A stretch of 64,000 nucleotides of DNA from Geobacter sp. DSM 9736. Lineage in GTDB: Bacteria > Desulfobacterota > Desulfuromonadia > Geobacterales > Geobacteraceae. A program made the position numbers and the translations under genes. Under the pieces are notes generated by a model. It was not told the origin of the DNA. It ran no database searches and saw only the letters and a list, made by a program, of their open reading frames with translations. Below are positions 1 through 64,000 of the stretch, piece by piece. Position 1 is the stretch's first letter; each line of letters starts with the position of its first letter. The stretch is from NCBI RefSeq assembly GCF_900187405.1, contig NZ_LT896716.1, forward strand, positions 1,612,001-1,676,000. Reading direction: 5' to 3'.

Positions 1-562
1 CGAGGGCAGCGGCCCCTGCCCGACGGATGCCTCTCGCCTCCATGTGAAAGTTGACGAAATTCTCAAAATTGTTTTCGTTTTCCCGTGTGCGGTCATAGGG
101 GAAACCCGTGGCCAGAAGAGTGTTCCGGATCGGTCCCCTGCCGGAGACCGAGATGCGGCTGCCGTTAAGAAAAGCCCCCTCCCCCTGTATGACCGTAAAG
201 AGCTCGTCCATCATCGGGTGGTATATGACACCCATCCCGACAGTTCCCTCGATCTCCAGCGCGATGGAGACGCAGAACCAGGGAAAGCCGTGGGCGTAGT
301 TGGTGGTGCCGTCCAGAGGATCTATGATCCACTTGTAAGCTGACTGCTGTGCCTGATGGCCGCTCTCCTCCGCAAGGATATCGTGATCCGGGAAGCTGCG
401 GCTGATCCGCTCCGTGATAAGCGAATCGCACATCCGGTCCACCTCGGTGACGAGATCCGTCGCTCCCTTGAAGACAATATCGTGCTCCAGCCAGAGCCTC
501 TGCCGCTGGAGCCCCCCCGCCTCCCGAGCCGCATCAATAGCGACTTCCAGATACTGCTGCAT
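1..562 (-). CDS. suhB: Inositol-1-monophosphatase family protein (3' end off window)
   Basis: The reading frame runs from the ATG complement at 560-562 to the left edge, giving about 187 residues. The start has a good ribosome site (GGGAGGAATA directly upstream). Seen motifs are the metal-binding AEESG and the family signature DPLDGTTNY with the following GFPWF. The family hydrolyses inositol phosphates and related sugar phosphates with Mg2+; in many bacteria the homologue is SuhB. The C-terminal WD...G motif lies outside the window, so substrate cannot be judged. A strong terminator separates it from the gene upstream, so it probably has its own promoter. Confidence 0.9.
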   Translation of the reverse strand, partial: MQQYLEVAIDAAREAGGLQRQRLWLEHDIVFKGATDLVTEVDRMCDSLITERISRSFPDHDILAEESGHQAQQSAYKWIIDPLDGTTNYAHGFPWFCVSIALEIEGTVGMGVIYHPMMDELFTVIQGEGAFLNGSRISVSGRGPIRNTLLATGFPYDRTRENENNFENFVNFHMEARGIRRAGAAAL

Positions 563-730
563 TATTCCTCCCGCAATCATTCGATCAGGTGTTTGTCTAG
601 TGCCGGCAAGCACAGACACCAGTTTGCAGATAGCATGCTCGCCCCATTTTGCCTATTCAAAAAAAAATTGCGACTTCATACAAATACCATCACGACAGGT
701 TCTCGAAGCCAAAGCATTTGCAGCGCCAAC

Positions 731-775
731 AAAAGAAGGCCGCTCATACTTTGATCTGAGCGGCCTTCTTTTGCT
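731..775 (-). terminator. Rho-independent terminator, bidirectional
   Basis: A perfect 16-bp inverted repeat (731-746 with 757-772) encloses a 10-nt loop. The outer AAAA/TTTT pairs give a T-run on both strands. It lies just past the stop of the rubrerythrin-like gene and before the monophosphatase gene. Confidence 0.85.
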
Positions 776-790
776 GAAGCGTAGTGCGTG

Positions 791-1273
791 CTACAACTGC
801 CCGAGGTTGCTGAACTCCCGCCATTCCAGGTAATACTTGGGGCGCAGGACGAAGTCGTAGAGGTTCTCCATGATGTTGAAGTGCTTTTTCTCCTCCTCTG
901 CCAACTTCAGCAGCAGAGACCGGTTATCCGGGTCCAGCTCCTTTTCTGCGAGTCCTTCGTAGAGCCGGACGCTCTCCGCTTCGATCTCCTTGGCATGCTC
1001 GTAGGCATTCAGGTCTTCCTTTATCTCCCTGAGGAACTGGTCTCCCTTGAGGTCAGCAAAGACATTCCTGGCATCTTCGAGAACAGTGGTATCAGCCATC
1101 ACCGCCCCTGTACCCGCCTGAATATCCTTCACCACATCGTAGTGTTTCTGCTCGTCCGCGGCAAGACGGGAAAATATGGCTTTGAATCCCCCGATACTCG
1201 TGCTCGCCGCCAGCTTTTCATAGTATGCCTTCCCGTCCATCTCCATCTTCAATGCAAATTCGAAAAGGTCCAT
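791..1273 (-). CDS. Rubrerythrin-like ferritin-family protein
   Basis: A 160-residue all-helical protein with two carboxylate/ExxH helices typical of ferritin-like diiron proteins: DEQKH near residues 40-44 and EEEKKH near residue 130, each preceded by a helix carrying a Glu. It has no C-terminal rubredoxin CxxC pairs, so it is shorter than true rubrerythrin. The family reduces peroxide or buffers iron in anaerobes; a role in oxidative stress is inferred. It sits just downstream of the cytochrome operon on the same strand with a 70-nt gap, but ends at its own strong terminator. The ATG follows GGGAGGGAATA. Confidence 0.85.
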   Translation of the reverse strand: MDLFEFALKMEMDGKAYYEKLAASTSIGGFKAIFSRLAADEQKHYDVVKDIQAGTGAVMADTTVLEDARNVFADLKGDQFLREIKEDLNAYEHAKEIEAESVRLYEGLAEKELDPDNRSLLLKLAEEEKKHFNIMENLYDFVLRPKYYLEWREFSNLGQL

Positions 1274-1343
1274 ATTCCCTCCCCTGCTTCCTGGTAACTG
1301 TTGAGAAATTCTACCAGAACAGCCCGGTCTTGCAATGAGAGGG

Positions 1344-3809
1344 CTACAGCTTCTTATGGCAGCTCAGACAACTGACGCCGGTATCGTTCCAATTGACCGG
1401 TATGCCGAAGTGACATGCGATGTTGGCGCAGTTGCCCGCATTCCAGGTTGCTGTGGAAAGAAGCTTCTTGCTGGTGTCGAAAGCAGTCGCGCCGTTTTTG
1501 TAGTTCCCGCCGTTACGCCTCCACTCCTGGCCTGTATAGCTCGCAAAACTGGTCGGCCTGAGCTGCGCCTTGGATACAATTGCAATATTCGCGAAACTGA
1601 CCTCCACCACGCCGTTGACGTGCCTGCCCCGGTTATTGATCCGCGCCGTCTCGGAATAAGAGCTGTGACAGCCTGCGCAGGCGGTGTTCCGGTCGTTGCG
1701 GGGATATGTCACTGTAGCGTTGTGGCAGGTATGGCAGTTTATTGTAGTTGCCTGAGAGGAGACGCCGTGGCTTACGTTGCCGCTGCTTCCCGGTTCAAGC
1801 CGACCACCTTTGCCGGTGTAGATATCTTCCGGATGAATGCCGACGACGTGTACGGCATGAGCCGCTGACCCTGGAATGACGCTGTTGGGCGAATTGCCGT
1901 GACAGCAGGCGCATCTATCACCCGTGAATGCTCCACCGTACCATTCGGGAGTAGAAGCGTAGGCCAGATCGGGGAGGTAGCCGTTACTGTGGCAGTAGAG
2001 GTTGAGGCATTCGACCCTGCTGCCGGGAATGGAATCCGCCGTAGTCCCCCCGGCTACGCCGGCTACCCCTGCAGTCGTAATGCCGGCGCTGTTTCTGCTG
2101 CGAAGCAGGCTCACACCCTGCCCTGCGACCGCAGGACGGAAATCGAGCAGCACTTGTCCGTTTCCGTGATTGCCGTTGGCTACTGGATGGCAGTTGCTGC
2201 ATCCGAACTCGTATCTGCCGGTGATGTCATCCCCGAAGGATCGGTTTGCGGTGTATCCGTAGAAGAGGGGCCTCGTCCCCGAGAGATGCTTGGCGTGGGC
2301 GCCCTTCAGCTTGTTCGTCGGATGACACATGTCGCAGTGGCGGGCCTCCCCCCACTGCACAGGAACACCGGAATGGCAGGCCACGTTGGTACAGGTTCTG
2401 TTGTTCCCCCACTGCGCCGCTCCCCCTGCCTTGGCGGGGTTGAAGTTCACGTCGATGGATCCGTCCAGATGGCTGCTGGAACCGATGCGTATGGAAGTGC
2501 CGGTCGTAGTGGTGAGGGTGTGGCAGGTGTCGCAAGTGGAGGCTCCGCTGGTGCCGACATGGTAGAAGTGGCTGTTGGATGTGGCCCCACCGACACCGAC
2601 ACTGGCATAGTTCGGCTCGCCGGCGACGCTTGTGAAGGCCGCCCCGTCGGCTACCGTCCGTGCGCCATGGCATCCCTTGCAATCGTCGATCGGGGCCCCG
2701 GCGCTCCATGTTCCGGGATCGGTGAAACGGCCTTTCCCGTCACTGTGGCAGTAGAAGCTGCTGCATGCTGCGCTTCGTCCTGCCCTGCTGCCGGAATAGT
2801 CAACGAACTTGTTGACATGCAGCATCCTGTCCTTTATCGACCCCTCTGCCGCCACGGTCTTTGCATGACACTCGGCACAGCCGAAGTTGGTGCCGAGATA
2901 GCCGGAGTTGTCGGTATGGGCGGTATGCCTTCCCGAAAGGGTGCGACTCGCGGCGTTACCATGGCATCCCGTGCAGTCGGAAGCGAGCGGACCGCTCCCC
3001 CATGTGACGGTCCGGTATGTGGGCAAGCTCTTGCCGTCGCTGTGGCAGTACGTGGCGGTGCACTGGCCGAACTGGTTGTTTAGGCTCGGCAGGTAGTCGT
3101 CTACAGGTCCGCTGTAGGCCCCCCCGGGAACATTCTGCGGATCTCTAAGCTGCATGATCAAAGGACGTCTGCCGGCGCTCGTGGCATGGGCAAACCTGGC
3201 GCCGGAGGTGTGGTCAGCGTGGCACTTGCGGCACTGGGTCACCCCGCTGTAATATGTTTCGTGACGGGAGTGACTACCATCGGCCCCCCCGGCGTACCCG
3301 GGAGCCGTCCCTGCAGGAGGAGCCCCGTGACACTTGTCGCAGTCGTTGTCGTTCGGGTCTACGTAGCGAAAAGGAGAGCTTCCCCAGAGAGGAGTATCCG
3401 ATTCGAAGTGGCAATTGACGTTACTGCAACTGCCCGGAATGGGGAGGGCTGTCTGGTTCCTGAAGGCAACCTCAAGGCCCCCGACTTTATAGCGGCCTCC
3501 GGCAGGAGATTCGTTGACGCTCGCCCTGAAACTGATCCTGCCGTCGAGATGCCCGGTGGTATACCCGGCAGCGTCATGACAAACCGCACAGTTGCTGATG
3601 GCAGCCCCGGCAGGCTGATGAGTCCGGTGATTGCCCCTGAACGCTCCTGTATGAGGGTCCCGGATCTGACTGTCCAGTGGAGGCATGTCGTGGCACGAAG
3701 CGCACGTCATAGCGTATTGAGGCGCAGCTACACTGGAAACGGGCAGAAGTGAGCCCATCAGCAGCACCCCCCCCAGCAGTATCCTCGATGTCATCACGTT
3801 ATTGATCAC
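1344..3809 (-). CDS. 20-heme c-type cytochrome (CxxxxCH type)
   Basis: I count 20 heme-attachment motifs: 14 CX2CH and 6 CX4CH, spread over the whole 821-residue protein. An N-terminal hydrophobic stretch ending in VSSVAA looks like a Sec signal peptide, so the hemes would be attached in the periplasm or beyond. I choose the GTG complement at 3807-3809, because GGAG lies seven bases upstream; the later in-frame ATG at 3792-3794 has no ribosome site. The longer in-frame extension overlaps the upstream gene and is not secretory. The gene begins 58 bp after the 34-heme gene, so the two are probably one operon. Extracellular electron transfer is inferred from the family; exact location is unknown. 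Confidence 0.88.
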   Translation of the reverse strand: MINNVMTSRILLGGVLLMGSLLPVSSVAAPQYAMTCASCHDMPPLDSQIRDPHTGAFRGNHRTHQPAGAAISNCAVCHDAAGYTTGHLDGRISFRASVNESPAGGRYKVGGLEVAFRNQTALPIPGSCSNVNCHFESDTPLWGSSPFRYVDPNDNDCDKCHGAPPAGTAPGYAGGADGSHSRHETYYSGVTQCRKCHADHTSGARFAHATSAGRRPLIMQLRDPQNVPGGAYSGPVDDYLPSLNNQFGQCTATYCHSDGKSLPTYRTVTWGSGPLASDCTGCHGNAASRTLSGRHTAHTDNSGYLGTNFGCAECHAKTVAAEGSIKDRMLHVNKFVDYSGSRAGRSAACSSFYCHSDGKGRFTDPGTWSAGAPIDDCKGCHGARTVADGAAFTSVAGEPNYASVGVGGATSNSHFYHVGTSGASTCDTCHTLTTTTGTSIRIGSSSHLDGSIDVNFNPAKAGGAAQWGNNRTCTNVACHSGVPVQWGEARHCDMCHPTNKLKGAHAKHLSGTRPLFYGYTANRSFGDDITGRYEFGCSNCHPVANGNHGNGQVLLDFRPAVAGQGVSLLRSRNSAGITTAGVAGVAGGTTADSIPGSRVECLNLYCHSNGYLPDLAYASTPEWYGGAFTGDRCACCHGNSPNSVIPGSAAHAVHVVGIHPEDIYTGKGGRLEPGSSGNVSHGVSSQATTINCHTCHNATVTYPRNDRNTACAGCHSSYSETARINNRGRHVNGVVEVSFANIAIVSKAQLRPTSFASYTGQEWRRNGGNYKNGATAFDTSKKLLSTATWNAGNCANIACHFGIPVNWNDTGVSCLSCHKKL

Positions 3810-3867
3810 GGTGTGTCTCCATCGCCCAAATTCCGATTTAATGCCGCTACGACACCGGCCGTTCCGT

Positions 3868-6800
3868 CTACCACGGGGTCTTCGTGTTCCACATCTGATC
3901 GGCTGAGTTGTTCTCATGACAGGTGAAAGTCTTGTTGTTGTACCAGTCGGCGTTTTCGCCAACGTGGGCCGAATAGCTTCCCGGCTTCCTGCCTGAACCG
4001 TACCCCGTTTCGCGGTAACTCCCTGACGTGACGGGATTGGTATTGGCAACCATCCTGCCGCGATGTTTAGAATCCAGACAGTTAGTGACCATAAGCCGCG
4101 GGAGGCTTGCATTATGCGGAGCATGACACTTGGAACAGGAATAGCTGTGCTGCGCCGTCGCGTTGGCCGTCTTCCACCCCTTGACCGACTCGTGAACCCG
4201 GTCCTTGCTCTTCCAGACGTGGTTCGTGCCGTTGGTCAGCTGCTGCTTCGGATGACACCTGAGGCAGAGCCCGGCAAATTGTTCCTGCGTTTCCACGATT
4301 TTGTACGAAGTGGAGTTCATGGCGGTGTTTCCTCCGGGACCGAAGGTGTTCTGGTCAATCCTGTAGGAGTTCATAGCGGCCTTCTGTGCATCGAGCTTCG
4401 CCTGGCTCCTGGTGGGTCCCTCGTATTCCCCGGTATACCCGATGGCCCCTATGGCTACGTAGTTCTGGTTATCAGCCGGCGAAACATCTTCCTTGTAGGG
4501 AGAAGATAGCCATGTCCCCTTGAGGAGCGGCACCGCATATCCCTGATTGGCACCGAGGGAAGGGCTCACGCCATGCGGGTCGTGGCAGGGGGTACAGAGA
4601 CCGCCGACGGCATGAGATGAAGTTCCCGACAGAGCCGTCGAAGCTCCGAAATGTCCGCCGTAGTTGGGCGTGGCCTTGTACCCGTAACGGCTCTGTCGTG
4701 GGAAGGTGCCGGAGCCGAACCGGGGGGTATCCATGTATCCGAGGATCTGTTGTACGGCTCCGAAGGTGGAGTTGTATCCCCACGGTGTTATTCCGGCAGT
4801 GGCATTGAGATGGCAGTCGAAGCAGAGGCCGGCGCCGGGATTGTAAAGGTTGTGGTCAGCAGCGGAGCCGCCGGCCATGGGCTTGTAGGTCATGGAATAC
4901 CCGCCCTTTCCGGCCGCGGTATCCTTGAGGATTCCGCCGTTGACGGTGGCGCTGGCATAACTGGTGGTCGTTCCATCGATGGAGGAACCGTGCGAGTTGT
5001 GGCAATCGAAACAGAGAACGGAGGCGGACCCGTTTCGGCTGTCGGTCCATTTCTCGCTCGTGTCCCAACCGCCGTGGTTGGCTACGGCGTTTCCATGGGC
5101 AGAGAAAGCCTTGACCACAGTGTTTTTACGAGAGATGCTCGCACTGCTGTATTTTCCCCAGCGGGTAGTGCCGGTGTTGCCGTAGCGGGCGGCAATGCTG
5201 TTGCCGTCCCATGCATAGTGCTTCGGCGTCTTCCCGTCGCCGAAAGGGGTCGTACCGTTTGCTGCATCGCTGTGACAACCGAGGCAATGGGTATTGAGTT
5301 TGGCTATTTCGGCCCGCGTGCCGTTGGCGACATACCGGATTGTAGTGCTCCCTACTGCATAGCTGGAGGGCCGGACGCCACCGGTGTAGACCACCAGATC
5401 CACGGCAGCTCCGGCGGTACGCTGATGGTAGGAGGAATTGATGGTTCCGTCGCTGTTGGCCTCCCAGTGGCACTGGTAGCAGTGCTCGTTGGTAAGCGTC
5501 ACCCCCTGCACGTGGTGGGAGTTTCCGCCGAACTGGGGCGAAATGGCGGCACGGCTTCCCTGTGCTCCGGCATGGCAGCCGAGGCAGGGAAGAGAGTAGT
5601 CGATGCTTCCTCCCCAGACAGCGTCCCTGCCGCCGTGGCAGGTGATGTTGCGGCACGTCCCGTACGGACCGGAGCCGGCGGCATGACTCCCGGCAGAGTA
5701 GGTGGTACCGGCAAGGGTGCCGTCGAAAGCGATGTCGATGGTCTGGTCGGCATGCTTGACGGATCCGCTACCCGCGCCAGCGTGGCAGGTGCCGCATGCA
5801 TAGGAATTCGCGTGTGTCGAGTGGCTTCCCGTGGCGGCAGGGTCAGTGGCCATGTTTTTGTGACAGCCGCCGCACCCTGGGCTGGGGCCTCCCCATACGG
5901 GAGACCTGAAGCCGGAGGGGGCGCCGATGCCGCCGGCCCCCTGGACATTGCTGTGGCAGTACACGTTGGTGCACGACCCGAAGGAGGCGCTGGGAGCCGT
6001 ATCTCCCGTGGTGCCGCTGGAGATGTTCCGGTATAGCGCAGAGGGACCGAAACGACGATCAGCGGTATCGAGTCGCCACTCCACGCTTCCATTTACGTGA
6101 TAGTTGTTAACCTTCTCCCCGTGGCATGCGGCACACGCCATGGCGAGTCCGCCCGGTCCGGTCCCGGCATGCCGGGAATGGGACCCTGTTGTTGCGTACG
6201 TCGCTCCCGTCACCCCGTGACAGGTGCCGCAGGCCACCTCGCCGTAGCCCATCTCCCAATTCGGTTTGGTGTTGCTCCCTCCTGCCATCGGCGGCTTAGT
6301 GGAGGTTCCCCCGCCGTGGCAATATACGTTGACGCAGGTATTGAGGAGGGCAGGATTGGTGGTCCGTCGCATTACGGTTCCGGCGTTGGACGAAACGTAC
6401 CTGTTGTTGATTATGGTGGAGTAGCCATAGAAGGTGCCGGTGGTTACCCTCCCGCCGTAGGCTTTGAAGCCGATCTCTAACGTATAGCCGGGCATCGTCG
6501 GGTCGTAGTTGTCATGGCAGACATAGCAGTTCCCGTCGATGCTCGGGTTGAGCTGGTGGGCGTTATGGGCTCCCGCATTACCGGGTGAAAGCGCCTTCAG
6601 CTCCGGCTTGGTCATGCTCGCCATGTCGACGGGAGGGCGGCCGTGGCAGGTGAAGCACCCGTCAACGACGCCGTTCACGTGGAGCGAGGGGTTGTTGAAT
6701 GTGATTCCGTCGGAGTTGAGGTTGTTGTGGCAGTCCTTGCAATCGGCAGGAGCCTTGTTGTAGTGGACGTATCCCGGCCCCGGCGAACAAGGGGGGTACG

Positions 6801-9800
6801 AATGACATTTGGAGCAATCTCCGGCAGTACCGTCCAGGAGCACGTCGTTCCACTTCGGAGCTCCCGCAGTTCCGAGACTTCCCCCCTCGTCGACGCAGCC
6901 GCCGTATGCTCCCTTCCCGGTATTGGAGTCCATGCCTGCGCCGTGGCACCAGAGGTTGTTGCACGTGCGGGTCGAGTAGTCGTACCAGGGTCTGCTAGTG
7001 TACCCGTAGAATATGCCTGCAGAAGCAACCTGATCGAACCCTACCTCTGCAGGGAGAGCCGAATCGATGTGCTGCGGGGTATACGGCCCTCCCGGCTCGA
7101 TGTGACACTCACTGCACTTCAGAGAACTTGCATACGCGTAAGGTGAGGCTTTAACATGCTGGTCGTGAGACCCTACATGCGGCTCAGTCTTGCCGGTAGG
7201 GCTTCCGGGACCACGGGTGTCGTAGAAGGCACTGGTTGCCGCAGATCCGTGGCATTTATCGCAAAGCGGCAGCTGCGATTCGGGCTCCCACCTGACGACG
7301 TCACGGCCGTGACAGTTGCTCGCACTGCAGGTACCGTAGCTGCCTGACCCCGGTACCACTTCGGTACCCCTTGAATACCGGGTATTGGCGGCAAGCCCGC
7401 CGAAGAGAAAATCTATTCGCTGGTTTCCGTGCCTGTTTGCATTGGCATCACCGCCATTGCCGTGGCAAATGCGGCAGTCGAATTGGGTCACCGGATCTTT
7501 AGCATGCTGGCGGTGGGCACCGGTGGGGCTGGCGCTGACTGCCATGTCGTCGTGACAGCCTCCGCAATCGGCAGTATCTCCCCAGCGCGGGGAAGCGTAA
7601 TAGGTTGGACCGCCGGTGCCGTTGGCGGATTGGACGTTACTGTGGCAATAGAGGTTCGTACAGGTGCCGTAGCCGGCAGGGTCACCGGGAGCGAGGCGGC
7701 CGGTGGTGCCGCTGTTGCTTCCGTTATAGGCCGCAGTCGAGGATATTGCCGACAGATTCCACTCGACCTGACCGTTGATGTGGAGGGTGCTGGTGGAATA
7801 GTTGGAATAGGTCCCGTGGCAGGTCCCACACTTGATTCCGTCGCTTTCGGCGTCGGTCCCGGCATGCTTTCGGTGACTGCCGGAAGCGGGAGGGGTATCG
7901 CCGGTGGCATCGTGGCATGTCCCGCATGTTTTCTGGCTTATGCCGATCCAGGATGGTATCGAATTCGTGCCGCCGCTCCCCGGCCAGCCGTGGCAATAAA
8001 CATTGCAAGTAGTGGTATTCGGCACCTTCACAAGTGTTGTTCCCGGAGCAGCAGACCAGAGGTAGCCGTTGCTAAGGACATCGGTGCCGGTGAAAAGCGT
8101 GCCGTTGGTGACGCTGTTGTTAAATCCGGGAAAGTTGGCACCGTTGATGATGAAGCCCATCTCGATGAGCCCGTTGCGTCTGGGGGTGGAAGTGGATGCA
8201 TGGTTTCCGTTAGCGTGGCAGGTGGCGCACCCCATGTGGTCGCTGTGCCTGGCATGGGCCCCCGCATTCGGGGCATAGGAGCCAAGGGCATTGGTGGGGG
8301 GGAAGGCCAGGTTGCTGAAAGAGGTCGGTGGATTTCCGTGACAGTCGCTGCACTGGCCTCCCACAGCCTTGAAACCTATGCTGTGAGGGTGGCAGACCAT
8401 GCAGTCCTTACCGTTGTTGTGGTCCTTCCAGGCAGTCTTTCCGGCACTGTACTGGTGGAAGCGTGTCTTGTGGTGACAGACCTCGCATATGTTACTGGAG
8501 GTAGTCCCACCCCGCAGGTCGTTACCCAGCATGCCAGTCGCAACATTGGTGGCAGCCGTAATGACGGTGAACACAACAGGACGCTCCCCGGTCGGGGTCT
8601 GGATGGCGGAAGACACTTTCTTGATATTGGTGGTTCTCCCCTTGCTGTGGCATGTGGCGCAGGTATAGTCGGTACCCCAGGTGCCGTATTTGAGCTGCCC
8701 GAGGGTGAGGCTGCTGTGTAGGAGTTCGGAGCTGTCGTTGACCATCGCCGTGACGGGAACGTCAGTCGTGACCGTTGGATGACCCGACGAAGTCACGCGA
8801 ATCGAGAGGGAGTTAGTCGCCCCCTGGACAGCCGAGGGTTTGGCTGTCATCGTCAGGGTGGTGGTTGCTCCGTTTCCGTTGGGGGAGAGGTTCATCGTTG
8901 AGCTTGCGAGTACCGAGGGTATTATGAAACTGCCGGCATTTTCAGTACCGACAAGGGAGAGAGCAAAGGTCGCGGGAGAGCAGGCCCCGGTATCATTATT
9001 TGTTACCGATACCGTATATTCCGCCTGACCGCCGCTCTTGACGAACTGGCCGCTGGGCATCACGACTATGGAGGGAGTATTGTTGCAGACGTTGGGGATC
9101 GTCGGGATGGCCGAACTGGTGGTGCCCCTGCTTACGTTGTTCACCGTGTCGGTAGCACACACACGGTAGCCGTAGTGCTGGCCGGGGGACAGGCCGTTTT
9201 CGGTCGCGCTCAGGCCGCTACCCTGGTAGACCTGCACTCCCGAAGAACAGTTGGCCGGAGCCGGCGCATTGGCGATGCCGCGTACGACAGTGTACGCCCT
9301 CGACGCGTGAAGCCCGCTTGAGTCGGACGCAGGGGTCCAGGAAAGCTGTATCTGGCCAGTGACGCTGCCGGGACTCGCTGTAATGATCGGATTCCCGGGG
9401 GCCTCTCCATCAAGCGTAATCGTTGCGCCACTTGTGTCTTGAAGAAGGAGACCGTACTTCCCCTTCACATGCGTGACTGCAGTAACCCGTCCGGTAACTG
9501 GTATAACCGTAGTCACGCCCTCCTTCGGAGTCATCCTGACATAGCACTCGGTGGTGGTCGTTCCGGCAATGAGCCCCGACGTACTGATCCGCCAGTCGTC
9601 GCCGATGCTCGGTGCGGTAAGTTCGCCGTAAAGCCTACCGCTGACCCGGTCCACGATTTCGAGTCTGGCTATCTTTTTCGATACCCCCGCCGGGAGGAGG
9701 CTCACCGTCACGGTGTTGATCGTATCGTCGCTCCCACCATTGATCCTGACGCCGAATGCATCGAGACGCGTGGCAGTGCCCCCGGATGGGAGCACAATGT

Positions 9801-12000
9801 TGGGGGGTTCAGAAGATCCGTTGGTGACGGTGGTGGTGGGAACTATGTTGATGGTAGCGGAGGAGATATCCCAGTTGGAATCGACCGTAACGCTCCCGCC
9901 GACAGACGTGACTAGTCCTGTAAGGATTACGTTGGTCTGTGGATTCTGGTTTATGTCGTATGCCACGAGGTAACGGCGCAGCGTTCCGTTGACAGTCTCG
10001 GAAAGCCCCGAGATGGTAGCGCTGTTGCCGATGAACGTACCTGAACCCAGAAATGTGTCGGCAGGGTCCAGTTCGCCAAGCGTACCGGCATCTGAATACA
10101 GCTTTACAGCCGCTACGTTGCCGGCCGTGGTGGTGGGTCCGCCTGTCACGGTCACGCTTGAAATGGTCTGCACCCCCATGGGGGCGGACAAAGTGAAGCT
10201 GTCGACAACGTTCCCGGTGGACCCGGCAAGGACGTCGCTGCCTATTACTATGGAACCGTCCCCGATGTTTATGCCGGTAGACATCTCGGCGGTTTCTTCC
10301 ACCACCAGATTCGAGTCGACCGCACCACCGAGGCCTATGCCGCAGCTCGACCTGCTGACCCCGATCTGGATTCCAAGGCGGGACCCGGCCGGAACGTCCT
10401 GGAATGTCTGCCCCGCCAGTGAAATTGTAGCCGTCCTGTAGGTGGAAGTGTTGTACCTGGTGGAGACAGGGGAATTCACCCTGGTGCCGTCCGGCTTCAC
10501 GTAGAACATGGTAAGGGTGAAGGTCCCACCCCCGCTGACCGAACACCGCGCCCTCATCTTGAAGGAAACCCCCTTCACCTGCGACTGTTTGGTGGCGTAT
10601 CCGGGACCATTGAAGTAGAGCGTCAGGAATTTAGGATTAGCAGCGCCGGAATAGTGGTATGTACCGGTAGATACACTCGTGCAGGTATGGGAGGGGAAAT
10701 TGAGGAGCCCCACTAGGCTCGTCCCTGCGGAATTGGTGACGGAGCTTGTTATGCAGGCCGAGTTGGTGATGGAGGGTCCTCCTGTTTCAGGGCGGACGAG
10801 TGGCGTGCCGGTATCCCAGTCTGCTGCATATTTCCGTGATACAGCCGTTCCCGCGCCGTATATGGTAGGCATGCTCGACGAAGTGCTCCTCACGTTGGTG
10901 ACGGCAACGCCGCTGTTAACGGTGAAGTAGGAGTCGTCGACTATGCGCCCCCCTATCGTAGTGAGAGTCGCGGCGTTGCCAGCTATGGAAAAGGTGATGA
11001 AGTACCTCTGCGGGACGGCGGAAAGTGCCTGCGGCGCTGAAAGCGCATAAGCTGAGCCGTTCGGCTGCGTGAAATTGAATGGTCCCCCGATCTGCATGTC
11101 GCTGGCGACGTCGAAGAGGCCGTTGTTGTTGGTGTCCTTGTAAACGCTGTACGATACGTCTGCGAGGTTCTGGTTGCTGCCGATCTTATCCAGTTTTCCC
11201 CCTGTCCAGGTTGCATTGGTGTTTGAATAGAGGTCAAAGCGGAGCATCGCCACATGCCCCTCTCCCAGCAACACGGAACTAAGCGCTCCGCCGTTATAGT
11301 CAGCCAGATTTGTCACGGTGACGGTGTTGATGGCTGAGGCTGCCTCCGTAACGGTAAAATAGGAATAGGTCGTGGAGCGCCCCCAATAGAGTCGTGCTTC
11401 CGAATTTGTGCTTGTCATCCTGCACGAAATCATGACCTTGAGTCGGTGATTCGCAGGAATGGTCCGGGCCGATTGATCCCCGAAGGTGAGCGAAAGGGGG
11501 GCAGCGCTGTATGAGTGGGATTCGTCCGTCCCGGTAGTGGACCAGAGAAGTACACCGTTGCCCGCAGCACCGGATGGATCATAGGAATAGACATCGGCTT
11601 TCCAGTAGATGGGATTGGATGTCCCGTGATTGTCGCGGGTGCCGATTCTAAGTGACGGAGCGGACAAGGTTTGGGAGGTGGCATAGGCAGGACCGTACAC
11701 CGTCATCAACCGCTGCCAACTGGTGGACGAAACGGCCGTGACGTACCTTTCGGTGTTGTAGGTGCCGGTCCGCATGGAGATCATGCCGTTGCGGCGAACC
11801 TCATCATCCGTATAGCCGTCTACACCAAGATACTGTGGGGAGCTGTCGAGGGTGAAGTAATAGGTATTGGTCGCAGAATCCGAAACAAGCGGCGCAAGCC
11901 ATACGAGAGACAGTGTGAGAAGCAGCGTGCATGACAGGGTGAGACATAGCCTGCCTCGCCAGCCCATCGCTTTCATATGTTTTTCAATCCGTTTTCCCAT
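3868..12000 (-). CDS. Giant 34-heme c-type cytochrome with beta-rich N-terminal half
   Basis: This 2710-residue protein has a basic N-terminus and a hydrophobic segment (about residues 17-40) that reads as a signal peptide. Residues about 45-1085 have no heme motif and are Thr/Ser/Gly-rich, beta-like sequence, including a probable fibronectin type III domain (about 868-968) and a following Ig-like stretch. From about residue 1114 to 2626 I count 34 heme sites: 27 CX2CH, 6 CX4CH and one CX3CH at Cys1332. The ATG has GAGG five bases upstream. Such layouts suggest a surface or outer-membrane-associated cytochrome with an adhesive or anchoring half; this is inference. It heads a two-gene operon with the 20-heme cytochrome. 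Confidence 0.88.
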   Translation of the reverse strand: MGKRIEKHMKAMGWRGRLCLTLSCTLLLTLSLVWLAPLVSDSATNTYYFTLDSSPQYLGVDGYTDDEVRRNGMISMRTGTYNTERYVTAVSSTSWQRLMTVYGPAYATSQTLSAPSLRIGTRDNHGTSNPIYWKADVYSYDPSGAAGNGVLLWSTTGTDESHSYSAAPLSLTFGDQSARTIPANHRLKVMISCRMTSTNSEARLYWGRSTTYSYFTVTEAASAINTVTVTNLADYNGGALSSVLLGEGHVAMLRFDLYSNTNATWTGGKLDKIGSNQNLADVSYSVYKDTNNNGLFDVASDMQIGGPFNFTQPNGSAYALSAPQALSAVPQRYFITFSIAGNAATLTTIGGRIVDDSYFTVNSGVAVTNVRSTSSSMPTIYGAGTAVSRKYAADWDTGTPLVRPETGGPSITNSACITSSVTNSAGTSLVGLLNFPSHTCTSVSTGTYHYSGAANPKFLTLYFNGPGYATKQSQVKGVSFKMRARCSVSGGGTFTLTMFYVKPDGTRVNSPVSTRYNTSTYRTATISLAGQTFQDVPAGSRLGIQIGVSRSSCGIGLGGAVDSNLVVEETAEMSTGINIGDGSIVIGSDVLAGSTGNVVDSFTLSAPMGVQTISSVTVTGGPTTTAGNVAAVKLYSDAGTLGELDPADTFLGSGTFIGNSATISGLSETVNGTLRRYLVAYDINQNPQTNVILTGLVTSVGGSVTVDSNWDISSATINIVPTTTVTNGSSEPPNIVLPSGGTATRLDAFGVRINGGSDDTINTVTVSLLPAGVSKKIARLEIVDRVSGRLYGELTAPSIGDDWRISTSGLIAGTTTTECYVRMTPKEGVTTVIPVTGRVTAVTHVKGKYGLLLQDTSGATITLDGEAPGNPIITASPGSVTGQIQLSWTPASDSSGLHASRAYTVVRGIANAPAPANCSSGVQVYQGSGLSATENGLSPGQHYGYRVCATDTVNNVSRGTTSSAIPTIPNVCNNTPSIVVMPSGQFVKSGGQAEYTVSVTNNDTGACSPATFALSLVGTENAGSFIIPSVLASSTMNLSPNGNGATTTLTMTAKPSAVQGATNSLSIRVTSSGHPTVTTDVPVTAMVNDSSELLHSSLTLGQLKYGTWGTDYTCATCHSKGRTTNIKKVSSAIQTPTGERPVVFTVITAATNVATGMLGNDLRGGTTSSNICEVCHHKTRFHQYSAGKTAWKDHNNGKDCMVCHPHSIGFKAVGGQCSDCHGNPPTSFSNLAFPPTNALGSYAPNAGAHARHSDHMGCATCHANGNHASTSTPRRNGLIEMGFIINGANFPGFNNSVTNGTLFTGTDVLSNGYLWSAAPGTTLVKVPNTTTCNVYCHGWPGSGGTNSIPSWIGISQKTCGTCHDATGDTPPASGSHRKHAGTDAESDGIKCGTCHGTYSNYSTSTLHINGQVEWNLSAISSTAAYNGSNSGTTGRLAPGDPAGYGTCTNLYCHSNVQSANGTGGPTYYASPRWGDTADCGGCHDDMAVSASPTGAHRQHAKDPVTQFDCRICHGNGGDANANRHGNQRIDFLFGGLAANTRYSRGTEVVPGSGSYGTCSASNCHGRDVVRWEPESQLPLCDKCHGSAATSAFYDTRGPGSPTGKTEPHVGSHDQHVKASPYAYASSLKCSECHIEPGGPYTPQHIDSALPAEVGFDQVASAGIFYGYTSRPWYDYSTRTCNNLWCHGAGMDSNTGKGAYGGCVDEGGSLGTAGAPKWNDVLLDGTAGDCSKCHSYPPCSPGPGYVHYNKAPADCKDCHNNLNSDGITFNNPSLHVNGVVDGCFTCHGRPPVDMASMTKPELKALSPGNAGAHNAHQLNPSIDGNCYVCHDNYDPTMPGYTLEIGFKAYGGRVTTGTFYGYSTIINNRYVSSNAGTVMRRTTNPALLNTCVNVYCHGGGTSTKPPMAGGSNTKPNWEMGYGEVACGTCHGVTGATYATTGSHSRHAGTGPGGLAMACAACHGEKVNNYHVNGSVEWRLDTADRRFGPSALYRNISSGTTGDTAPSASFGSCTNVYCHSNVQGAGGIGAPSGFRSPVWGGPSPGCGGCHKNMATDPAATGSHSTHANSYACGTCHAGAGSGSVKHADQTIDIAFDGTLAGTTYSAGSHAAGSGPYGTCRNITCHGGRDAVWGGSIDYSLPCLGCHAGAQGSRAAISPQFGGNSHHVQGVTLTNEHCYQCHWEANSDGTINSSYHQRTAGAAVDLVVYTGGVRPSSYAVGSTTIRYVANGTRAEIAKLNTHCLGCHSDAANGTTPFGDGKTPKHYAWDGNSIAARYGNTGTTRWGKYSSASISRKNTVVKAFSAHGNAVANHGGWDTSEKWTDSRNGSASVLCFDCHNSHGSSIDGTTTSYASATVNGGILKDTAAGKGGYSMTYKPMAGGSAADHNLYNPGAGLCFDCHLNATAGITPWGYNSTFGAVQQILGYMDTPRFGSGTFPRQSRYGYKATPNYGGHFGASTALSGTSSHAVGGLCTPCHDPHGVSPSLGANQGYAVPLLKGTWLSSPYKEDVSPADNQNYVAIGAIGYTGEYEGPTRSQAKLDAQKAAMNSYRIDQNTFGPGGNTAMNSTSYKIVETQEQFAGLCLRCHPKQQLTNGTNHVWKSKDRVHESVKGWKTANATAQHSYSCSKCHAPHNASLPRLMVTNCLDSKHRGRMVANTNPVTSGSYRETGYGSGRKPGSYSAHVGENADWYNNKTFTCHENNSADQMWNTKTPW

Positions 12001-12416
12001 GGAAACCTCACTTCGACAGGGTGCTCATTGCATAGCAGCATGCATTCGCTTCGCACCCGATACGCGCGTAATGCCTTGCTGTGGCTTAAACCGGAGGGAC
12101 TACCAAACCACGCGAGAATGCACAATCCATACCCTTAAAATAAAATAGTCTAATGTATTGATTTAAATATAAAATACAATAATAAAAATTATTAAATGTA
12201 TCGGCGATCCAGCTATCTCGACGGCTGAATCGCGCAGAACGAGCTAGCGCGGATGTATGAGACTGGGCGAGGGGTTGGCAACATGCCGGAGGCGGCGAAG
12301 TGGTATCTGCGCCATGGTCGAGGCCCCCCCTGAGAATGCTCATTGAGAAGTTGCGGGGGGGAGTTTCTTGAGTATAGTATTGAGTGTAACTAATTAATCA
12401 AGAGGGAGAGTGTGCG
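12001..12416. other. Divergent intergenic region with AT-rich core
   Basis: The 416 bp between the giant cytochrome gene and the peroxidase gene hold no convincing gene. Positions about 12130-12200 are strikingly AT-rich against the surrounding GC-rich DNA and contain a small inverted repeat (AATAAT with ATTATT around 12177-12192). This is the likely promoter and regulator region for the leftward cytochrome operon. A short leftward reading frame across it lacks any recognisable similarity and was not called. Confidence 0.5.
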
Positions 12417-13451
12417 ATGAAACGCCTTATGACGCTCGCGATGGCGGTACTGCTATCAGGAGGAATCGCGGAGGGACAGGAAACACTCCAACAAAAGGCA
12501 CAGAAGCTCTTCAAGCCCATACCACAGAAACCGGCAATCAAAAAGGGTGACGCAGAGGAAACTAAACTCCGGCTCGGGAAAATGCTTTTCTTCGAGCCGC
12601 GGCTTTCGGCATCGTTTCTCATCAGCTGCAACACCTGCCATAACATGGGGCTCGGCGGCGCCGACCTTCAGGAGACTTCGGTGGGACACGGATGGCAGAA
12701 GGGACCGCGGAACGCCCCGACTGTATTCAATGCAGTCTTCAATACAACACAGTTCTGGGACGGGAGGGCGAAGGACCTGGCCGAACAGGCTAAGGGGCCG
12801 ATCCAGGCGTCGGTGGAGATGAACAACAAGCCGGAGCAGGTCGTGGCGACCCTAAAGAGCATACCAGATTATGCGGCGCTCTTTCAGCAAGCATTTCCGA
12901 AGGAACAGGACCCGGTGACGTTCGACAACATGGCTGCCGCCATCGAGACATTCGAAGCGACCCTTCTGACGCCGGACAGCAGATTCGACAAATTCCTGCG
13001 CGGTAAAAAGGATGCGCTCGATTCGATGGAACAGAAAGGCCTCGCCCTTTTCATGGAGAAAGGCTGCGCCGGCTGCCATAACGGCATCAACCTCGGCGGG
13101 AACGCGTACTTTCCCTTCGGCGTAATCGAGAAGCCCGGAGCTGATATCCTGCCGCCGGGAGATCCAGGGAGATTCAAGGTGACAAATACGGAGAAGGATC
13201 GATACGTCTTCAAGTCCCCTCCCCTGCGGAACGTTGCACTCACCCCACCCTACTTCCATTCCGGCAAGGTGTGGAAACTTCAGGACGCTGTTACGCTGAT
13301 GGGATCGGCCCAGCTTGGAGTGAAGCTTCAGCCTGGAGAGGCTGATGCGATAGCCTATTTCCTCAAGACGCTCACGGGATTGCAGCCAAAGGTCGAGTAC
13401 CCGATCCTGCCTGCCAACTCGCCGACGACGCCGCTCCCGCAGATTCAGTAA
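12417..13451 (+). CDS. Diheme cytochrome c peroxidase (MacA/CcpA-like)
   Basis: The 344-residue protein has a signal peptide and two heme sites, CNTCH at 71-75 and CAGCH at 217-221, the standard bacterial peroxidase layout and length. Other family landmarks are a His at 91 just before GWQKG, a candidate catalytic Glu at 134, and Met295 in the LMGSAQLG stretch, a plausible axial ligand of the second heme. The enzyme reduces H2O2 to water using cytochrome electrons in the periplasm; in Geobacter the related MacA has also been linked to electron transfer during metal reduction. The ribosome site is AGAGGGAGAG. It is divergent from the cytochrome operon. I cannot separate MacA from CcpA by eye. 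Confidence 0.92.
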   Translation: MKRLMTLAMAVLLSGGIAEGQETLQQKAQKLFKPIPQKPAIKKGDAEETKLRLGKMLFFEPRLSASFLISCNTCHNMGLGGADLQETSVGHGWQKGPRNAPTVFNAVFNTTQFWDGRAKDLAEQAKGPIQASVEMNNKPEQVVATLKSIPDYAALFQQAFPKEQDPVTFDNMAAAIETFEATLLTPDSRFDKFLRGKKDALDSMEQKGLALFMEKGCAGCHNGINLGGNAYFPFGVIEKPGADILPPGDPGRFKVTNTEKDRYVFKSPPLRNVALTPPYFHSGKVWKLQDAVTLMGSAQLGVKLQPGEADAIAYFLKTLTGLQPKVEYPILPANSPTTPLPQIQ

Positions 13452-13511
13452 TACGGGAGTGAAGTCATGGTTGTCTCGGCGGCTGCCGGTCCGGACTAAT
13501 GGAGAGAGCGG

Positions 13512-13787
13512 TTAATCCTTCACCAGTTCTACCAGCGTCGCCCCCCATCCACCGGCATCCTCACCGGCAAGCCGGAAGGAAGCGACCAGATGTGACCGGG
13601 AGAGTGCCGCGTGGACCGTACGGCGGAGAGTTCCCGTACCTTTGCCGTGAATGATCCGCACGGAAAAGATGCTTCTGGCCCGGCAGGCGGTGATATACTC
13701 GTGCACCAGATCCGTCACCTCCTGCGGCCGGAAGGTATGAAGATCCAGAACACCGTCTATGGGCATGACGAACGCATCCTGATCCAT
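13512..13787 (-). CDS. Small stand-alone Smr-domain protein
   Basis: Ninety-one residues consisting almost wholly of an Smr domain: the LDLH motif near residue 14 and the HGKGTGTLR motif near residue 47. Smr domains are nucleases or nucleic-acid binders found in MutS2 C-termini and in free proteins; free ones have been tied to mRNA cleavage at stalled ribosomes in other bacteria. AGGAG lies eight bases before the ATG. It sits alone on the minus strand between the peroxidase and triheme cytochrome genes. Confidence 0.88.
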   Translation of the reverse strand: MDQDAFVMPIDGVLDLHTFRPQEVTDLVHEYITACRARSIFSVRIIHGKGTGTLRRTVHAALSRSHLVASFRLAGEDAGGWGATLVELVKD

Positions 13788-13955
13788 TCCATAGTCTCCT
13801 CAATGTGTGCTGCATGGTAGCGTGCAGAACCGCCCATTGCAACCCCTTCCGCCGTATCGGGAGCAGATACACCCGGCGGAAGCGAAATAGCCAGCCAAGA
13901 TATTCGCGGAAGCAGACCCCTTCCTGTTTTTTACGGTATCGGAATGACACTTTTC

Positions 13956-13985
13956 TTGACAATGAAACCTACTTAACACTATAGT
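13956..13985 (+). promoter_or_regulatory. Sigma-70-type promoter for the triheme cytochrome gene
   Basis: TTGACA at 13956-13961 and TATAGT at 13980-13985 are 18 bp apart. The predicted transcript would start near 13992, about 40 nt before the GTG start at 14031. Confidence 0.6.
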
Positions 13986-14030
13986 AGGCGGAATTTTTGA
14001 TCGGACGGGACCACTCGAGGATTTTCAGCC

Positions 14031-14291
14031 GTGCGAAAGTACATTTTCCTGTTCCTGCTACTGGGATGGTCGGCCGGCGCCTCCGCTTTCGTCTACGAGG
14101 CATACAACGGCAACGTGGAGTTCGATCACCGTTTTCACCGCGACAAATTCGCGTGCAAGGAATGCCACAGCGGCCCGCCGGGACATATGGAATTCGACCG
14201 GGAGTCCGCTCATACCTTCTGCATCGGCTGCCACGAGCGCAAAAAGGCGGGTCCCATCAAGCACTGCGCCGAGTGTCATAAAGTATCTTGA
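14031..14291 (+). CDS. Triheme c7-like cytochrome
   Basis: An 86-residue protein with a cleavable signal (hydrophobic to about residue 19, GASA at the end) and three CX2CH sites (CKECH, CIGCH, CAECH). The FDHRFHRD segment near residue 32 supplies His residues as axial ligands, as in c7 cytochromes. Such small periplasmic triheme proteins (the PpcA family) shuttle electrons from inner- to outer-membrane cytochromes. The start is GTG with CGAGGA about nine bases upstream; no in-frame ATG is available near it. It differs from typical PpcA by its heme spacing, so a distinct c7 subgroup is likely. Confidence 0.85.
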   Translation: MRKYIFLFLLLGWSAGASAFVYEAYNGNVEFDHRFHRDKFACKECHSGPPGHMEFDRESAHTFCIGCHERKKAGPIKHCAECHKVS

Positions 14292-14357
14292 GAATCTCCC
14301 GCTTCCGCGGGTTGTCTGCTATATCCTAACCGAACATACACACCAAGGAGGGAAACA

Positions 14358-15221
14358 ATGAAGGGAATAAAACGTTTCTGGTTCATGGCCATGCTCTGTA
14401 TGTCCCTGACCATGCCAGCTCTTTCGGGAGCGGCGGAAGCTCCGGCAGCGAAGCCGGCTCCGGCAGCGAAACCGGCAGTCGTCCTGACCAGCCAGGATTG
14501 CGCCAAGTGCCACACCAGCGAGCCTGCCGACATTGCAGCTGCCGGGGCGAAGCATAAAAACGTCGGATGTACCGACTGCCACACCGGCCATCGTCCGTCA
14601 TCGAAGAACAACATCCCGCAGTGCAGCATGTGCCATAGCGGCTCCCCCCACTACAAGCTCCCGAGCTGCAACGGATGCCACAAGAACCCGCACCGTCCTC
14701 TTGAAATCCAGTTCGGCAATAAGGTCACCGATCCGTGCCTCACCTGCCATACCGAACAGATCAAGCAGCTTAAGGCTAATCCGAGCAAGCACACAGCTCT
14801 TTTCTGCTCCACCTGCCATAACGTTCACGGAAAGATCCCGGCCTGCACACAGTGCCATAAGCCGCACCATCCGCAGCAGACTGCGGCCGAGTGCAAGAAG
14901 TGCCATAAGGCACATCAGCCTACGGCAGTTACCTACGGCAGCGACTTGCCCAACAAGGACTGCATGGGATGCCACAAGAAGGCGTACGACCTGTTGGCTG
15001 CAACAGCCACAAAGCACAAGTCCGTTCCCTGTGTGAGCTGCCATAAGGCCAAGCACAAAATGATACCGAAATGCCAGGATTGCCACGGCACCCCCCACGC
15101 TGCCAGCATGATGAGCAAGTTCAGCAAATGCGGCGACTGCCACAGCACCGCCCACGACCTCAATCGCTTCGAGCAGAAGGCAGCTCCTGCCGCCCCTGCC
15201 CAGGGCAAAAAGAAGAAGTAA
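14358..15221 (+). CDS. Dodecaheme c-type cytochrome
   Basis: I count 12 CX2CH motifs in 287 residues, about one per 20 residues, after a signal peptide and an Ala/Pro/Lys-rich linker (about 28-40). The C-terminus is also Ala/Pro/Lys-rich and ends in a Lys run. His residues recur just before the heme cysteines, fitting bis-His ligation. Such compact polyheme proteins act as periplasmic electron wires or capacitors; the partner is unknown. AAGGAGGGAAACA precedes the ATG. It lies 66 nt behind the triheme gene, separated by a small GC hairpin near 14297-14311, and ends at a strong terminator, so the two may be co-transcribed. Confidence 0.9.
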   Translation: MKGIKRFWFMAMLCMSLTMPALSGAAEAPAAKPAPAAKPAVVLTSQDCAKCHTSEPADIAAAGAKHKNVGCTDCHTGHRPSSKNNIPQCSMCHSGSPHYKLPSCNGCHKNPHRPLEIQFGNKVTDPCLTCHTEQIKQLKANPSKHTALFCSTCHNVHGKIPACTQCHKPHHPQQTAAECKKCHKAHQPTAVTYGSDLPNKDCMGCHKKAYDLLAATATKHKSVPCVSCHKAKHKMIPKCQDCHGTPHAASMMSKFSKCGDCHSTAHDLNRFEQKAAPAAPAQGKKKK

Positions 15222-15242
15222 TTAATCTAAAGCGCACGACGG

Positions 15243-15276
15243 GAGGCCTGCAGGCGCGAGTTTGCAGGCCTCTTTT
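15243..15276 (+). terminator. Rho-independent terminator after dodecaheme gene
   Basis: A perfect 10-bp stem, GAGGCCTGCA (15243-15252) with TGCAGGCCTC (15263-15272), is followed by TTTT. Confidence 0.9.
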
Positions 15277-15371
15277 ATTTCATCGCCTCCTCACCTGCCG
15301 GCTCTTGACAATTCACCCCCCTGCATTACCCTTAGCAATGCTTCGCAATAGCTACAATTTTCGGAGGAACA

Positions 15372-17147
15372 ATGATCGGAACCGAGATCCCTCTCACATG
15401 GAATACCACGCCTCTCTATCCCTCGCCGCAGTCACCGGAGCTTGAAAAGGCCTTTGCCGATGCAGCGGCAGCAGCAGGAGCGTTCCGGGAGAAATATGCT
15501 TCGCGAATCACCCGACTGGATGCAACTGGCCTGCTGGCTGCTCTACAGGAATACGAACGGCTCCAGGAGACAGTAGCGAAGCCACAGCTCTACGCCTACC
15601 TTCTGTTTGCAGCCGATTCCGAAGACAGCTTCAACAAGAAGCTTTCCCAGCGCGCATCTGAGTTCGGGAACCTGATGACCCGGGAGCTCCTCTTTTTCGA
15701 CCTTGAGATAATGGAGATCTCCGAAACGGAATTTGCAGCTCTCTTAGCCGATGGGTGCCTTGAAAATTACAGTTATTTCCTGGAGAGCGTCAGGAAGTTC
15801 CGCCCTCACACCCTGTCGGAGCGAGAAGAACAACTTCTCAAGCTGAAGAGCATGACAGGGACGGAGACACTGACGCGGCTATTCGACGAACTTTCCGCTT
15901 CCTTCCGGTATCGGATGGAGATGGAAGGCGAGGAGCGGGATTTTACAGGGGAAGAGTTGCTCGGGCTACTCCACCACCAGGATCCAGGAGTGCGGGAGCG
16001 CTCATTTTCGGTCTTCCTCCGGCGGCACGAGGAAAACGGCATCACCTTCGGCACCATTCTCAACACCATCGCCCTCGACCACGCAAACGAGCTTGAACTC
16101 CGCAACTACCGCCACCCGATGGAACCCACCAACATCGGAAACGATCTGCCTGAAGAGATCGTGAACCGGCTGATGTCGGTATCAGAAGATAATTATCCGC
16201 TTGCACGAGAATATTTCCTGCTTAAGGCAGATCTCCTCAAACTGCCGAGACTTAAAAATACCGACATCTATGCACCCGTAGCTCAAACCGACCGTCGCTT
16301 CACATTCGACGAATCGCGGAAACTCGTACTTGCCGCGTATGACCTGTTCAACCCTGAATTTCGAGAAATAATAGAGCGTTTTTTCACCGAAGGCAGGATC
16401 GACGCAATGCCGCGGACAGGAAAGTCGGGAGGGGCGTTCTGCATGGGCATGACTCCGTCGCTTTCCCCTTACGTGCTACTGAACTTCACGGGCAATCTCC
16501 GGGATGTGGCCACCATGGCCCATGAGCTCGGCCACGGTCTTCACTTCGTCCTCGCCCAGGAACAGACCATGCTCAATTATCACGCCCCTCTGCCGCTGGC
16601 GGAAACCGCTTCCGTTTTCGGGGAGATGCTGCTGACCCGCTACCTTCTTGAAAAAGAGGCTGACAAAAGCATCAAGATAGCCCTGCTGTGCGCCAAGATC
16701 GAAGACATCATCGCAACCACCTTCCGGCAGAATGTGCTAACACGGTTCGAGGAAAGGGTTCACCTGGAACGCAAGGAGGGGCTTCTCACTTCCGAGCGGA
16801 TATGTGAGCTCTGGTGGGAGGAAAACGGAAAGCTGTATGGAAATTCGGTGGACATGATAGAACCCTACCGCTGGGGATGGAGCTATATCTCCCACTTCAT
16901 CCACACGCGATTCTACTGCTACTCCTATACTTTCGCCGAACTGCTAGTCCTGTCGCTCTACCGTAGCTACTTGGAGCAGGGAGCCGCCTTCATCCCTACC
17001 TATCAGGGTATCCTGCGAAGCGGCAACTCGCGTTCCCCTGCCGAAACCCTCCAACCTGCCGGCATCGACCTGGCAGATCACGCATTCTGGCAGAAAGGTT
17101 ATGACTTTCTCAAGGACCTGATTTCGCAGCTCAGACAGCTCCTTTAA
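15372..17147 (+). CDS. M3-family oligoendopeptidase (PepF-like)
   Basis: The 591-residue protein carries the zinc-protease motif HELGH at residues 384-388, inside the M3 signature AHELGHGLH, with the downstream Glu-rich helix (LPLAETASVFGEML) giving the third ligand. Length and the C-terminal pattern ending in the SPAETL segment fit PepF/oligoendopeptidase F. It has no signal peptide, so it degrades short peptides in the cytoplasm. CGGAGGAACA precedes the ATG. A TTGACA box at 15305 with a weak TACCCT 16 bp on could be its promoter. Confidence 0.93.
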   Translation: MIGTEIPLTWNTTPLYPSPQSPELEKAFADAAAAAGAFREKYASRITRLDATGLLAALQEYERLQETVAKPQLYAYLLFAADSEDSFNKKLSQRASEFGNLMTRELLFFDLEIMEISETEFAALLADGCLENYSYFLESVRKFRPHTLSEREEQLLKLKSMTGTETLTRLFDELSASFRYRMEMEGEERDFTGEELLGLLHHQDPGVRERSFSVFLRRHEENGITFGTILNTIALDHANELELRNYRHPMEPTNIGNDLPEEIVNRLMSVSEDNYPLAREYFLLKADLLKLPRLKNTDIYAPVAQTDRRFTFDESRKLVLAAYDLFNPEFREIIERFFTEGRIDAMPRTGKSGGAFCMGMTPSLSPYVLLNFTGNLRDVATMAHELGHGLHFVLAQEQTMLNYHAPLPLAETASVFGEMLLTRYLLEKEADKSIKIALLCAKIEDIIATTFRQNVLTRFEERVHLERKEGLLTSERICELWWEENGKLYGNSVDMIEPYRWGWSYISHFIHTRFYCYSYTFAELLVLSLYRSYLEQGAAFIPTYQGILRSGNSRSPAETLQPAGIDLADHAFWQKGYDFLKDLISQLRQLL

Positions 17148-17167
17148 AGAATTCTTGGCACAGGGGC

Positions 17168-17200
17168 GGCGGCTAAGTCAACGATCTGACTCAAGCCGCC
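17168..17200. terminator. Strong hairpin after the peptidase gene
   Basis: GGCGGCT-A-AGTCA pairs with TGACT-CA-AGCCGCC around a 6-nt loop. There is no clear U-run after it on the plus strand, so termination is probable rather than certain. Confidence 0.45.
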
Positions 17201-17418
17201 GTTATCCTCCTGTTGAACAATTTTGACACCCATCAGTATCGCGCCCCTTCTGAAGCCGATCTTCACGGAATTCGCCCACCTGCACCGGATCCGGTCCGAT
17301 GGACACACCAGCCTCCCTCCAGGGCACACAAGTTGCTTTCACTCAGACGATGCCGTTCTGCAGCCGTCATTGGCCAGCAATCGGCTCAAGCACTTTCGTT
17401 TCCCACAGAGGAGGAAAC

Positions 17419-18087
17419 ATGAGGCTCATCAGCCTTTCCATTGCTTTTGTACTGCTGGCTTGCGGATGTGCGTCCCAGCTTCCCGTGCCGCAAAACCATC
17501 CGCTCACCTTCCAGAAAAAACTCCGCTCTGCTCACCACTGGGACGTCATTGCAGACGATGTCGCCGACCGGACCCGTGCTTCGTTACCGCCATCTGAACG
17601 CGGGCCAAACGGCAAGCCGCTCTACATAGCGGCACCGCCTGAAAACACCCCATTCAACAGGGCATTCCACAACTTTCTCGTGACACGCATGGTTAATCGG
17701 GGCATCCCTGTAAGCAGCAGCAGGGATAACGCTCGAGAGATCCGGTACGAGATCCAACTCGTCCGCCATAACAGCAGCCGCTACACACATATTCCTGGCA
17801 CACTGACAGCCCTTGCAGCCGGGGTTTCCGTCATACGGGGTCTTTCAGATGCAGGATCCTGGGCTATACCTGGTGCTCTTGGGGCCGCGGGGCTGGCCGA
17901 CTTCGGCTCAGGCCACTTTGCCGGCTGGCCGACCGCAACGGAGCTCATCATCACCACATCGATCACGGAAGGCTCCACCTATATGCTTCGCAAAACGGAT
18001 GTGTACTACATATATGACGCCGACACGGATCTTTTCGTGGAGGCGCTGGAAAGGCCGGTCAAACAATGGCAGATAGTCGGAAAATAA
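17419..18087 (+). CDS. Putative lipoprotein of unknown function
   Basis: A 222-residue protein starting at the ATG preceded by GAGGAAAC; the longer in-frame start at 17299 has no ribosome site and would bury the signal. Residues 1-17 form a lipoprotein signal (VLLACGC, a lipobox-type Cys). No known catalytic motif was seen. The middle has an Ala/Gly-rich stretch (about 128-165) that could be a short hydrophobic hairpin. Its stop overlaps the next gene by 22 nt, so the two are translationally coupled and probably work together at the envelope. Confidence 0.75.
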   Translation: MRLISLSIAFVLLACGCASQLPVPQNHPLTFQKKLRSAHHWDVIADDVADRTRASLPPSERGPNGKPLYIAAPPENTPFNRAFHNFLVTRMVNRGIPVSSSRDNAREIRYEIQLVRHNSSRYTHIPGTLTALAAGVSVIRGLSDAGSWAIPGALGAAGLADFGSGHFAGWPTATELIITTSITEGSTYMLRKTDVYYIYDADTDLFVEALERPVKQWQIVGK

Positions 18088-18629
18088 TCGCGCTTCTGGC
18101 CCTCGCTGCCCTGTTCGGCACCTCCGGCTGCTCAGTCCTTCCACCAGTCGAATTCGATCCGGCAGTGAACCGTAATGCCGCTGACCGGCTCGTTCCCGCT
18201 ACCCATCAAGCGGTGGATCGGTTGCTGACATCCTTTATCCCCGGAACAAGTCTGGCCGCTAACCGACCTGTAATCGTCGCGACTCTCGTCAACAATGATG
18301 ATCTGAATGGTTCACGGTTCGGAAGACTTCTGTCGGAACAGATCGGAACGCGGCTGACACAAAAGGGATATCCAGTTATAGAACTGAAACTGCGGGAGGC
18401 AATCTTCATGAGACAGCTGGAGGGGGAACTGCTCCTATCTCGTAACGTACAGGACGTATCTCTCAATCACAGCGCGCAGGCTGTGCTGGTAGGGACCTAC
18501 ACGGAGGCGCGGGGCTTCGTGTACGTGACGATGAAGATCGTGGAACCGGGCGAGAATAAAACCATAGCGGCACATGATTATGCACTGCCCCTAGACAGGA
18601 CGGTCAGATCGATGCTGACCAAGTACTGA
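18066..18629 (+). CDS. FlgO-like outer-membrane lipoprotein
   Basis: A 187-residue protein with a lipoprotein signal (FGTSGC, Cys near residue 22). The body, from the TSFIPGTSLAANRPVIVATL segment through EQIGTRLTQKGYPVIELKLR, resembles the FlgO family of Vibrio outer-membrane proteins. No flagellar gene is nearby, so a flagellar role should not be assumed; FlgO-domain proteins also occur in other envelope contexts. It starts inside the preceding lipoprotein gene and lies convergent to a sensor kinase. Confidence 0.72.
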   Translation: MADSRKIIALLALAALFGTSGCSVLPPVEFDPAVNRNAADRLVPATHQAVDRLLTSFIPGTSLAANRPVIVATLVNNDDLNGSRFGRLLSEQIGTRLTQKGYPVIELKLREAIFMRQLEGELLLSRNVQDVSLNHSAQAVLVGTYTEARGFVYVTMKIVEPGENKTIAAHDYALPLDRTVRSMLTKY

Positions 18630-18686
18630 GGAAGGTAAGGCTGCAGGTTGTGGCATTGAAATGCGAGAACTGAAATAGCAGCGCGA

Positions 18687-20189
18687 TCAACCCAGAGTGA
18701 AATATATTGTGGCTCCCCGGTCGGTTTCCCCTTCCGCCCAGACCCGCCCGCCATGCCTCTGAACGACGCGCTGCACGATTGCCAGTCCGAGACCCGGCCC
18801 GGAGAGCTCCTCGGAAGGATGGATACGCTGGAAAGGTTTAAAAAGTTTCGTGGCAAACTTCGGGTCGAACCCCACTCCGTTGTCGCGGACGAAGTACACG
18901 GTTTTCCCTTCATTGCGTGCTATTCCGAACTCAATGCGAGCGTTTTTTTTATGAGATGTGCATTTCCAGGCGTTTCCCACAAGATGTTCCACGACCAGCT
19001 TCAGGAGCCCGGGATCTCCCTTCACTACTATTCCGGGAGCGACAGAAATATTGGCTTTCCGGTCCGGAGCGGCTGCTTGCAGCTCTGCTGCCACCGACTG
19101 CACCATAGCCGCGAGGTCGACATCCTGGCATATCATGGCACGTCGGCTGATCTGGCTCAGGTTGAGCAGTGCGTCGATGATCTGCTTCAAGTCCCGGCAC
19201 GTCTTCCCGATCCGTTCCGCATAGAGCTTCCCCTGATCATCAAGTCGGTCAAGGTACTCATCGATAAGAATGTTGCTGAATCCCTGCAATCGTGAAATCG
19301 GACCTCGCAGGTCATGGGAAACGGCATCGCAGAAGTCGTCCAGCTCCTTTTTCGCAGCTTCCAGTGAGGCGCCACGCTGGATGATTCGGAATTCCAGCTC
19401 GGCGTTGAGCCTTCTGGCCTCCTCCTCTGCTGTACGACGCTCCGTGATATCCTCAGCGATCCCTAAGAAACCTGAAATGGAACCCCCGGGACCTTGCACC
19501 GGAGTCAGGTCTAACTGCTTCCAACGATTCGTCCCCTCATTCCTGCACGGGATCTCGCCCCGCCAGGGACTACCACTACTGATGGATCTGGAAATGCTCC
19601 TGAAAAGATCGGAAAAGCGGTCCCCTGCCTCGACGGATGCGATGTCACGCCCTGCCGTTTCTGCCTCACTGCAGCAGGCGAGACTGTAATAGCGTGAATT
19701 AGCGAAGCGAATGGTGCCATCCGGTCCCGTCAGCACTATCCCATGTGCTCCCTGCTGCAACGCCAGGGTAAGGAGGCTTCCCTGCTGCAGCTTGTCTTCC
19801 TGCCGAACCGAAGCGTGGCATGCATCCAGTGCCGCAGTAATACGTTCCGGGTCAGCGGGCTTTGGAAGATAATGCCGAACACCCATTTCCATAGCAGACA
19901 ATATAAATTCGGAATCCATGCAACGCGTCACAACCACTACCGGCACCGCGCCATCTTTAGCCCTGATTTGACGCAACATCTCGAGACCGCCAAGAACGGG
20001 AAGGTCGAGTTCCGTAATGACAAGATCGGGCTTCGTCTCTTCAAAGATACGTAGCCCCTCTTGCCCGTTCTCCGCAACATGAAGAAGGTATCCCATCCGG
20101 CTCAGGAGCTTTGCAGTCTGAGCAAAGACAGCCGGATCGTTCTCAATATAGAGGAGCGAGTATTTGGTTTTTGACTCGGGTCTCTTCAT
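18687..20189 (-). CDS. Receiver-PAS-histidine kinase with aberrant receiver
   Basis: The 500-residue protein has an N-terminal receiver-like domain (about 12-125), a PAS domain (about 145-255), a coiled linker, an H-box with SHDLRGP (about 295), and an HATPase domain (GNAWK N-box, DNGVGFD, GPGLGLAIV) to the end. The receiver keeps the switch Thr and the Lys, but the phosphoacceptor position is Glu (VITELDLP instead of an Asp), and the first acidic pair reads EN. It has no membrane segment, so it senses inside the cell. No separate response regulator is adjacent. Kinase activity is likely; phosphotransfer to its own receiver is not. Confidence 0.88.
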   Translation of the reverse strand: MKRPESKTKYSLLYIENDPAVFAQTAKLLSRMGYLLHVAENGQEGLRIFEETKPDLVITELDLPVLGGLEMLRQIRAKDGAVPVVVVTRCMDSEFILSAMEMGVRHYLPKPADPERITAALDACHASVRQEDKLQQGSLLTLALQQGAHGIVLTGPDGTIRFANSRYYSLACCSEAETAGRDIASVEAGDRFSDLFRSISRSISSGSPWRGEIPCRNEGTNRWKQLDLTPVQGPGGSISGFLGIAEDITERRTAEEEARRLNAELEFRIIQRGASLEAAKKELDDFCDAVSHDLRGPISRLQGFSNILIDEYLDRLDDQGKLYAERIGKTCRDLKQIIDALLNLSQISRRAMICQDVDLAAMVQSVAAELQAAAPDRKANISVAPGIVVKGDPGLLKLVVEHLVGNAWKCTSHKKNARIEFGIARNEGKTVYFVRDNGVGFDPKFATKLFKPFQRIHPSEELSGPGLGLAIVQRVVQRHGGRVWAEGETDRGATIYFTLG

Positions 20190-20578
20190 CTTGGGTCGCC
20201 TGGAGAATTATCCTACGCCATTGTAGATCAGCGATCATGAGTCAGCACATTGCATACCAGAACTACCATGCGCCGCAGAACACCCTCAACGTGCTTCAGC
20301 AGCGGATCGAGCGACCATCCCCGCATTGCATGATTCACCGAAGACGGTGATCCAGTGATCAGTTCATCACTTCGCTTGTTCAAAAATCGGCTTGTTGTTT
20401 AGCCAGTCGTGAAACCGGATGGATGCTCTTCCCAGGAAGGGGGGGAGTGGAGAGACGCGGTAATTCCGGTGAAGACTTAAACTGCTGCATTTGACAGCTA
20501 CCGCTCCTGATCGTTCCTCCGGCAGACCGGTGAGCCTTTTCCCGAGGAAACGATCTGGAGGCAGTACCTGTAACAACC
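20190..20578. other. Intergenic stretch without a recognisable gene
   Basis: About 390 bp between the kinase start and the carbonic anhydrase stop. A 69-codon leftward frame is present but has no ribosome site of note and no recognisable family. I see no repeat or RNA gene here. Confidence 0.4.
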
Positions 20579-21268
20579 TTATTTCAACTTCATCAATGAA
20601 ACCTTACCATCATCGAGATCATATTTCGCGCCTACGATCTTGACCTTGCCTTCCTTCACCAATTGCTTTAGAACGGCAGACTGCTTGGTCAGGCTTTCAG
20701 CGACGAGCACAACGTTATCGTCAATTGCCGTTTCGACCATTTCCGATTTGCTCCTGCCTGCGGCTTCTTTTTTAGCCTGCTTCACCGCAGGTGCAATTTT
20801 TTTCACAATCTCGCCGATATTTCCTTCCGGCTTTCCTTTGGCATCCACCGCCGCGGTGACGGCTCCACAGCGTTCATGCCCCAATACGACGATGAGCGGA
20901 GAATTTAGATGCTCGGCAGCATATTCGATGCTGCCGAGAACGACCGGGTCCGGTACATTGCCTGCGACACGCACCACGAAGAGCTCGCCTAGCCCCTTAT
21001 CGAAGATGATCTCTGGAGGAACGCGGGAATCCGAGCAGGAGAGCACGATGGCGTACGGCTGCTGACCTTTCGCGAGGCTTTCCCTGGCTTTTAGATCACA
21101 CAGTTTCTGTCCTGTCATCTGGTTCTCGATGTACCGCTTGTTGCCCTCCATCAATCTCTGAAGAGCTTCATCCGCGGATATACCTGCCGCTCCTGCAGCA
21201 AATGCGAGCGCTCCTGCTGAAAACAAAAAACCAGCTGTTATTCCGAGAGCTTTGGCTGCCTGACCCAT
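20579..21268 (-). CDS. Exported beta-class carbonic anhydrase
   Basis: The 229-residue protein has the beta-carbonic anhydrase zinc ligands Cys78 (SCSDSR, with Asp80 and Arg82 as the catalytic dyad), His131 and Cys134 (GHERCG). It interconverts CO2 and bicarbonate. An N-terminal signal peptide (about 1-28, Ala-rich) indicates export to the periplasm, unlike the usual cytoplasmic enzymes. The start is the ATG after AAAGGAGGAGTT; the upstream in-frame ATG at 21313 lacks a ribosome site. A good promoter lies just upstream at 21298-21327. Confidence 0.92.
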   Translation of the reverse strand: MGQAAKALGITAGFLFSAGALAFAAGAAGISADEALQRLMEGNKRYIENQMTGQKLCDLKARESLAKGQQPYAIVLSCSDSRVPPEIIFDKGLGELFVVRVAGNVPDPVVLGSIEYAAEHLNSPLIVVLGHERCGAVTAAVDAKGKPEGNIGEIVKKIAPAVKQAKKEAAGRSKSEMVETAIDDNVVLVAESLTKQSAVLKQLVKEGKVKIVGAKYDLDDGKVSLMKLK

Positions 21269-21297
21269 AACTCCTCCTTTGTAAAATTTGAGAACTA

Positions 21298-21327
21298 TTA
21301 TTAACATTTTCAAACTTTAGATGTCAA
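21298..21327 (-). promoter_or_regulatory. Sigma-70-type promoter for the carbonic anhydrase gene
   Basis: On the minus strand TTGACA (complement of 21322-21327) and TAATAA (complement of 21298-21303) are 18 bp apart, in an AT-rich stretch, about 30 nt before the ATG. Confidence 0.6.
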
Positions 21328-21348
21328 TACGTTTTCTTCTTAACATTA

Positions 21349-22254
21349 TTATCTGATCCGCACCCGCAGGCGCCCTGCCAGGTCGTCGATGAACTGGCGC
21401 GCTCCTCGGCCGCTTCGACGGCCTCCGTGCAATGCCCATCGTATCGCCTCTCGGCGCAGTTCTTCAAACGGTACAGGCAGGTTCAACGAACGGGCGTACT
21501 TCTCGACGATGGAAAGAAATGTCTCCTGGTCGAAGGTCGAAATCCCCAGTGTCAGCCCGAAGCGGTCCGAGAGCGCGAGCTTTTCTGAAACCGCCTCTTC
21601 AGGATGAATCTCTCCTCCCCCGATATTGTCCGACATCGGCTCAGGGAGTAGATGGCGCCGGTTCGAGGTGGCATAAATCAGAACATTCTCCGGCCGCTCT
21701 TCCAAGCCGCCATCGAGAAGGGTCTTCAAACCGCGGTAATCTTCGCCTTCACCGAACGAAAGGTCGTCGCAGAAAAGGATGAAGCTATAATCCTGCCCCC
21801 TGAGCCCCTTCAGAATTGCCGGCAGGCTCAGAAGATCCCACCGCTGTACCTCGATGAACCGCAGACCGCGAGGGCCGAACATCTTCAGCAGTGCCTTTAC
21901 GCAGGACGATTTGCCATTTCCCCGCTCTCCCCAGAGAAGTACATTGTTGGCAGGATACCCGGCAACGAACTGCTCGGTGTTCCTGACCAGTTCGTCGCGA
22001 ATGTGATCAATGCCTACCAGGTCATCCATCTGGACAAGATGGGGGTGCTCCACAGGCACCAAATACCCCGAGACTCCCTTACGTTCCCACCGAAAGGCCC
22101 AGTACTCGGCAAATGTAATCGCGAGATCCGGAGCTTGGGGGAAGAGCTGTTCCATGATCTTCTCCCCCCGGCTTACAAGGCGCTCCAGGTGCCCGGCTAC
22201 TTCCAGCAACCCGGCGAGTGCAATCGACGTCTCTGTCTGCTGCCCCTCGGGCAT
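21349..22254 (-). CDS. DUF815-family P-loop ATPase
   Basis: A 301-residue ATPase with Walker A GERGNGKSS (about residue 108), a Walker B-type FILFCDDLSF, and a sensor-like YATSNRRHL segment; the pattern matches the DUF815 (AAA-like) family. Biochemical role of the family is not established. Its ATG shares one base with the stop of the upstream M48 protease gene (TGATG), so the pair is translationally coupled; this is the last gene of a seven-gene operon. Confidence 0.88.
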   Translation of the reverse strand: MPEGQQTETSIALAGLLEVAGHLERLVSRGEKIMEQLFPQAPDLAITFAEYWAFRWERKGVSGYLVPVEHPHLVQMDDLVGIDHIRDELVRNTEQFVAGYPANNVLLWGERGNGKSSCVKALLKMFGPRGLRFIEVQRWDLLSLPAILKGLRGQDYSFILFCDDLSFGEGEDYRGLKTLLDGGLEERPENVLIYATSNRRHLLPEPMSDNIGGGEIHPEEAVSEKLALSDRFGLTLGISTFDQETFLSIVEKYARSLNLPVPFEELRREAIRWALHGGRRSGRGARQFIDDLAGRLRVRIR

Positions 22255-23057
22255 CAGCGGACCTTCTCCTTCGCTTTCTTGAAAGCTGCCTCGCTTCCAG
22301 CAGAATACGAACGGGGCTGAAGCTTGGCAATCTCCTCCTTCACCTCTTTTATGCGGTCAGTAGTGAGTGGGTGGGACGAGAAAAACTTCGTGAGCAGGTT
22401 CGGGTCCTGATGATTCATCTTGTCGAGCTTCTCGAAGAACTTCACGATTCCCTGGGGGTTGTATCCCGCCTTGTGCATGGTTTCAACGGCAAGGAAATCC
22501 GACTGGCTCTCCATCCCCCGGCTGTATGCAAGGGAGCCCGCCTTCCCGAAAAGGGATGTGGCCAGCTGCGTCAGGAGTCCGGGGTTCTGCCCGAGCACCA
22601 GCTGCAGGAGCAGAGTGTACCCGTACTGCTGCGTGAGCTGTCTTGTTGCATGGCGGGCGACTACATGGTTTATCTCGTGGGCAACCACTCCCGCGAGCTC
22701 GTCTTCAGTGTCAGCAGCCTTAAGGAGGCCGCTCTGGACGTAGATGTGGCCGCCGGGTACGGCAAAGGCGTTGACGCTGTCCTCCTGCACGACCTTGAAT
22801 GTATAGTCGAATTTGACCTCGCGCGCTCCGGACAGCAGCTTTTTCCCCAGCGAATCAACGTAGGCCTGGACCTCAGGGTCCTTCACCAGTGTGTACTGCT
22901 TCTCGATCTCGCCGGCGAACTTGTCGCCGAGCTGCTTCTCCTGGTCGATGGAGATCAGGTTGAATCCCTGGATGTTGGACTTGCTGACAGCGCAGCCGGA
23001 ACCGATTCCAGCCACCATCAGCACGCCCAACATCATAAGCATTCGCCACTGTTTCAT
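22254..23057 (-). CDS. M48-family metalloprotease lipoprotein
   Basis: The 267-residue protein has a lipoprotein-type signal (GIGSGC, Cys22), the zinc motif HEINH at 127-131 and the third ligand Glu183 in the GMESQSDF segment. Related lipoproteins (LoiP/BepA type) act in outer-membrane protein quality control. There is no C-terminal TPR domain, so it is closer to the short LoiP type. It lies 20 nt behind an unknown gene and is coupled to a DUF815 ATPase. Confidence 0.9.
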   Translation of the reverse strand: MKQWRMLMMLGVLMVAGIGSGCAVSKSNIQGFNLISIDQEKQLGDKFAGEIEKQYTLVKDPEVQAYVDSLGKKLLSGAREVKFDYTFKVVQEDSVNAFAVPGGHIYVQSGLLKAADTEDELAGVVAHEINHVVARHATRQLTQQYGYTLLLQLVLGQNPGLLTQLATSLFGKAGSLAYSRGMESQSDFLAVETMHKAGYNPQGIVKFFEKLDKMNHQDPNLLTKFFSSHPLTTDRIKEVKEEIAKLQPRSYSAGSEAAFKKAKEKVR

Positions 23058-23077
23058 GGGTCACCTCGTCATGTCTT

Positions 23078-23575
23078 TCAGTCCTGTTTCAGGGAGCACT
23101 CGCGCTCCCATGCGCCATAGCCGTCGCCGGAAATATTCCAGAAGGATTCGATCCGCGATTCGTAGTATGCAGCCTCCGAACACTCAGACTCTATTTTCTC
23201 CATGCAGGAAGCGGCAATCCAGCCACGGCGGTGAAGAAACCGGTAGAATTCCCTTATCCCCTCCAGATGGCGGCCGAGTTCCGTCATGTTAGGCTCCAAG
23301 GTTGAGACAATATACCAGTTACCCGCGAACTGCCGCACTGTCCCGAGCACCTCGGTGAACAGATTCAGCTGTTTGATAGACACAAGAAAATCGCGCACGA
23401 AATAGTCGGCGCTTCCGGCAAGTTCGGTGGCACGCGAGGGAGAAAGGCCATCATCTAGGAGCTGATCGTAAAAATTACGGAGCAGTTCCTTGCACAGACC
23501 ATCCACACGCAGCTCGTCGTCCAGGGTTCCCAGGGCGAAATCGCCCTTCTCTATTTTTAGTTCTGCCGCCACCAC
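23078..23575 (-). CDS. Conserved-looking protein of unknown function
   Basis: A 165-residue, mostly helical and acidic protein; I do not recognise the family. It has no signal peptide or membrane segment. It starts at one of two adjacent GTG codons (23575 or 23572) behind GGGGGA; the spacing does not settle which. The position between a peptide-transport permease gene (40-nt gap) and a lipoprotein protease gene (20-nt gap) puts it in the same operon. Confidence 0.7.
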   Translation of the reverse strand: MVAAELKIEKGDFALGTLDDELRVDGLCKELLRNFYDQLLDDGLSPSRATELAGSADYFVRDFLVSIKQLNLFTEVLGTVRQFAGNWYIVSTLEPNMTELGRHLEGIREFYRFLHRRGWIAASCMEKIESECSEAAYYESRIESFWNISGDGYGAWERECSLKQD

Positions 23576-23615
23576 TCCCCCTATACCATGCCAGGATGAT
23601 GCTCCCAGTCGTCGC

Positions 23616-24479
23616 TCACCTGTTCAGACGTGGATCCAGTGCGTCACGAATTCCCTCGCCGACGAGATTGTAGGATAAGACCGTCACCAGAATGGCCAAC
23701 CCCGGAAACAGGGAAAGCCACCACGCGAACTCGATATAGTCCTTCCCAGAGGTAAGGATATTACCCCAACTCGGATCGGGAGGCTGTACGCCGATACCTA
23801 AAAACGAAAGGGCCGATTCCGTCAGTATCGCCCCCGCCACTCCAAGGCTGGCGGAAACGAGCACCGGAGACATGGCGTTGGGGAGAATATGCCGGAAGAT
23901 GATCCGGAAATCGGAGGCACCCAGCGCCCGGGCCGCATGCACATAGTCCCGTTCGCGAAGCGACAGGACCTCAGCACGAACGAGCCGCGCAACCCCCATC
24001 CACCCCGTAAATCCTATGATCATCATTATATACCAGATGGATGGCTCAAGCATGGCGATGACCGCCAGGATCAGAAAAAATGTGGGAAAGCAGAGCATGA
24101 TGTCCACGAGCCGCATCATGATTGAGTCGATCCATCCCCCGTAATATCCTGACACGAGTCCAATCACCGTACCGATGACCACCGCAATCCCGACAGCGAC
24201 GAATCCGACCTTCAGCGAGATGCGGGCTCCGTACACCACACGGGTAAAGACATCGCGTCCCAGTTCATCGGTACCGAACCAATGGTCGGTCGACGGGGGA
24301 AGCAGAACGTGGTAGGCATCGATCGCTCCGGGATGATAGGGAGTTATGAATGGTGCGAGAAAGGAAATAAGGAACAGGAGCAGTATGACCACAGCCCCTG
24401 CCACGGCAAAGCGGTTGCGGCGGAACCTCTGCCAGTAGATGGCCAAAAGGCTGCCGGGACGCGAGGTATCCTGCTTCAC
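23616..24479 (-). CDS. Peptide/nickel-type ABC transporter permease (DppC/OppC)
   Basis: A 287-residue inner-membrane permease with the OppC N-terminal cytoplasmic segment, FGTDELGRDVF motif, about six membrane segments and the EAA-type loop ARALGASDF that contacts the ATPase. I choose the GTG complement at 24477-24479, because GGGGGAG lies six bases upstream and it sits 13 nt past the DppB stop; the in-frame ATGs at 24506 and 24533 overlap dppB and have poor sites. It pairs with the DppB-like permease upstream. No ATPase subunit is present in this window. Confidence 0.88.
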   Translation of the reverse strand: MKQDTSRPGSLLAIYWQRFRRNRFAVAGAVVILLLFLISFLAPFITPYHPGAIDAYHVLLPPSTDHWFGTDELGRDVFTRVVYGARISLKVGFVAVGIAVVIGTVIGLVSGYYGGWIDSIMMRLVDIMLCFPTFFLILAVIAMLEPSIWYIMMIIGFTGWMGVARLVRAEVLSLRERDYVHAARALGASDFRIIFRHILPNAMSPVLVSASLGVAGAILTESALSFLGIGVQPPDPSWGNILTSGKDYIEFAWWLSLFPGLAILVTVLSYNLVGEGIRDALDPRLNR

Positions 24480-24492
24480 TCGGATCTCCCCC

Positions 24493-25473
24493 TCATTTCT
24501 GTCCATGCCTGATTCTAGGATCGGCAAGAGCATAGCAAAGATCCGCCAGCAGGTTTCCGATCAGGGTCAGGAACGCGCCGATTACCAAAATTCCCATCAC
24601 GAGAGGATAGTCCCGCGCCATGACCCCCTGGTAAAAGAGCTGCCCCATCCCGGGGATGGCAAAGATCGTCTCGAAGATGACGCTTCCCCCGATGAGAGCC
24701 GGCAGGGAAAAACCCAGCAGGGTAATCACCGGCAGCAGCGCGTTTCGCAGGGCGTGGCGGTAGATCACTGCCCGCTCCGAGAGGCCTTTGGCCCTGGCCG
24801 TGGTTATGTAGTCCTGGCGGATAACCTCCAGCATGTTCGAACGCATGTACCGGGAAAGCCCAGCGAGGCTCCCGAAGGTCGCGACCCCAATGGGCATCAC
24901 CAGGTGCTTCGCCTGGTCCCACAACTGCGCCCCCCACGACAGCTTCTCGTATCCGAGGGAGTGTAGCCCCGATATCGGGAGCCAGCCGAGCTTGACGCCG
25001 AACAGGTACATCAGGAGGAGTGCCAGCCAGAAAGTCGGAACTGCGAAGCCGATGAATACAAAAACGGTGATTCCTTTGTCGGCCCAGGTATCGCGGTGGG
25101 TCGCGGCATAGATGCCGATGGGAATGGCCAGCGCGAATTCGAGGATCAGCGCGATGATGTTGAGGCGAAGCGTTACCGGGATCCGTTCCTTGATCTTGTC
25201 GATCACCGGCCTGTTGTCGGGAGCGAAAGAGCGGCCGAAATCGAGCTTAGCCATCTTTCCGAGCCACGTTAGATACTGGACATGGAGCGGCTTGTCGAGG
25301 CCGTAGAACTTCCTCAGCCGCTCACGGCTCTCCGCAGAAACCTTCGGGCTCATATCGAGCTGCATCTCGACCGGAGCCCCCGGTGCGAGATGGATCACGG
25401 TGAAGGTGATAAGCGTAATGCCGATCAGGAGCGGACCCAAGGTCAGCAGTCGTCTCATAAGATAGGAAAGCAT
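24493..25473 (-). CDS. Peptide/nickel-type ABC transporter permease (DppB/OppB)
   Basis: A 326-residue permease with the typical N-terminal membrane helix ([18 protein letters not shown]), further helices and the EAA loop [20 protein letters not shown]. The start chosen is the ATG that overlaps the stop of the binding-protein gene by one base (TGATG), which makes coupling clear; the longer frame to 25506 lies inside the upstream gene. It forms the membrane channel with the DppC-like partner. Confidence 0.92.
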
Positions 25474-27092
25474 CAGTATACCTGCTCCGCCTTCGGAACG
25501 TACCACTTGATGATGTTGTGCGTCAGCCCCTGGGGCGCCGGCTCAATCCCCCGGATGCGAGCGCTGACAGCGGGAAGAGCATCCGGCACATACAGAAAAG
25601 TATAGGGTTGATCGTAGGCGAGTATGTCCTGGATCCGCCAGTAACAGCGCCGGCGCTCCTCCTGGTCGAAGGTGCCGCGCCCCTTTTCGATGAGGCGGTC
25701 AACCTCAGAGTTTCGGTACCCGATGAAGTTCAGCTCCTTCGGCCCCGTCTTGCTCGAATGCCATACATCGAAGATATCCGGATCCTGGCCCAGGGTCCAT
25801 CCTAGCAGGATCGCATCGAAATCTCGCTTGTCTATAAAGTTCGAAATAAGTGAGGCCCACTCGATAACCCGGATCTTCACGTCAATGCCCACCACCCTCA
25901 GGCGCTGCTGGATGATCTGTGCCGCCTTGAGCCGCTGCTCGTTCCCCTGGTTCGTAAGAATTGTGAACTGTAGCGGCCTTCCATCTTTTACAAGGACCCC
26001 CTGGGCATTTTTGCTGGTCCAGCCGGCTTCGGCCAGCAGCCGCATCGCCCGCTGCGGGTTGTAATCGAAGTCCCTGATGTCGGGCTTCCAGGCCCAGGTC
26101 CCTGGTTTGTAGGGACCTCTGGCCACCTGCCCCATTCCGAGCAGGACGCCGTGGACAATTTCATCCTTGTTTATCGCCGAAGTAACGGCCTGCCTCACGC
26201 GGCGATCGGCGAAAAGGGGATTCTTCAGATTATACCCGAGGTAGGCGTAGGAAAAAGCGGGGTAGCGATACTTGTTGAAACGTGAGCGGAATTCGGCCGT
26301 GTCGGTCTGGCGGGAGTACTGCACGGGAGAAAGCCCCATCATGTCCACTCCCCCGGCCTTGAGCTCCATGTACATGGTGGAAGTATCGGGGATGATGCGG
26401 TAGACGATCCGGGAAAGGAATGGCGCCCCCTCAAAATACTCGTTGAACGATTCGAGCGTCAGCTTCTGCCCCGGCACCCACTCCTTAAAAACATACGGAC
26501 CGGTGCCCACAGGCTTTCTGGACAACTCGCTTTTCGTTATGTCCTTCCCTTCGAGCAGGTGAGCAGGAAGAACTGCTGCACCCCATGAGGCAAGGGCAGG
26601 AGCGAAAGGTTTGACGTAAGTGACGCGGATTGTGTATGAATCGGGCGCTTCGACCGATTTTACCTGCTTGAAATCTTCTGCGTATGCCGTAGGTGTCGCG
26701 GGGTCAACGGTGACACGATAGGTATACATGACGTCGCGCGAAGTAAAATCCTTCCCGTCGTGCCACTTTACCCCCTTACGAAGCCGAAAAGTGATGACAA
26801 GGCCGTCTGCAGAGATATTCCATGTCTCGGCCAGGTCTCCGACCAGCTTCAGATCCTTGTCGTACTTGACGAGTCCGTTGAAGACATAGCCGGCAACATC
26901 GTGAGAGGCGCTGTCTGATGCAAGAAGGGGGATGAGATTGGAAGGTTCTCCGATGGAGCCGAGAACGAGGGCGTCACCATGGGCGGGGGGGCCGGCAACC
27001 CGGCGGACGGGGGGAGAGGATGTCTCTGTCCGTGTGCACGCCACGAGAAGTGCCAGCATCAGAAACAAACAGACAATCCGTCCTTCCCTCAT
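25473..27092 (-). CDS. Peptide-type ABC transporter substrate-binding lipoprotein
   Basis: A 539-residue SBP_bac_5 family protein. The N-terminus is a lipoprotein signal (LALLVAC, Cys19). The family pattern LIPLL...[10 protein letters not shown]...LAETWNIS and the [14 protein letters not shown] box are clear. It captures oligopeptides or other small solutes in the periplasm and hands them to the permeases. Its ATG overlaps the TPR gene stop by four bases (ATGA) and its stop overlaps dppB. Confidence 0.93.
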
Positions 27093-28801
27093 TTGTCACT
27101 TGTCTCCGCCTTGATTTTCCGGATTTTCTCGGCCAGATCCTTCCGGTCAGGATCGAGCTTGAGTGCCTTTTTGTACAGAGGGAGCGCCTTGCGGTGATTT
27201 TCAACGGCAGCGTACGCATCGGCCAGATGGGCGATGACGGTGGCATCGTCCTCAAGCAGCTCGACCGCCCGCTCCAGTTGCACTATGGCCTCGTTGTAAC
27301 GTTTGAGCTTATAGTAGACCCAGCCGAGGCTATCGAGGATGAAGCCGTCGTTGGGACGAAGGCTCACCGCCTTCCTGATGTACTGAAGGGCCTCCTCCAG
27401 ATTGGTTCCCATTTCGGCATAGGTATAGCCGAGGTAGTTGAGAGCTTGCGCGTCGTCGGGAACCAGTTGGATCACCTTCTTCATGCGAAGGATCGACTCG
27501 TCACGCTTCCCAAGCTTGTCATAAAGGATGCCTATGCGGAAAAGCAGTCTCGATTCACTGGGGAATCGGCCCTCTACGCTCCGGAGAGTCTTGAGGCCCT
27601 CTTCATACTTCTCCATCGACTCATAGAGGCCAGAGAGGAGCAGGTACGGCTCGACCCGCGCCGGGTTTGAAGCTATCGCCTTCTCCAGGAGCGCAATCCC
27701 CTTCTGCGGCTCCCCCTTCTCCTTATAGATGAAGGATATCTGACCTAGCGCGTCGAAATAGTTGAAAGCGGTTTCCGGTATGCGGGAAAAGTGCTCCAGA
27801 GCATTATCAAGGTCACCTTTTTCTTCATAAGCAGTGCCGAGGTAGAAGCGGATCTGCTGGGCTTCCGGCTCCAGCTTCAGTATCTCGCTGAACTCGCGGA
27901 TGGCATCATCGAAGCGTTCGAGCTCGAGATATATGAGGCCGATCTTGCGCCGGGCGTCCATGCCTCCTTCCCCTTTTCCCATCTGCCCCTGAAGAAGGGA
28001 GAGGGCCTCCTGAAGGCGGTTTTGCTGGATGTAGAGCTGGACCAGGTGCTGCTGGACGTTTGTATTGCTCGGGTTTACTTCTAGAAGGTTCTTGTAGGCG
28101 GCAATGGCGTCATCGTATCGCCCCTGCACCTCCATTGTAATGGCGAGGTCGATCAGGGCCTGCTCGAAATCAGGTTTCAACTCCACAGCCTTCCGGTAAT
28201 ACTGAACCGCTTCCAGAGGGAGCTTCATCTGATCGTACGTCTTGCCGAGATAGTAGTAGCCGATTGCAGAATCCGGCACCGCAGCGACGAGTTCCTTCAG
28301 CGTATTGACCGCCTCTCCATACTCGAAGAGCTTCACGTATGAGATCGCCAGGTGCATGTACAACTCCTCTTTGGAGGGGTCCAGTTCCTTGGCTTTCCGG
28401 TAATAGACGATTGCTTCCTTATCCCGTTTGAGCCCCGCAAGAAGGTTTCCGGCGAGGGTGTAGGCTTTCAGATTCTTCGGATCGAGACTCACCGTCGTTT
28501 CGGCCTCTCTCAAAGCATCCTCGATCCTGTTCATCTTCAAGTATATCCCAGCAGCAGCAAGATGAAGGTGAGGAGCGTCGGAATCTGCCTGGATCGCAGC
28601 CTGCAGCAGCGCGAGTGCACCCTCGTTATCACCTTCCAAATTGTGCAGCCGGGATTGAGCATAGAGATACATGTTCCTCGAATCCACTATATCGACCGAC
28701 GGACCGGCAGAAGCGCTTCTTGTTTGTTGAGGACCTGATGCACAGGCAGCAAGCAGTTCGAGCGCGGAGAGTCCGGCCACGATGGATACTAGAATCTTCA
28801 T
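27089..28801 (-). CDS. TPR-repeat lipoprotein
   Basis: A 570-residue protein made almost entirely of tetratricopeptide repeats (I estimate at least 12 34-residue units, for example ALNYLGYTYAEMG and FILDSLGWVYYKLKRY). A lipobox-type signal (LLAACAS, Cys near 19) anchors it to the membrane. The start chosen is the ATG with AAGGA five bases upstream; the longer frame to 28966 is not a signal sequence and has no ribosome site. As first gene of the operon with a peptide-type ABC importer, it may be an envelope scaffold; this is inference. Confidence 0.88.
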   Translation of the reverse strand: MKILVSIVAGLSALELLAACASGPQQTRSASAGPSVDIVDSRNMYLYAQSRLHNLEGDNEGALALLQAAIQADSDAPHLHLAAAGIYLKMNRIEDALREAETTVSLDPKNLKAYTLAGNLLAGLKRDKEAIVYYRKAKELDPSKEELYMHLAISYVKLFEYGEAVNTLKELVAAVPDSAIGYYYLGKTYDQMKLPLEAVQYYRKAVELKPDFEQALIDLAITMEVQGRYDDAIAAYKNLLEVNPSNTNVQQHLVQLYIQQNRLQEALSLLQGQMGKGEGGMDARRKIGLIYLELERFDDAIREFSEILKLEPEAQQIRFYLGTAYEEKGDLDNALEHFSRIPETAFNYFDALGQISFIYKEKGEPQKGIALLEKAIASNPARVEPYLLLSGLYESMEKYEEGLKTLRSVEGRFPSESRLLFRIGILYDKLGKRDESILRMKKVIQLVPDDAQALNYLGYTYAEMGTNLEEALQYIRKAVSLRPNDGFILDSLGWVYYKLKRYNEAIVQLERAVELLEDDATVIAHLADAYAAVENHRKALPLYKKALKLDPDRKDLAEKIRKIKAETSDK

Positions 28802-29039
28802 GAGGGTCCTTGAGAACGGAAAAAAATACCAGCCGCCCCGAAAGAATTGCCAAAGGCAATTCCTTCTGCACGCCCGGTCACTGACGTTTGCCCAAAAGCG
28901 ATATACCGTTGTTTTAGAAGGAGTTCCGGCACCTGAAAAGCTAGCATAAAACAGCTGCACGGTCAAATATTTATCTCTTGCGGAGACAGCCGTTTATGAT
29001 ATGGTCTTTGTACGCCAATCATGCGGGCAAGGCGGCATA

Positions 29040-30602
29040 ATGAACCAGGCGATGATCAAAGCCCTTCTCCGGACACAGGCCTACCCTGAGCCTACCCGTT
29101 CCGTGCAGTTGATTCAGACTCACGTCTCTTTCCTCTTTCTCACCGACGAGCATGTCTACAAGATAAAGAAGCCGGTCGACTTCGGCTTCCTCAACTTTAC
29201 CACCCTCGACCGGCGGCGGTTCTATTGTGGAGAGGAAGTCAGGCTGAACCGGCGTCTCTGCCCCGATATCTACTTGGGGGTCGTCGAAGTACGTGATTCG
29301 CCGGAGGGCCCCACAGTGGGGGGGAGCGGGGCTGTGATAGACTATGCGGTAAAGATGAAAAGGCTCCCGGCGGAAAGGATGCTGGATCGTCTGATAGAGA
29401 CGGGTAAGGTTTCAGAAGAGGACATGAGGCGGATCGGACATGTGATCGGCGCCTTCCACCTTAGAGCGGAGCGCAGCCCTAATATCGGGGAGTACGGAAC
29501 AGTTGCCGCAATACGGCGCAATTGGCAGGAAAACTTCGAGCAGCTTGCCCCTTTTACAGGAGAAACGGTGAGCCGGGAGGACCTGCGTCTCATCCGGGAT
29601 TGGGTGGAGCAATACCTCGACGAGCAGATGGAGCTTTTCCAGGCACGGGTGGCGGGCGGCTTCATCAGGGACTGCGACGGCGACATCCACCTCGAAAATA
29701 TCTGCCTCACCGATCAGGTCAACATCTTTGACTGCATCGAATTCAACGATCGCTTCCGCTACTCCGACACCGCCGCCGACATGGCGTTCCTCGTGATGGA
29801 CCTGGAATTTCATGGAAGGTCCGACCTTGTTACTCCCCTCGTCCAGGAATATACCGCCACCACAGGTGATCCGGACTTGATGCGACTGCTCGGATTCTAT
29901 TCGACATATCGCGCGGTGGTGCGGGGAAAAGTAGAAAGTTTCCGGCTCAGGGATCCTCAGATTCCCGGCGAAGAAAAGGAAGCTGCGCGAAGGAAGGCGG
30001 CCAAATATCTCCATCTTGCCCGCAATTACGTACTCAGAAGCCGCCTGCCACTCACACTTTTCGTTACCTGCGGGATAACGGGAACCGGCAAGAGCACGGT
30101 GGCCGCTGCACTGGCAACGGAATTGGACCTGGAAATTTTTACGTCGGATATCGTACGTAAACAGCTGGCGGGGATGCCTGAAGTCCGGCATGTTTACTCC
30201 CAGTATGGAGATGGCATTTATACCGAAGCGTTTACCGAGTCCACCTACCGGCAACTGATGCACCTTGGAAAAGAAGCCCTTGCACGGGGTCGGAGCGTTC
30301 TCATCGATGCAACCTTCCGCCGCAAATCTGACAGGAGCATCTTCAGAGCAGTGGCTGGGCAATCCGGGGCCAGGTTCTTCATCATCCACACTTCATGCCC
30401 GGAAGACACGGCTCGACAGCGGCTCGATGAGAGGGCTGAAAAGAAAGGGGGCGTGTCGGACGGACGCTGGGAGATCTATCACCTGCAACGACAGGAATTC
30501 GAGCCCCCCGGAGCAGATGAAGCAAACCTTATTTTTATCGATACAACGTTACCGATTGATGATATTCTTAAGCACATTCTTCGGGAGACGGGGCTCGTAT
30601 GA
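29040..30602 (+). CDS. Two-domain kinase: aminoglycoside-phosphotransferase-like plus P-loop kinase
   Basis: The 520-residue protein joins an APH-like domain (about 1-320, with the catalytic-loop-like HLENI and IFDCIEFND) to a P-loop kinase domain (Walker A GITGTGKST near residue 350). This fusion is a widespread family of unknown substrate (COG2187 plus COG0645 type). The ATG at 29040 follows AAGGCGGCATA; the upstream in-frame ATG has no site. Its stop overlaps the next gene by four bases (ATGA), linking it to the symporter-phosphatase operon. Confidence 0.85.
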   Translation: MNQAMIKALLRTQAYPEPTRSVQLIQTHVSFLFLTDEHVYKIKKPVDFGFLNFTTLDRRRFYCGEEVRLNRRLCPDIYLGVVEVRDSPEGPTVGGSGAVIDYAVKMKRLPAERMLDRLIETGKVSEEDMRRIGHVIGAFHLRAERSPNIGEYGTVAAIRRNWQENFEQLAPFTGETVSREDLRLIRDWVEQYLDEQMELFQARVAGGFIRDCDGDIHLENICLTDQVNIFDCIEFNDRFRYSDTAADMAFLVMDLEFHGRSDLVTPLVQEYTATTGDPDLMRLLGFYSTYRAVVRGKVESFRLRDPQIPGEEKEAARRKAAKYLHLARNYVLRSRLPLTLFVTCGITGTGKSTVAAALATELDLEIFTSDIVRKQLAGMPEVRHVYSQYGDGIYTEAFTESTYRQLMHLGKEALARGRSVLIDATFRRKSDRSIFRAVAGQSGARFFIIHTSCPEDTARQRLDERAEKKGGVSDGRWEIYHLQRQEFEPPGADEANLIFIDTTLPIDDILKHILRETGLV

Positions 30603-30865
30603 CGCAACGCCGCACCCTTAAAAAACGCCTCCTACGCCGGATGTGCCTGACAGAATCGTGGGTGATCTTCTTCATTCTCGGCATCATCATGATGAACTAC
30701 CCTTTCATCACCATCTTCAACAAGCCTTTCCTGATATTCGACATACCTCTCCTTTTCCTCTACTTCTCCATCGGCTGGCTGGTGTCGATACTTGTCATCT
30801 ACTTCTTCACCCGCGCGATAGGCTTCTGCGAAAACGACCGGAAGCAAAGAGGAGACCAGCTTTGA
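30599..30865 (+). CDS. Small membrane protein coupled to the symporter-like phosphatase
   Basis: Eighty-eight residues with two hydrophobic segments (about 20-37 and 47-70) separated by a short MNYPFITIFNKPFLIF-type loop. It recalls small membrane partners placed before SSF-type transporters (DUF4212) and CbrX, which precedes the SSF-fused kinase CbrA in Pseudomonas; this is analogy, not shown homology. Four-base overlaps on both sides (ATGA with the kinase gene, TTGA with the next) mean equal, coupled expression. Confidence 0.8.
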   Translation: MTQRRTLKKRLLRRMCLTESWVIFFILGIIMMNYPFITIFNKPFLIFDIPLLFLYFSIGWLVSILVIYFFTRAIGFCENDRKQRGDQL

Positions 30866-33800
30866 AGCTGGGGATCGAACTGGTTGTAGGGGTTTCACTC
30901 CTCTACATATTCCTCCTCTTCCTCGTAGCCTACTATGCCGACCGGAAACGGGAACTGGGGCGGAGCATCATAAGCAATCCCCATATATATTCCCTTTCCA
31001 TCGCGGTCTACGCGACCTCCTGGACCTTCTACGGCAGCGTCGGCAAAGCTGCCACCACCGGGCTAGACTACCTGCTCATCTATCTGGGACCCTCACTGGC
31101 AGCATTCTCCTGGTGGTTTCTGCTGCGCAAGATCGTCCGGATAAGCAAGGAAAACAACATAACCTCCATTGCCGACTTCATCAGTTCCAGGTACGGGAAG
31201 TCGCAGTGGCTGGGGGCGCTCGTCACCATAATAGCGATCCTTGGGATCATGCCCTACATCGCACTTCAGCTCAAGGCGGTCTCGACCACTTTCGACATAA
31301 TCTGCGGATATCCAGCTCTGCAACTCGAGGCCCACGGTGCACCCGCAGTCACTCCCCATTCGGATTTCTTCACGGCCCTGATTCTCGCAATATTCGGCGT
31401 CATCTTCGGTGCAAGGCACCTGGTCTCCTCTGAAAGACACGAAGGGCTTGTGGCAGCCATTGCAGTGGAATCGGTTGTAAAACTCGCCACGTTTCTGATC
31501 GTCGGCTTCTTCGTCACCTTCGTCATGTTTGACGGCTTCACCGACATCTTCTCAAGGATACAGGAGCGGGGGGACCTCATCGTCCGCCTCACCACAATAG
31601 GTCAGAACGTCGACGACTCCTTCGTCAGCTGGTTCACGATGCTGTTTCTCTCGATGGGAGCGGTTATGCTTCTCCCCAGACAGTTTCATATAATGGTCAT
31701 CGAGAATTCGGATGAGGAGCATATCAAGGAAGCAATGTGGCTCTTCCCGGCTTACCTCTTCCTCATCAATCTGTTTGTGATGCCCATCGCACTCGGCGGA
31801 ATCATCTACTCGGGAGGGAGCCACGGCGCCGATTACTTCGTTCTCAACCTCCCTCTCAACACCGGCCACCGCTGGCTCGCCCTCCTCACCTTCCTGGGGG
31901 GCTTCTCGGCGGCGGCGGGGATGGTAATGGTGGAATCCATAGCAATCTCCACCATGCTCATGAATCATCTCCTCATGCCCATCGTAGTAAAACTGAAACC
32001 ACGGGCGTGGTTCCCCCTGCTTCTCATAAACCTGAAACGTTTCGGTATTTTTCTCGTCGTTTTCCTCGGCTACCTCTACCACAGGATCGTGGGCGAGACA
32101 TACATGCTGGTAAACATGGGGCTCATTTCATTTGCCGCTGCTGCCCAGTTCGGACCCGCCTTGGCCGGGAGCCTCTACTGGCGGCGGGGAAACAAGGCCG
32201 GCGCGATCACCGGGATATTCCTCGGCTTCCTAGCCTGGTTCTATACGCTCCTCATCCCCTCCCTCATCAGTTCAGGTTGGTGGCCCAGCAAAATCCTCGA
32301 CCATGGGCCTTTCGGAATCGAGCTCCTGCGCCCCACGGCACTCTTCGGACTCACCGGCTTCGACATCTGGACCCATTCCCTATTCTGGAGCATGTTGTTC
32401 AATATCGGAGGGTATCTCGCCTGCTCGATTCTGCTGGAACAGGATGATACGGAGCGGGAGCAGGCAAAGAAGTTCATCGACGTATTCGATCCCCAGAAAA
32501 ACGGGATTGCATGGGAGACGAAGCGGCTCTCAAAACCTATTACCATCATGCAGTTCGTAACCCTGATGTCGAAGTTCATAGGCGAGGCTCAGGCTCACGC
32601 CGCCATAGCCGACTACCTCGGTGACAGGGAGATCGACGAAAAAGGGAGCGTTTCTGAGTTCGAACTCCCCAAACTGAAGCGATTCATCGAAAAATCTCTG
32701 GCAGCTTCGGTGGGCGCAGCGGCAGCAGGAGCAATAGTTGAAAGCTATCTCTCCGACCTCGGCTCGAAGATGGAATCGGTCTACGACATCTTCAGCACCG
32801 TTCGCTCGTCCCTGGCGGAAAGCCGCGAGGCTCTATACGTACGGCTGCGGGCATCGGAGATCATGAGCAGGACCACGGATCTCCAGACCATCATGGACGA
32901 TCTTCTCGGCCTTCTCTTGAACGAGTTCAAGTTCGACCTTGCGATCATCCGTCTCATAAACAAGGAGGGAATTCTCACTGTGCAGAGCTACCGGGGAAGC
33001 GAAGCCCGGAGCATTACCGAGAGCGACTGGCTGCCAGAGATAGACACCTACATAGGGGAGGCATTCCTCTCCAACAAGCCGCAATTCATAAACGACACGG
33101 CAAACATCACCAAGCCCCGCTCCCGCGAGATCATGGAGAAGGAGGGGATCAAGTCCTTTGCCCATATCCCCATCGCAAGCGAAGGATCTCCCCCGACCGG
33201 GGTGCTTTCGGTATTTTCGAAGACAATCATCGGCTTCTTCACCGAGCCCTTCATCAGGCTCCTCGGAAGTCTCGCGGGACAGCTCGCCCAAGCCGTGAAA
33301 ATCGACTCCGAAATGAAGGCGCGAGAACAGGAACGGCAGCAGAAGGAAAAGGCACTGCTGGAAAAGGCACGGGTGCTGCGGGACATGGAGCTGGCAAAAC
33401 AGATACAGCTATCGTTACTGCCGGCCTCCCCTCCGGAACTGCAAGGCATGCAGTTGGCCAGCACCTGCGTGCCCGCTACTCATGTGGGGGGAGATTACTA
33501 CGACTTCTTCCAGCGCGGCACTACTGTACTGGATGCCGTCATTGCCGATGTCTCGGGGCATAGCGTGGGAGCCGCTCTCATAATGGTCGAAACCCGAAGC
33601 GTCCTTCGAGCCCAGTTCCGCTTCACCGACAGCACGAGCGACATCCTCGCCGTCCTGAACAACCTTCTTTACGAGGATCTGACGAGGGCGGAGCTTTTCA
33701 TCAGCATGTTCTACATCAAGTATGACGTAAGCACCCACGTCCTCACCTATTCGAGCGCCGGCCATAACCAGCCGATCCTCTTCCGACACGGACAGCTCGC

Positions 33801-34101
33801 CTGCAGCGAACTTGACGCGGAGGGACTTATCCTCGGAATCAAGAAGGATGTCGTTTTCGAGGAGAAGACTATCCGGCTGCAAAAAGGAGATGTGCTCGTG
33901 ATCTATACGGACGGCATCACGGAGGCACAGAACGAAACAGGGGAACTTTTCGGCTCCACGCGGCTCTGCGAGATCATTTCGAAGGTTCACGATCAGCACC
34001 CGGATGTGGTTATCAACCGAATACTTTCGGAGGTAACCAGCTTCTGCAGCGGGCATCCGCTTGAAGACGACATCTCGCTTGTGGTGATGCGGATCGTCTG
34101 A
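30862..34101 (+). CDS. SSF symporter-like sensor fused to STAC, GAF and SpoIIE/PP2C phosphatase
   Basis: The 1079-residue protein has an SSF (sodium/solute symporter) domain of about 13 helices (about 1-525), a STAC-like helical bundle (about 558-630), a GAF domain (about 668-813), a coiled linker and a SpoIIE-type PP2C phosphatase (about 846-1079) with metal-binding ADVSGH, VIYTDGITE and EDDISLV. Translation starts at TTG, behind GAGGAG, overlapping the previous stop as TTGA; the long upstream frame is spurious. The likely role is to dephosphorylate the STAS protein encoded downstream in response to a solute or its transport. SSF-STAC is best known with histidine kinase outputs such as CbrA; here the output is a phosphatase. 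Confidence 0.9.
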   Translation: MKLGIELVVGVSLLYIFLLFLVAYYADRKRELGRSIISNPHIYSLSIAVYATSWTFYGSVGKAATTGLDYLLIYLGPSLAAFSWWFLLRKIVRISKENNITSIADFISSRYGKSQWLGALVTIIAILGIMPYIALQLKAVSTTFDIICGYPALQLEAHGAPAVTPHSDFFTALILAIFGVIFGARHLVSSERHEGLVAAIAVESVVKLATFLIVGFFVTFVMFDGFTDIFSRIQERGDLIVRLTTIGQNVDDSFVSWFTMLFLSMGAVMLLPRQFHIMVIENSDEEHIKEAMWLFPAYLFLINLFVMPIALGGIIYSGGSHGADYFVLNLPLNTGHRWLALLTFLGGFSAAAGMVMVESIAISTMLMNHLLMPIVVKLKPRAWFPLLLINLKRFGIFLVVFLGYLYHRIVGETYMLVNMGLISFAAAAQFGPALAGSLYWRRGNKAGAITGIFLGFLAWFYTLLIPSLISSGWWPSKILDHGPFGIELLRPTALFGLTGFDIWTHSLFWSMLFNIGGYLACSILLEQDDTEREQAKKFIDVFDPQKNGIAWETKRLSKPITIMQFVTLMSKFIGEAQAHAAIADYLGDREIDEKGSVSEFELPKLKRFIEKSLAASVGAAAAGAIVESYLSDLGSKMESVYDIFSTVRSSLAESREALYVRLRASEIMSRTTDLQTIMDDLLGLLLNEFKFDLAIIRLINKEGILTVQSYRGSEARSITESDWLPEIDTYIGEAFLSNKPQFINDTANITKPRSREIMEKEGIKSFAHIPIASEGSPPTGVLSVFSKTIIGFFTEPFIRLLGSLAGQLAQAVKIDSEMKAREQERQQKEKALLEKARVLRDMELAKQIQLSLLPASPPELQGMQLASTCVPATHVGGDYYDFFQRGTTVLDAVIADVSGHSVGAALIMVETRSVLRAQFRFTDSTSDILAVLNNLLYEDLTRAELFISMFYIKYDVSTHVLTYSSAGHNQPILFRHGQLACSELDAEGLILGIKKDVVFEEKTIRLQKGDVLVIYTDGITEAQNETGELFGSTRLCEIISKVHDQHPDVVINRILSEVTSFCSGHPLEDDISLVVMRIV

Positions 34102-34196
34102 CGCCGTCCTGGAAGGAAGTGGTTGTGCCGGATGAGATATTGCTATATAAAAAGAATTGTGAGTAATTTTGAATTCATACGTACAGGAGCAACCCC

Positions 34197-34532
34197 ATGA
34201 ACCTGACACTGGAAAATAAGCACGAGATCATGGTTATCTTCGTGAAGGAAGAGCGGCTCGACGCACATAACTCGGGAGAGCTGAAAACAGAAATGCAGCG
34301 GCTGTTCGCCGAGGGAAAGAAGAATGTACTCGTGGACCTGAAAGATGTGCGTTTTATAGACAGCTCCGGACTCGGAGTTCTCGTATCTGGATTTAAGAAC
34401 GCTATATCGCATCAGGGGAACCTGAAGCTGTCGGCACTGCAGCCCCAGGTGAAGTCGATGTTCGAACTGACAAGACTGCACCGCGTATTCGAGATTTTTC
34501 CATCCACGCAGGAAGCGCTCGAAAACTTCTAG
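34197..34532 (+). CDS. STAS-domain anti-anti-sigma factor (RsbV/SpoIIAA-like)
   Basis: A 111-residue single STAS domain with the phosphorylatable serine in the FIDSSGLG motif (about residue 58). In partner switching the unphosphorylated form binds and blocks the RsbW-like kinase. It starts 95 nt after the phosphatase gene, behind AGGAGC, and 11 nt before the kinase gene, so the three act as one module. Confidence 0.93.
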   Translation: MNLTLENKHEIMVIFVKEERLDAHNSGELKTEMQRLFAEGKKNVLVDLKDVRFIDSSGLGVLVSGFKNAISHQGNLKLSALQPQVKSMFELTRLHRVFEIFPSTQEALENF

Positions 34533-34543
34533 CGGAGAGACGC

Positions 34544-34969
34544 ATGGACAAGAACGAAATCGAAGTCGACATCAAGGTCCCGAACCAGACCCGCTATCTG
34601 AGCCTAATCGGGCGTATCGGCGAGGATGTCGTGAAGGAACTCGACCGTTACACGGGAGACCGGGAGACGCTCGCCTATCACATCAACCTGGTTCTTACAG
34701 AAGCCATGGTAAATGCGATCAAATACGCCAATGCGGACGACCCCGACAAAATGGTGCACATCTATATCAACATCAGCGACAGCGAGCTCGTAATCAAGGT
34801 CTTCGACAACGGGCAGGGGTTCGACATCAACTCGATTCCGAAACCGAATTTTCAAAAACTGGAAGACCGCGGGCGGGGCATTTTCATCATCAAGTCCTTC
34901 ATGGACTCGGTCAAATACAGCAAGATCTGCGACGGAAATGTACTGGAAATGTCGAAAAAGCTGCACTAG
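34544..34969 (+). CDS. RsbW/SpoIIAB-like anti-sigma serine kinase
   Basis: A 141-residue HATPase_c-type protein: the N-box TEAMVNAIKYA (about 50), FDNGQGFD and the G-box GRGIFIIKSFMD. It would phosphorylate the adjacent STAS protein and hold a sigma factor or another target. No sigma factor gene is present within the window, so the final target is unknown. It ends convergently, 7 nt from the lgt stop. Confidence 0.92.
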   Translation: MDKNEIEVDIKVPNQTRYLSLIGRIGEDVVKELDRYTGDRETLAYHINLVLTEAMVNAIKYANADDPDKMVHIYINISDSELVIKVFDNGQGFDINSIPKPNFQKLEDRGRGIFIIKSFMDSVKYSKICDGNVLEMSKKLH

Positions 34970-34976
34970 CGGCGAT

Positions 34977-35768
34977 TTATACCTTCCGTCCCCCGTGCGC
35001 ATGCCGGTACGACCACCAAACCATCACCGCTCCTACGATCACCATCGGCAGGCTCAATAGCTGCCCCATGGAAAACCTTTCCACGACGAACCCGAGTTGC
35101 ATGTCAGGCTCCCTGAAGAATTCGACGAAAAATCGAAAAAGCCCGTAGAATGCCAGAAAGAGCCAGGATAGAACTCCATACGGCGGGTTCTTCCGCATCA
35201 CAAGCCACAAAATGGTGAACAGCACCACACCTTCCAGCAACGCCTCATAAAGCTGGGAAGGGTGGCGCGGCACGCCCCCTCCACCAGGAAAGACGACGCC
35301 CCAAGGCACGTCTGTAGCCCTGCCGTACAATTCCCCGTTGATGAAATTGCCGATCCTACCGAGGCCAAGGCCAATGGGCCCCGCCATGGCACAGAGATCG
35401 GCGACGGCAAAAAAAGCGACCTTCTTCTTTCGGGTGTACCAGAGGGTGGCGAGGATGGCGCCAGCGAGTCCCCCATGGAACGACATTCCTCCCTCCCATA
35501 TGGCGAACACTTTGAGCGGATTCGCAAGGTAGAAGGCAAGGTTGTAGAAGAGAATATATCCGGTCCGTCCCCCGAGAATTACCCCGAGAGCACCCGTAAA
35601 GAGATAATCGGCCACATCCTCGCGGCTCAGGGGGAGCCCACGTCGCTTCGCCCCTGCCGAAATTATGAAGTAGGCAGCAATGAATCCTATGATGTACATG
35701 AGCCCGTACCAGCGAAACTCAAGAGGGCCGAGGCGAAGGAATACGGGATCGATATCTGGATACGCCAT
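34977..35768 (-). CDS. lgt: Prolipoprotein diacylglyceryl transferase
   Basis: A 263-residue, seven-helix membrane protein with the Lgt signature GRIGNFINGELYG (about residue 140), the GGMSFHGG motif and RHPSQLYEA. It transfers diacylglyceryl from phosphatidylglycerol to the lipobox Cys of prolipoproteins at the inner membrane, and would serve the many lipoproteins in this window. AGGAGGT lies about ten bases before the ATG. Confidence 0.97.
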   Translation of the reverse strand: MAYPDIDPVFLRLGPLEFRWYGLMYIIGFIAAYFIISAGAKRRGLPLSREDVADYLFTGALGVILGGRTGYILFYNLAFYLANPLKVFAIWEGGMSFHGGLAGAILATLWYTRKKKVAFFAVADLCAMAGPIGLGLGRIGNFINGELYGRATDVPWGVVFPGGGGVPRHPSQLYEALLEGVVLFTILWLVMRKNPPYGVLSWLFLAFYGLFRFFVEFFREPDMQLGFVVERFSMGQLLSLPMVIVGAVMVWWSYRHAHGGRKV

Positions 35769-35826
35769 TGCTGCAGTTACCTCCTGATAAAGATGAGTGG
35801 GGGACTCTCAGGACGAAAGCCGCGTT

Positions 35827-35855
35827 ACGGTAGCAGCAATCATCCAGTGTGTCAA
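35827..35855 (-). promoter_or_regulatory. Possible promoter of lgt
   Basis: On the minus strand TTGACA (complement of 35850-35855) is followed after 17 bp by TACCGT, a weak -10. It lies about 60 nt before the lgt start. Confidence 0.35.
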
Positions 35856-36130
35856 TCTCCCCCAGGTACTGCAGAGCTGGGCAGGACATACGGCTCCACG
35901 GCCTCCGTCACCGTCTGCTGAAGTTACAATCATACAACTAACTGCCTTGCCAGGAGGGCTGTAGGCACCCCTCGGCTGTATATCAAATATTTCCTCAAGC
36001 TCCCTTGGCGTGATCCGATACAGTTTCACAGGTGCAGCTTTCCGCACCACCTCTTATGAGGCCGCTCTTTAAACGCTCTGGAATTCAGGTATGTGACGTT
36101 GCGACGAGCCTGACGACTTTATGTTGAAAA
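35856..36130. other. Non-coding stretch upstream of lgt
   Basis: No convincing gene is seen. A leftward frame of 80 codons (35808-36050), starting at GTG, contains a plausible-looking LYRITPRELEEIFDI segment but no family I recognise and it overlaps the lgt promoter candidate. It may be a decayed gene. Confidence 0.3.
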
Positions 36131-36240
36131 GCTCCGGGTCCGGATGCGGTGTGCGCCCCAAGGGGTGCCTTAAGCATCTTCCCGGACTATGCTTGACGAT
36201 GGGTCAGCATCTCTCGCCGGCACTACGGAAACCCCGGAGC
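36131..36240. ncRNA. Candidate structured RNA element (about 110 nt)
   Basis: The ends pair as a long-range stem, GCTCCGGG-T (36131-36139) with A-CCCCGGAGC (36231-36240). Inside are a second-level pairing GATGC (36143-36147) with GCATC (36207-36211), a tight hairpin GCGCCC-CAAG-GGGTGC-type (36053 offset: 36153-36168), and a hairpin AAGCAT (36172-36177) with ATGCTT (36189-36194). I do not recognise a known RNA family and cannot tell the strand. It stands 50 bp from a terminator. Evidence is by-eye base pairing only. Confidence 0.35.
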
Positions 36241-36291
36241 ATGCGGATTGATGCCGCACATCCTCCCTACCTCGCAGCATCAATTCAAAAA

Positions 36292-36324
36292 GCCCGAAGG
36301 CTCATTTGCCTTCGGGCTTTCTTT
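36292..36324 (-). terminator. Rho-independent terminator, bidirectional
   Basis: A perfect 10-bp stem (36292-36301 with 36308-36317), 6-nt loop, with T-rich tails on both strands. It terminates the DUF4124 gene on the minus strand and could stop rightward transcripts. Confidence 0.85.
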
Positions 36325-36351
36325 ATTGCCGAACATCAGCAAGGACTGGTG

Positions 36352-36927
36352 TTATCGGCGCAGGTCCTCGGGAACCCTCACTTTGGTAGCTGCCGCATCG
36401 AGAAGATCCAGCTTTCCCCTGAGGCCGAGCACCTGTTTTTCGATGTTCCTGATGGAATGTTGCAATGTCAGGTACTCCCGGCGCGACATTCTCCCCGAAT
36501 CCGCGAGTTGCTTCCGGGTATCGGTCAGCAGGGATTCAGCAGCCTTGAGATCAGTCCGGATCGAAACGAACTCGTTTCTCCAGGCGGCTCCCTCACGGTC
36601 GCCGAAGACTTTTTTCTCTTCCTGCCGCAAAGCAGGCACCTGCTCATGGCTTTCAGACTGAGGCAGCGGCGCACCGGCATCGGAAGAGGCAAGCACTGGA
36701 GAAGCCGGAGGCGAAACATATCCCACTCCAAAAGTTTTCGCCCTTTTCCTGTACTTGGCAGGTATGCGCCCCGGGTCCTCCGTAAAATTGATGGTCCCAT
36801 GGTCGTCCACCCACCGGTATGTCTCTGCGCATGCCGAACCAGCCCAGAGAAGAGCCGCTGCGACCACTGCAAATCTGAACGCCCTTCCGAACCTTGCGTT
36901 TGAATCCGCCGCTACCCCGGAGGCCAT
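36352..36927 (-). CDS. DUF4124-domain envelope protein
   Basis: A 191-residue protein with a signal peptide (hydrophobic about 18-33, GSACA cleavage) followed by a DUF4124 domain (TYRWVDDHGTINFTEDPGRIP, about 37-57). The rest is a charged helical, probably coiled-coil tail. DUF4124 proteins are periplasmic with unclear function. The start overlaps the HIT gene stop by 16 nt, so they are co-transcribed. Confidence 0.82.
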   Translation of the reverse strand: MASGVAADSNARFGRAFRFAVVAAALLWAGSACAETYRWVDDHGTINFTEDPGRIPAKYRKRAKTFGVGYVSPPASPVLASSDAGAPLPQSESHEQVPALRQEEKKVFGDREGAAWRNEFVSIRTDLKAAESLLTDTRKQLADSGRMSRREYLTLQHSIRNIEKQVLGLRGKLDLLDAAATKVRVPEDLRR

Positions 36928-37256
36928 TGAAGGCTCCTTCCTCCAAGCAGGTGGAAGTGGATGTGGAATACTGACTGTCCCGCCCCGGCATTGTTGTTGT
37001 TGACGATCCTGAAGCCCTCTTCGGCAACACCCTTCTCCCTGGCCAGACGTGCCGCAACCGTAAAAACCCGTCCGATAAGCCCTTCATGCTCTTGGCGCAT
37101 ATCGAGCGAGTTCACTATGTGCTGCCGGGGAATCACCAGCAGATGAACCGGCGCAACCGGGGAGATATCCTCGATCGCAATGACCAGATCGTCTTCGTAT
37201 ACTTTCTTTGCCGGGATCTCACCGCTAATTATCTTGCAGAAAATACAGTTGTCCAT
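36912..37256 (-). CDS. HIT-family nucleotide-binding hydrolase
   Basis: A 114-residue histidine-triad protein: CIFCKI near the N-terminus, HLLVIPRQHI, and the triad HIHFHLLGGR at the C-terminus. HinT-type enzymes hydrolyse AMP-linked phosphoramidates. GGAGGAG precedes the ATG. Confidence 0.95.
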   Translation of the reverse strand: MDNCIFCKIISGEIPAKKVYEDDLVIAIEDISPVAPVHLLVIPRQHIVNSLDMRQEHEGLIGRVFTVAARLAREKGVAEEGFRIVNNNNAGAGQSVFHIHFHLLGGRSLQWPPG

Positions 37257-37283
37257 TCGGCTCCTCCTTCAAAATTGTCGATG

Positions 37284-38033
37284 TTATTCACTACCGGCAC
37301 GCTGGAGCCAAATGAGGAACTCCCTGTTCCCCTTCGGTCCTAGAATGGGTGATTCCACGACACCCTTCACCTCCAACCCCAGCTCAACAGCCAGCTCCCG
37401 AACCTCTTCGATCACCCTGCGGTGCTGGGCGGAATCCCGGACGACTCCTCCCTTACCTACCTCGCCGCGTCCGACTTCGAACTGGGGCTTGATTAGGGCT
37501 ACGATACAGCCCTCGCCGCCGATCAGAGGAAGAAGTGCCGGAAGAATCTTGTTCAAGGAGATAAAAGAAGCATCCACCACCGCCATATCCGGGAGTTCGT
37601 GAAGCCGGTCGGGCGTCAGATATCGAATATTCGTCTTTTCGAGATTCACTACCCGCTGGTCCTGGCGAAGCTTCCATGCCAGCTGCCCGTAACCCACATC
37701 CACCGCATATACCTTACCCGCTCCCCGCTGCAACAGACAATCTGTAAAACCGCCGGTGGAAGCTCCGACATCGATGACTGTCCTTCCGGTAACGTCGAGC
37801 CTGAAGTCGTTGAGAGCCTTTTCAAGCTTCAACCCTCCCCTGCTGACGTAAGGGAGGATCTCCCCTTTTATCCTTATGTCCGCATCTGGTGCGACCGCAG
37901 CCCCCGCTTTTTCGGCACGGTGATCGTTTACGACGACGAGCCCAGCCATGATAAGCGCCCGTGCACGTTCGCGAGACTGAACCAGTCCTCGATCAACAAG
38001 CACCTTGTCTAGCCGCTGTTTTCCTATTGTCAT
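37284..38033 (-). CDS. tlyA: TlyA-family rRNA 2'-O-methyltransferase
   Basis: A 249-residue protein with an N-terminal S4 RNA-binding domain (RLDKVLVDRGLV...ARALIMAG) and an FtsJ-like methyltransferase domain (VIDVGASTGGFTDCLL, YAVDVGYGQLAW). TlyA enzymes 2'-O-methylate rRNA cytidines; the older hemolysin name is misleading. It lies 27 nt upstream of the HIT gene on the same strand. Confidence 0.93.
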   Translation of the reverse strand: MTIGKQRLDKVLVDRGLVQSRERARALIMAGLVVVNDHRAEKAGAAVAPDADIRIKGEILPYVSRGGLKLEKALNDFRLDVTGRTVIDVGASTGGFTDCLLQRGAGKVYAVDVGYGQLAWKLRQDQRVVNLEKTNIRYLTPDRLHELPDMAVVDASFISLNKILPALLPLIGGEGCIVALIKPQFEVGRGEVGKGGVVRDSAQHRRVIEEVRELAVELGLEVKGVVESPILGPKGNREFLIWLQRAGSE

Positions 38034-38245
38034 ATCGTATCCGGGTGTTGGGCCACCTGAGTCTGGCGATATTCATAGAGCTTACTGTCGCTGAGGAGCT
38101 GCAAGCGAACGATCAAACTTCAACCGCAGGGCAGTCATGACCTCATCGGCGCGCTATGGTAGCCCGAATGCCCATGCTAATCAAGATTTTCATAGTGGAG
38201 CAAACATTCAGAGGTCGCCGGCTTCGTCATCGCTTAACATCGCAG

Positions 38246-38274
38246 TTGACAGAATTCAGCTCCGAAATTAAAGT
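38246..38274 (+). promoter_or_regulatory. Sigma-70-type promoter for the S41 protease gene
   Basis: TTGACA (38246-38251) and TAAAGT (38269-38274) are 17 bp apart, about 60 nt before the ATG. The remaining sequence of the 300-bp gap to tlyA shows nothing else I can name. Confidence 0.6.
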
Positions 38275-38335
38275 GGGACATTTTCATTCTCATATCAGGG
38301 AAAATGCATAATCTGCGGAAGAGAGGCAATGGAGC

Positions 38336-39670
38336 ATGGCGGCGAAGGGTAGGAAAAAACTCCTTTTTGTTGTGGTTGTTGTATCGCTCGTGATTGCCGG
38401 CTTCGGTATCGGCCTTCGCCTGTGGCGCAGCGAACGGATCACACCGACTACCGACTACCTGAAGCTGCTGACCCAGGTAATGGCGTTCGTCAAGAAAAAC
38501 TACGTAGAGCCGGTGGAGGACAAGAAGCTGGTCGAGAGCGCCGTGACCGGAATGCTTGCTTCCCTCGATCCGCACAGTGCCTACCTTCCCCCCGACTCGT
38601 TCAAAGAGATGAAAGTCGAGATGTCGGGCTCCTTCGGCGGCCTCGGCATCGAGATCAGCATGAAAGACGGAAAACTTACCATCATTTCCCCCATCGAGGA
38701 TACCCCTGCTTTCCGGGCGGGGCTCAAACCGGGCGACCATATCTACCGGATCGACGGCAAGGATACTCATGGAATGAGCATCACGAAAGCAGTGAGCCTC
38801 ATGCGTGGAACAAAAGGAACGAAGGTCACCCTTACCATTGTAAGGGAAGGAGCGCCCAGGCCGCTCGTGGTCCCTCTCGTGCGTGACATCATCCTGGTGA
38901 AGAGCCTCAAATCACGATCACTGGAGCCGGGCTTCGGCTACATAAGGATCTCCCAATTCCAGGAACGGACAGGAGAGGACTTCGCAAAAGCGCTTGAAAC
39001 GTTACGGCAACAAAACGGTACTTTGCGGGGGCTGATCATAGACCTTCGCAACAATCCGGGAGGCCTTCTCGACCAGGCGGTGAAGGTAGCAGACAGATTC
39101 ATCGGGGAAGGGTTCAGCAACGGCGTTGTCGTCTACACGAAAGGACGGGAGAGCTATTCGCAGAACAGCCTCAGCGCCAATGTCGGAGAGAAGGAACCAT
39201 ACTATCCTATTGTAGTGCTTATCAACGGCGGCAGCGCCAGCGCCTCGGAAATCCTCGCCGGCGCTCTCCAGGACCACAAACGCGCCGTCATCATGGGAAC
39301 CCAGAGTTTCGGAAAAGGCTCCGTACAGTCGGTAATGCCGCTTCGAAACGGAGGTGCGCTGAAACTCACCACTGCCCGTTACTATACACCGAGCGGCCGC
39401 TCGATTCAGGCAAAAGGAATAGTTCCTGACGTTGTGGTAGCGCGCCTCGACCTCAAAAACGTTCAGAAGAAAGATGAACCGGACATACGCGAAAAGGACC
39501 TGAACAACCATATGTCCGAAGGAGCTGCAACTCCCGCTCCGCCCGCGGAGGAGGCGCCTGTAAAGAACCTCAAGAACCTGGAGCTGGGAAATGATTACCA
39601 GATGCTTCGAGCGCTGGAACTCCTCCACGGGCTCGACGCTATGAACCGCCTCAATCTGAAGAAGCAGTGA
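38336..39670 (+). CDS. ctpA: S41-family carboxy-terminal processing protease
   Basis: A 444-residue protein with an N-terminal membrane anchor (about 8-26), a PDZ domain (about 95-185, GGLGIEIS, IEDTPAFRAGLKPGD) and the S41 core with the catalytic Ser in GGSASASE (about 299-305) and Lys in SFGKGSVQ. It degrades or trims periplasmic proteins from their C-termini. It ends at a likely terminator. Confidence 0.95.
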   Translation: MAAKGRKKLLFVVVVVSLVIAGFGIGLRLWRSERITPTTDYLKLLTQVMAFVKKNYVEPVEDKKLVESAVTGMLASLDPHSAYLPPDSFKEMKVEMSGSFGGLGIEISMKDGKLTIISPIEDTPAFRAGLKPGDHIYRIDGKDTHGMSITKAVSLMRGTKGTKVTLTIVREGAPRPLVVPLVRDIILVKSLKSRSLEPGFGYIRISQFQERTGEDFAKALETLRQQNGTLRGLIIDLRNNPGGLLDQAVKVADRFIGEGFSNGVVVYTKGRESYSQNSLSANVGEKEPYYPIVVLINGGSASASEILAGALQDHKRAVIMGTQSFGKGSVQSVMPLRNGGALKLTTARYYTPSGRSIQAKGIVPDVVVARLDLKNVQKKDEPDIREKDLNNHMSEGAATPAPPAEEAPVKNLKNLELGNDYQMLRALELLHGLDAMNRLNLKKQ

Positions 39671-39752
39671 TCAGACAGTTCAACAACGTGTTCAGAAAAG
39701 AACCATCCTCCCATTGAATTACATTTTCAATCCGATGTGACACTTCCCCCGT

Positions 39753-39787
39753 ACGCCCCTGCAGTTGGGGCGTCTTCAACTTTTTCC
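39753..39787 (+). terminator. Terminator after the S41 protease gene
   Basis: ACGCCCC (39753-39759) pairs with GGGGCGT (39767-39773) and is followed by a T-rich CTTCAACTTTTT tail. Confidence 0.6.
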
Positions 39788-39864
39788 ATCAACAATACTG
39801 GTTGTTGGTATCGTCCTTGTAACAGGAAGTAAACAAACGCTACTTCCCGAGCACGAGGTCAATC

Positions 39865-40113
39865 ATGGCACAGAGATATCTTGACCCTTCCGAACATCAC
39901 CCACAATGCTCCTTTCGCCTTGTGTCGCTGGTACGGCGTCACTGCGGTCGGAAGACCACTACCTTCATGGCTGTAGCGATAGATGACAACATGGAAACCC
40001 TCAGGTTTTTCCAGGAAAATGTCCAAGAGGTCATCCATAACGTAAAACGGATGAAGGAACTGGAAGCAAACGAGCGCCATACGGCACATGCGAAGCGCGG
40101 GCTCCAGGAGTAG
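39865..40113 (+). CDS. Small protein of unknown function
   Basis: An 82-residue hydrophilic protein with a possible helical C-terminal half (EVIHNVKRMKELEANER). I recognise no family. The ribosome site GAGGTCAATC before the ATG and a perfect terminator right after it support a real single-gene unit. Confidence 0.6.
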   Translation: MAQRYLDPSEHHPQCSFRLVSLVRRHCGRKTTTFMAVAIDDNMETLRFFQENVQEVIHNVKRMKELEANERHTAHAKRGLQE

Positions 40114-40169
40114 ACCGCGCTATTAATAGGGGAAGGCCACCTCCTCCTTTCCCTATCTTTTTTTTGATG

Positions 40170-40200
40170 AAAGGCCGGGAAGATTTCCCGGCCTTTCTGT
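40170..40200 (+). terminator. Rho-independent terminator
   Basis: A perfect 12-bp stem (40170-40181 with 40185-40196), 3-nt loop, followed by CTGTTT; the upstream T8 run also serves the other direction. Confidence 0.8.
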
Positions 40201-40250
40201 TTATCCGGAAAACCTGGAACACTTTCTTTCCTCATGTTACAGTGAGCGCC

Positions 40251-41186
40251 ATGATCGCCCCGGCTCCCTCGGAAAATCACCCCCACTGCAACATTCTGGT
40301 CATTCTCGGCCCCACGGCCTCCGGTAAAACGAGGCTTGGTGTCCAACTGGCCCGCACTTTCAAAGGAGAGATCATCTCCGCTGATTCACGGCAGGTGTAT
40401 CGGGGTCTCGACCTGGGTGCGGGAAAGGACCTGGGAGAATATGGGGAGATTCCCTATCACCTCATCGACATTGTCGACCCGGGGACCGAGTTCAACGTCT
40501 TCGAGTTTCAACGCCGGTTCCTTGAGGCTTTCGAAAACATACGCGAAAGGGGCCTCCTGCCGGTACTTGTCGGAGGCAGCGGCCTCTACCTGGAAGCAGT
40601 CCTGAACGGCTACCGGATGGTGGAAGTCCCTGAAAACGAGAAGCTTCGGAGGGAACTGGCGGAACTTTCCATGGAAAAGCTCGCGGAGCGTCTGCGGAGC
40701 ACGGGTCAGCGTCTTCACAATACCACGGACCTCATCGACCGTGCACGGTTGGTTAGGGCCATAGAAATAGCGACACACGATCCGCACACCCTGCCCCGTT
40801 CCCTTGGACTTCACCCGATAACGTTCGGAATTCACTGGGATCGTGGTGTCCTGCGAGAACGCATCACCACTAGGCTTAGAGAACGAATGGCCGCCGGTCT
40901 CATCACGGAAGTGGAAACGCTTCTGGCTTCGGGGGTAAGCCATGAAACGCTTGACTTCCTCGGGCTTGAATACCGGTTCATAGCTCGTCATCTACGTGGA
41001 GAATTGAACAGGAACGACCTCTTCCAGAAACTGAACAGCGCTATCCATGACTTCGCGAAGCGCCAGGAAACCTGGTTCCGCCGCATGGAACGAAACGGCA
41101 CCGCCATCCACTGGCTTTCGGGAGGAGACGATCTGCTGGACCAGGCGCTGCAAGTCCTGCAAAGAATGGGGAACATAAATGCCTGA
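40251..41186 (+). CDS. miaA: tRNA dimethylallyltransferase
   Basis: A 311-residue MiaA: P-loop GPTASGKT (about 20-27), SADSRQVYRGLD, GGSGLYLEA and the C-terminal KRQETWFRR. It prenylates A37 of tRNAs reading UNN codons. The longer in-frame start at 40164 lies inside the preceding terminator, so the ATG at 40251 is chosen. The stop overlaps the next gene by 8 nt. Confidence 0.96.
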   Translation: MIAPAPSENHPHCNILVILGPTASGKTRLGVQLARTFKGEIISADSRQVYRGLDLGAGKDLGEYGEIPYHLIDIVDPGTEFNVFEFQRRFLEAFENIRERGLLPVLVGGSGLYLEAVLNGYRMVEVPENEKLRRELAELSMEKLAERLRSTGQRLHNTTDLIDRARLVRAIEIATHDPHTLPRSLGLHPITFGIHWDRGVLRERITTRLRERMAAGLITEVETLLASGVSHETLDFLGLEYRFIARHLRGELNRNDLFQKLNSAIHDFAKRQETWFRRMERNGTAIHWLSGGDDLLDQALQVLQRMGNINA

Positions 41187-42510
41187 AGCAGGTCGTGCAT
41201 CCAACGGCCACCGTCTGGAACGTTACCAGGCAACCCGCGGGATACGGGGCCCATGGAACCTGGAAGGCACTGCCGCCACCGGCTTTGACGGAGTGGTGGC
41301 TATCCCTGCCCTCGCGGAAAGCAAGTATCTTTTTGACACACTCTCATCACTCGCGGGGAACCCTCCCGATATACTTAACAGATTCCTTGTAATGGTTGTA
41401 GTCAACCATCGGGCCGATGCTCCCCTCGGCGACAGGGAAGATAACAGAATAACCCTGGAACGGCTGCGTAAAGGAGACCACGGGGGAATCCCGAATCTCG
41501 CGTGGGTGGACGCCTGCTGCAGGGGGAAAGAGCTTCCGGAAAAGCGCGGAGGAGTCGGGATGGCACGAAAACTCGGCTTCGACCTCGCCTTCTGCCGGCT
41601 CAACCTTGACCAGGACCCGATCCTAATCGCCCTGGATGGCGACACCATCGTCCGCCCCGATTATCTGCCGGCTGTCCTGGACCACTTCATGGCATCGCCC
41701 TACGGGGGCGCCGTCATCCCCTTTCGGCATCAGGAAACCGACATGCCGCAGCGACAACTGGCCATCCACCGATATGAGCTGTTCCTGCGCGCCTACGTTC
41801 TCGGGCTTTCCCTCGCCGGCTCCCCTTATGCCTTCCATACAGTCGGCAGCGCAATGGCATGCAGGCTATCCGCCTATCTTAAAGTAGGAGGCATGAACGT
41901 CCGTAATGCAGGGGAAGATTTCTATTTCCTCCAGCAGCTTTACAGGACAGCAGGAATATCAGAGGTCAAGGGCACGGTCGTCTACCCCTCCCCCCGCCCC
42001 TCCCATCGCGTCCCGTTCGGCACGGGACGCAGCGTTGCGCGTCTTCTGTCGGAAGAGCAGGATGCCGTCCGTTTCTACCCCGCACCCTGCTTCCGGATAC
42101 TGGCCGGGTGGCTGTCGCTGGTTGAAGGGCATCCGGATGCCCCGGGTGATCTCCTCATGAGACGTGCGGCGAAAATTTCCCCGGATTTGCCCCATTATCT
42201 CGATGGAATCGATTTTCCCGAGACTTGGAAGCGGCTGCAACGTAATCACCCGACTCAGCAATTTCTCCTGAATGCTTTTCACGGCTGGTTCGACGGGTTG
42301 CGGACAATGAAGCTCATACATTATCTCACAGCCGGCCCATTCCTCCGCTGCGAGCCGGAATGTGCACTTCCCGATCTGTTCCGATGGGCGGGCCTTCCCC
42401 CGGTCTCGGGTATACAGGACCAGCTTGCCATCCTGCGCAGCCACCAGCTGGGAAAGCTCGACGTTCCACTGGTACCACCTGTCATGGTCTGTAGCCATGT
42501 TTGCCCTTGA
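41179..42510 (+). CDS. Glycosyltransferase-like protein (GT2 fold)
   Basis: A 443-residue protein with a GT-A layout: an N-terminal VVAIPALAES strand, the nucleotide-sugar DxD-like ALDGDT (about 155), and NAGEDFYFLQQL (about 240), as in family 2 transferases. No membrane segment is obvious. Substrate unknown. It is coupled to miaA by an 8-nt overlap and is followed after 65 nt by the gspA-like gene. Confidence 0.75.
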   Translation: MPEAGRASNGHRLERYQATRGIRGPWNLEGTAATGFDGVVAIPALAESKYLFDTLSSLAGNPPDILNRFLVMVVVNHRADAPLGDREDNRITLERLRKGDHGGIPNLAWVDACCRGKELPEKRGGVGMARKLGFDLAFCRLNLDQDPILIALDGDTIVRPDYLPAVLDHFMASPYGGAVIPFRHQETDMPQRQLAIHRYELFLRAYVLGLSLAGSPYAFHTVGSAMACRLSAYLKVGGMNVRNAGEDFYFLQQLYRTAGISEVKGTVVYPSPRPSHRVPFGTGRSVARLLSEEQDAVRFYPAPCFRILAGWLSLVEGHPDAPGDLLMRRAAKISPDLPHYLDGIDFPETWKRLQRNHPTQQFLLNAFHGWFDGLRTMKLIHYLTAGPFLRCEPECALPDLFRWAGLPPVSGIQDQLAILRSHQLGKLDVPLVPPVMVCSHVCP

Positions 42511-42575
42511 GGAACGTCCCTGTTTGTGGAATAGTTAACCAGCGTCACCACTCAACCCTGGGAACGAAGCGAGCG

Positions 42576-44195
42576 ATGTATCAGGAATTTTACGGCTTCA
42601 AGGAAAAACCGTTCACCATTACCCCGAACCCGCGTTTTATCTTCCTCAGCAAGCATCACCGTGAAGCCTTTGCGCATCTGCTCTACGGTATAGATCAGCA
42701 TGCAGGATTCATCGGACTGATCGGCGAGGTAGGCTCGGGGAAGACGACGGTGCTGCGCGCGCTTCTGAACCAGCTCGCCGATGATCGTTACAGGACCGCC
42801 TTCATCTTCAATCCGTGCCTCTCCGCCCATGAGCTCCTACGCTCCATAAACAAGGAATACGGCATTCGGGGCGAGGGCTTGAGCATCGCTGAACTGCACG
42901 AGGAGCTCAACAGGTTTCTACTGACTGAAAATGCCGCTGGTCGGACTGTGGTGCTCGTAATCGACGAGGCCCAGAACCTGGAAAGCCAGGTCCTGGAGCA
43001 GATACGCCTGATCTCGAACCTCGAGACCGAAACCGACAAACTGATCCAGATCATTCTCGCAGGGCAACCCGAGCTTGGGTCCCTCCTGGAACAGCCCAGG
43101 CTGCGGCAGCTTGCCCAGCGAATCTCCGTAAGGTATCAGCTTCTCCCGATGGACCAGGAAGACACTGGAGCCTATATCGCTCACCGGCTGGAAGTTGCCG
43201 GTGGCTGGCGGGCGGCCGAATTCGCCCCCCGGGCGGTGAAACTCATCTATAACTACACCAAGGGATTGCCGCGCCTCATCAACATCGCATGCGACCGCGC
43301 CCTTCTCATCGGCTTCACCGAAGAGAGCAGGACGATCACCCCGGCTATTGCCGCCGAAGCGATCCGGGAGCTCACCCGGAGCAGCTCAGGTATGCGCCTG
43401 CCACGAGGCAGAAAGCTCGCGGGACTCCTGTTTCTCCTCCTCCTGACTGGTGCCGTGTGGTACGCCGGAACGCGAATCGAATCGGGCAAGGCATCCTCTT
43501 CCGAGCATGAGCGATCTCCTGCGGCTACAAGAGATGCAGCCCTGCCTGCATCCTTTGTTTCGGCGCAACAAGCAAAGTCGGAACAGTCGAGCGCGATAGC
43601 CGCATTCAACGTACTCGCTGCACTATGGCAGGCTCCCCCCGTCATCGGGTTCACCGGAGGCATCGACTCCAGGACTCTTGAAAAGCTGTCCGCGGAGCGA
43701 GGTTTGAGCGTCCTGTACTTTACGGGAAACATCGAGCGCCTCCTGAGTTACGACGCGCCGGCACTTCTGCAGGTTTCGGTGCCGGGACTAAAGGAAGGCC
43801 GCTTCGTTGCAGTTGCAGCACTTGGGAAGGGCATGGTGCGACTGGAAGGCACAGGAGGTCCCGTTACCGTAACAAAGGAGCAACTACAAAACCTGTGGAA
43901 GGGGCAGGCCTACCTGCTCTGGAAAAACGTCTCGGGAGTACCCCTTCTTCCTTCTGCCGGGACACGGAGCGGAGGAATCATGCGCCTCCAGGCGCTGCTT
44001 CGGAACGCAGGCGCCTACACCGGCCCCCATACAGGTGTGTACGACGCGCCTACCACTGCTGCCGTGAAGGCCTTTCAGAAAACGCAGGGGATAACGGTGG
44101 ACGGAAAAGCGGGAGCCGAAACACTTCTTTTCCTTCACCGCGCTGCGGGGTATCCTCAACCACGTCTGCAGAAGGGAGCACGCGAAACATCATGA
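42576..44195 (+). CDS. GspA/ExeA-type ATPase with peptidoglycan-binding domain
   Basis: The 539-residue protein has the ExeA N-terminus (MYQEFYGFKEKPF), a Walker A GEVGSGKTT and Walker B LVIDEAQN, a single membrane segment (about 278-296), and a C-terminal peptidoglycan-binding domain (about 470-525). ExeA with ExeB helps type II secretins assemble across the wall. The upstream frame to 42501 has no site; the ATG at 42576 is chosen. The stop overlaps gspB by four bases (ATGA). Confidence 0.92.
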   Translation: MYQEFYGFKEKPFTITPNPRFIFLSKHHREAFAHLLYGIDQHAGFIGLIGEVGSGKTTVLRALLNQLADDRYRTAFIFNPCLSAHELLRSINKEYGIRGEGLSIAELHEELNRFLLTENAAGRTVVLVIDEAQNLESQVLEQIRLISNLETETDKLIQIILAGQPELGSLLEQPRLRQLAQRISVRYQLLPMDQEDTGAYIAHRLEVAGGWRAAEFAPRAVKLIYNYTKGLPRLINIACDRALLIGFTEESRTITPAIAAEAIRELTRSSSGMRLPRGRKLAGLLFLLLLTGAVWYAGTRIESGKASSSEHERSPAATRDAALPASFVSAQQAKSEQSSAIAAFNVLAALWQAPPVIGFTGGIDSRTLEKLSAERGLSVLYFTGNIERLLSYDAPALLQVSVPGLKEGRFVAVAALGKGMVRLEGTGGPVTVTKEQLQNLWKGQAYLLWKNVSGVPLLPSAGTRSGGIMRLQALLRNAGAYTGPHTGVYDAPTTAAVKAFQKTQGITVDGKAGAETLLFLHRAAGYPQPRLQKGARETS

Positions 44196-44899
44196 GCTCC
44201 ATCCTCAAGGCTTTGAAGAAACTGGAACAGGAGAAATCGACCCGTAAACCGCACATGCCGGACCTTGCGGGAGCGGTCCTGAAAGGGGAACGCCCGGCAG
44301 GGCCCCGTCGATGGCTTATTCCCGTAGCCATGTCCATGGTTGCCGTAGCAGCTGCTGCCGTGACCTACTTCGTAATGAAACATATCCCGGCTCCACTCAC
44401 GCAGCCCGCGACCATCGCTGTTGCGGTGCCGTCTGCCGCGCCTTCTCCTGAGGCGGCAGGCGTACTGCATGCCGTTCCCGCTCCGCCGGATAAATCTCTG
44501 GCCGTTCCCCCGTTACCGGCAAAATCAGAGAAAGTACCTCCTCGTGCGGCCAAGGCAACGACACATCTCGTAACCGACTCTCTGAAAACGGGATTAAAGC
44601 CTGCAGCTCCGGAACCTTTTGCAACACGCCCCCGGGAAGGTGTCACCATGCAGGAGCCGGCGCAAACCATTTCGGTTGCAGCGACGCCACAGAAGAGTGA
44701 TGACTCCCCCAGCATCAGGATAAGCGGCATAGCCTGGCAGAAGGACAGCTCAAGCAGGTATGCCGTGGTAAATGGAAGGGCCGTGGGAGAAGGCGCCATT
44801 GTAGAAGGTGCGAAGGTAGAGGAGATATTGCCGGACAAGGTCCGCTTCTCCAGCGGAAGCGGAACGTTCGAGGTCCATCTCGGCCCGCCCGGCACTTAG
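44192..44899 (+). CDS. GspB-type secretion partner protein
   Basis: A 235-residue protein starting with the GspB-like MSSILKALKKLEQEK, a membrane helix (about 46-64), a Pro/Ala-rich linker and a C-terminal GspB domain (ISGIAWQKDSSSRYAVVNG). It is the expected partner of the GspA-like ATPase; no type II secretion core genes are in the window. The longer frame starting at 43895 is out of keeping with this N-terminus. Confidence 0.9.
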   Translation: MSSILKALKKLEQEKSTRKPHMPDLAGAVLKGERPAGPRRWLIPVAMSMVAVAAAAVTYFVMKHIPAPLTQPATIAVAVPSAAPSPEAAGVLHAVPAPPDKSLAVPPLPAKSEKVPPRAAKATTHLVTDSLKTGLKPAAPEPFATRPREGVTMQEPAQTISVAATPQKSDDSPSIRISGIAWQKDSSSRYAVVNGRAVGEGAIVEGAKVEEILPDKVRFSSGSGTFEVHLGPPGT

Positions 44900-44934
44900 A
44901 GGCGGTCAACTTTTCACACAACCTGCCCGCCGCC

Positions 44935-44963
44935 TTGACATCCCAGCTCGCAACACCTATTCT
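44935..44963 (+). promoter_or_regulatory. Promoter giving a possibly leaderless YkgJ transcript
   Basis: TTGACA (44935-44940) and TATTCT (44958-44963) are 17 bp apart. The next ATG, at 44970, sits where transcription should start, and no ribosome site lies before it. Confidence 0.5.
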
Positions 44964-44969
44964 CGACCG

Positions 44970-45278
44970 ATGGAAGATTTGCCGCAGAATGAACAGGCGT
45001 GGGAAGATCTCTGCAAGCGCTGCGGACGCTGCTGCTTCGAGAAGATAGAGGATGATACCGGCGCCATCTTCTTCACCTCCACTCCCTGCCGCTACCTTGA
45101 TGTCGTCACGCGGCACTGCAGAATTTACGACAAGCGGTTCGCCGTAAACCCGGAATGCGTCAAGCTCACCCCAGAACTGGCGGCCACCCTCCTTTGGCTT
45201 CACGACGGTTGCGGCTACCGGAACGGCCGCAAGAAGTGGAAGGGAAAAGGGAAGCGTAACCGGAAGGAGAAAAGATGA
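44970..45278 (+). CDS. YkgJ-family cysteine-cluster protein
   Basis: A 102-residue protein with the Zn/Fe-cluster pattern CKRCGRCC (about 15-22) and later Cys residues in TPCRYL, RHCRIYD and NPEC. The tail is Lys/Arg-rich. Function of the family is unsettled. It overlaps the next gene by four bases (ATGA). Confidence 0.88.
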   Translation: MEDLPQNEQAWEDLCKRCGRCCFEKIEDDTGAIFFTSTPCRYLDVVTRHCRIYDKRFAVNPECVKLTPELAATLLWLHDGCGYRNGRKKWKGKGKRNRKEKR

Positions 45279-46549
45279 CCGAGGAAGAAGCGAAGCACCC
45301 CAAACTTACACTAATCAAGGGAGGCGTGCCTACGACACATGAATTCCTTCAACTGCCGATCCCGGAGAAGATAGGATTGCTGCGCCACCAGCCTGCAAGG
45401 AAACGGCTTGAACTTCTACTGTCCGACCCGGACGCGAAGCAGGTGGCAGCACTCATGCAGCCTCAGGAGATTTACTGGCTCGTGAAGGAACTGGGGGAAA
45501 ACGATGCGGCCGAACTGCTGGAACTGGCCACTGCGGCCCAGTACTCCTTCATGATCGACATGGAGGTATGGGAAGAGTCAGCGCTTCGGACCGACGTTCT
45601 TCTCAAGTGGCTCGGCTACCTGATGGAGGCAGGAGAGGACCGCCTTCTCGCGCAGCTCTCCAGCCTCGACCTGGAGCTAATCCTCTTGCTCCTAAAACGC
45701 GAAATTGCGGTCGGAGGAGGAATGGGAGACCTGGTCAACGATGAAATCCGTCTCGCCGACTGGGACCACAGTTTCGACGGCATTTACCATATCAGCTTTC
45801 TTCGCTCCGACACCGCCCGGGTGGTCGGAACGCTTCTCGACATCATCTACCGCCACGACCAGCCGCTCTACCTCTCCCTCATGACCGGAGTGCAGAACGA
45901 GGTCGAAACGGAGCTGGAAGAACTCTGCTACCAGTTCCGTACCGGCCGTATGGCCGATGCCGGTTTTCCGAGCAGGGAAGAAGCCGTGGCCATTTACGCG
46001 CTCTTAAACCCGGATCATTTTGTAGCGGCGGAGGACAAGCTTCTTGTAAACGAAGATGGTGCAGAAAATCTTCCCGAACCACTAGCAACCGGAGACACAC
46101 TGCTCCAGAGGGCGCTGGTCCGGGTGCGGTCTTCGGAACTGTTGCGGGAGCTGAACTATCTCATCAACAATGCTCTCGTGGCGGAGCAGGCATCGTTCGC
46201 AGACGGAGCGGCAATCGAGGCGGTGTCTCGCCGGGTATACGGCTACCTCAACATCTCCCTCGAATACTTCGCCGCAGATGATGAGAAAAGAGCGGGAACC
46301 ATCCTTGTCGGCGAGCGGCTGAAGAGGCTCTTCCAACTTGGCCACAGCATCGTAGTCAGGCTCGGGAAACGTGCGGGCACCCTCTCCAGCGACAATTACG
46401 CTACCAACAAGGCGATCCTGGGCCTCCGGGAGAAGATGCCGCGCTTCTACCGCGGGCTCGATCCGGATCTGGTCGACGGCTACCGGGAATTCGAAAGCAT
46501 GTCCGACGTGAGGATCATGGACGAATTCCTTCGAAAGCTTGAAGTGTAG
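45275..46549 (+). CDS. DUF6178-like protein of unknown function
   Basis: A 424-residue, largely helical protein that resembles the DUF6178 family seen in deltaproteobacteria (PQEIYWLVKELGENDAAELL near residue 65). No catalytic motif or signal is visible. Its coupling to a YkgJ protein suggests a shared role. Confidence 0.75.
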   Translation: MTEEEAKHPKLTLIKGGVPTTHEFLQLPIPEKIGLLRHQPARKRLELLLSDPDAKQVAALMQPQEIYWLVKELGENDAAELLELATAAQYSFMIDMEVWEESALRTDVLLKWLGYLMEAGEDRLLAQLSSLDLELILLLLKREIAVGGGMGDLVNDEIRLADWDHSFDGIYHISFLRSDTARVVGTLLDIIYRHDQPLYLSLMTGVQNEVETELEELCYQFRTGRMADAGFPSREEAVAIYALLNPDHFVAAEDKLLVNEDGAENLPEPLATGDTLLQRALVRVRSSELLRELNYLINNALVAEQASFADGAAIEAVSRRVYGYLNISLEYFAADDEKRAGTILVGERLKRLFQLGHSIVVRLGKRAGTLSSDNYATNKAILGLREKMPRFYRGLDPDLVDGYREFESMSDVRIMDEFLRKLEV

Positions 46550-46756
46550 CGGCTACTGGCCTATAATTCATCATGCTCGGGCGCCCGCCCCTCCAGAGCT
46601 TGAGTTTTTATCCCAGAGGCTGTATACAGCGCCGGAGTTTTCTGCTATCCTCCAGGCGATGGAATCTGCCCGGCCCTCTCAAGAAATGCCGGAAATGACC
46701 GATTAAAGGCTTACTGTTCGACTTTTTATTCCATACCTACCCGGAGGTGACGTGTT

Positions 46757-46909
46757 ATGACAGATGAAGAAAAAGGAACGGGGATCGGAACGGTGGTACT
46801 CTCGTTTTTCACGGGAGCGGCACTCGGAATCGGGCTGGCCTTGCTATACGCGCAGACCCGCGATGAGAACGGCGACGCCGAATGTGAAGAAGGGCCCCTC
46901 TTCATCTGA
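46757..46909 (+). CDS. Small YtxH-like membrane protein
   Basis: A 50-residue protein with one Gly-rich hydrophobic segment (about 9-32, SFFTGAALGIGLALLY) and an acidic tail, as in YtxH-like proteins. The start has an excellent ribosome site (GGAGGTGA, six bases upstream), which supports a real gene. Confidence 0.7.
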   Translation: MTDEEKGTGIGTVVLSFFTGAALGIGLALLYAQTRDENGDAECEEGPLFI

Positions 46910-47106
46910 TACCGGTTGCACCTCTTTTGCATCATCCGTAGCGAGAGGAAACGATCCTCTCGCTACCACGTTCCCTTCATGCATTTCCCACACAGCCTCC
47001 CTTGCGAAGCCGCACAGCCAGCTCATCCATCGATCCCCATTTTTCCTTTTCCTTTGCCATGCCTTGGTCACTGCTGCATAATGAGGCATTTCGCCAGGAG
47101 TCGTCC

Positions 47107-48618
47107 ATGGAATATGGTTTCATAGCAGTCGGCATCGTCATCGGAGCCTGCGCAGTCTGGCTTGCACTTAGGAAAAATGGCAAAGAGCAATTGGATAAAG
47201 GGAAGCTCTTAATGCAGGCCGAACTGGCGATGGTAGCCGAGCGCCTGCAGGGGAAGGAAGAGCAGCTCTCCCAGGCGAGAGGGGCATGCGAGGGCCAGGC
47301 TGCTGAACTTATCCAGCTCCGCCATGATCTGAAAAACGAATCGGACCGTCGCGCAGCTGCCGAGGAGAAATGCCTTCGCATTCCCGATCTGCTGAAAGCC
47401 CTTCAGAACCGTGATGAGCAGGTGGAGCTGAAGTCACGGGAAATCTCGGAACTGAAGACACAGGTAGCCGAGCTTTCGACGGTCCTCGCCAAGGAGCGGA
47501 AAGGGGCCGCAGAAAAACTCGCCCTTCTCGACGAAGCTCATCACAAGCTTTCCGACGCTTTCAAGGCCCTCTCTGCTGAGGCACTACGGTGCAACAACCA
47601 GTCGTTCCTGGAACTCGCCCATGCATCCCTTGAAAAATTTCAGGAAAACGCTAAAGGGGACCTGGAACGCCGGCAACAGGCCATAGACCAGTTGGTGAAG
47701 CCGGTCAGGGAATCACTGGAAAAGGTAGATGGAAAAATCCAGGAACTGGAGAAGGTCCGTTCTTCAGCTTACGCCACACTGACCGAGCAGTTGAAATCTC
47801 TATCGGTGACCCAGTCCCAGCTGCAGGCCGAGACTGCGAATCTCGTTCAGGCGCTGAGGACCCCGACGGTGCGGGGACGGTGGGGAGAGATCCAGTTGAA
47901 GCGGGTTGTAGAGATCGCCGGAATGGTACCGTACTGCGATTTCGTCGAGCAGGAAAGCGCCTCCGGGGACGACTGCAGGCTGCGCCCCGATATGGTTATC
48001 AAGCTTCCCAACGGCAAGAATATCGTGGTCGATTCGAAAGCTCCCCTGCAAGCCTATCTGGAATCGCTGGAAGCGTCAGAAAGCGACCTGAAGGTTTTCA
48101 AGCTCAAGGAACATGCGCGGCACATAAAGATGCACCTGACCAAACTGGGGGGCAAATCGTACTGGGAACAGTTTCAGCCGACCCCGGAGTTCGTTGTGCT
48201 TTTCCTTCCCGGCGAAACCTTCTTCAGCGCAGCACTGGAGCAGAACCCCGGCCTCATCGAATTCGGAGTCGAGCAGAAGGTCATCATCTCCACCCCCACC
48301 ACCCTCATCGCGCTTCTGCGCGCCGTAGCTTACGGATGGCGCCAGGAGCAGATCGCAGCAAACGCACAGCAGATCAGTGAACTGGGCAAGGTGCTTTACG
48401 AACGCATCGCCACTCTGGCCGGCCACTTCACCGATATGCGGAAAGGCCTCGATCGGGCAGTGGAATCGTACAACAAGGCTGTCGGAACAATGGAGTCCCG
48501 TGTTCTGGTAACCGCCCGGAGGTTCAAAGAACTCGGTGCATCCACGGGTAAGGACATCGAAGTCGTCGAGGCCATAGACAAGGCTGTCCGAACCCTGGAG
48601 AGTGAAACTCAGGTGTAA
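47107..48618 (+). CDS. rmuC: RmuC-family DNA recombination protein
   Basis: A 503-residue protein with an N-terminal membrane helix (about 4-20), a long coiled coil (about 30-220) and the RmuC nuclease-like domain (RGRWGEIQLKRVVEIAGM, VDSKAPLQAYL, LFLPGETFF). RmuC limits inversions at short repeats. The ATG at 47107 follows AGGAG at six bases; the frame to 47002 has none. Confidence 0.93.
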   Translation: MEYGFIAVGIVIGACAVWLALRKNGKEQLDKGKLLMQAELAMVAERLQGKEEQLSQARGACEGQAAELIQLRHDLKNESDRRAAAEEKCLRIPDLLKALQNRDEQVELKSREISELKTQVAELSTVLAKERKGAAEKLALLDEAHHKLSDAFKALSAEALRCNNQSFLELAHASLEKFQENAKGDLERRQQAIDQLVKPVRESLEKVDGKIQELEKVRSSAYATLTEQLKSLSVTQSQLQAETANLVQALRTPTVRGRWGEIQLKRVVEIAGMVPYCDFVEQESASGDDCRLRPDMVIKLPNGKNIVVDSKAPLQAYLESLEASESDLKVFKLKEHARHIKMHLTKLGGKSYWEQFQPTPEFVVLFLPGETFFSAALEQNPGLIEFGVEQKVIISTPTTLIALLRAVAYGWRQEQIAANAQQISELGKVLYERIATLAGHFTDMRKGLDRAVESYNKAVGTMESRVLVTARRFKELGASTGKDIEVVEAIDKAVRTLESETQV

Positions 48619-48680
48619 CCCAGCGCCATTTTTCCACTTGCATACCCTGTTTATCGATGATATAAGGTTTACTCTCGAAT

Positions 48681-48767
48681 GCCGAAGTGGTGGAATTGGT
48701 AGACACGCAAGATTCAGGTTCTTGTGCGGGCAACCGTGTGCTGGTTCGAGTCCAGTCTTCGGCACCA
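48681..48767 (+). tRNA. tRNA-Leu (anticodon CAG)
   Basis: The acceptor stem GCCGAAG pairs with CTTCGGC, followed by discriminator A and an encoded CCA. The anticodon arm is CAAGA-TTCAGGT-TCTTG (anticodon CAG), and a long variable arm and GGTTCGAGTCC T-arm are present, as in class II tRNA-Leu. Confidence 0.97.
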
Positions 48768-49017
48768 TAAAGCAGTTGAAATCACGTCCTAACCTTCAAG
48801 GTTCAGGGCGTTTTTTCGTTTCAGCCCCCTCCCCCCACTCCCTTTTCCTGTATTTCCCTTGATGTTGCCATAAGAGAGACCCAGAGGCCCCGCAGCTTGC
48901 CGAGCAAAAGACTTGTGCGCCAGGAGGCGGCCCCCCAGGATTGAGAATCAGGCGTGGTTGATTGTCCTGTGATGGGAGGTAGAATTTTATTAGTACAAAC
49001 CATTCCGATGGGTTCAT

Positions 49018-50865
49018 ATGGGACCGCTTGCCCGCCCCAGTCTTCTACGGATTCTGCCGTTTCTAGCCATTGCACTGCTTTCGGGTGCTCTGGCTGCATG
49101 CGCTGCCTTCGAAGATCTGAGAAACAGGGCTTCACTCCTCGCCGGGTCACTCACCGGCTTCAAATGCCTCGTGGCATCGGTTGGCCCGTGCTTCCCCTGC
49201 GGCATCAAGGCATCCGACATTACCATGTGCTCCACGTCAGGGATACCACTGTTCCAGGCAAAGGAGCTACGTACACAGGTCAATCTGCTCCGTTACCTGC
49301 ACGGGAACACCAGACCCGGTGACCTCTTCGATACCCTTTACGGTGATCAGGTAAAGCTGACCCTGCTCCGGAATGAACGGGGAGAGTGGGAGTTCCCCCG
49401 GATTCCTACTCCGCAGAGAATCCGCAGTTCCGGACAAGAGGGTAAAGCTTTTCCCCGCCGGTTGTTGTTCACGAACGTCACCATCCTGATCAAAACAGCG
49501 ACAGGAGAGTCAATGAGCTTCTACAAGAGCGTGGAAGCCGAAGTTGGTCCCGGCAGAGAATCCGTACGGCTGAAGCTCTCGGGAATGAACAAGTCGGCGA
49601 CGATAACGTTCACCAGAGGAGCAGTCAAACAGTACGAACTGCAGGCGGACAACTTCTCGACGGCACTCCTTGCGCCGGTATCTACCTCCCCTCTCCCCTT
49701 CGAAAAACTCGTGGTAGACGGCAATCTGAAAGTCGCCACGAGTGACGATAAAAACTTCGCCATCGAAGGGAGCGGCAAGGTCACGGCCCGAGGCCTCAGC
49801 TGCCCGGTCGTATCTTCCGGAACGATAGATGCCTTGAGCCTCCCCTTTGACCTGAAGGGTAATCTTACCGGCTCCGGAATCGAGAGCCTGGCCGCAAAAA
49901 TCAGCTTGGGAGGTGAAACCGCCATTGTCAGGGGGAGCATGCGGGGATGGAAAGAACCGGTGGTGGATCTGACGGTGGCCTTTCAGAATTTCTCCTATGA
50001 CAGGGCAATCTCTGCCTTACCCCCATCACTTCATCCGGACCTGCCGGTTATCAGGCTCTCCGGCAGTATGACGGGGACGTTCAGGATGCATCTGGACACG
50101 GCGAATCCCGACAGCCTGGACTACAGCTACTCCGGCCGCACAGACCGGCTGGAGATCCTGGACCTGGGACAGGAGATCGACATCAATCGCCTCAGGGGCC
50201 CTTTCCTCCACAACGTAAGGATAAGGCCGGGAAAACAAACCACGATACTGCTCAGCCCGGCTAACCCGTATTTCACGCCCTACCATAATATCCCTTTCTC
50301 CCTCAAAAGCGCGGTGATGGCGACGGAGGATTCGGGTTTCTTTTCCCACAGGGGGTTCAGCACACGGCATATCAGGGGCTCGTTGATTGATAACCTGAAA
50401 GCCGGCAAGGTCGTGCGTGGCGCCAGTACCATCTCCATGCAGCTGGCAAAAAATCTTTTCCTGTCGACTGAAAGGACGTTGAGCCGCAAACTGGAGGAGG
50501 CGCTCATCACCGTGGCCCTCGAGCAGAACCTCGACAAGAAGCGGATAATGGAAATCTACCTGAACATTATCGAGTGGGGGGACGGCATTTACGGCATAGG
50601 CCAGGCCTCGCACTACTATTTCGGCAAGAGCCCTTTCGAGCTGTCACCGGTGGAGTCGGCCTTTCTCGCATCCATAATAGCCCGTCCGAGAAACTGGCGC
50701 CCGGATCCTCTTCCCAGGTTGGGCCAGGGGTGGCGAAACTACCTACAGGTCATTCTCTTCAAGATGTACCAGATGGGAGGGGCAGATTTTGAAGATCTGC
50801 TCTACGCAGGGGTTTTTGAATCGAGCACTGATGGGCTGAGCGAAAGAAACTGGGGCAGGCCGTGA
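49018..50865 (+). CDS. Monofunctional GT51 transglycosylase with large N-terminal domain
   Basis: A 615-residue protein: signal or anchor (about 10-28), a beta-rich region of about 380 residues resembling AsmA-type repeats, then a GT51 domain from about 420 (catalytic ATEDSGFFSHRGF, GASTISMQLAKNLFL, EIYLNIIEWG). It polymerises lipid II glycan strands; there is no transpeptidase domain. The large N-terminal region is unlike normal monofunctional or class A enzymes. Ribosome site weak. Confidence 0.88.
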   Translation: MGPLARPSLLRILPFLAIALLSGALAACAAFEDLRNRASLLAGSLTGFKCLVASVGPCFPCGIKASDITMCSTSGIPLFQAKELRTQVNLLRYLHGNTRPGDLFDTLYGDQVKLTLLRNERGEWEFPRIPTPQRIRSSGQEGKAFPRRLLFTNVTILIKTATGESMSFYKSVEAEVGPGRESVRLKLSGMNKSATITFTRGAVKQYELQADNFSTALLAPVSTSPLPFEKLVVDGNLKVATSDDKNFAIEGSGKVTARGLSCPVVSSGTIDALSLPFDLKGNLTGSGIESLAAKISLGGETAIVRGSMRGWKEPVVDLTVAFQNFSYDRAISALPPSLHPDLPVIRLSGSMTGTFRMHLDTANPDSLDYSYSGRTDRLEILDLGQEIDINRLRGPFLHNVRIRPGKQTTILLSPANPYFTPYHNIPFSLKSAVMATEDSGFFSHRGFSTRHIRGSLIDNLKAGKVVRGASTISMQLAKNLFLSTERTLSRKLEEALITVALEQNLDKKRIMEIYLNIIEWGDGIYGIGQASHYYFGKSPFELSPVESAFLASIIARPRNWRPDPLPRLGQGWRNYLQVILFKMYQMGGADFEDLLYAGVFESSTDGLSERNWGRP

Positions 50866-51111
50866 ACGGAAAAGTACAAAAACCCGCCCCTACAGCTCTT
50901 TTATCCCGCCATACCTCCCATTTTTGTACAGAGCGGACTCGAAAAACCATGCGGCCGGGATAAGCTGGAAGAATGGATATACGACAGGCTTTCCAGATAG
51001 AGCCGGAAACATCGTCGCTGCAGTACTGAAAGCTTCCTTGTAACTTCAGGAAGGCTCATGATTTTGTCCGGGAACAGGTCGTAGGATCAACATGTTTTCG
51101 TAGAGTCACCT

Positions 51112-52650
51112 ATGATGATCGAGCACCCCGCCATATACCCGCTGACCGAAAACAACGAACTTCTGCTGAAAAACGTCCGTCCCCCTCGATGGGAAAACCC
51201 GGAGCCGGCGCCGATGTACAATCTCGTGGTGATCGGGGCTGGAACGGCCGGCCTCGTTACCGCCGCCGGAGCCGCAGGACTCGGAGCAAAAGTGGCGCTG
51301 ATCGAACGCGATCTCCTGGGGGGTGACTGCCTCAACGTCGGCTGCGTCCCCTCCAAAGGTTTGATTCGTGCCGCCCGGGCAATGCATGATGTCGCCACTG
51401 CCGGTGAGTTTTCGATCACTGGGGGAGAGCGCGCCACCAACGATTTTGCCGCGGCAATGGAACGCATGCGGCGAATAAGGGCGGGAATAAGCCCCCATGA
51501 CTCAGCCTCCCGATTCAGGGACGAACTTGGGGTAGATGTCTTTTTTGGTGAAGGCAGTTTTACAAGCCGGGATACTGTCGAGGTCGGGGGGAGATCACTG
51601 CGTTTCAGAAAAGCCGCTGTCTGTACGGGGGCGCGGGCGGCAGCCTCCCCCATCCCCGGCATGGCGGAAATCGGTTACCTCACCAACGAAACGGTCTTCT
51701 CCCTGACCGAACTGCCCGCAAGGCTTGCCGTCATCGGGACAGGGCCCATCGGATGCGAGCTAGCCCAGGCCTTCGCCCGGTTGGGGAGCAACGTTACCAT
51801 GATCGGGCACCAGAGTGACCACATCCTCCCCCGTGAGGACCGCGACGCCGCAAAAGTCGTCCAGAGGGCCTTTCTCCGGGAAGGAATCGAGCTCTGCCTT
51901 CCAGCCCAGGTTCTTCGCGTCGGGCAAAAGGAGGGGGGCAAGGTTCTGACCATTGAAACAGAAGAGCGGACGGCCGATATCGTCGTCGATGAAATTCTGG
52001 TAGGGATCGGACGTGTCCCCAACACGGAAGGGCTCAATCTTGAGGCAGCCGGCATCGCCTTCGACCCCACGCGTGGTGTCACGGTAAACGAGAGGCTGCA
52101 GACTTCCAACCCGCGGGTGTACGCTGCCGGCGACATCTGCTTTCCCTACAAGTTCACCCACACGGCGGACGCACTGGCTCGCATCCTGATTGCGAATGCC
52201 CTCTTCATGGGGAGGCGTAAGATCTCCGCACTGGTTGTGCCCTGGTGTACCTATACCGATCCGGAAGTGGCCCACGTGGGAATGTATGAGAAGGAGGCGA
52301 AAGACAAGGGGCTCGACGTGATGACCCTTACCGTCCCGCTGGCCGATGTGGATCGGGCACTTCTGGATGGAGAGACGGAAGGCTTCGCCAGAGTGCACAT
52401 CAAAAAAGGAACGGACAGGATACTTGGCGCCACTATCGTTGCCCGTCATGCGGGAGAGATGATCAACGAGATTTCTTTGGCAATGACTGCCGGGCTGGGT
52501 CTTGCAGCCATCGGGAGAACCATCCACCCCTATCCCACCCAGGCTGAAGCAATCAAAAAGCTCGCCGACGCTTACAGCAGGACCCGCCTCACCCCTTTTG
52601 TCCGCAAACTGTTCCGTGGCTGGCTGAAAATCATGAGATCAGGAGGGTAA
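51112..52650 (+). CDS. Mercuric-reductase-like FAD/NAD(P) disulfide oxidoreductase
   Basis: A 512-residue flavoprotein with GAGTAGLVTA (FAD), the redox-active CLNVGCVPSK (about 83), GTGPIGCELA (NAD(P)H), and AAGDI. The N-terminal extension (about 1-35, NPEPAPMYNL) is usual in this subfamily. It lacks an N-terminal HMA domain and the C-terminal Cys pair of true MerA, so mercury reduction is doubtful. It is followed 5 nt later by msrA. Confidence 0.88.
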   Translation: MMIEHPAIYPLTENNELLLKNVRPPRWENPEPAPMYNLVVIGAGTAGLVTAAGAAGLGAKVALIERDLLGGDCLNVGCVPSKGLIRAARAMHDVATAGEFSITGGERATNDFAAAMERMRRIRAGISPHDSASRFRDELGVDVFFGEGSFTSRDTVEVGGRSLRFRKAAVCTGARAAASPIPGMAEIGYLTNETVFSLTELPARLAVIGTGPIGCELAQAFARLGSNVTMIGHQSDHILPREDRDAAKVVQRAFLREGIELCLPAQVLRVGQKEGGKVLTIETEERTADIVVDEILVGIGRVPNTEGLNLEAAGIAFDPTRGVTVNERLQTSNPRVYAAGDICFPYKFTHTADALARILIANALFMGRRKISALVVPWCTYTDPEVAHVGMYEKEAKDKGLDVMTLTVPLADVDRALLDGETEGFARVHIKKGTDRILGATIVARHAGEMINEISLAMTAGLGLAAIGRTIHPYPTQAEAIKKLADAYSRTRLTPFVRKLFRGWLKIMRSGG

Positions 52651-52655
52651 GAGGT

Positions 52656-53300
52656 ATGAACAAAAGGATTGCTCTATGCTTCACGTTCTGCATGCTCTTT
52701 CTGGGGGGCCTGGCAACAGGATTAATCCATGCCTGGGGTTCCGAGCCATCATCGGGCGGACGGACGACCACCGAAAAAGCCACCTTCGCGGGAGGATGCT
52801 TCTGGTGCATGGAGGTCCCTTTCAACAAGCTCGACGGGGTACTCTCGGTGACGTCCGGCTATACAGGCGGTCACAGGAAAAACCCTACATATGAAGAGGT
52901 CTCGGCGGGAGGGACCGGCCATGCAGAGGCGGTGCAGATAGTATACGACCCGTCAAAGGTCAGGTACGAGAAGCTCCTCGAAATCTTCTGGCACAACATA
53001 GATCCGACGGCAAAGGACCGCCAGTTCTGCGACATCGGAAACCAGTACCGCTCCGCAATTTTCTACCATGGGGAGAAGCAGCGACAACTGGCTGTGAAAT
53101 CGAGAGATGAGCTGGCGAGGACGAAGCCTTTCAAGGAACCCATCATCACAGAAATAACGCAGGCCTCCGAGTTCTACCCTGCCGAGGAATACCACCAGCA
53201 CTACTACAAGAAGAATCCGATCCGCTATAAGTTCTACCGGACGACGTGCGGCCGCGATAAACGATTGAAAGAGCTATGGGGGAGCAAGGCGGGGCATTGA
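52656..53300 (+). CDS. msrA: Exported peptide methionine sulfoxide reductase A
   Basis: A 214-residue MsrA with the active-site GGCFWCME (Cys at about 48), the SGYTGG motif and the EYHQHYY end. A signal peptide (about 1-27) targets it to the envelope. It repairs oxidised methionines. AAGAGGT precedes the ATG. Confidence 0.94.
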   Translation: MNKRIALCFTFCMLFLGGLATGLIHAWGSEPSSGGRTTTEKATFAGGCFWCMEVPFNKLDGVLSVTSGYTGGHRKNPTYEEVSAGGTGHAEAVQIVYDPSKVRYEKLLEIFWHNIDPTAKDRQFCDIGNQYRSAIFYHGEKQRQLAVKSRDELARTKPFKEPIITEITQASEFYPAEEYHQHYYKKNPIRYKFYRTTCGRDKRLKELWGSKAGH

Positions 53301-53329
53301 TCCTTTGGTGATATCGAGGGTGAGAAGAT

Positions 53330-53467
53330 GAGCTCCGGAACCAGCAGGTGGATGTGATTGGACGTTACTCTGCATAGTTGGGGACTCGCAGGGCCAAAGC
53401 GTTTCTTCGCCTCGAAGAGCCAGGACTGCCACCGGCGCCTGTCCTTAGGGAACCCTTTTTGTGGCAC
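53330..53467 (-). pseudogene. Fragment of an IS200/RAYT-like transposase
   Basis: The frame reads DRRRWQSWLFEAKKRFG followed, after a short scrambled stretch, by VTSNHIHLLV. The latter is the HUH-type motif of Y1 transposases, and the former the usual segment just before it. The catalytic Tyr region and the N-terminus are missing, so it is a dead scrap. The rest of the 430-bp gap to the next gene holds nothing I recognise. Confidence 0.6.
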
Positions 53468-53729
53468 CGATGGGTGATGTGCTATACCTGACCAGGAACG
53501 TATTGTCGGTTTGCTCGTGCCATGCTTACAGACTCGCTTTTAGGGGAGAAATGCAACTTTAAAGGTGAAATACGTGGCAATAATTCCTTTATTCTGCATA
53601 AATTCAATTAGTTGCCGTGGTCCGACCCGATGCGGGTCGGCTGCGCTTCGGAGGAATTCAAGGTACACCTTACTTGATCCCCCGTCCACCTTCAACAACA
53701 CCCCCGATTCCGGCCCATACCCTCTCTAC

Positions 53730-54302
53730 TTACCCCCTCGTCTTCTTCCTCGCCTCCAAACGCGCCTTCGTCATACGCTCCCGCAAGCCCCCTTCCTTCA
53801 GGAAAGCCTGCTCCAGCTGCTTCAGCTGCCTATCAAGCAAGTAGTTCGTCTGGTGAATCAGGCAAATGATTATGTTGGCCACAATCTCAGGGGGGCGGGT
53901 TTCCACAAAGGACTTATAGGTCTCATAGGACTCATGGGTCCCATGGGACTGTTCTCTCCCCAATCTTCGGACATACTGCGCCTCTCTGCTCTCTTTGTCC
54001 CAAAGATTCGCGCCCCGTGTCCTCAGGAAATCCCAATAATCCGCCAGCAGCTCTTCAAGGCTCGCCCGCGCTACGTTGGTCAGCTTTATCTCGGTTTCCT
54101 TCGAGGTAGCAGAAGCCATGCTCCCTTCGATGATGTTCTGCTTGCCGGACCGCGCAGCCTGGACCATCTGGTCATGGGTGCGTGAGCGACGGTCGACGAA
54201 TCGCTCGCAGAAGGACACGGTGGCGTCGTATACAATCTCCGCCTTCCGGTAGGAGAGCAGTTTCTGGTAGCCGCCATGCGGCGGGATGAAACCTTCGGTC
54301 AT
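53730..54302 (-). CDS. Four-helix-bundle (S23-like suffix) protein
   Basis: A 190-residue protein with the four-helix-bundle pattern (SYRKAEIVYDAT...RTHDQMVQAARS..NIIEG) known from 23S rRNA intervening sequences and free homologues. I choose the ATG at 54302 behind GGAGGAG; the longer frame is unlikely. Function unknown. It lies amid gene fragments. Confidence 0.78.
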   Translation of the reverse strand: MTEGFIPPHGGYQKLLSYRKAEIVYDATVSFCERFVDRRSRTHDQMVQAARSGKQNIIEGSMASATSKETEIKLTNVARASLEELLADYWDFLRTRGANLWDKESREAQYVRRLGREQSHGTHESYETYKSFVETRPPEIVANIIICLIHQTNYLLDRQLKQLEQAFLKEGGLRERMTKARLEARKKTRG

Positions 54303-54324
54303 TGAAAGTCTCCTCCTGGAAGGA

Positions 54325-54519
54325 CTATAAAACCGAGCCGAACGCCCCCTGCTTTCTCCGCCGGCCTCGGTGGCTACCGTCGAGGTGCGTATCCAGAGGA
54401 AACAGCCCATTCGGACCGGGCATCTTTTCAGTTGTGGATGAAAACTCCGCTTCGTAGCACTGCATGAGCATGTCGAAAGCAGCTCGGTTATCATCATCAA
54501 TGGGGACGATCCTGATCAT
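54325..54519 (-). pseudogene. Truncated GNAT-type acetyltransferase
   Basis: A 64-codon frame with an excellent ribosome site (AGGAGGAAAG) starts like a GNAT protein (MIRIVPIDDDN..., YEAEF, GLFPLDTHLDGSHRG) then loses the acetyl-CoA-binding half. It probably represents the broken start of a former gene. Confidence 0.5.
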
Positions 54520-54540
54520 CTTTCCTCCTGTTCTGCACCG

Positions 54541-54578
54541 GAAACAAAAAGCCGCCCTCCCTCACGGAACAAGCGGCT
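54541..54578 (-). terminator. Rho-independent terminator on the minus strand
   Basis: AGCCGC/GCGGCT arms (54550-54555, 54573-54578) followed by TTTTTGTTT on the minus strand. The transcript it ends would come from the decayed region to the right. Confidence 0.55.
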
Positions 54579-55262
54579 GATGTAGGCCCTCCATCTCAAG
54601 TCGAAACTATGCAGTTAATACTCCCAAACAGATGCAGGGTCAACAGAAGAAATATGCGGACCGTGTACATACTTGGGAGCGAAACGAATTGTCCCGGACA
54701 ACCCAAAAATAAAGCGCCCCGGTTTCTGGAAACGCTCTGCATTCATATTCAGTTTTCTCGTCTAGATATCAGAACATGAGCCACGGCAGTCCCATATGTC
54801 GTAACAGAAACTCGGTGTTTGCTTCAAACGCAAGCGACATTCACCAGATTCGTCGACATCACGATCAGGGCCTTCTGCTCATTCTGCCGAGCACTTCGGC
54901 TAGGTCGCTCACGCGATACGGCTTTGTAACAGCTTGTAGGAGGTCAACAGCAAGAACGATCGCAGTTTTTACACTGGTTCCACTCAAAACGAAGGACGCA
55001 GAGTCTTCTATGATACGCTTAACGGATGTGACCTTCTTGACCGGCTGGCTCAGCGGCATGACTAAAGACAAACAGAGCCGCGACAAACAGTAAAGTTCTT
55101 GTTTGCATCCTGTTCCTTTATTGAAATAAGGGGTAAATTGCCTGATTCGGCAGATAACTTCAAGAAGAGTTTTTCTTGTGGCAGGAGCTGGAACCGTTGA
55201 CACAGTGCTGGTAACAACGGGAGAGATAAGTGAGCAATACGCTTGCAATAACAGCCGCAGGT
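54579..55262. other. Decayed region without an intact gene
   Basis: About 680 bp with no convincing intact gene. A minus-strand stretch (54865-54999) reads like the end of a response-regulator receiver domain (VDLLQ, KPYRVSDLAEVLGRM) fused to unrelated sequence, suggesting a remnant. Confidence 0.4.
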
Positions 55263-56597
55263 TCAAGAATTCACAGGCAGCTCGATCCTGAACTCCGCTC
55301 CTTCATCTGTATTACGCACGGTCAGCCTCCCCCCCATCTGAGTCTCGATCATGTTCTTCGACATGTAGAGCCCGATCCCGGTTCCCTGGAGACCCTTTGT
55401 GCTGAAATAGGGTTCGAAAATCATCTCGATGACGTTATCTGGAATGCCTCCCGCATTGTCCCGTATGGTAATCACCGCCGTCCTCCTCTCCACTGTCGAA
55501 GAGACAACCAGCCTTTTGCACTCGATGCTGCGTTCGGAGAAGGCATCCCGGGCATTGTGGAGAATGCTGAGAATTGCCTGGCAGAACTCGTTGAAGTACC
55601 CGGAAATCTCGACATCATCAGATGTTGCGATTTCCAGTTCTATCCGGCACTCCCTGAAGCCGTCCCGCACCAGGGAAACCGTCAGGTCCACCGCCTCCTT
55701 AACGCTGAACCTTGATTTTTCAGTGTTAGGTCTGAAGAAGTTACGGAAATCGTCGATTGTCCGCGACATGTAGTTGATCACCTTCATCGCTTCGTCCGTA
55801 CTTTCCTGGAGGAGGTCCCTGCGGAGGTGTCCCGTCTCGAAATTGAGAAGCACACTCTGGAACATGAGACCCAGGACATTGAGCGGCTGGCGCCACTGGT
55901 GTGCGATGCTGCTGATCATCTCCCCCATGGCCGCAAGCCTGGTCTGCCGGATCAGCATCTGGTCCTTGTGCCGAAGCTGCTCCAGCGTCCGGAGGCGTTC
56001 CGCCGTTTCCCGCTCCAGATCCCCATATGCCCTTCGCAGTTCCTCATTCTGCTCATTCAGTTTCTCCTCTATCCTCTGTCGGTTAGCTATTTCGGCCCGG
56101 AGATGTATTTCGGCCATCACCGCTGCAGCCAGTTTTTCCACTACGGATACATCCTCAACCGTCCATTGCCTCGGTTTGGAATCGATGACGCAGAAAGAGC
56201 CGAGTACGTATCCGTCGGATGTAACAAGGGGAATACCCAGGTACGCGATCACGTTCAGATCCCGTATCGCCAGATTGTCCTTGAAAAGCGGGTGATTCCG
56301 GGCATCCGTGATGAGCAGGGGCTGCCTTGGAATCCGGTTGTACTGGCAGAACGAGTGCGACAGGGCGGTCTCCCTCATCGAGGACCAGGGCTCGGGCAGC
56401 CCCAGGCAGCTCTTGAAGAACTGCCGGTTCGCATCGACCAGAGACACCAGCGCTGTCGGTGCGCTCACGAAACGCGCAGCCAGCCAGGTCAGCCTGTCGA
56501 ATGACTCCTCGGTGGGGGTGTCCAGTAACGCCACTGCCTTCAGGGCCGCAAGCCGCCCCGGATCGGCTACATGTGCCGCAAGATCGCAATTGTCCAT
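55263..56597 (-). CDS. GAF-domain sensor histidine kinase
   Basis: A 444-residue cytoplasmic kinase: GAF (about 15-170, FVSAPTALVSLVDANRQFFKS type), a coiled linker, H-box IAHQWRQPLN (about 235) and HATPase with DNAGGIP and GTGIGLYMSK. No regulator gene is adjacent. It resembles the kinase at the right edge in its H-box. Confidence 0.92.
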   Translation of the reverse strand: MDNCDLAAHVADPGRLAALKAVALLDTPTEESFDRLTWLAARFVSAPTALVSLVDANRQFFKSCLGLPEPWSSMRETALSHSFCQYNRIPRQPLLITDARNHPLFKDNLAIRDLNVIAYLGIPLVTSDGYVLGSFCVIDSKPRQWTVEDVSVVEKLAAAVMAEIHLRAEIANRQRIEEKLNEQNEELRRAYGDLERETAERLRTLEQLRHKDQMLIRQTRLAAMGEMISSIAHQWRQPLNVLGLMFQSVLLNFETGHLRRDLLQESTDEAMKVINYMSRTIDDFRNFFRPNTEKSRFSVKEAVDLTVSLVRDGFRECRIELEIATSDDVEISGYFNEFCQAILSILHNARDAFSERSIECKRLVVSSTVERRTAVITIRDNAGGIPDNVIEMIFEPYFSTKGLQGTGIGLYMSKNMIETQMGGRLTVRNTDEGAEFRIELPVNS

Positions 56598-56643
56598 TCA
56601 TCCTCCGATAAACCCGCGTCGTTCTTGTGCAGAAGGTGATCTG

Positions 56644-58698
56644 TTACTCGGATTCAGTTTTTTTCTTTCGAAGAAGAGACAACACTGTTTTTATGCCGCG
56701 CTCCACATCCAGCGGCTTCGTCTGATAGATATCCATTCCGGCAGACAGGCATCTTGCCTCGTCTTCGGGAAAAGCATGGGCGGTCATCGCCATGATGGGT
56801 ATGTGTCCGGCCCCGCTCTTCTCTTTCTCGCGGATGATACGAGTTGCGGTAATGCCGTCCATTTGGGGCATTTGGACATCCATGATGATCAGATCGTACT
56901 CCCCCCCTTCCCATTTCTCCACGGCCTCACGCCCAGTCCGGGCCAGATCCATCTCCAGCCCGTGGTATTCGAGCATGCTCCTGAGAAGCTCGGATGCGAG
57001 GGGATCGTCTTCCGCCACCAGGATACGCACCCTCTCCCCGCTTCGATGCACCGGTCCGGCAGGAACCGGACCCGGTTCTCCCGGCATCGACGTCGGCTCC
57101 TCCCGCAGCGGAACCGTGAAGGAGAAGGTGCTTCCCACTCCCTCTTCGCTCTGCAGGGTTATTGCTCCTCCCATAACTTCTACGAGCCGTCTGCTGATGG
57201 CGAGGCCCAGCCCGGAACCGCCGAACCTGCGGGTGTCCGAGGGATCAAGCTGCGTAAAAGGGCGGAAAAGGTGCCCTACCCTGTCGTGTGGAATTCCGAT
57301 GCCGGTATCGGTAACGGTGAATTTCATGTCGACTGTTCCGCCGGCAGCCCGGGAACCGACAGCGACTGACAACGCCACCTTCCCCTGCGGGGTGAATTTC
57401 ACCGCATTACCCAAAAGGTTCACCAGCACCTGCCTGAGCCGTACAGCGTCCCCCGCAAGACGTTCCGGCACATCATCGGCGACGGACAACAGGAGGGAGA
57501 CGCCTTTGCTGCGCGCTTCCACTACGAACAGCTCGACGACATCGGAAACAGCCTCGCGAATGGAGAATGACTCTTCCTTGAGCAGCAGCTTTCCGGCCTC
57601 CACACGCGACAGGTCCAGAACATCTTCTATTATGCGAAGAAGGGAGCGTGCGGAACGATCGGCCTTGGCGAGCATCTCTTTCTGCTCGGTGGGCACCTCC
57701 CCCGCGTACCCAGCCATCATAAGCTGGAGAATCCCCAGAATCCCGTTGATCGGCGTCCGGAGCTCGTGGCTCATGTTGGCGAGAAACTGCGATTTTGCAC
57801 GGTTGGCGGCTTCGGCGGAAACTCTGGCCTCTTGCAGCTCCTCCTCGTATTTTTTCCGGGGAGTGATGTCCAGAGCAATCCCATGCATGCCGAGAGGGAG
57901 CCCCCCCTGATCGTAGAATCCCCTTCCTTTGCTTAAGACCCACCTGAAGGAGCCGTCAGGCAGGCTTACACGCATCTCCATATGGTAATCGGCATGATCG
58001 CGCAGTGCGTTCGACACCGCAGCATCCACCGCTTCCCGCTCCTCTTCGGCTATGGCATTCAGGAATGAATCATAGGTAACTGTGAAGTCAGGGGGAAATC
58101 CGAACAGCTCTTTGCACCGCGTGCTCCAGATCAACTGATCCGATTTCAGGTCCCAGTTCCATGTGCCGATTCCTGCTGCGGAAAAAGCAAAGCGCAATCG
58201 CTCCTCGCTCTGTTTGAGTTCCTCCTCCGCCTGTCTGCGCTCCCTTATATCCCGGGCTACGGCAACCCCGTACAGCACATTGTTGAAGGAAACCAGCCTG
58301 AAGGTGATCTCCACCGGGAACCCGTTGCCGGAACACCTCGTGAGTGAAGACTCGATGACCTTCTCGCCGCTGCCGGCTTCCCCCGAAGAAACGGCTCCCC
58401 TTAGTGCTACGACTGCGTCATCGGGGAAAAAATCTTCCATGTGCGCCGACAGGAGTGTCTCCCGCAGACACCCCATCTCTCTACAGGCTGAAGAGTTGAC
58501 ATCGACAATGCGAAGTGAGGAGGCTTGAAACAGAAAGATGCAGTCACGCGTCTGATCGAGAAGCGCCCTGAAGCGCTCCAGTTCGTCGAGCTTCTGCTGG
58601 AGCTGCGGAAAGTACGTCTTACGCACCGAACGCTCGCCGAGACCGATGATCTTCTCACGTTGCGCGACCCAATCCGCCTCGTCAGAGCGCTTTTTCAT
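56644..58698 (-). CDS. Hybrid sensor histidine kinase (PAS-PAS-kinase-receiver)
   Basis: A 684-residue kinase: two PAS domains (about 40-160 and 165-285), H-box MSHELRTPINGI, HATPase (DTGIGIP, GSGLGLAIS) and a C-terminal receiver with intact DD, phosphoacceptor MDVQMPQMDG, T and K. The start is the ATG at 58698 (TTG at 58710 has GAGGAGG touching it). It overlaps the dehydrogenase stop by 17 nt. Confidence 0.93.
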   Translation of the reverse strand: MKKRSDEADWVAQREKIIGLGERSVRKTYFPQLQQKLDELERFRALLDQTRDCIFLFQASSLRIVDVNSSACREMGCLRETLLSAHMEDFFPDDAVVALRGAVSSGEAGSGEKVIESSLTRCSGNGFPVEITFRLVSFNNVLYGVAVARDIRERRQAEEELKQSEERLRFAFSAAGIGTWNWDLKSDQLIWSTRCKELFGFPPDFTVTYDSFLNAIAEEEREAVDAAVSNALRDHADYHMEMRVSLPDGSFRWVLSKGRGFYDQGGLPLGMHGIALDITPRKKYEEELQEARVSAEAANRAKSQFLANMSHELRTPINGILGILQLMMAGYAGEVPTEQKEMLAKADRSARSLLRIIEDVLDLSRVEAGKLLLKEESFSIREAVSDVVELFVVEARSKGVSLLLSVADDVPERLAGDAVRLRQVLVNLLGNAVKFTPQGKVALSVAVGSRAAGGTVDMKFTVTDTGIGIPHDRVGHLFRPFTQLDPSDTRRFGGSGLGLAISRRLVEVMGGAITLQSEEGVGSTFSFTVPLREEPTSMPGEPGPVPAGPVHRSGERVRILVAEDDPLASELLRSMLEYHGLEMDLARTGREAVEKWEGGEYDLIIMDVQMPQMDGITATRIIREKEKSGAGHIPIMAMTAHAFPEDEARCLSAGMDIYQTKPLDVERGIKTVLSLLRKKKTESE

Positions 58699-59845
58699 AG
58701 ACCCCCTCAACCTCCTCTTTCCGGGGGCGTCTCGGATTCGTGAAGAGACAGGGGTCCTCCATGGCTATTTCCGCGAGCCGTGGCAGGTCCCCTTTTGAGA
58801 CCCCCAGTTCTGAGAGACGATGGGTGCCCCCACCCGTACCCGCCACACTTTTCAGTCTTGAAACGAGAATCGTTTCGACATCGTCGTGGCTCATCCCGTT
58901 CAGACGAATCCCCATCGCCTCCCCCACGTGCCGGTATCGCTCCGGCACGGAGGAAAAATTGAACTCGACAACGAATGGAAGGAGCAGCGCGTTGCACTCG
59001 CCGTGGGGCGCGTCGAACATGCCGCCGACGGCATGAGCCATTGCATGCGTCATCCCGAGGCTCGTATTTGAGAAAGCGAGTCCCGCGTGAAGGCTGGCCA
59101 TCATCATTCGGCCCCGGCAGTTGATGTTGCGGGGGAAGTCCAGAGCTGCCTGAAGGTTTGAAGCGACGGTTCCGACAGCCTGCAGCGCGTGGAGATCCGT
59201 TATGGGAGCGTGGGCCGTCGAGACGTATGACTCTACTGCATGGCACAAGGAATCCATGCCCGTATGGAAGGTGAGTTCGGGCGGCATGGAGGTGGTGGTG
59301 ACCGGATCGATCAGGGCGGCATCGGGAACGATGATCTTGCTGATGATGGCGAATTTCTTCCGCCGCTCCCGGTCGGTTATTATGGCGAACTGGGAGACAT
59401 CTGCGGCAGACCCCGCAGTGGTCGGAACACATATCAGAGGAGGAATGGCCATGTCGACTCTGTCCACCCCTTCGAATTCCGCAATATGGCGGCCCGTGGC
59501 GGTGACTATGCCTATCCCCTTGGCGCAGTCCATGGGACTTCCCCCCCCCACGGCAACAATGCTGTCGCACCCTTCGTGCCTGAAAATGCGAGCCCCCTCC
59601 TGTACCTCCTCCGCCTTCGGGTTGCTGGTCAGCGAGGTAAAGAGCGAAAAGTGAAGTCCGACATCTTCAAGAGCATTGAGGACGTCCTGGGTCCAGCCGG
59701 CCGCAACTACGCCAGGGTCACTCACTACCAGTACCTTGCGTGCTCCAACATTAAGCGCATATCTCCCGGCTAGTTTCCTGGCTCCCACACCGAACACGAA
59801 CTCCGGTGCCACGAATTTCCGCAATTCAAGGTCGGCAGTTTCCAT
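58682..59845 (-). CDS. Iron-containing alcohol dehydrogenase
   Basis: A 387-residue group III dehydrogenase: NAD site GGGSPMD, metal ligands Asp and His in GMDSLCHA, then His in GMTHAMAHAVGG and DAPHGECNAL. It oxidises or reduces alcohols/aldehydes. The ATG at 59845 follows GGAGGAGGCG; an upstream in-frame ATG has no site. It is co-transcribed with the hybrid kinase. Confidence 0.94.
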   Translation of the reverse strand: METADLELRKFVAPEFVFGVGARKLAGRYALNVGARKVLVVSDPGVVAAGWTQDVLNALEDVGLHFSLFTSLTSNPKAEEVQEGARIFRHEGCDSIVAVGGGSPMDCAKGIGIVTATGRHIAEFEGVDRVDMAIPPLICVPTTAGSAADVSQFAIITDRERRKKFAIISKIIVPDAALIDPVTTTSMPPELTFHTGMDSLCHAVESYVSTAHAPITDLHALQAVGTVASNLQAALDFPRNINCRGRMMMASLHAGLAFSNTSLGMTHAMAHAVGGMFDAPHGECNALLLPFVVEFNFSSVPERYRHVGEAMGIRLNGMSHDDVETILVSRLKSVAGTGGGTHRLSELGVSKGDLPRLAEIAMEDPCLFTNPRRPRKEEVEGVYEKAL

Positions 59846-59939
59846 CGCCTCCTCCAGCTGCAACGTATTATTCAAATTTTATCACTGCGAGACTAAAACC
59901 ATAGTGAAAGGGAATGGATACGTCTTGGAATCGACGAGA

Positions 59940-60101
59940 ATGGAAAACGGCACAACAGGTAACGTATTGAAGTTCAGAGGAAGGGAAAAGATGGCGTCTC
60001 ATGCTGAACGCCGAAAGACGGCGCTGAAGAGAACTCCGGACGGAGAACAGCAGGATGGTCGTGGGTGCTCTATGGAGCGACGGCGTCACTCTTTGTTATA
60101 A
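59940..60101 (+). CDS. Possible small basic protein
   Basis: A 53-codon frame ending in an Arg-rich stretch (HAERRKTALKR, ERRRHS). The ribosome site (GACGAGA) is mediocre and I recognise no family. It overlaps the promoter of the next small gene. Confidence 0.3.
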   Translation: MENGTTGNVLKFRGREKMASHAERRKTALKRTPDGEQQDGRGCSMERRRHSLL

Positions 60102-60102
60102 T
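60094..60102 (+). promoter_or_regulatory. Extended -10 promoter
   Basis: TGTTATAAT, an extended -10, 38 nt before the ATG of the small gene at 60140. No clear -35 is seen. Confidence 0.5.
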
Positions 60103-60139
60103 TTCCATGGAATCTCGAAATTCTTATGGAGGAGGAGCT

Positions 60140-60316
60140 ATGGGAGGATTCAGAAGAAGAATCGGCGACAGCCTGTGGCACTGGTCGACATCGTGTGCCG
60201 ACTGGCCGAAAGAACAAGAGTCGGTACACCTCCACGAAGACGAGTACCCGGAGCGCCGTTGCCCAAAGTGCGAAGCATCGAGCCTGTGCCGATTACCCCC
60301 CTCCCCTGCGGGCTGA
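60140..60316 (+). CDS. Small protein with paired cysteines
   Basis: A 58-residue protein with a CPKC pair near residue 41 and other Cys/His residues, possibly a small metal site. Excellent ribosome site (GGAGGAGGAG) and an extended -10 promoter support expression. Unknown family. Confidence 0.6.
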   Translation: MGGFRRRIGDSLWHWSTSCADWPKEQESVHLHEDEYPERRCPKCEASSLCRLPPSPAG

Positions 60317-60363
60317 TTAGACAACGGCCGGTTGTCGAATCGGGCAGCCGGCCCCATCAGTCC

Positions 60364-60951
60364 TTACGTCTCCTCCCGATCTATCCATCTCCGCGTATGA
60401 GGCCGGCTGAATGCCCTCATCTCCTCAAGAGCCCGTTCCGGCTCGTACTCCACGATAATGGAATTGCGGCTCGCAGGCTTAAGGAATCCTTCATCTACGC
60501 AGTGGTCGATGAAGGCAACCAGATGGTCGTAGAAGCCACCGACGTTGAGAAGAGCGAAGGGCTTCGCGTGCAGGCCGAGCTGACTCCAGGTGGCGATCTC
60601 GAAGAACTCCTCCAGAGTCCCCAGCCCACCGGGAAGAGCGGCGAATCCGTCGGAGAGTTCGGCCATGAGTGCCTTCCGCTCATGCATTGAACCCACCACA
60701 TGAAGTGCCGTGAGTCCCCGGTGCGCCACCTCCTTCGCCTCCAGTGCCCTGGGAATGACGCCGATCACCTCCCCTCCTGCAGCGAGGGCTGAATCGGCAA
60801 GCGCACCCATGCAGCCCACATCCCCCCCTCCATAGACCACCCCGATCCCCTCCCCGGCCAGCAACTCGCCGAATCGGCGTGCTGTTTCCAGGTAAAGAGG
60901 GTCTTTGCCGGTGCTCGACCCGCAAAAAACGCAGATTCTCCCGATTTTCAA
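60364..60951 (-). CDS. LOG-family nucleoside phosphohydrolase-like protein
   Basis: A 195-residue Rossmann protein with YGGGDVGCMG and the LOG signature PGGLGTLEEFFE. LOG enzymes release bases such as cytokinins from nucleotides; older lysine decarboxylase names are wrong. The start chosen is TTG behind GAGGAGTACC, overlapping the MFS stop as TTGA, giving the family's usual length. Confidence 0.9.
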   Translation of the reverse strand: MKIGRICVFCGSSTGKDPLYLETARRFGELLAGEGIGVVYGGGDVGCMGALADSALAAGGEVIGVIPRALEAKEVAHRGLTALHVVGSMHERKALMAELSDGFAALPGGLGTLEEFFEIATWSQLGLHAKPFALLNVGGFYDHLVAFIDHCVDEGFLKPASRNSIIVEYEPERALEEMRAFSRPHTRRWIDREET

Positions 60952-62186
60952 AGGTACTCCTCGAAGTAGTCCAGATCCTTGCTGAAGGTCTCCTCCAGCT
61001 TCCATAGTGAAAGAAGCGCAACTGCCATGCAGAGTGCACCCACCGCGAGAGCTCCGGCTTCAAGCCCAAGAACCTTGCGGCTTTGCTGGAAAAGGAGCGT
61101 GATCGGAACCACCATGCCCCGTACGAAGTTGGGAACGGTGGTAGCCACTGTCGCGCGGAGATTCGTCCCGAACTGCTCCGCGGCCACTGTTACGAAAATC
61201 GCCCAGTACCCGCTCGCGAAGCCGAGGAAGGTACAGATCACGTAAAATCCTGCGGGGGTGGTTGTCGTTCTCAGAAAGTAGAGAGCAATGCCGGCAGCCG
61301 TCAGCATGAGGAAGATGAAGACCACTTTCTTCCTGCTCCCCAGCCACTGGCTTAACAGGCCACTGGCGAAATCCCCGAAGACGAGCCCGAGGTAGCAGTA
61401 CATGACGGCATTCCCTGCGGAAACCGCCCCCTCCACGCCTAGAGCTTTTGCGAATTCGGGGGAGAAGGTGATGAGAATACCGACTACGAACCAGGTGGGG
61501 ACCCCGATCAATATCGAATTAAGGTAACGGAAGAAGCGGCCGGCACTGGTAAATAGTGCGAAGAAATCTCCCTTGCGCACCTCCTTGGACGACATCTCCC
61601 GGAACATCCCGGATTCCGCGACGCTTACCCGCAGCACCAGGAGAAGCATGCCGAGTCCCCCCCCTATGTAAAAGGCATTTCGCCAGTCGAAGTTTGCCGC
61701 GACGAAATTGGCGAGAATGGCGCCCGAAACTCCTACAGACGCCACGACCATGGTGCCGTAACCTCGTACATTTTTGTGGAGAACTTCCGAGACCAGAGTG
61801 ATGCCCGCGCCGAGTTCTCCCGCGAGCCCTACACCGGCTATGAAACGAAGGATCGCATACGCTTCGAGAGACGTCACCATCCCATTGGCAAAATTGGCGA
61901 GAGAGTAAAGAAATATGGAGCCGAACATGATCTGCAGCCGCCCCTTGCGGTCCCCCAGCACCCCCCAAAGAATTCCCCCGAGCAGCATTCCGGCCATCTG
62001 CATGTTCAGGAGAAATACGCCCCGGTCGATCAACTCCTGCCCGGACAGGCCGAGGGACTTGAGGCTTGGAACCCGCACGATGCTGAAAAGGACAAGGTCG
62101 TAGATATCGACGAAGTACCCTAGGGCTGCGACGATGACCGGGAGCGAAAAGATAGCTCCTCTGGCGGAAACATTCCCCTCGTGCAT
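60948..62186 (-). CDS. MFS transporter
   Basis: A 412-residue, 12-helix major facilitator protein with the loop 2-3 motif GVLGDRKGR (about 78-86) and GVGLAGELGAG. The substrate cannot be told from sequence. It is coupled to the LOG gene by a 4-nt overlap. Confidence 0.93.
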   Translation of the reverse strand: MHEGNVSARGAIFSLPVIVAALGYFVDIYDLVLFSIVRVPSLKSLGLSGQELIDRGVFLLNMQMAGMLLGGILWGVLGDRKGRLQIMFGSIFLYSLANFANGMVTSLEAYAILRFIAGVGLAGELGAGITLVSEVLHKNVRGYGTMVVASVGVSGAILANFVAANFDWRNAFYIGGGLGMLLLVLRVSVAESGMFREMSSKEVRKGDFFALFTSAGRFFRYLNSILIGVPTWFVVGILITFSPEFAKALGVEGAVSAGNAVMYCYLGLVFGDFASGLLSQWLGSRKKVVFIFLMLTAAGIALYFLRTTTTPAGFYVICTFLGFASGYWAIFVTVAAEQFGTNLRATVATTVPNFVRGMVVPITLLFQQSRKVLGLEAGALAVGALCMAVALLSLWKLEETFSKDLDYFEEYL

Positions 62187-62306
62187 GACTTACCCCTCAT
62201 GAAGATGCAAAATCGAGTAAATCTACCACAGCAGAAAGGATGGGAACAGAATTTTCCGTTGTATGGAAGAAGTGGTTGCCGGAAGGAATCGTGAGGGTTG
62301 GACGGA

Positions 62307-62332
62307 TACGGCCCCCTCACACAGGGGCCGTA
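62307..62332 (-). terminator. Strong hairpin downstream of the CsbD-like gene
   Basis: A perfect 9-bp stem (62307-62315 with 62324-62332) and 8-nt loop, no U-run; possibly a terminator or RNA-stabilising hairpin. Confidence 0.45.
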
Positions 62333-62385
62333 CCGCAAACATGTCCATTATTGATCTGTATCTACCGAAGGTGCGGGAGTGTGAC

Positions 62386-62565
62386 TCAGTGATGAACTCG
62401 TTTTTCCACTTTCCCTACCTTGTCCTGAGCTTTTCCCGCCACCTTCTCCGCCTTCCCCTTTGCTTCGAGTTTCGGGTTTCCCACAGCCTTACCGGCTGCT
62501 TCCTTGGCCTTGCCCTTAGCCTGATGAAGCTTCCCTTCAGCCTGGTCCCTGGTGCCTGGTTTCAT
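62386..62565 (-). CDS. CsbD-like stress protein
   Basis: A 59-residue, Lys/Ala/Gly-rich protein with repeated GKAKEAAGKA-type segments and the CsbD pattern (DQAEGKLHQAKGK, AEKVAGKAQDKVG). CsbD-like proteins are stress-induced and poorly understood. AAGGGGG precedes the ATG. Too short for ordinary gene callers' default cut-offs. Confidence 0.85.
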   Translation of the reverse strand: MKPGTRDQAEGKLHQAKGKAKEAAGKAVGNPKLEAKGKAEKVAGKAQDKVGKVEKRVHH

Positions 62566-62731
62566 GACTGTACCCCCTTTCCAGTGGAAGTTGACACTTC
62601 AAGTACCGGATACGAATTAAGTGAAGTATATCCTAAGCTAGTGGCGAGACAATCCGGAGAGACTGAAAACGGCTACACACCACAGGCGTCTGCCTTTAAA
62701 TCTACCCTCGCCTGTTCAATTCGAGGATGCA

Positions 62732-64000
62732 TCAGATAATGATCCTGAATTCCGCGCCATCCGGAGTATTGCGCACGGTGAGGCGGCCGTTCATATTCTT
62801 CTCGATAATTGTCTTTGACATGAAGAGGCCCACACCGGTCCCCTTCTCCGCCCCTTTCGTCGTAAAGTAGGGCTCGAAGATGCGGTCCATTATCTCGGGG
62901 GGAACTCCTCCGGCATTGTCGACTATAGTCACCACGGCGCTCCCCTCTTCTTCGGCGACCGTCACCGATATCTGCGGGTTTTCGGGAGACCGCTCCACCA
63001 GCGCATCCCTGGCGTTGTTCAGGATGTTTATCAGCACCTGGGAAAATTCGTTGGGGAAACCTTGTATGCCGGGATTCCCCCGGCTCGAATACTCGATACG
63101 GATTCCTTGATTCCTGAGACTCTCATAGAGGAGTGAAATGGTCTTTTCAACCACCGGGCAGACGCTGAACTGCTGCATCTCTTTGTTGGGTTTGAAAAAG
63201 TTCCTGAAATCGTCGATGGTACGCGACATGTGATTGATGAGCTGCATCGACTTCTCCACCATGGCCTGGAGAGTGTCACGGGTCAACTCGCCGAACTCCA
63301 GGTGCATCGGCAGTCCCTGGACGAGAAGGCCCAGGGTGTTCAGCGGCTGCCGCCACTGGTGGGCGATATTTCCGATCATCTCACCCATGGCGGCTTGCCG
63401 GCTCTGCTGGAGAAGGAGACGCTCCTTTTCCCGCAGATCGTCAACTGCCTCCATACGCCGCTCCATCTCCGCTTTCAGGGCCTCTTCCGCCAGCTGCCGT
63501 TCCGCCACCTCCCCTTGAAGGGCATGGACCGTCTTTGCGAGCTCCGCTGTCCGCACGTTCACCTGCCGCTCAAGTTCAATCTCGGCCCGGCTTTTTTCAG
63601 TGATCTCATGGACGTATCCTGCGATCCCGATTACGCGCCCCTCTTTATTTCGCCACGGTGTGTAGGCAGCCTCGAATACTCGCTCCACCCCCAAAGTCAG
63701 GGTGATGTCTACGCCTACTTGCTCCTCACTTTGCAGAACCCTTCGCTTCAGCTCCGTAAGGTATTGCGCGTCATCGTGAGAGAGATAATCCCAGTCGGTT
63801 TTCCCGAGCAGTTCTTCACGACGAAGAGGGGGTATGGCTTTACCGACCCATATGTAGCGTAGTTCCAGGTCCTGGATAAAAATGGCGTCGGGAGAACTTT
63901 CCGCAACGAACCGCAGCAGTTGCTCGCTTTCCCGTAGAGAATCCTCAGCCCGTTTGCGCTCCGTGACTTCTACCCTGCGGCGGACCTCCTCCTCAGCCCG
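62732..64000 (-). CDS. PAS-domain sensor histidine kinase (5' end off window)
   Basis: The frame is open from the right edge, giving 422 residues: a PAS domain (about 25-145, SSPDAIFIQD...), coiled linker, H-box IAHQWRQPLN and HATPase (DNAGGVP, GTGVGLFMSK) to the end. The true start lies outside the window; internal TTG/ATG codons should not be taken as starts. It is a close relative in the kinase half of the 55.3-kb kinase. Confidence 0.92.
   Translation of the reverse strand, partial: RAEEEVRRRVEVTERKRAEDSLRESEQLLRFVAESSPDAIFIQDLELRYIWVGKAIPPLRREELLGKTDWDYLSHDDAQYLTELKRRVLQSEEQVGVDITLTLGVERVFEAAYTPWRNKEGRVIGIAGYVHEITEKSRAEIELERQVNVRTAELAKTVHALQGEVAERQLAEEALKAEMERRMEAVDDLREKERLLLQQSRQAAMGEMIGNIAHQWRQPLNTLGLLVQGLPMHLEFGELTRDTLQAMVEKSMQLINHMSRTIDDFRNFFKPNKEMQQFSVCPVVEKTISLLYESLRNQGIRIEYSSRGNPGIQGFPNEFSQVLINILNNARDALVERSPENPQISVTVAEEEGSAVVTIVDNAGGVPPEIMDRIFEPYFTTKGAEKGTGVGLFMSKTIIEKNMNGRLTVRNTPDGAEFRIII

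Follow-up and report, generated by a model that had tools for sequence, protein, structure and literature searches.

A candidate peptidoglycan polymerase with an AsmA-like arm fused to a GT51 domain in Geobacter sp. DSM 9736, with relatives in other bacteria and on IMG/VR contigs

Peptidoglycan polymerases are thought to draw lipid II straight from the membrane. For the studied GT51 enzyme SaMGT, the available part of PMC6053601 reports that the change Gln136Glu abolished polymerisation. On the side of the AsmA-like proteins, one proposal for GspN is that it shields lipid-anchored cargo or extracts it (available part of PMC12802150). YhdP (1266 residues) and TamB (1259 residues) measure 26.8 nm and 17.8–24.6 nm, respectively, in published models (available part of PMC11014939); the TamB and YhdP model lengths used here as a scale were also taken from the available part of PMC8912898.

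The stretch of DNA analyzed here (64,000 nucleotides of Geobacter sp. DSM 9736, contig NZ_LT896716.1, hereafter the window) carries on its forward strand, at positions 49018–50865, a gene running from an ATG start to a stop codon and encoding a protein of 615 residues (P0001). Profile comparisons and structure modelling indicate that this protein is made of three parts in the following order: one N-terminal membrane helix (residues 8–46 in the model; 49039–49155), a mostly beta arm of about 345 residues with likeness to AsmA (residues 47–390; 49156–50187) and a GT51 module (residues 391–600; 50188–50817). The membrane anchor itself falls at about residues 12–30, with a Kyte-Doolittle maximum of 2.27 at residue 12, and no 19-residue window starting past residue 60 exceeded 1.4 on this scale. 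A lipoprotein reading was considered and rejected: an LAAC-like box is present in P0001 and in its relative L035, but three of the four close relatives (L036–L038) have Phe or Tyr there, and as the lipobox-like Cys is not conserved the helix is read as an anchor and not as a lipoprotein signal. A chance open reading frame or a mistranslation was ruled out by the single open frame, the relatives found elsewhere and the purifying selection described below. Besides GT51, Pfam returned one sub-threshold chance match in P0001 and no further domain.

Family PF00912 matched residues 415–563 of P0001 with 170.3 bits (cut-off 27), and the GT51 family was likewise matched by all of the bacterial (17/17) and phage-contig (29/29) relatives scanned with Pfam. 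Neither Pfam nor NCBIfam revealed a transpeptidase family in P0001, in which 52 residues follow the GT51 match; lacking this C-terminal domain, P0001 falls outside the class A PBPs. Thirteen GT51-type NCBIfam models matched, all of them under their cut-offs, the best being the MtgA equivalog TIGR02070 (174.7 against 182.65). The modelled module has the GT51 fold, superposing on 3nb6 over residues 410–600 with a Foldseek E value of 8.9e-12, a Z score of 20.5 and an rmsd of 2.7 over 181 residues, and its leading hairpin segment is present in unfused GT51 sequences too. The original prediction of a GT51 enzyme without transpeptidase was therefore borne out, with motif I (residues 437–448; 50326–50361) and motif II (residues 467–479; 50416–50454) lying where it had placed them. 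Its further statement, that the protein resembles no standard class A or monofunctional enzyme, stands as regards the absent transpeptidase and the TIGR02070 score, but not as regards the GT51 module and its fold, which are conventional. What is unusual in P0001 is the arm together with changes in motifs I and II. By its profile, fold and remaining motifs, P0001 would be a variant within GT51 and not a standard member, with predicted polymerase activity.

In an alignment of 45 rows, four residues of motif I (E437, at the position of SaMGT Glu100, D438, H444 and G446) were invariant, as were R490, K491 and E494 of the motif III region (RKLEE, residues 490–494; 50485–50499) and Y514 of the second conserved Glu motif (EIYLN, residues 512–516; 50551–50565), the E512 and N516 of which occurred in at least 90% of the rows. 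With motif II numbered after the available part of PMC6053601, P0001 agrees with SaMGT at 11 of 13 positions compared, including Glu100, Asp101, His107, Lys140, Asn141, Arg148 and Lys153. The two changed are Gln136, replaced by M474 (50437–50439), and Phe150, replaced by L488. Three further positions also differ (Asp111 to S448, Gly131 to A469 and Gln129 to R467), the last two of these changes being common in unfused enzymes (Ala in 37/62 and Arg in 53/62). Met at the Gln136 position was found in 17/17 bacterial fusions, collected with whole-protein or arm profiles, in protein P0002, in the fusion of contig L230 and in 36/37 distinct phage-contig proteins, the latter count being biased because each IMG/VR scan was run with two peptides, one of which contains MQ. 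Among unfused enzymes it occurred in 1/62 (the pattern failed to match in two of the 93 unfused loci). Asp at the Asp111 position was present in 55/62 unfused enzymes, in 4/37 phage-contig proteins and in none of the 17 bacterial fusions, 16 of which have Ser and one Asn; P0002 has Ile. The mean charge of the jaw flap was +2.06 in fused and +1.89 in unfused enzymes (55 unfused), and from this conserved charge we infer that the fused GT51 probably still docks on the membrane or on lipid phosphate.

The arm was harder to assign. The AsmA models of Pfam gave no match to P0001 alone at E values up to 1, and the curated cut-offs of the AsmA clan (AsmA, YhdP, DUF748) were not reached by P0001, nor by relatives scored singly (24.2 of 50, 22.1 and 19.4 of 46, 13.6 of 50 and 11.8 of 29.8, relative to the Pfam cut-offs). 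Among 17 bacterial family members searched at E values up to 1, DUF748 appeared in eight, YhdP in five and AsmA in two, with a best value of 3.4e-6, and five of the 17 also matched an unrelated phage family, with a best value of 0.0016. Aligned as a family with hhalign, 16 bacterial arms matched AsmA proteins over positions 42–390 of 801 with a probability of 99.2 and a score of 159.7 (40 column shuffles averaged 17.2, with a maximum of 24.7), a match favoured by sampling, since the 12 AsmA-type proteins on the other side, of 24 loci listed, had been fetched with the arm itself as query. By these comparisons the bacterial arms share homology with AsmA proteins over the N-terminal half of the latter, and the AsmA-like label of the original prediction holds at the family level. 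The arms from phage contigs are much more diverged. All 29 together scored 35.2 against AsmA (shuffles up to 22.3). The longer group reached 47.0 with AsmA (25 shuffles up to 19.1) and, over the last third, 95.2 with the bacterial arms; the shorter group reached 26.3 with AsmA (shuffles up to 19.0) and 37.7 with the bacterial arms. The two groups matched each other with 204.0 across the whole arm. As these arms are linked group by group, their AsmA nature follows through a chain of inference. Pfam applied to the 29 phage-contig members gave YdbH-like in two, DUF748 in one and LmeA in one, amid many chance matches.

An AlphaFold2 model built from 45 sequences had a pLDDT of 86.6 and a pTM of 0.79; from five rows only, the pLDDT was 36.1. 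The confident model shows the helix at residues 8–46, strands from residue 49 to 412, in agreement with the beta-rich region originally predicted, and then the helical GT51 module, with residues 132–140 poorly predicted. Middling fold matches to the arm region included apolipoprotein B (Z 8.9), porin-like barrels (Z about 8) and bridge-like lipid-transfer proteins, among them LPD-3 (E 3.7e-3, Z 8.2) and the N-terminus of Atg2 (Z 7.2), as well as a chorein-type protein of viral origin (E 8.4e-5); Z scores of about 7–9 are not decisive, as they may reflect merely a common arrangement and porin-like barrels score alike. Scaled by residue number from the model lengths of TamB and YhdP given in the available parts of the sources cited above, the 344-residue arm would measure about 5–7 nm, which looks insufficient to reach the outer membrane and may allow the arm to raise the enzyme above the inner membrane or to lie beside that membrane.

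In a tree of 71 GT51 rows, of which 13 were bacterial fusions, one was P0002, 30 came from phage contigs and 27 were unfused enzymes, the 44 family rows fell on one side of a branch with support values of 100/95, the bootstrap not being fully settled. The phage-contig rows of this tree had been picked for MQ, which excluded L224, a fused phage-contig protein with the usual Gln in motif II. When L224, the shorter L143 and L230 were added, all 47 family rows still fell to the same side of a branch (99/94). L039 was left out as incomplete, L111 from the alignments, and L104, L108, L110 and L111 from the tree. Judged from the sequences, the fused GT51 domains show a common ancestry; as the tree is unrooted, a single origin of the fusion is consistent with it but not proven. 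L224 sits inside the phage-contig group with Met, which suggests that its Gln arose by reversal. Both parts of the gene are under purifying selection, with dN/dS values in three pairs of 0.32–0.45 for the arm and 0.14–0.23 for GT51. In the closest pair, L037/L038, the values were 0.70 for the arm and 0.235 for GT51, pointing to fast change of the arm over few sites.

The search for the same fusion suggested by the original prediction was successful in several lineages. P0001 used alone found no relative among genome contigs. A search with the arm yielded four full fusions and a partial one in the same order and none elsewhere in its own family, in which the fusion is present in 1/48 genomes. 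The four named carrier loci of the order belong to Pelotalea chapellei DSM 13688 (Geobacterales) and to three metagenome bins. With a six-row profile, 8/141 genomes of the order matched; six of them carry the fusion family, one incomplete at a contig end, and the other two matches were weak (frames of 1205 and 1240 residues, E 0.002–0.003). In a sample of 395 genomes of the phylum, with three candidates scored in most genomes, the fusion appeared, among the matches listed, only in genome G428 and in that of the window; in the class of G428, a different one from that of the window, it was found in 12/155 genomes (12/149 in another search). The same architecture occurs in Parabacteroides distasonis (WP_121956505.1, 652 aa), with DUF748 at residues 3–142 (E 1.1e-5) and GT51 at 433–582, and on the human-gut contig MT836802.1 (L230), which is filed as phage and whose GT51 domain is 61% identical to that of P. 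distasonis. The genes of L230 read as bacterial (efflux, MsrA-like), as do those of MW495066.1 (L241; glyS, gatD), also filed as phage. These two contigs are probably bacterial DNA inside the phage collection. In the open-licence PMC literature, preprints aside, none of the titles and abstract openings listed pointed to a fusion of AsmA-like and GT51 parts.

The fusion gene shows signs of horizontal transfer within the order. In the GT51 part, the window gene stood at synonymous distances of 0.57, 0.84 and 1.01 from three carriers of another family of the order, whereas the unfused GT51 of the same genome stood at 2.11 or saturation against five genomes of that other family and at saturation against eight genomes of its own; the five genomes compared were other than those of the fusion carriers, yet the two sets of distances are far apart. 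Base composition is no outlier (G+C of 57% in the arm, 55% in GT51 and 56.5% in the window). A tRNA-Leu (CAG) gene at 48681–48767 on the forward strand, some 250 bases before the start of the fusion gene, is a possible insertion point for a transferred gene. Window DNA searched against plasmids gave no match to the fusion gene among the best 20 of 34 records, which matched tRNA, rmuC-like or mercuric-reductase-like parts. A conserved operon was looked for and rejected: among 15 regions, some of them short, gene sharing was limited to the close pairs L232/L233, L234/L236 and L238/L240, and no neighbor was common to distant lineages, barring kinases, receivers and other large families. Elsewhere in the window, two forward frames (42501–44195 and 43895–44899) encode an ATPase with a peptidoglycan-binding-like C-terminus followed by a proline-rich membrane protein, which together resemble a GspA/GspB-type pair of type II secretion, and an unusually long frame on the reverse strand (53733–54497) contains a stretch that resembles the four-helix-bundle proteins of 23S rRNA intervening sequences.

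Two scans of IMG/VR yielded 27 and 42 loci (L117–L143 and L185–L226), spread over 44 contigs that range from about 9 to 619 kb and include some near-duplicates. The open frame before motif II spans at least 395 residues in 63/69 of these loci, the other six being incomplete or shorter; the apparent shortness of L200 and L213 is due to the choice of start codon. P0002 gave no match to IMG/VR contigs. In the phage-collection searches, matches among the best 30 of 56 records in each lay nearly all over the GT51 part. A terminase large subunit was matched in 20/30 records tested (in one at 1.3e-4 only) and ribosomal protein L2 in 0/30; a T4-type portal, matched in 1/30, was of little use as a phage marker. 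Genes for a dNMP kinase (phrog_139) lie near two fusions (E 1.1e-32 and 7.6e-45). As the terminase model also matches 11/14 control genomes and completeness is not given in IMG/VR, the terminase matches support, without proving, a phage origin, and we consider it quite likely that most of the carrier contigs are huge phages.

We favor, at slightly below an even chance, a reading of P0001 as a lipid II polymerase of the inner membrane, with an arm that serves both to place the enzyme and to handle a polyprenyl lipid. The N-terminal helix would anchor the enzyme in the inner membrane; the arm, half the length of AsmA, would sit in the periplasm with GT51 at its end; and GT51 would polymerise lipid II without a transpeptidase. 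A hydrophobic groove in the arm may take the polyprenyl tail, either of lipid II or of the carrier that remains once transfer is done; the arm would then position the enzyme and also shield or feed its lipid-linked substrate. The fusion would be a self-contained, horizontally transferred accessory next to resident GT51 enzymes, of which the same genome has three other loci that match P0001 in the catalytic part only. Replacement of Gln136 by Met and of Asp111 by Ser speaks against such a lipid-handling polymerase, as does the arm dN/dS of L037/L038. A rather unlikely alternative is that the arm is a mere spacer or scaffold, setting the height of a normal GT51 or binding a partner protein, with no passage of lipid. 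The weaker constraint on the arm than on GT51 would fit such a role, and so would its strong divergence in phage-contig members with conserved GT51 motifs; however, the arm is homologous to a family with hydrophobic lipid grooves and not to a generic spacer. Flap charge, arm length and the GspN precedent lead us to prefer the active polymerase with a lipid-handling arm.

The clade-wide loss of Gln136 and Asp111 relative to unfused enzymes would be expected if GT51 had changed its substrate or chemistry, acting on another polyprenyl-linked saccharide or serving as a regulator instead of a polymerase, and with three other GT51 loci in the genome the window enzyme is free to diverge. Yet most other SaMGT positions tested are kept and the fused L224 has the usual Gln, and we regard this change of function as improbable. 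Coupling of glycan synthesis to outer-membrane lipid transport, which the original prediction had raised, is very improbable. The arm, which ends in an enzyme, corresponds to the N-terminal half of AsmA only and, on the lengths given in the available part of PMC11014939, seems to fall short of the outer membrane; moreover, Pfam found no additional domain, the regions compared share no partner gene across lineages, and three further open frames of the genome (680, 1115 and 1202 residues) score over the AsmA cut-off. A bolder form of the lipid-handling polymerase, to which we give little credence, is a mobile "lipid-arm" enzyme, in which the groove would pull a lipid-linked precursor from the inner membrane and feed it to GT51 several nanometres off, near the sacculus; the motif I and II changes would fit a protein-presented substrate, and huge phages might use diverged versions to remodel the host wall.

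A clade with an arm of AsmA type makes it testable whether such a groove can handle polyprenyl carriers, and residues altered at positions important in the studied enzyme raise the question of how fixed GT51 motifs I and II are. Should the large contigs prove to be phages, the enzymes encoded by phages would include some that build the wall as well as those that cut it.

Compared with known systems, P0001 resembles MtgA and other monofunctional enzymes (TIGR02070, PF00912) in having an N-terminal membrane helix and GT51 without a transpeptidase; it differs from them in the AsmA-like arm of about 345 residues between the two, in the changed positions of motifs I and II and in its score under the TIGR02070 cut-off. 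The nearest unfused row of the tree is a single-domain GT51 in a frame of 275 residues that likewise has Met at the Gln136 position. WP_121956505.1, about 25% identical to P0001, is annotated as "biosynthetic peptidoglycan transglycosylase", a product name that covers its GT51 part only. Like AsmA-like proteins (AsmA, YhdP, TamB, YdbH, DUF748), P0001 starts with a membrane helix and continues with a beta-rich arm, but it keeps the N-terminal half only and has an enzyme in place of the rest. GspN of type II secretion is alike in its short AsmA-like build and in its proposed dealings with a lipid-anchored cargo; in the available part of PMC12802150 no enzyme fused to GspN is mentioned, whereas P0001 carries a GT51 domain at the end of its arm.
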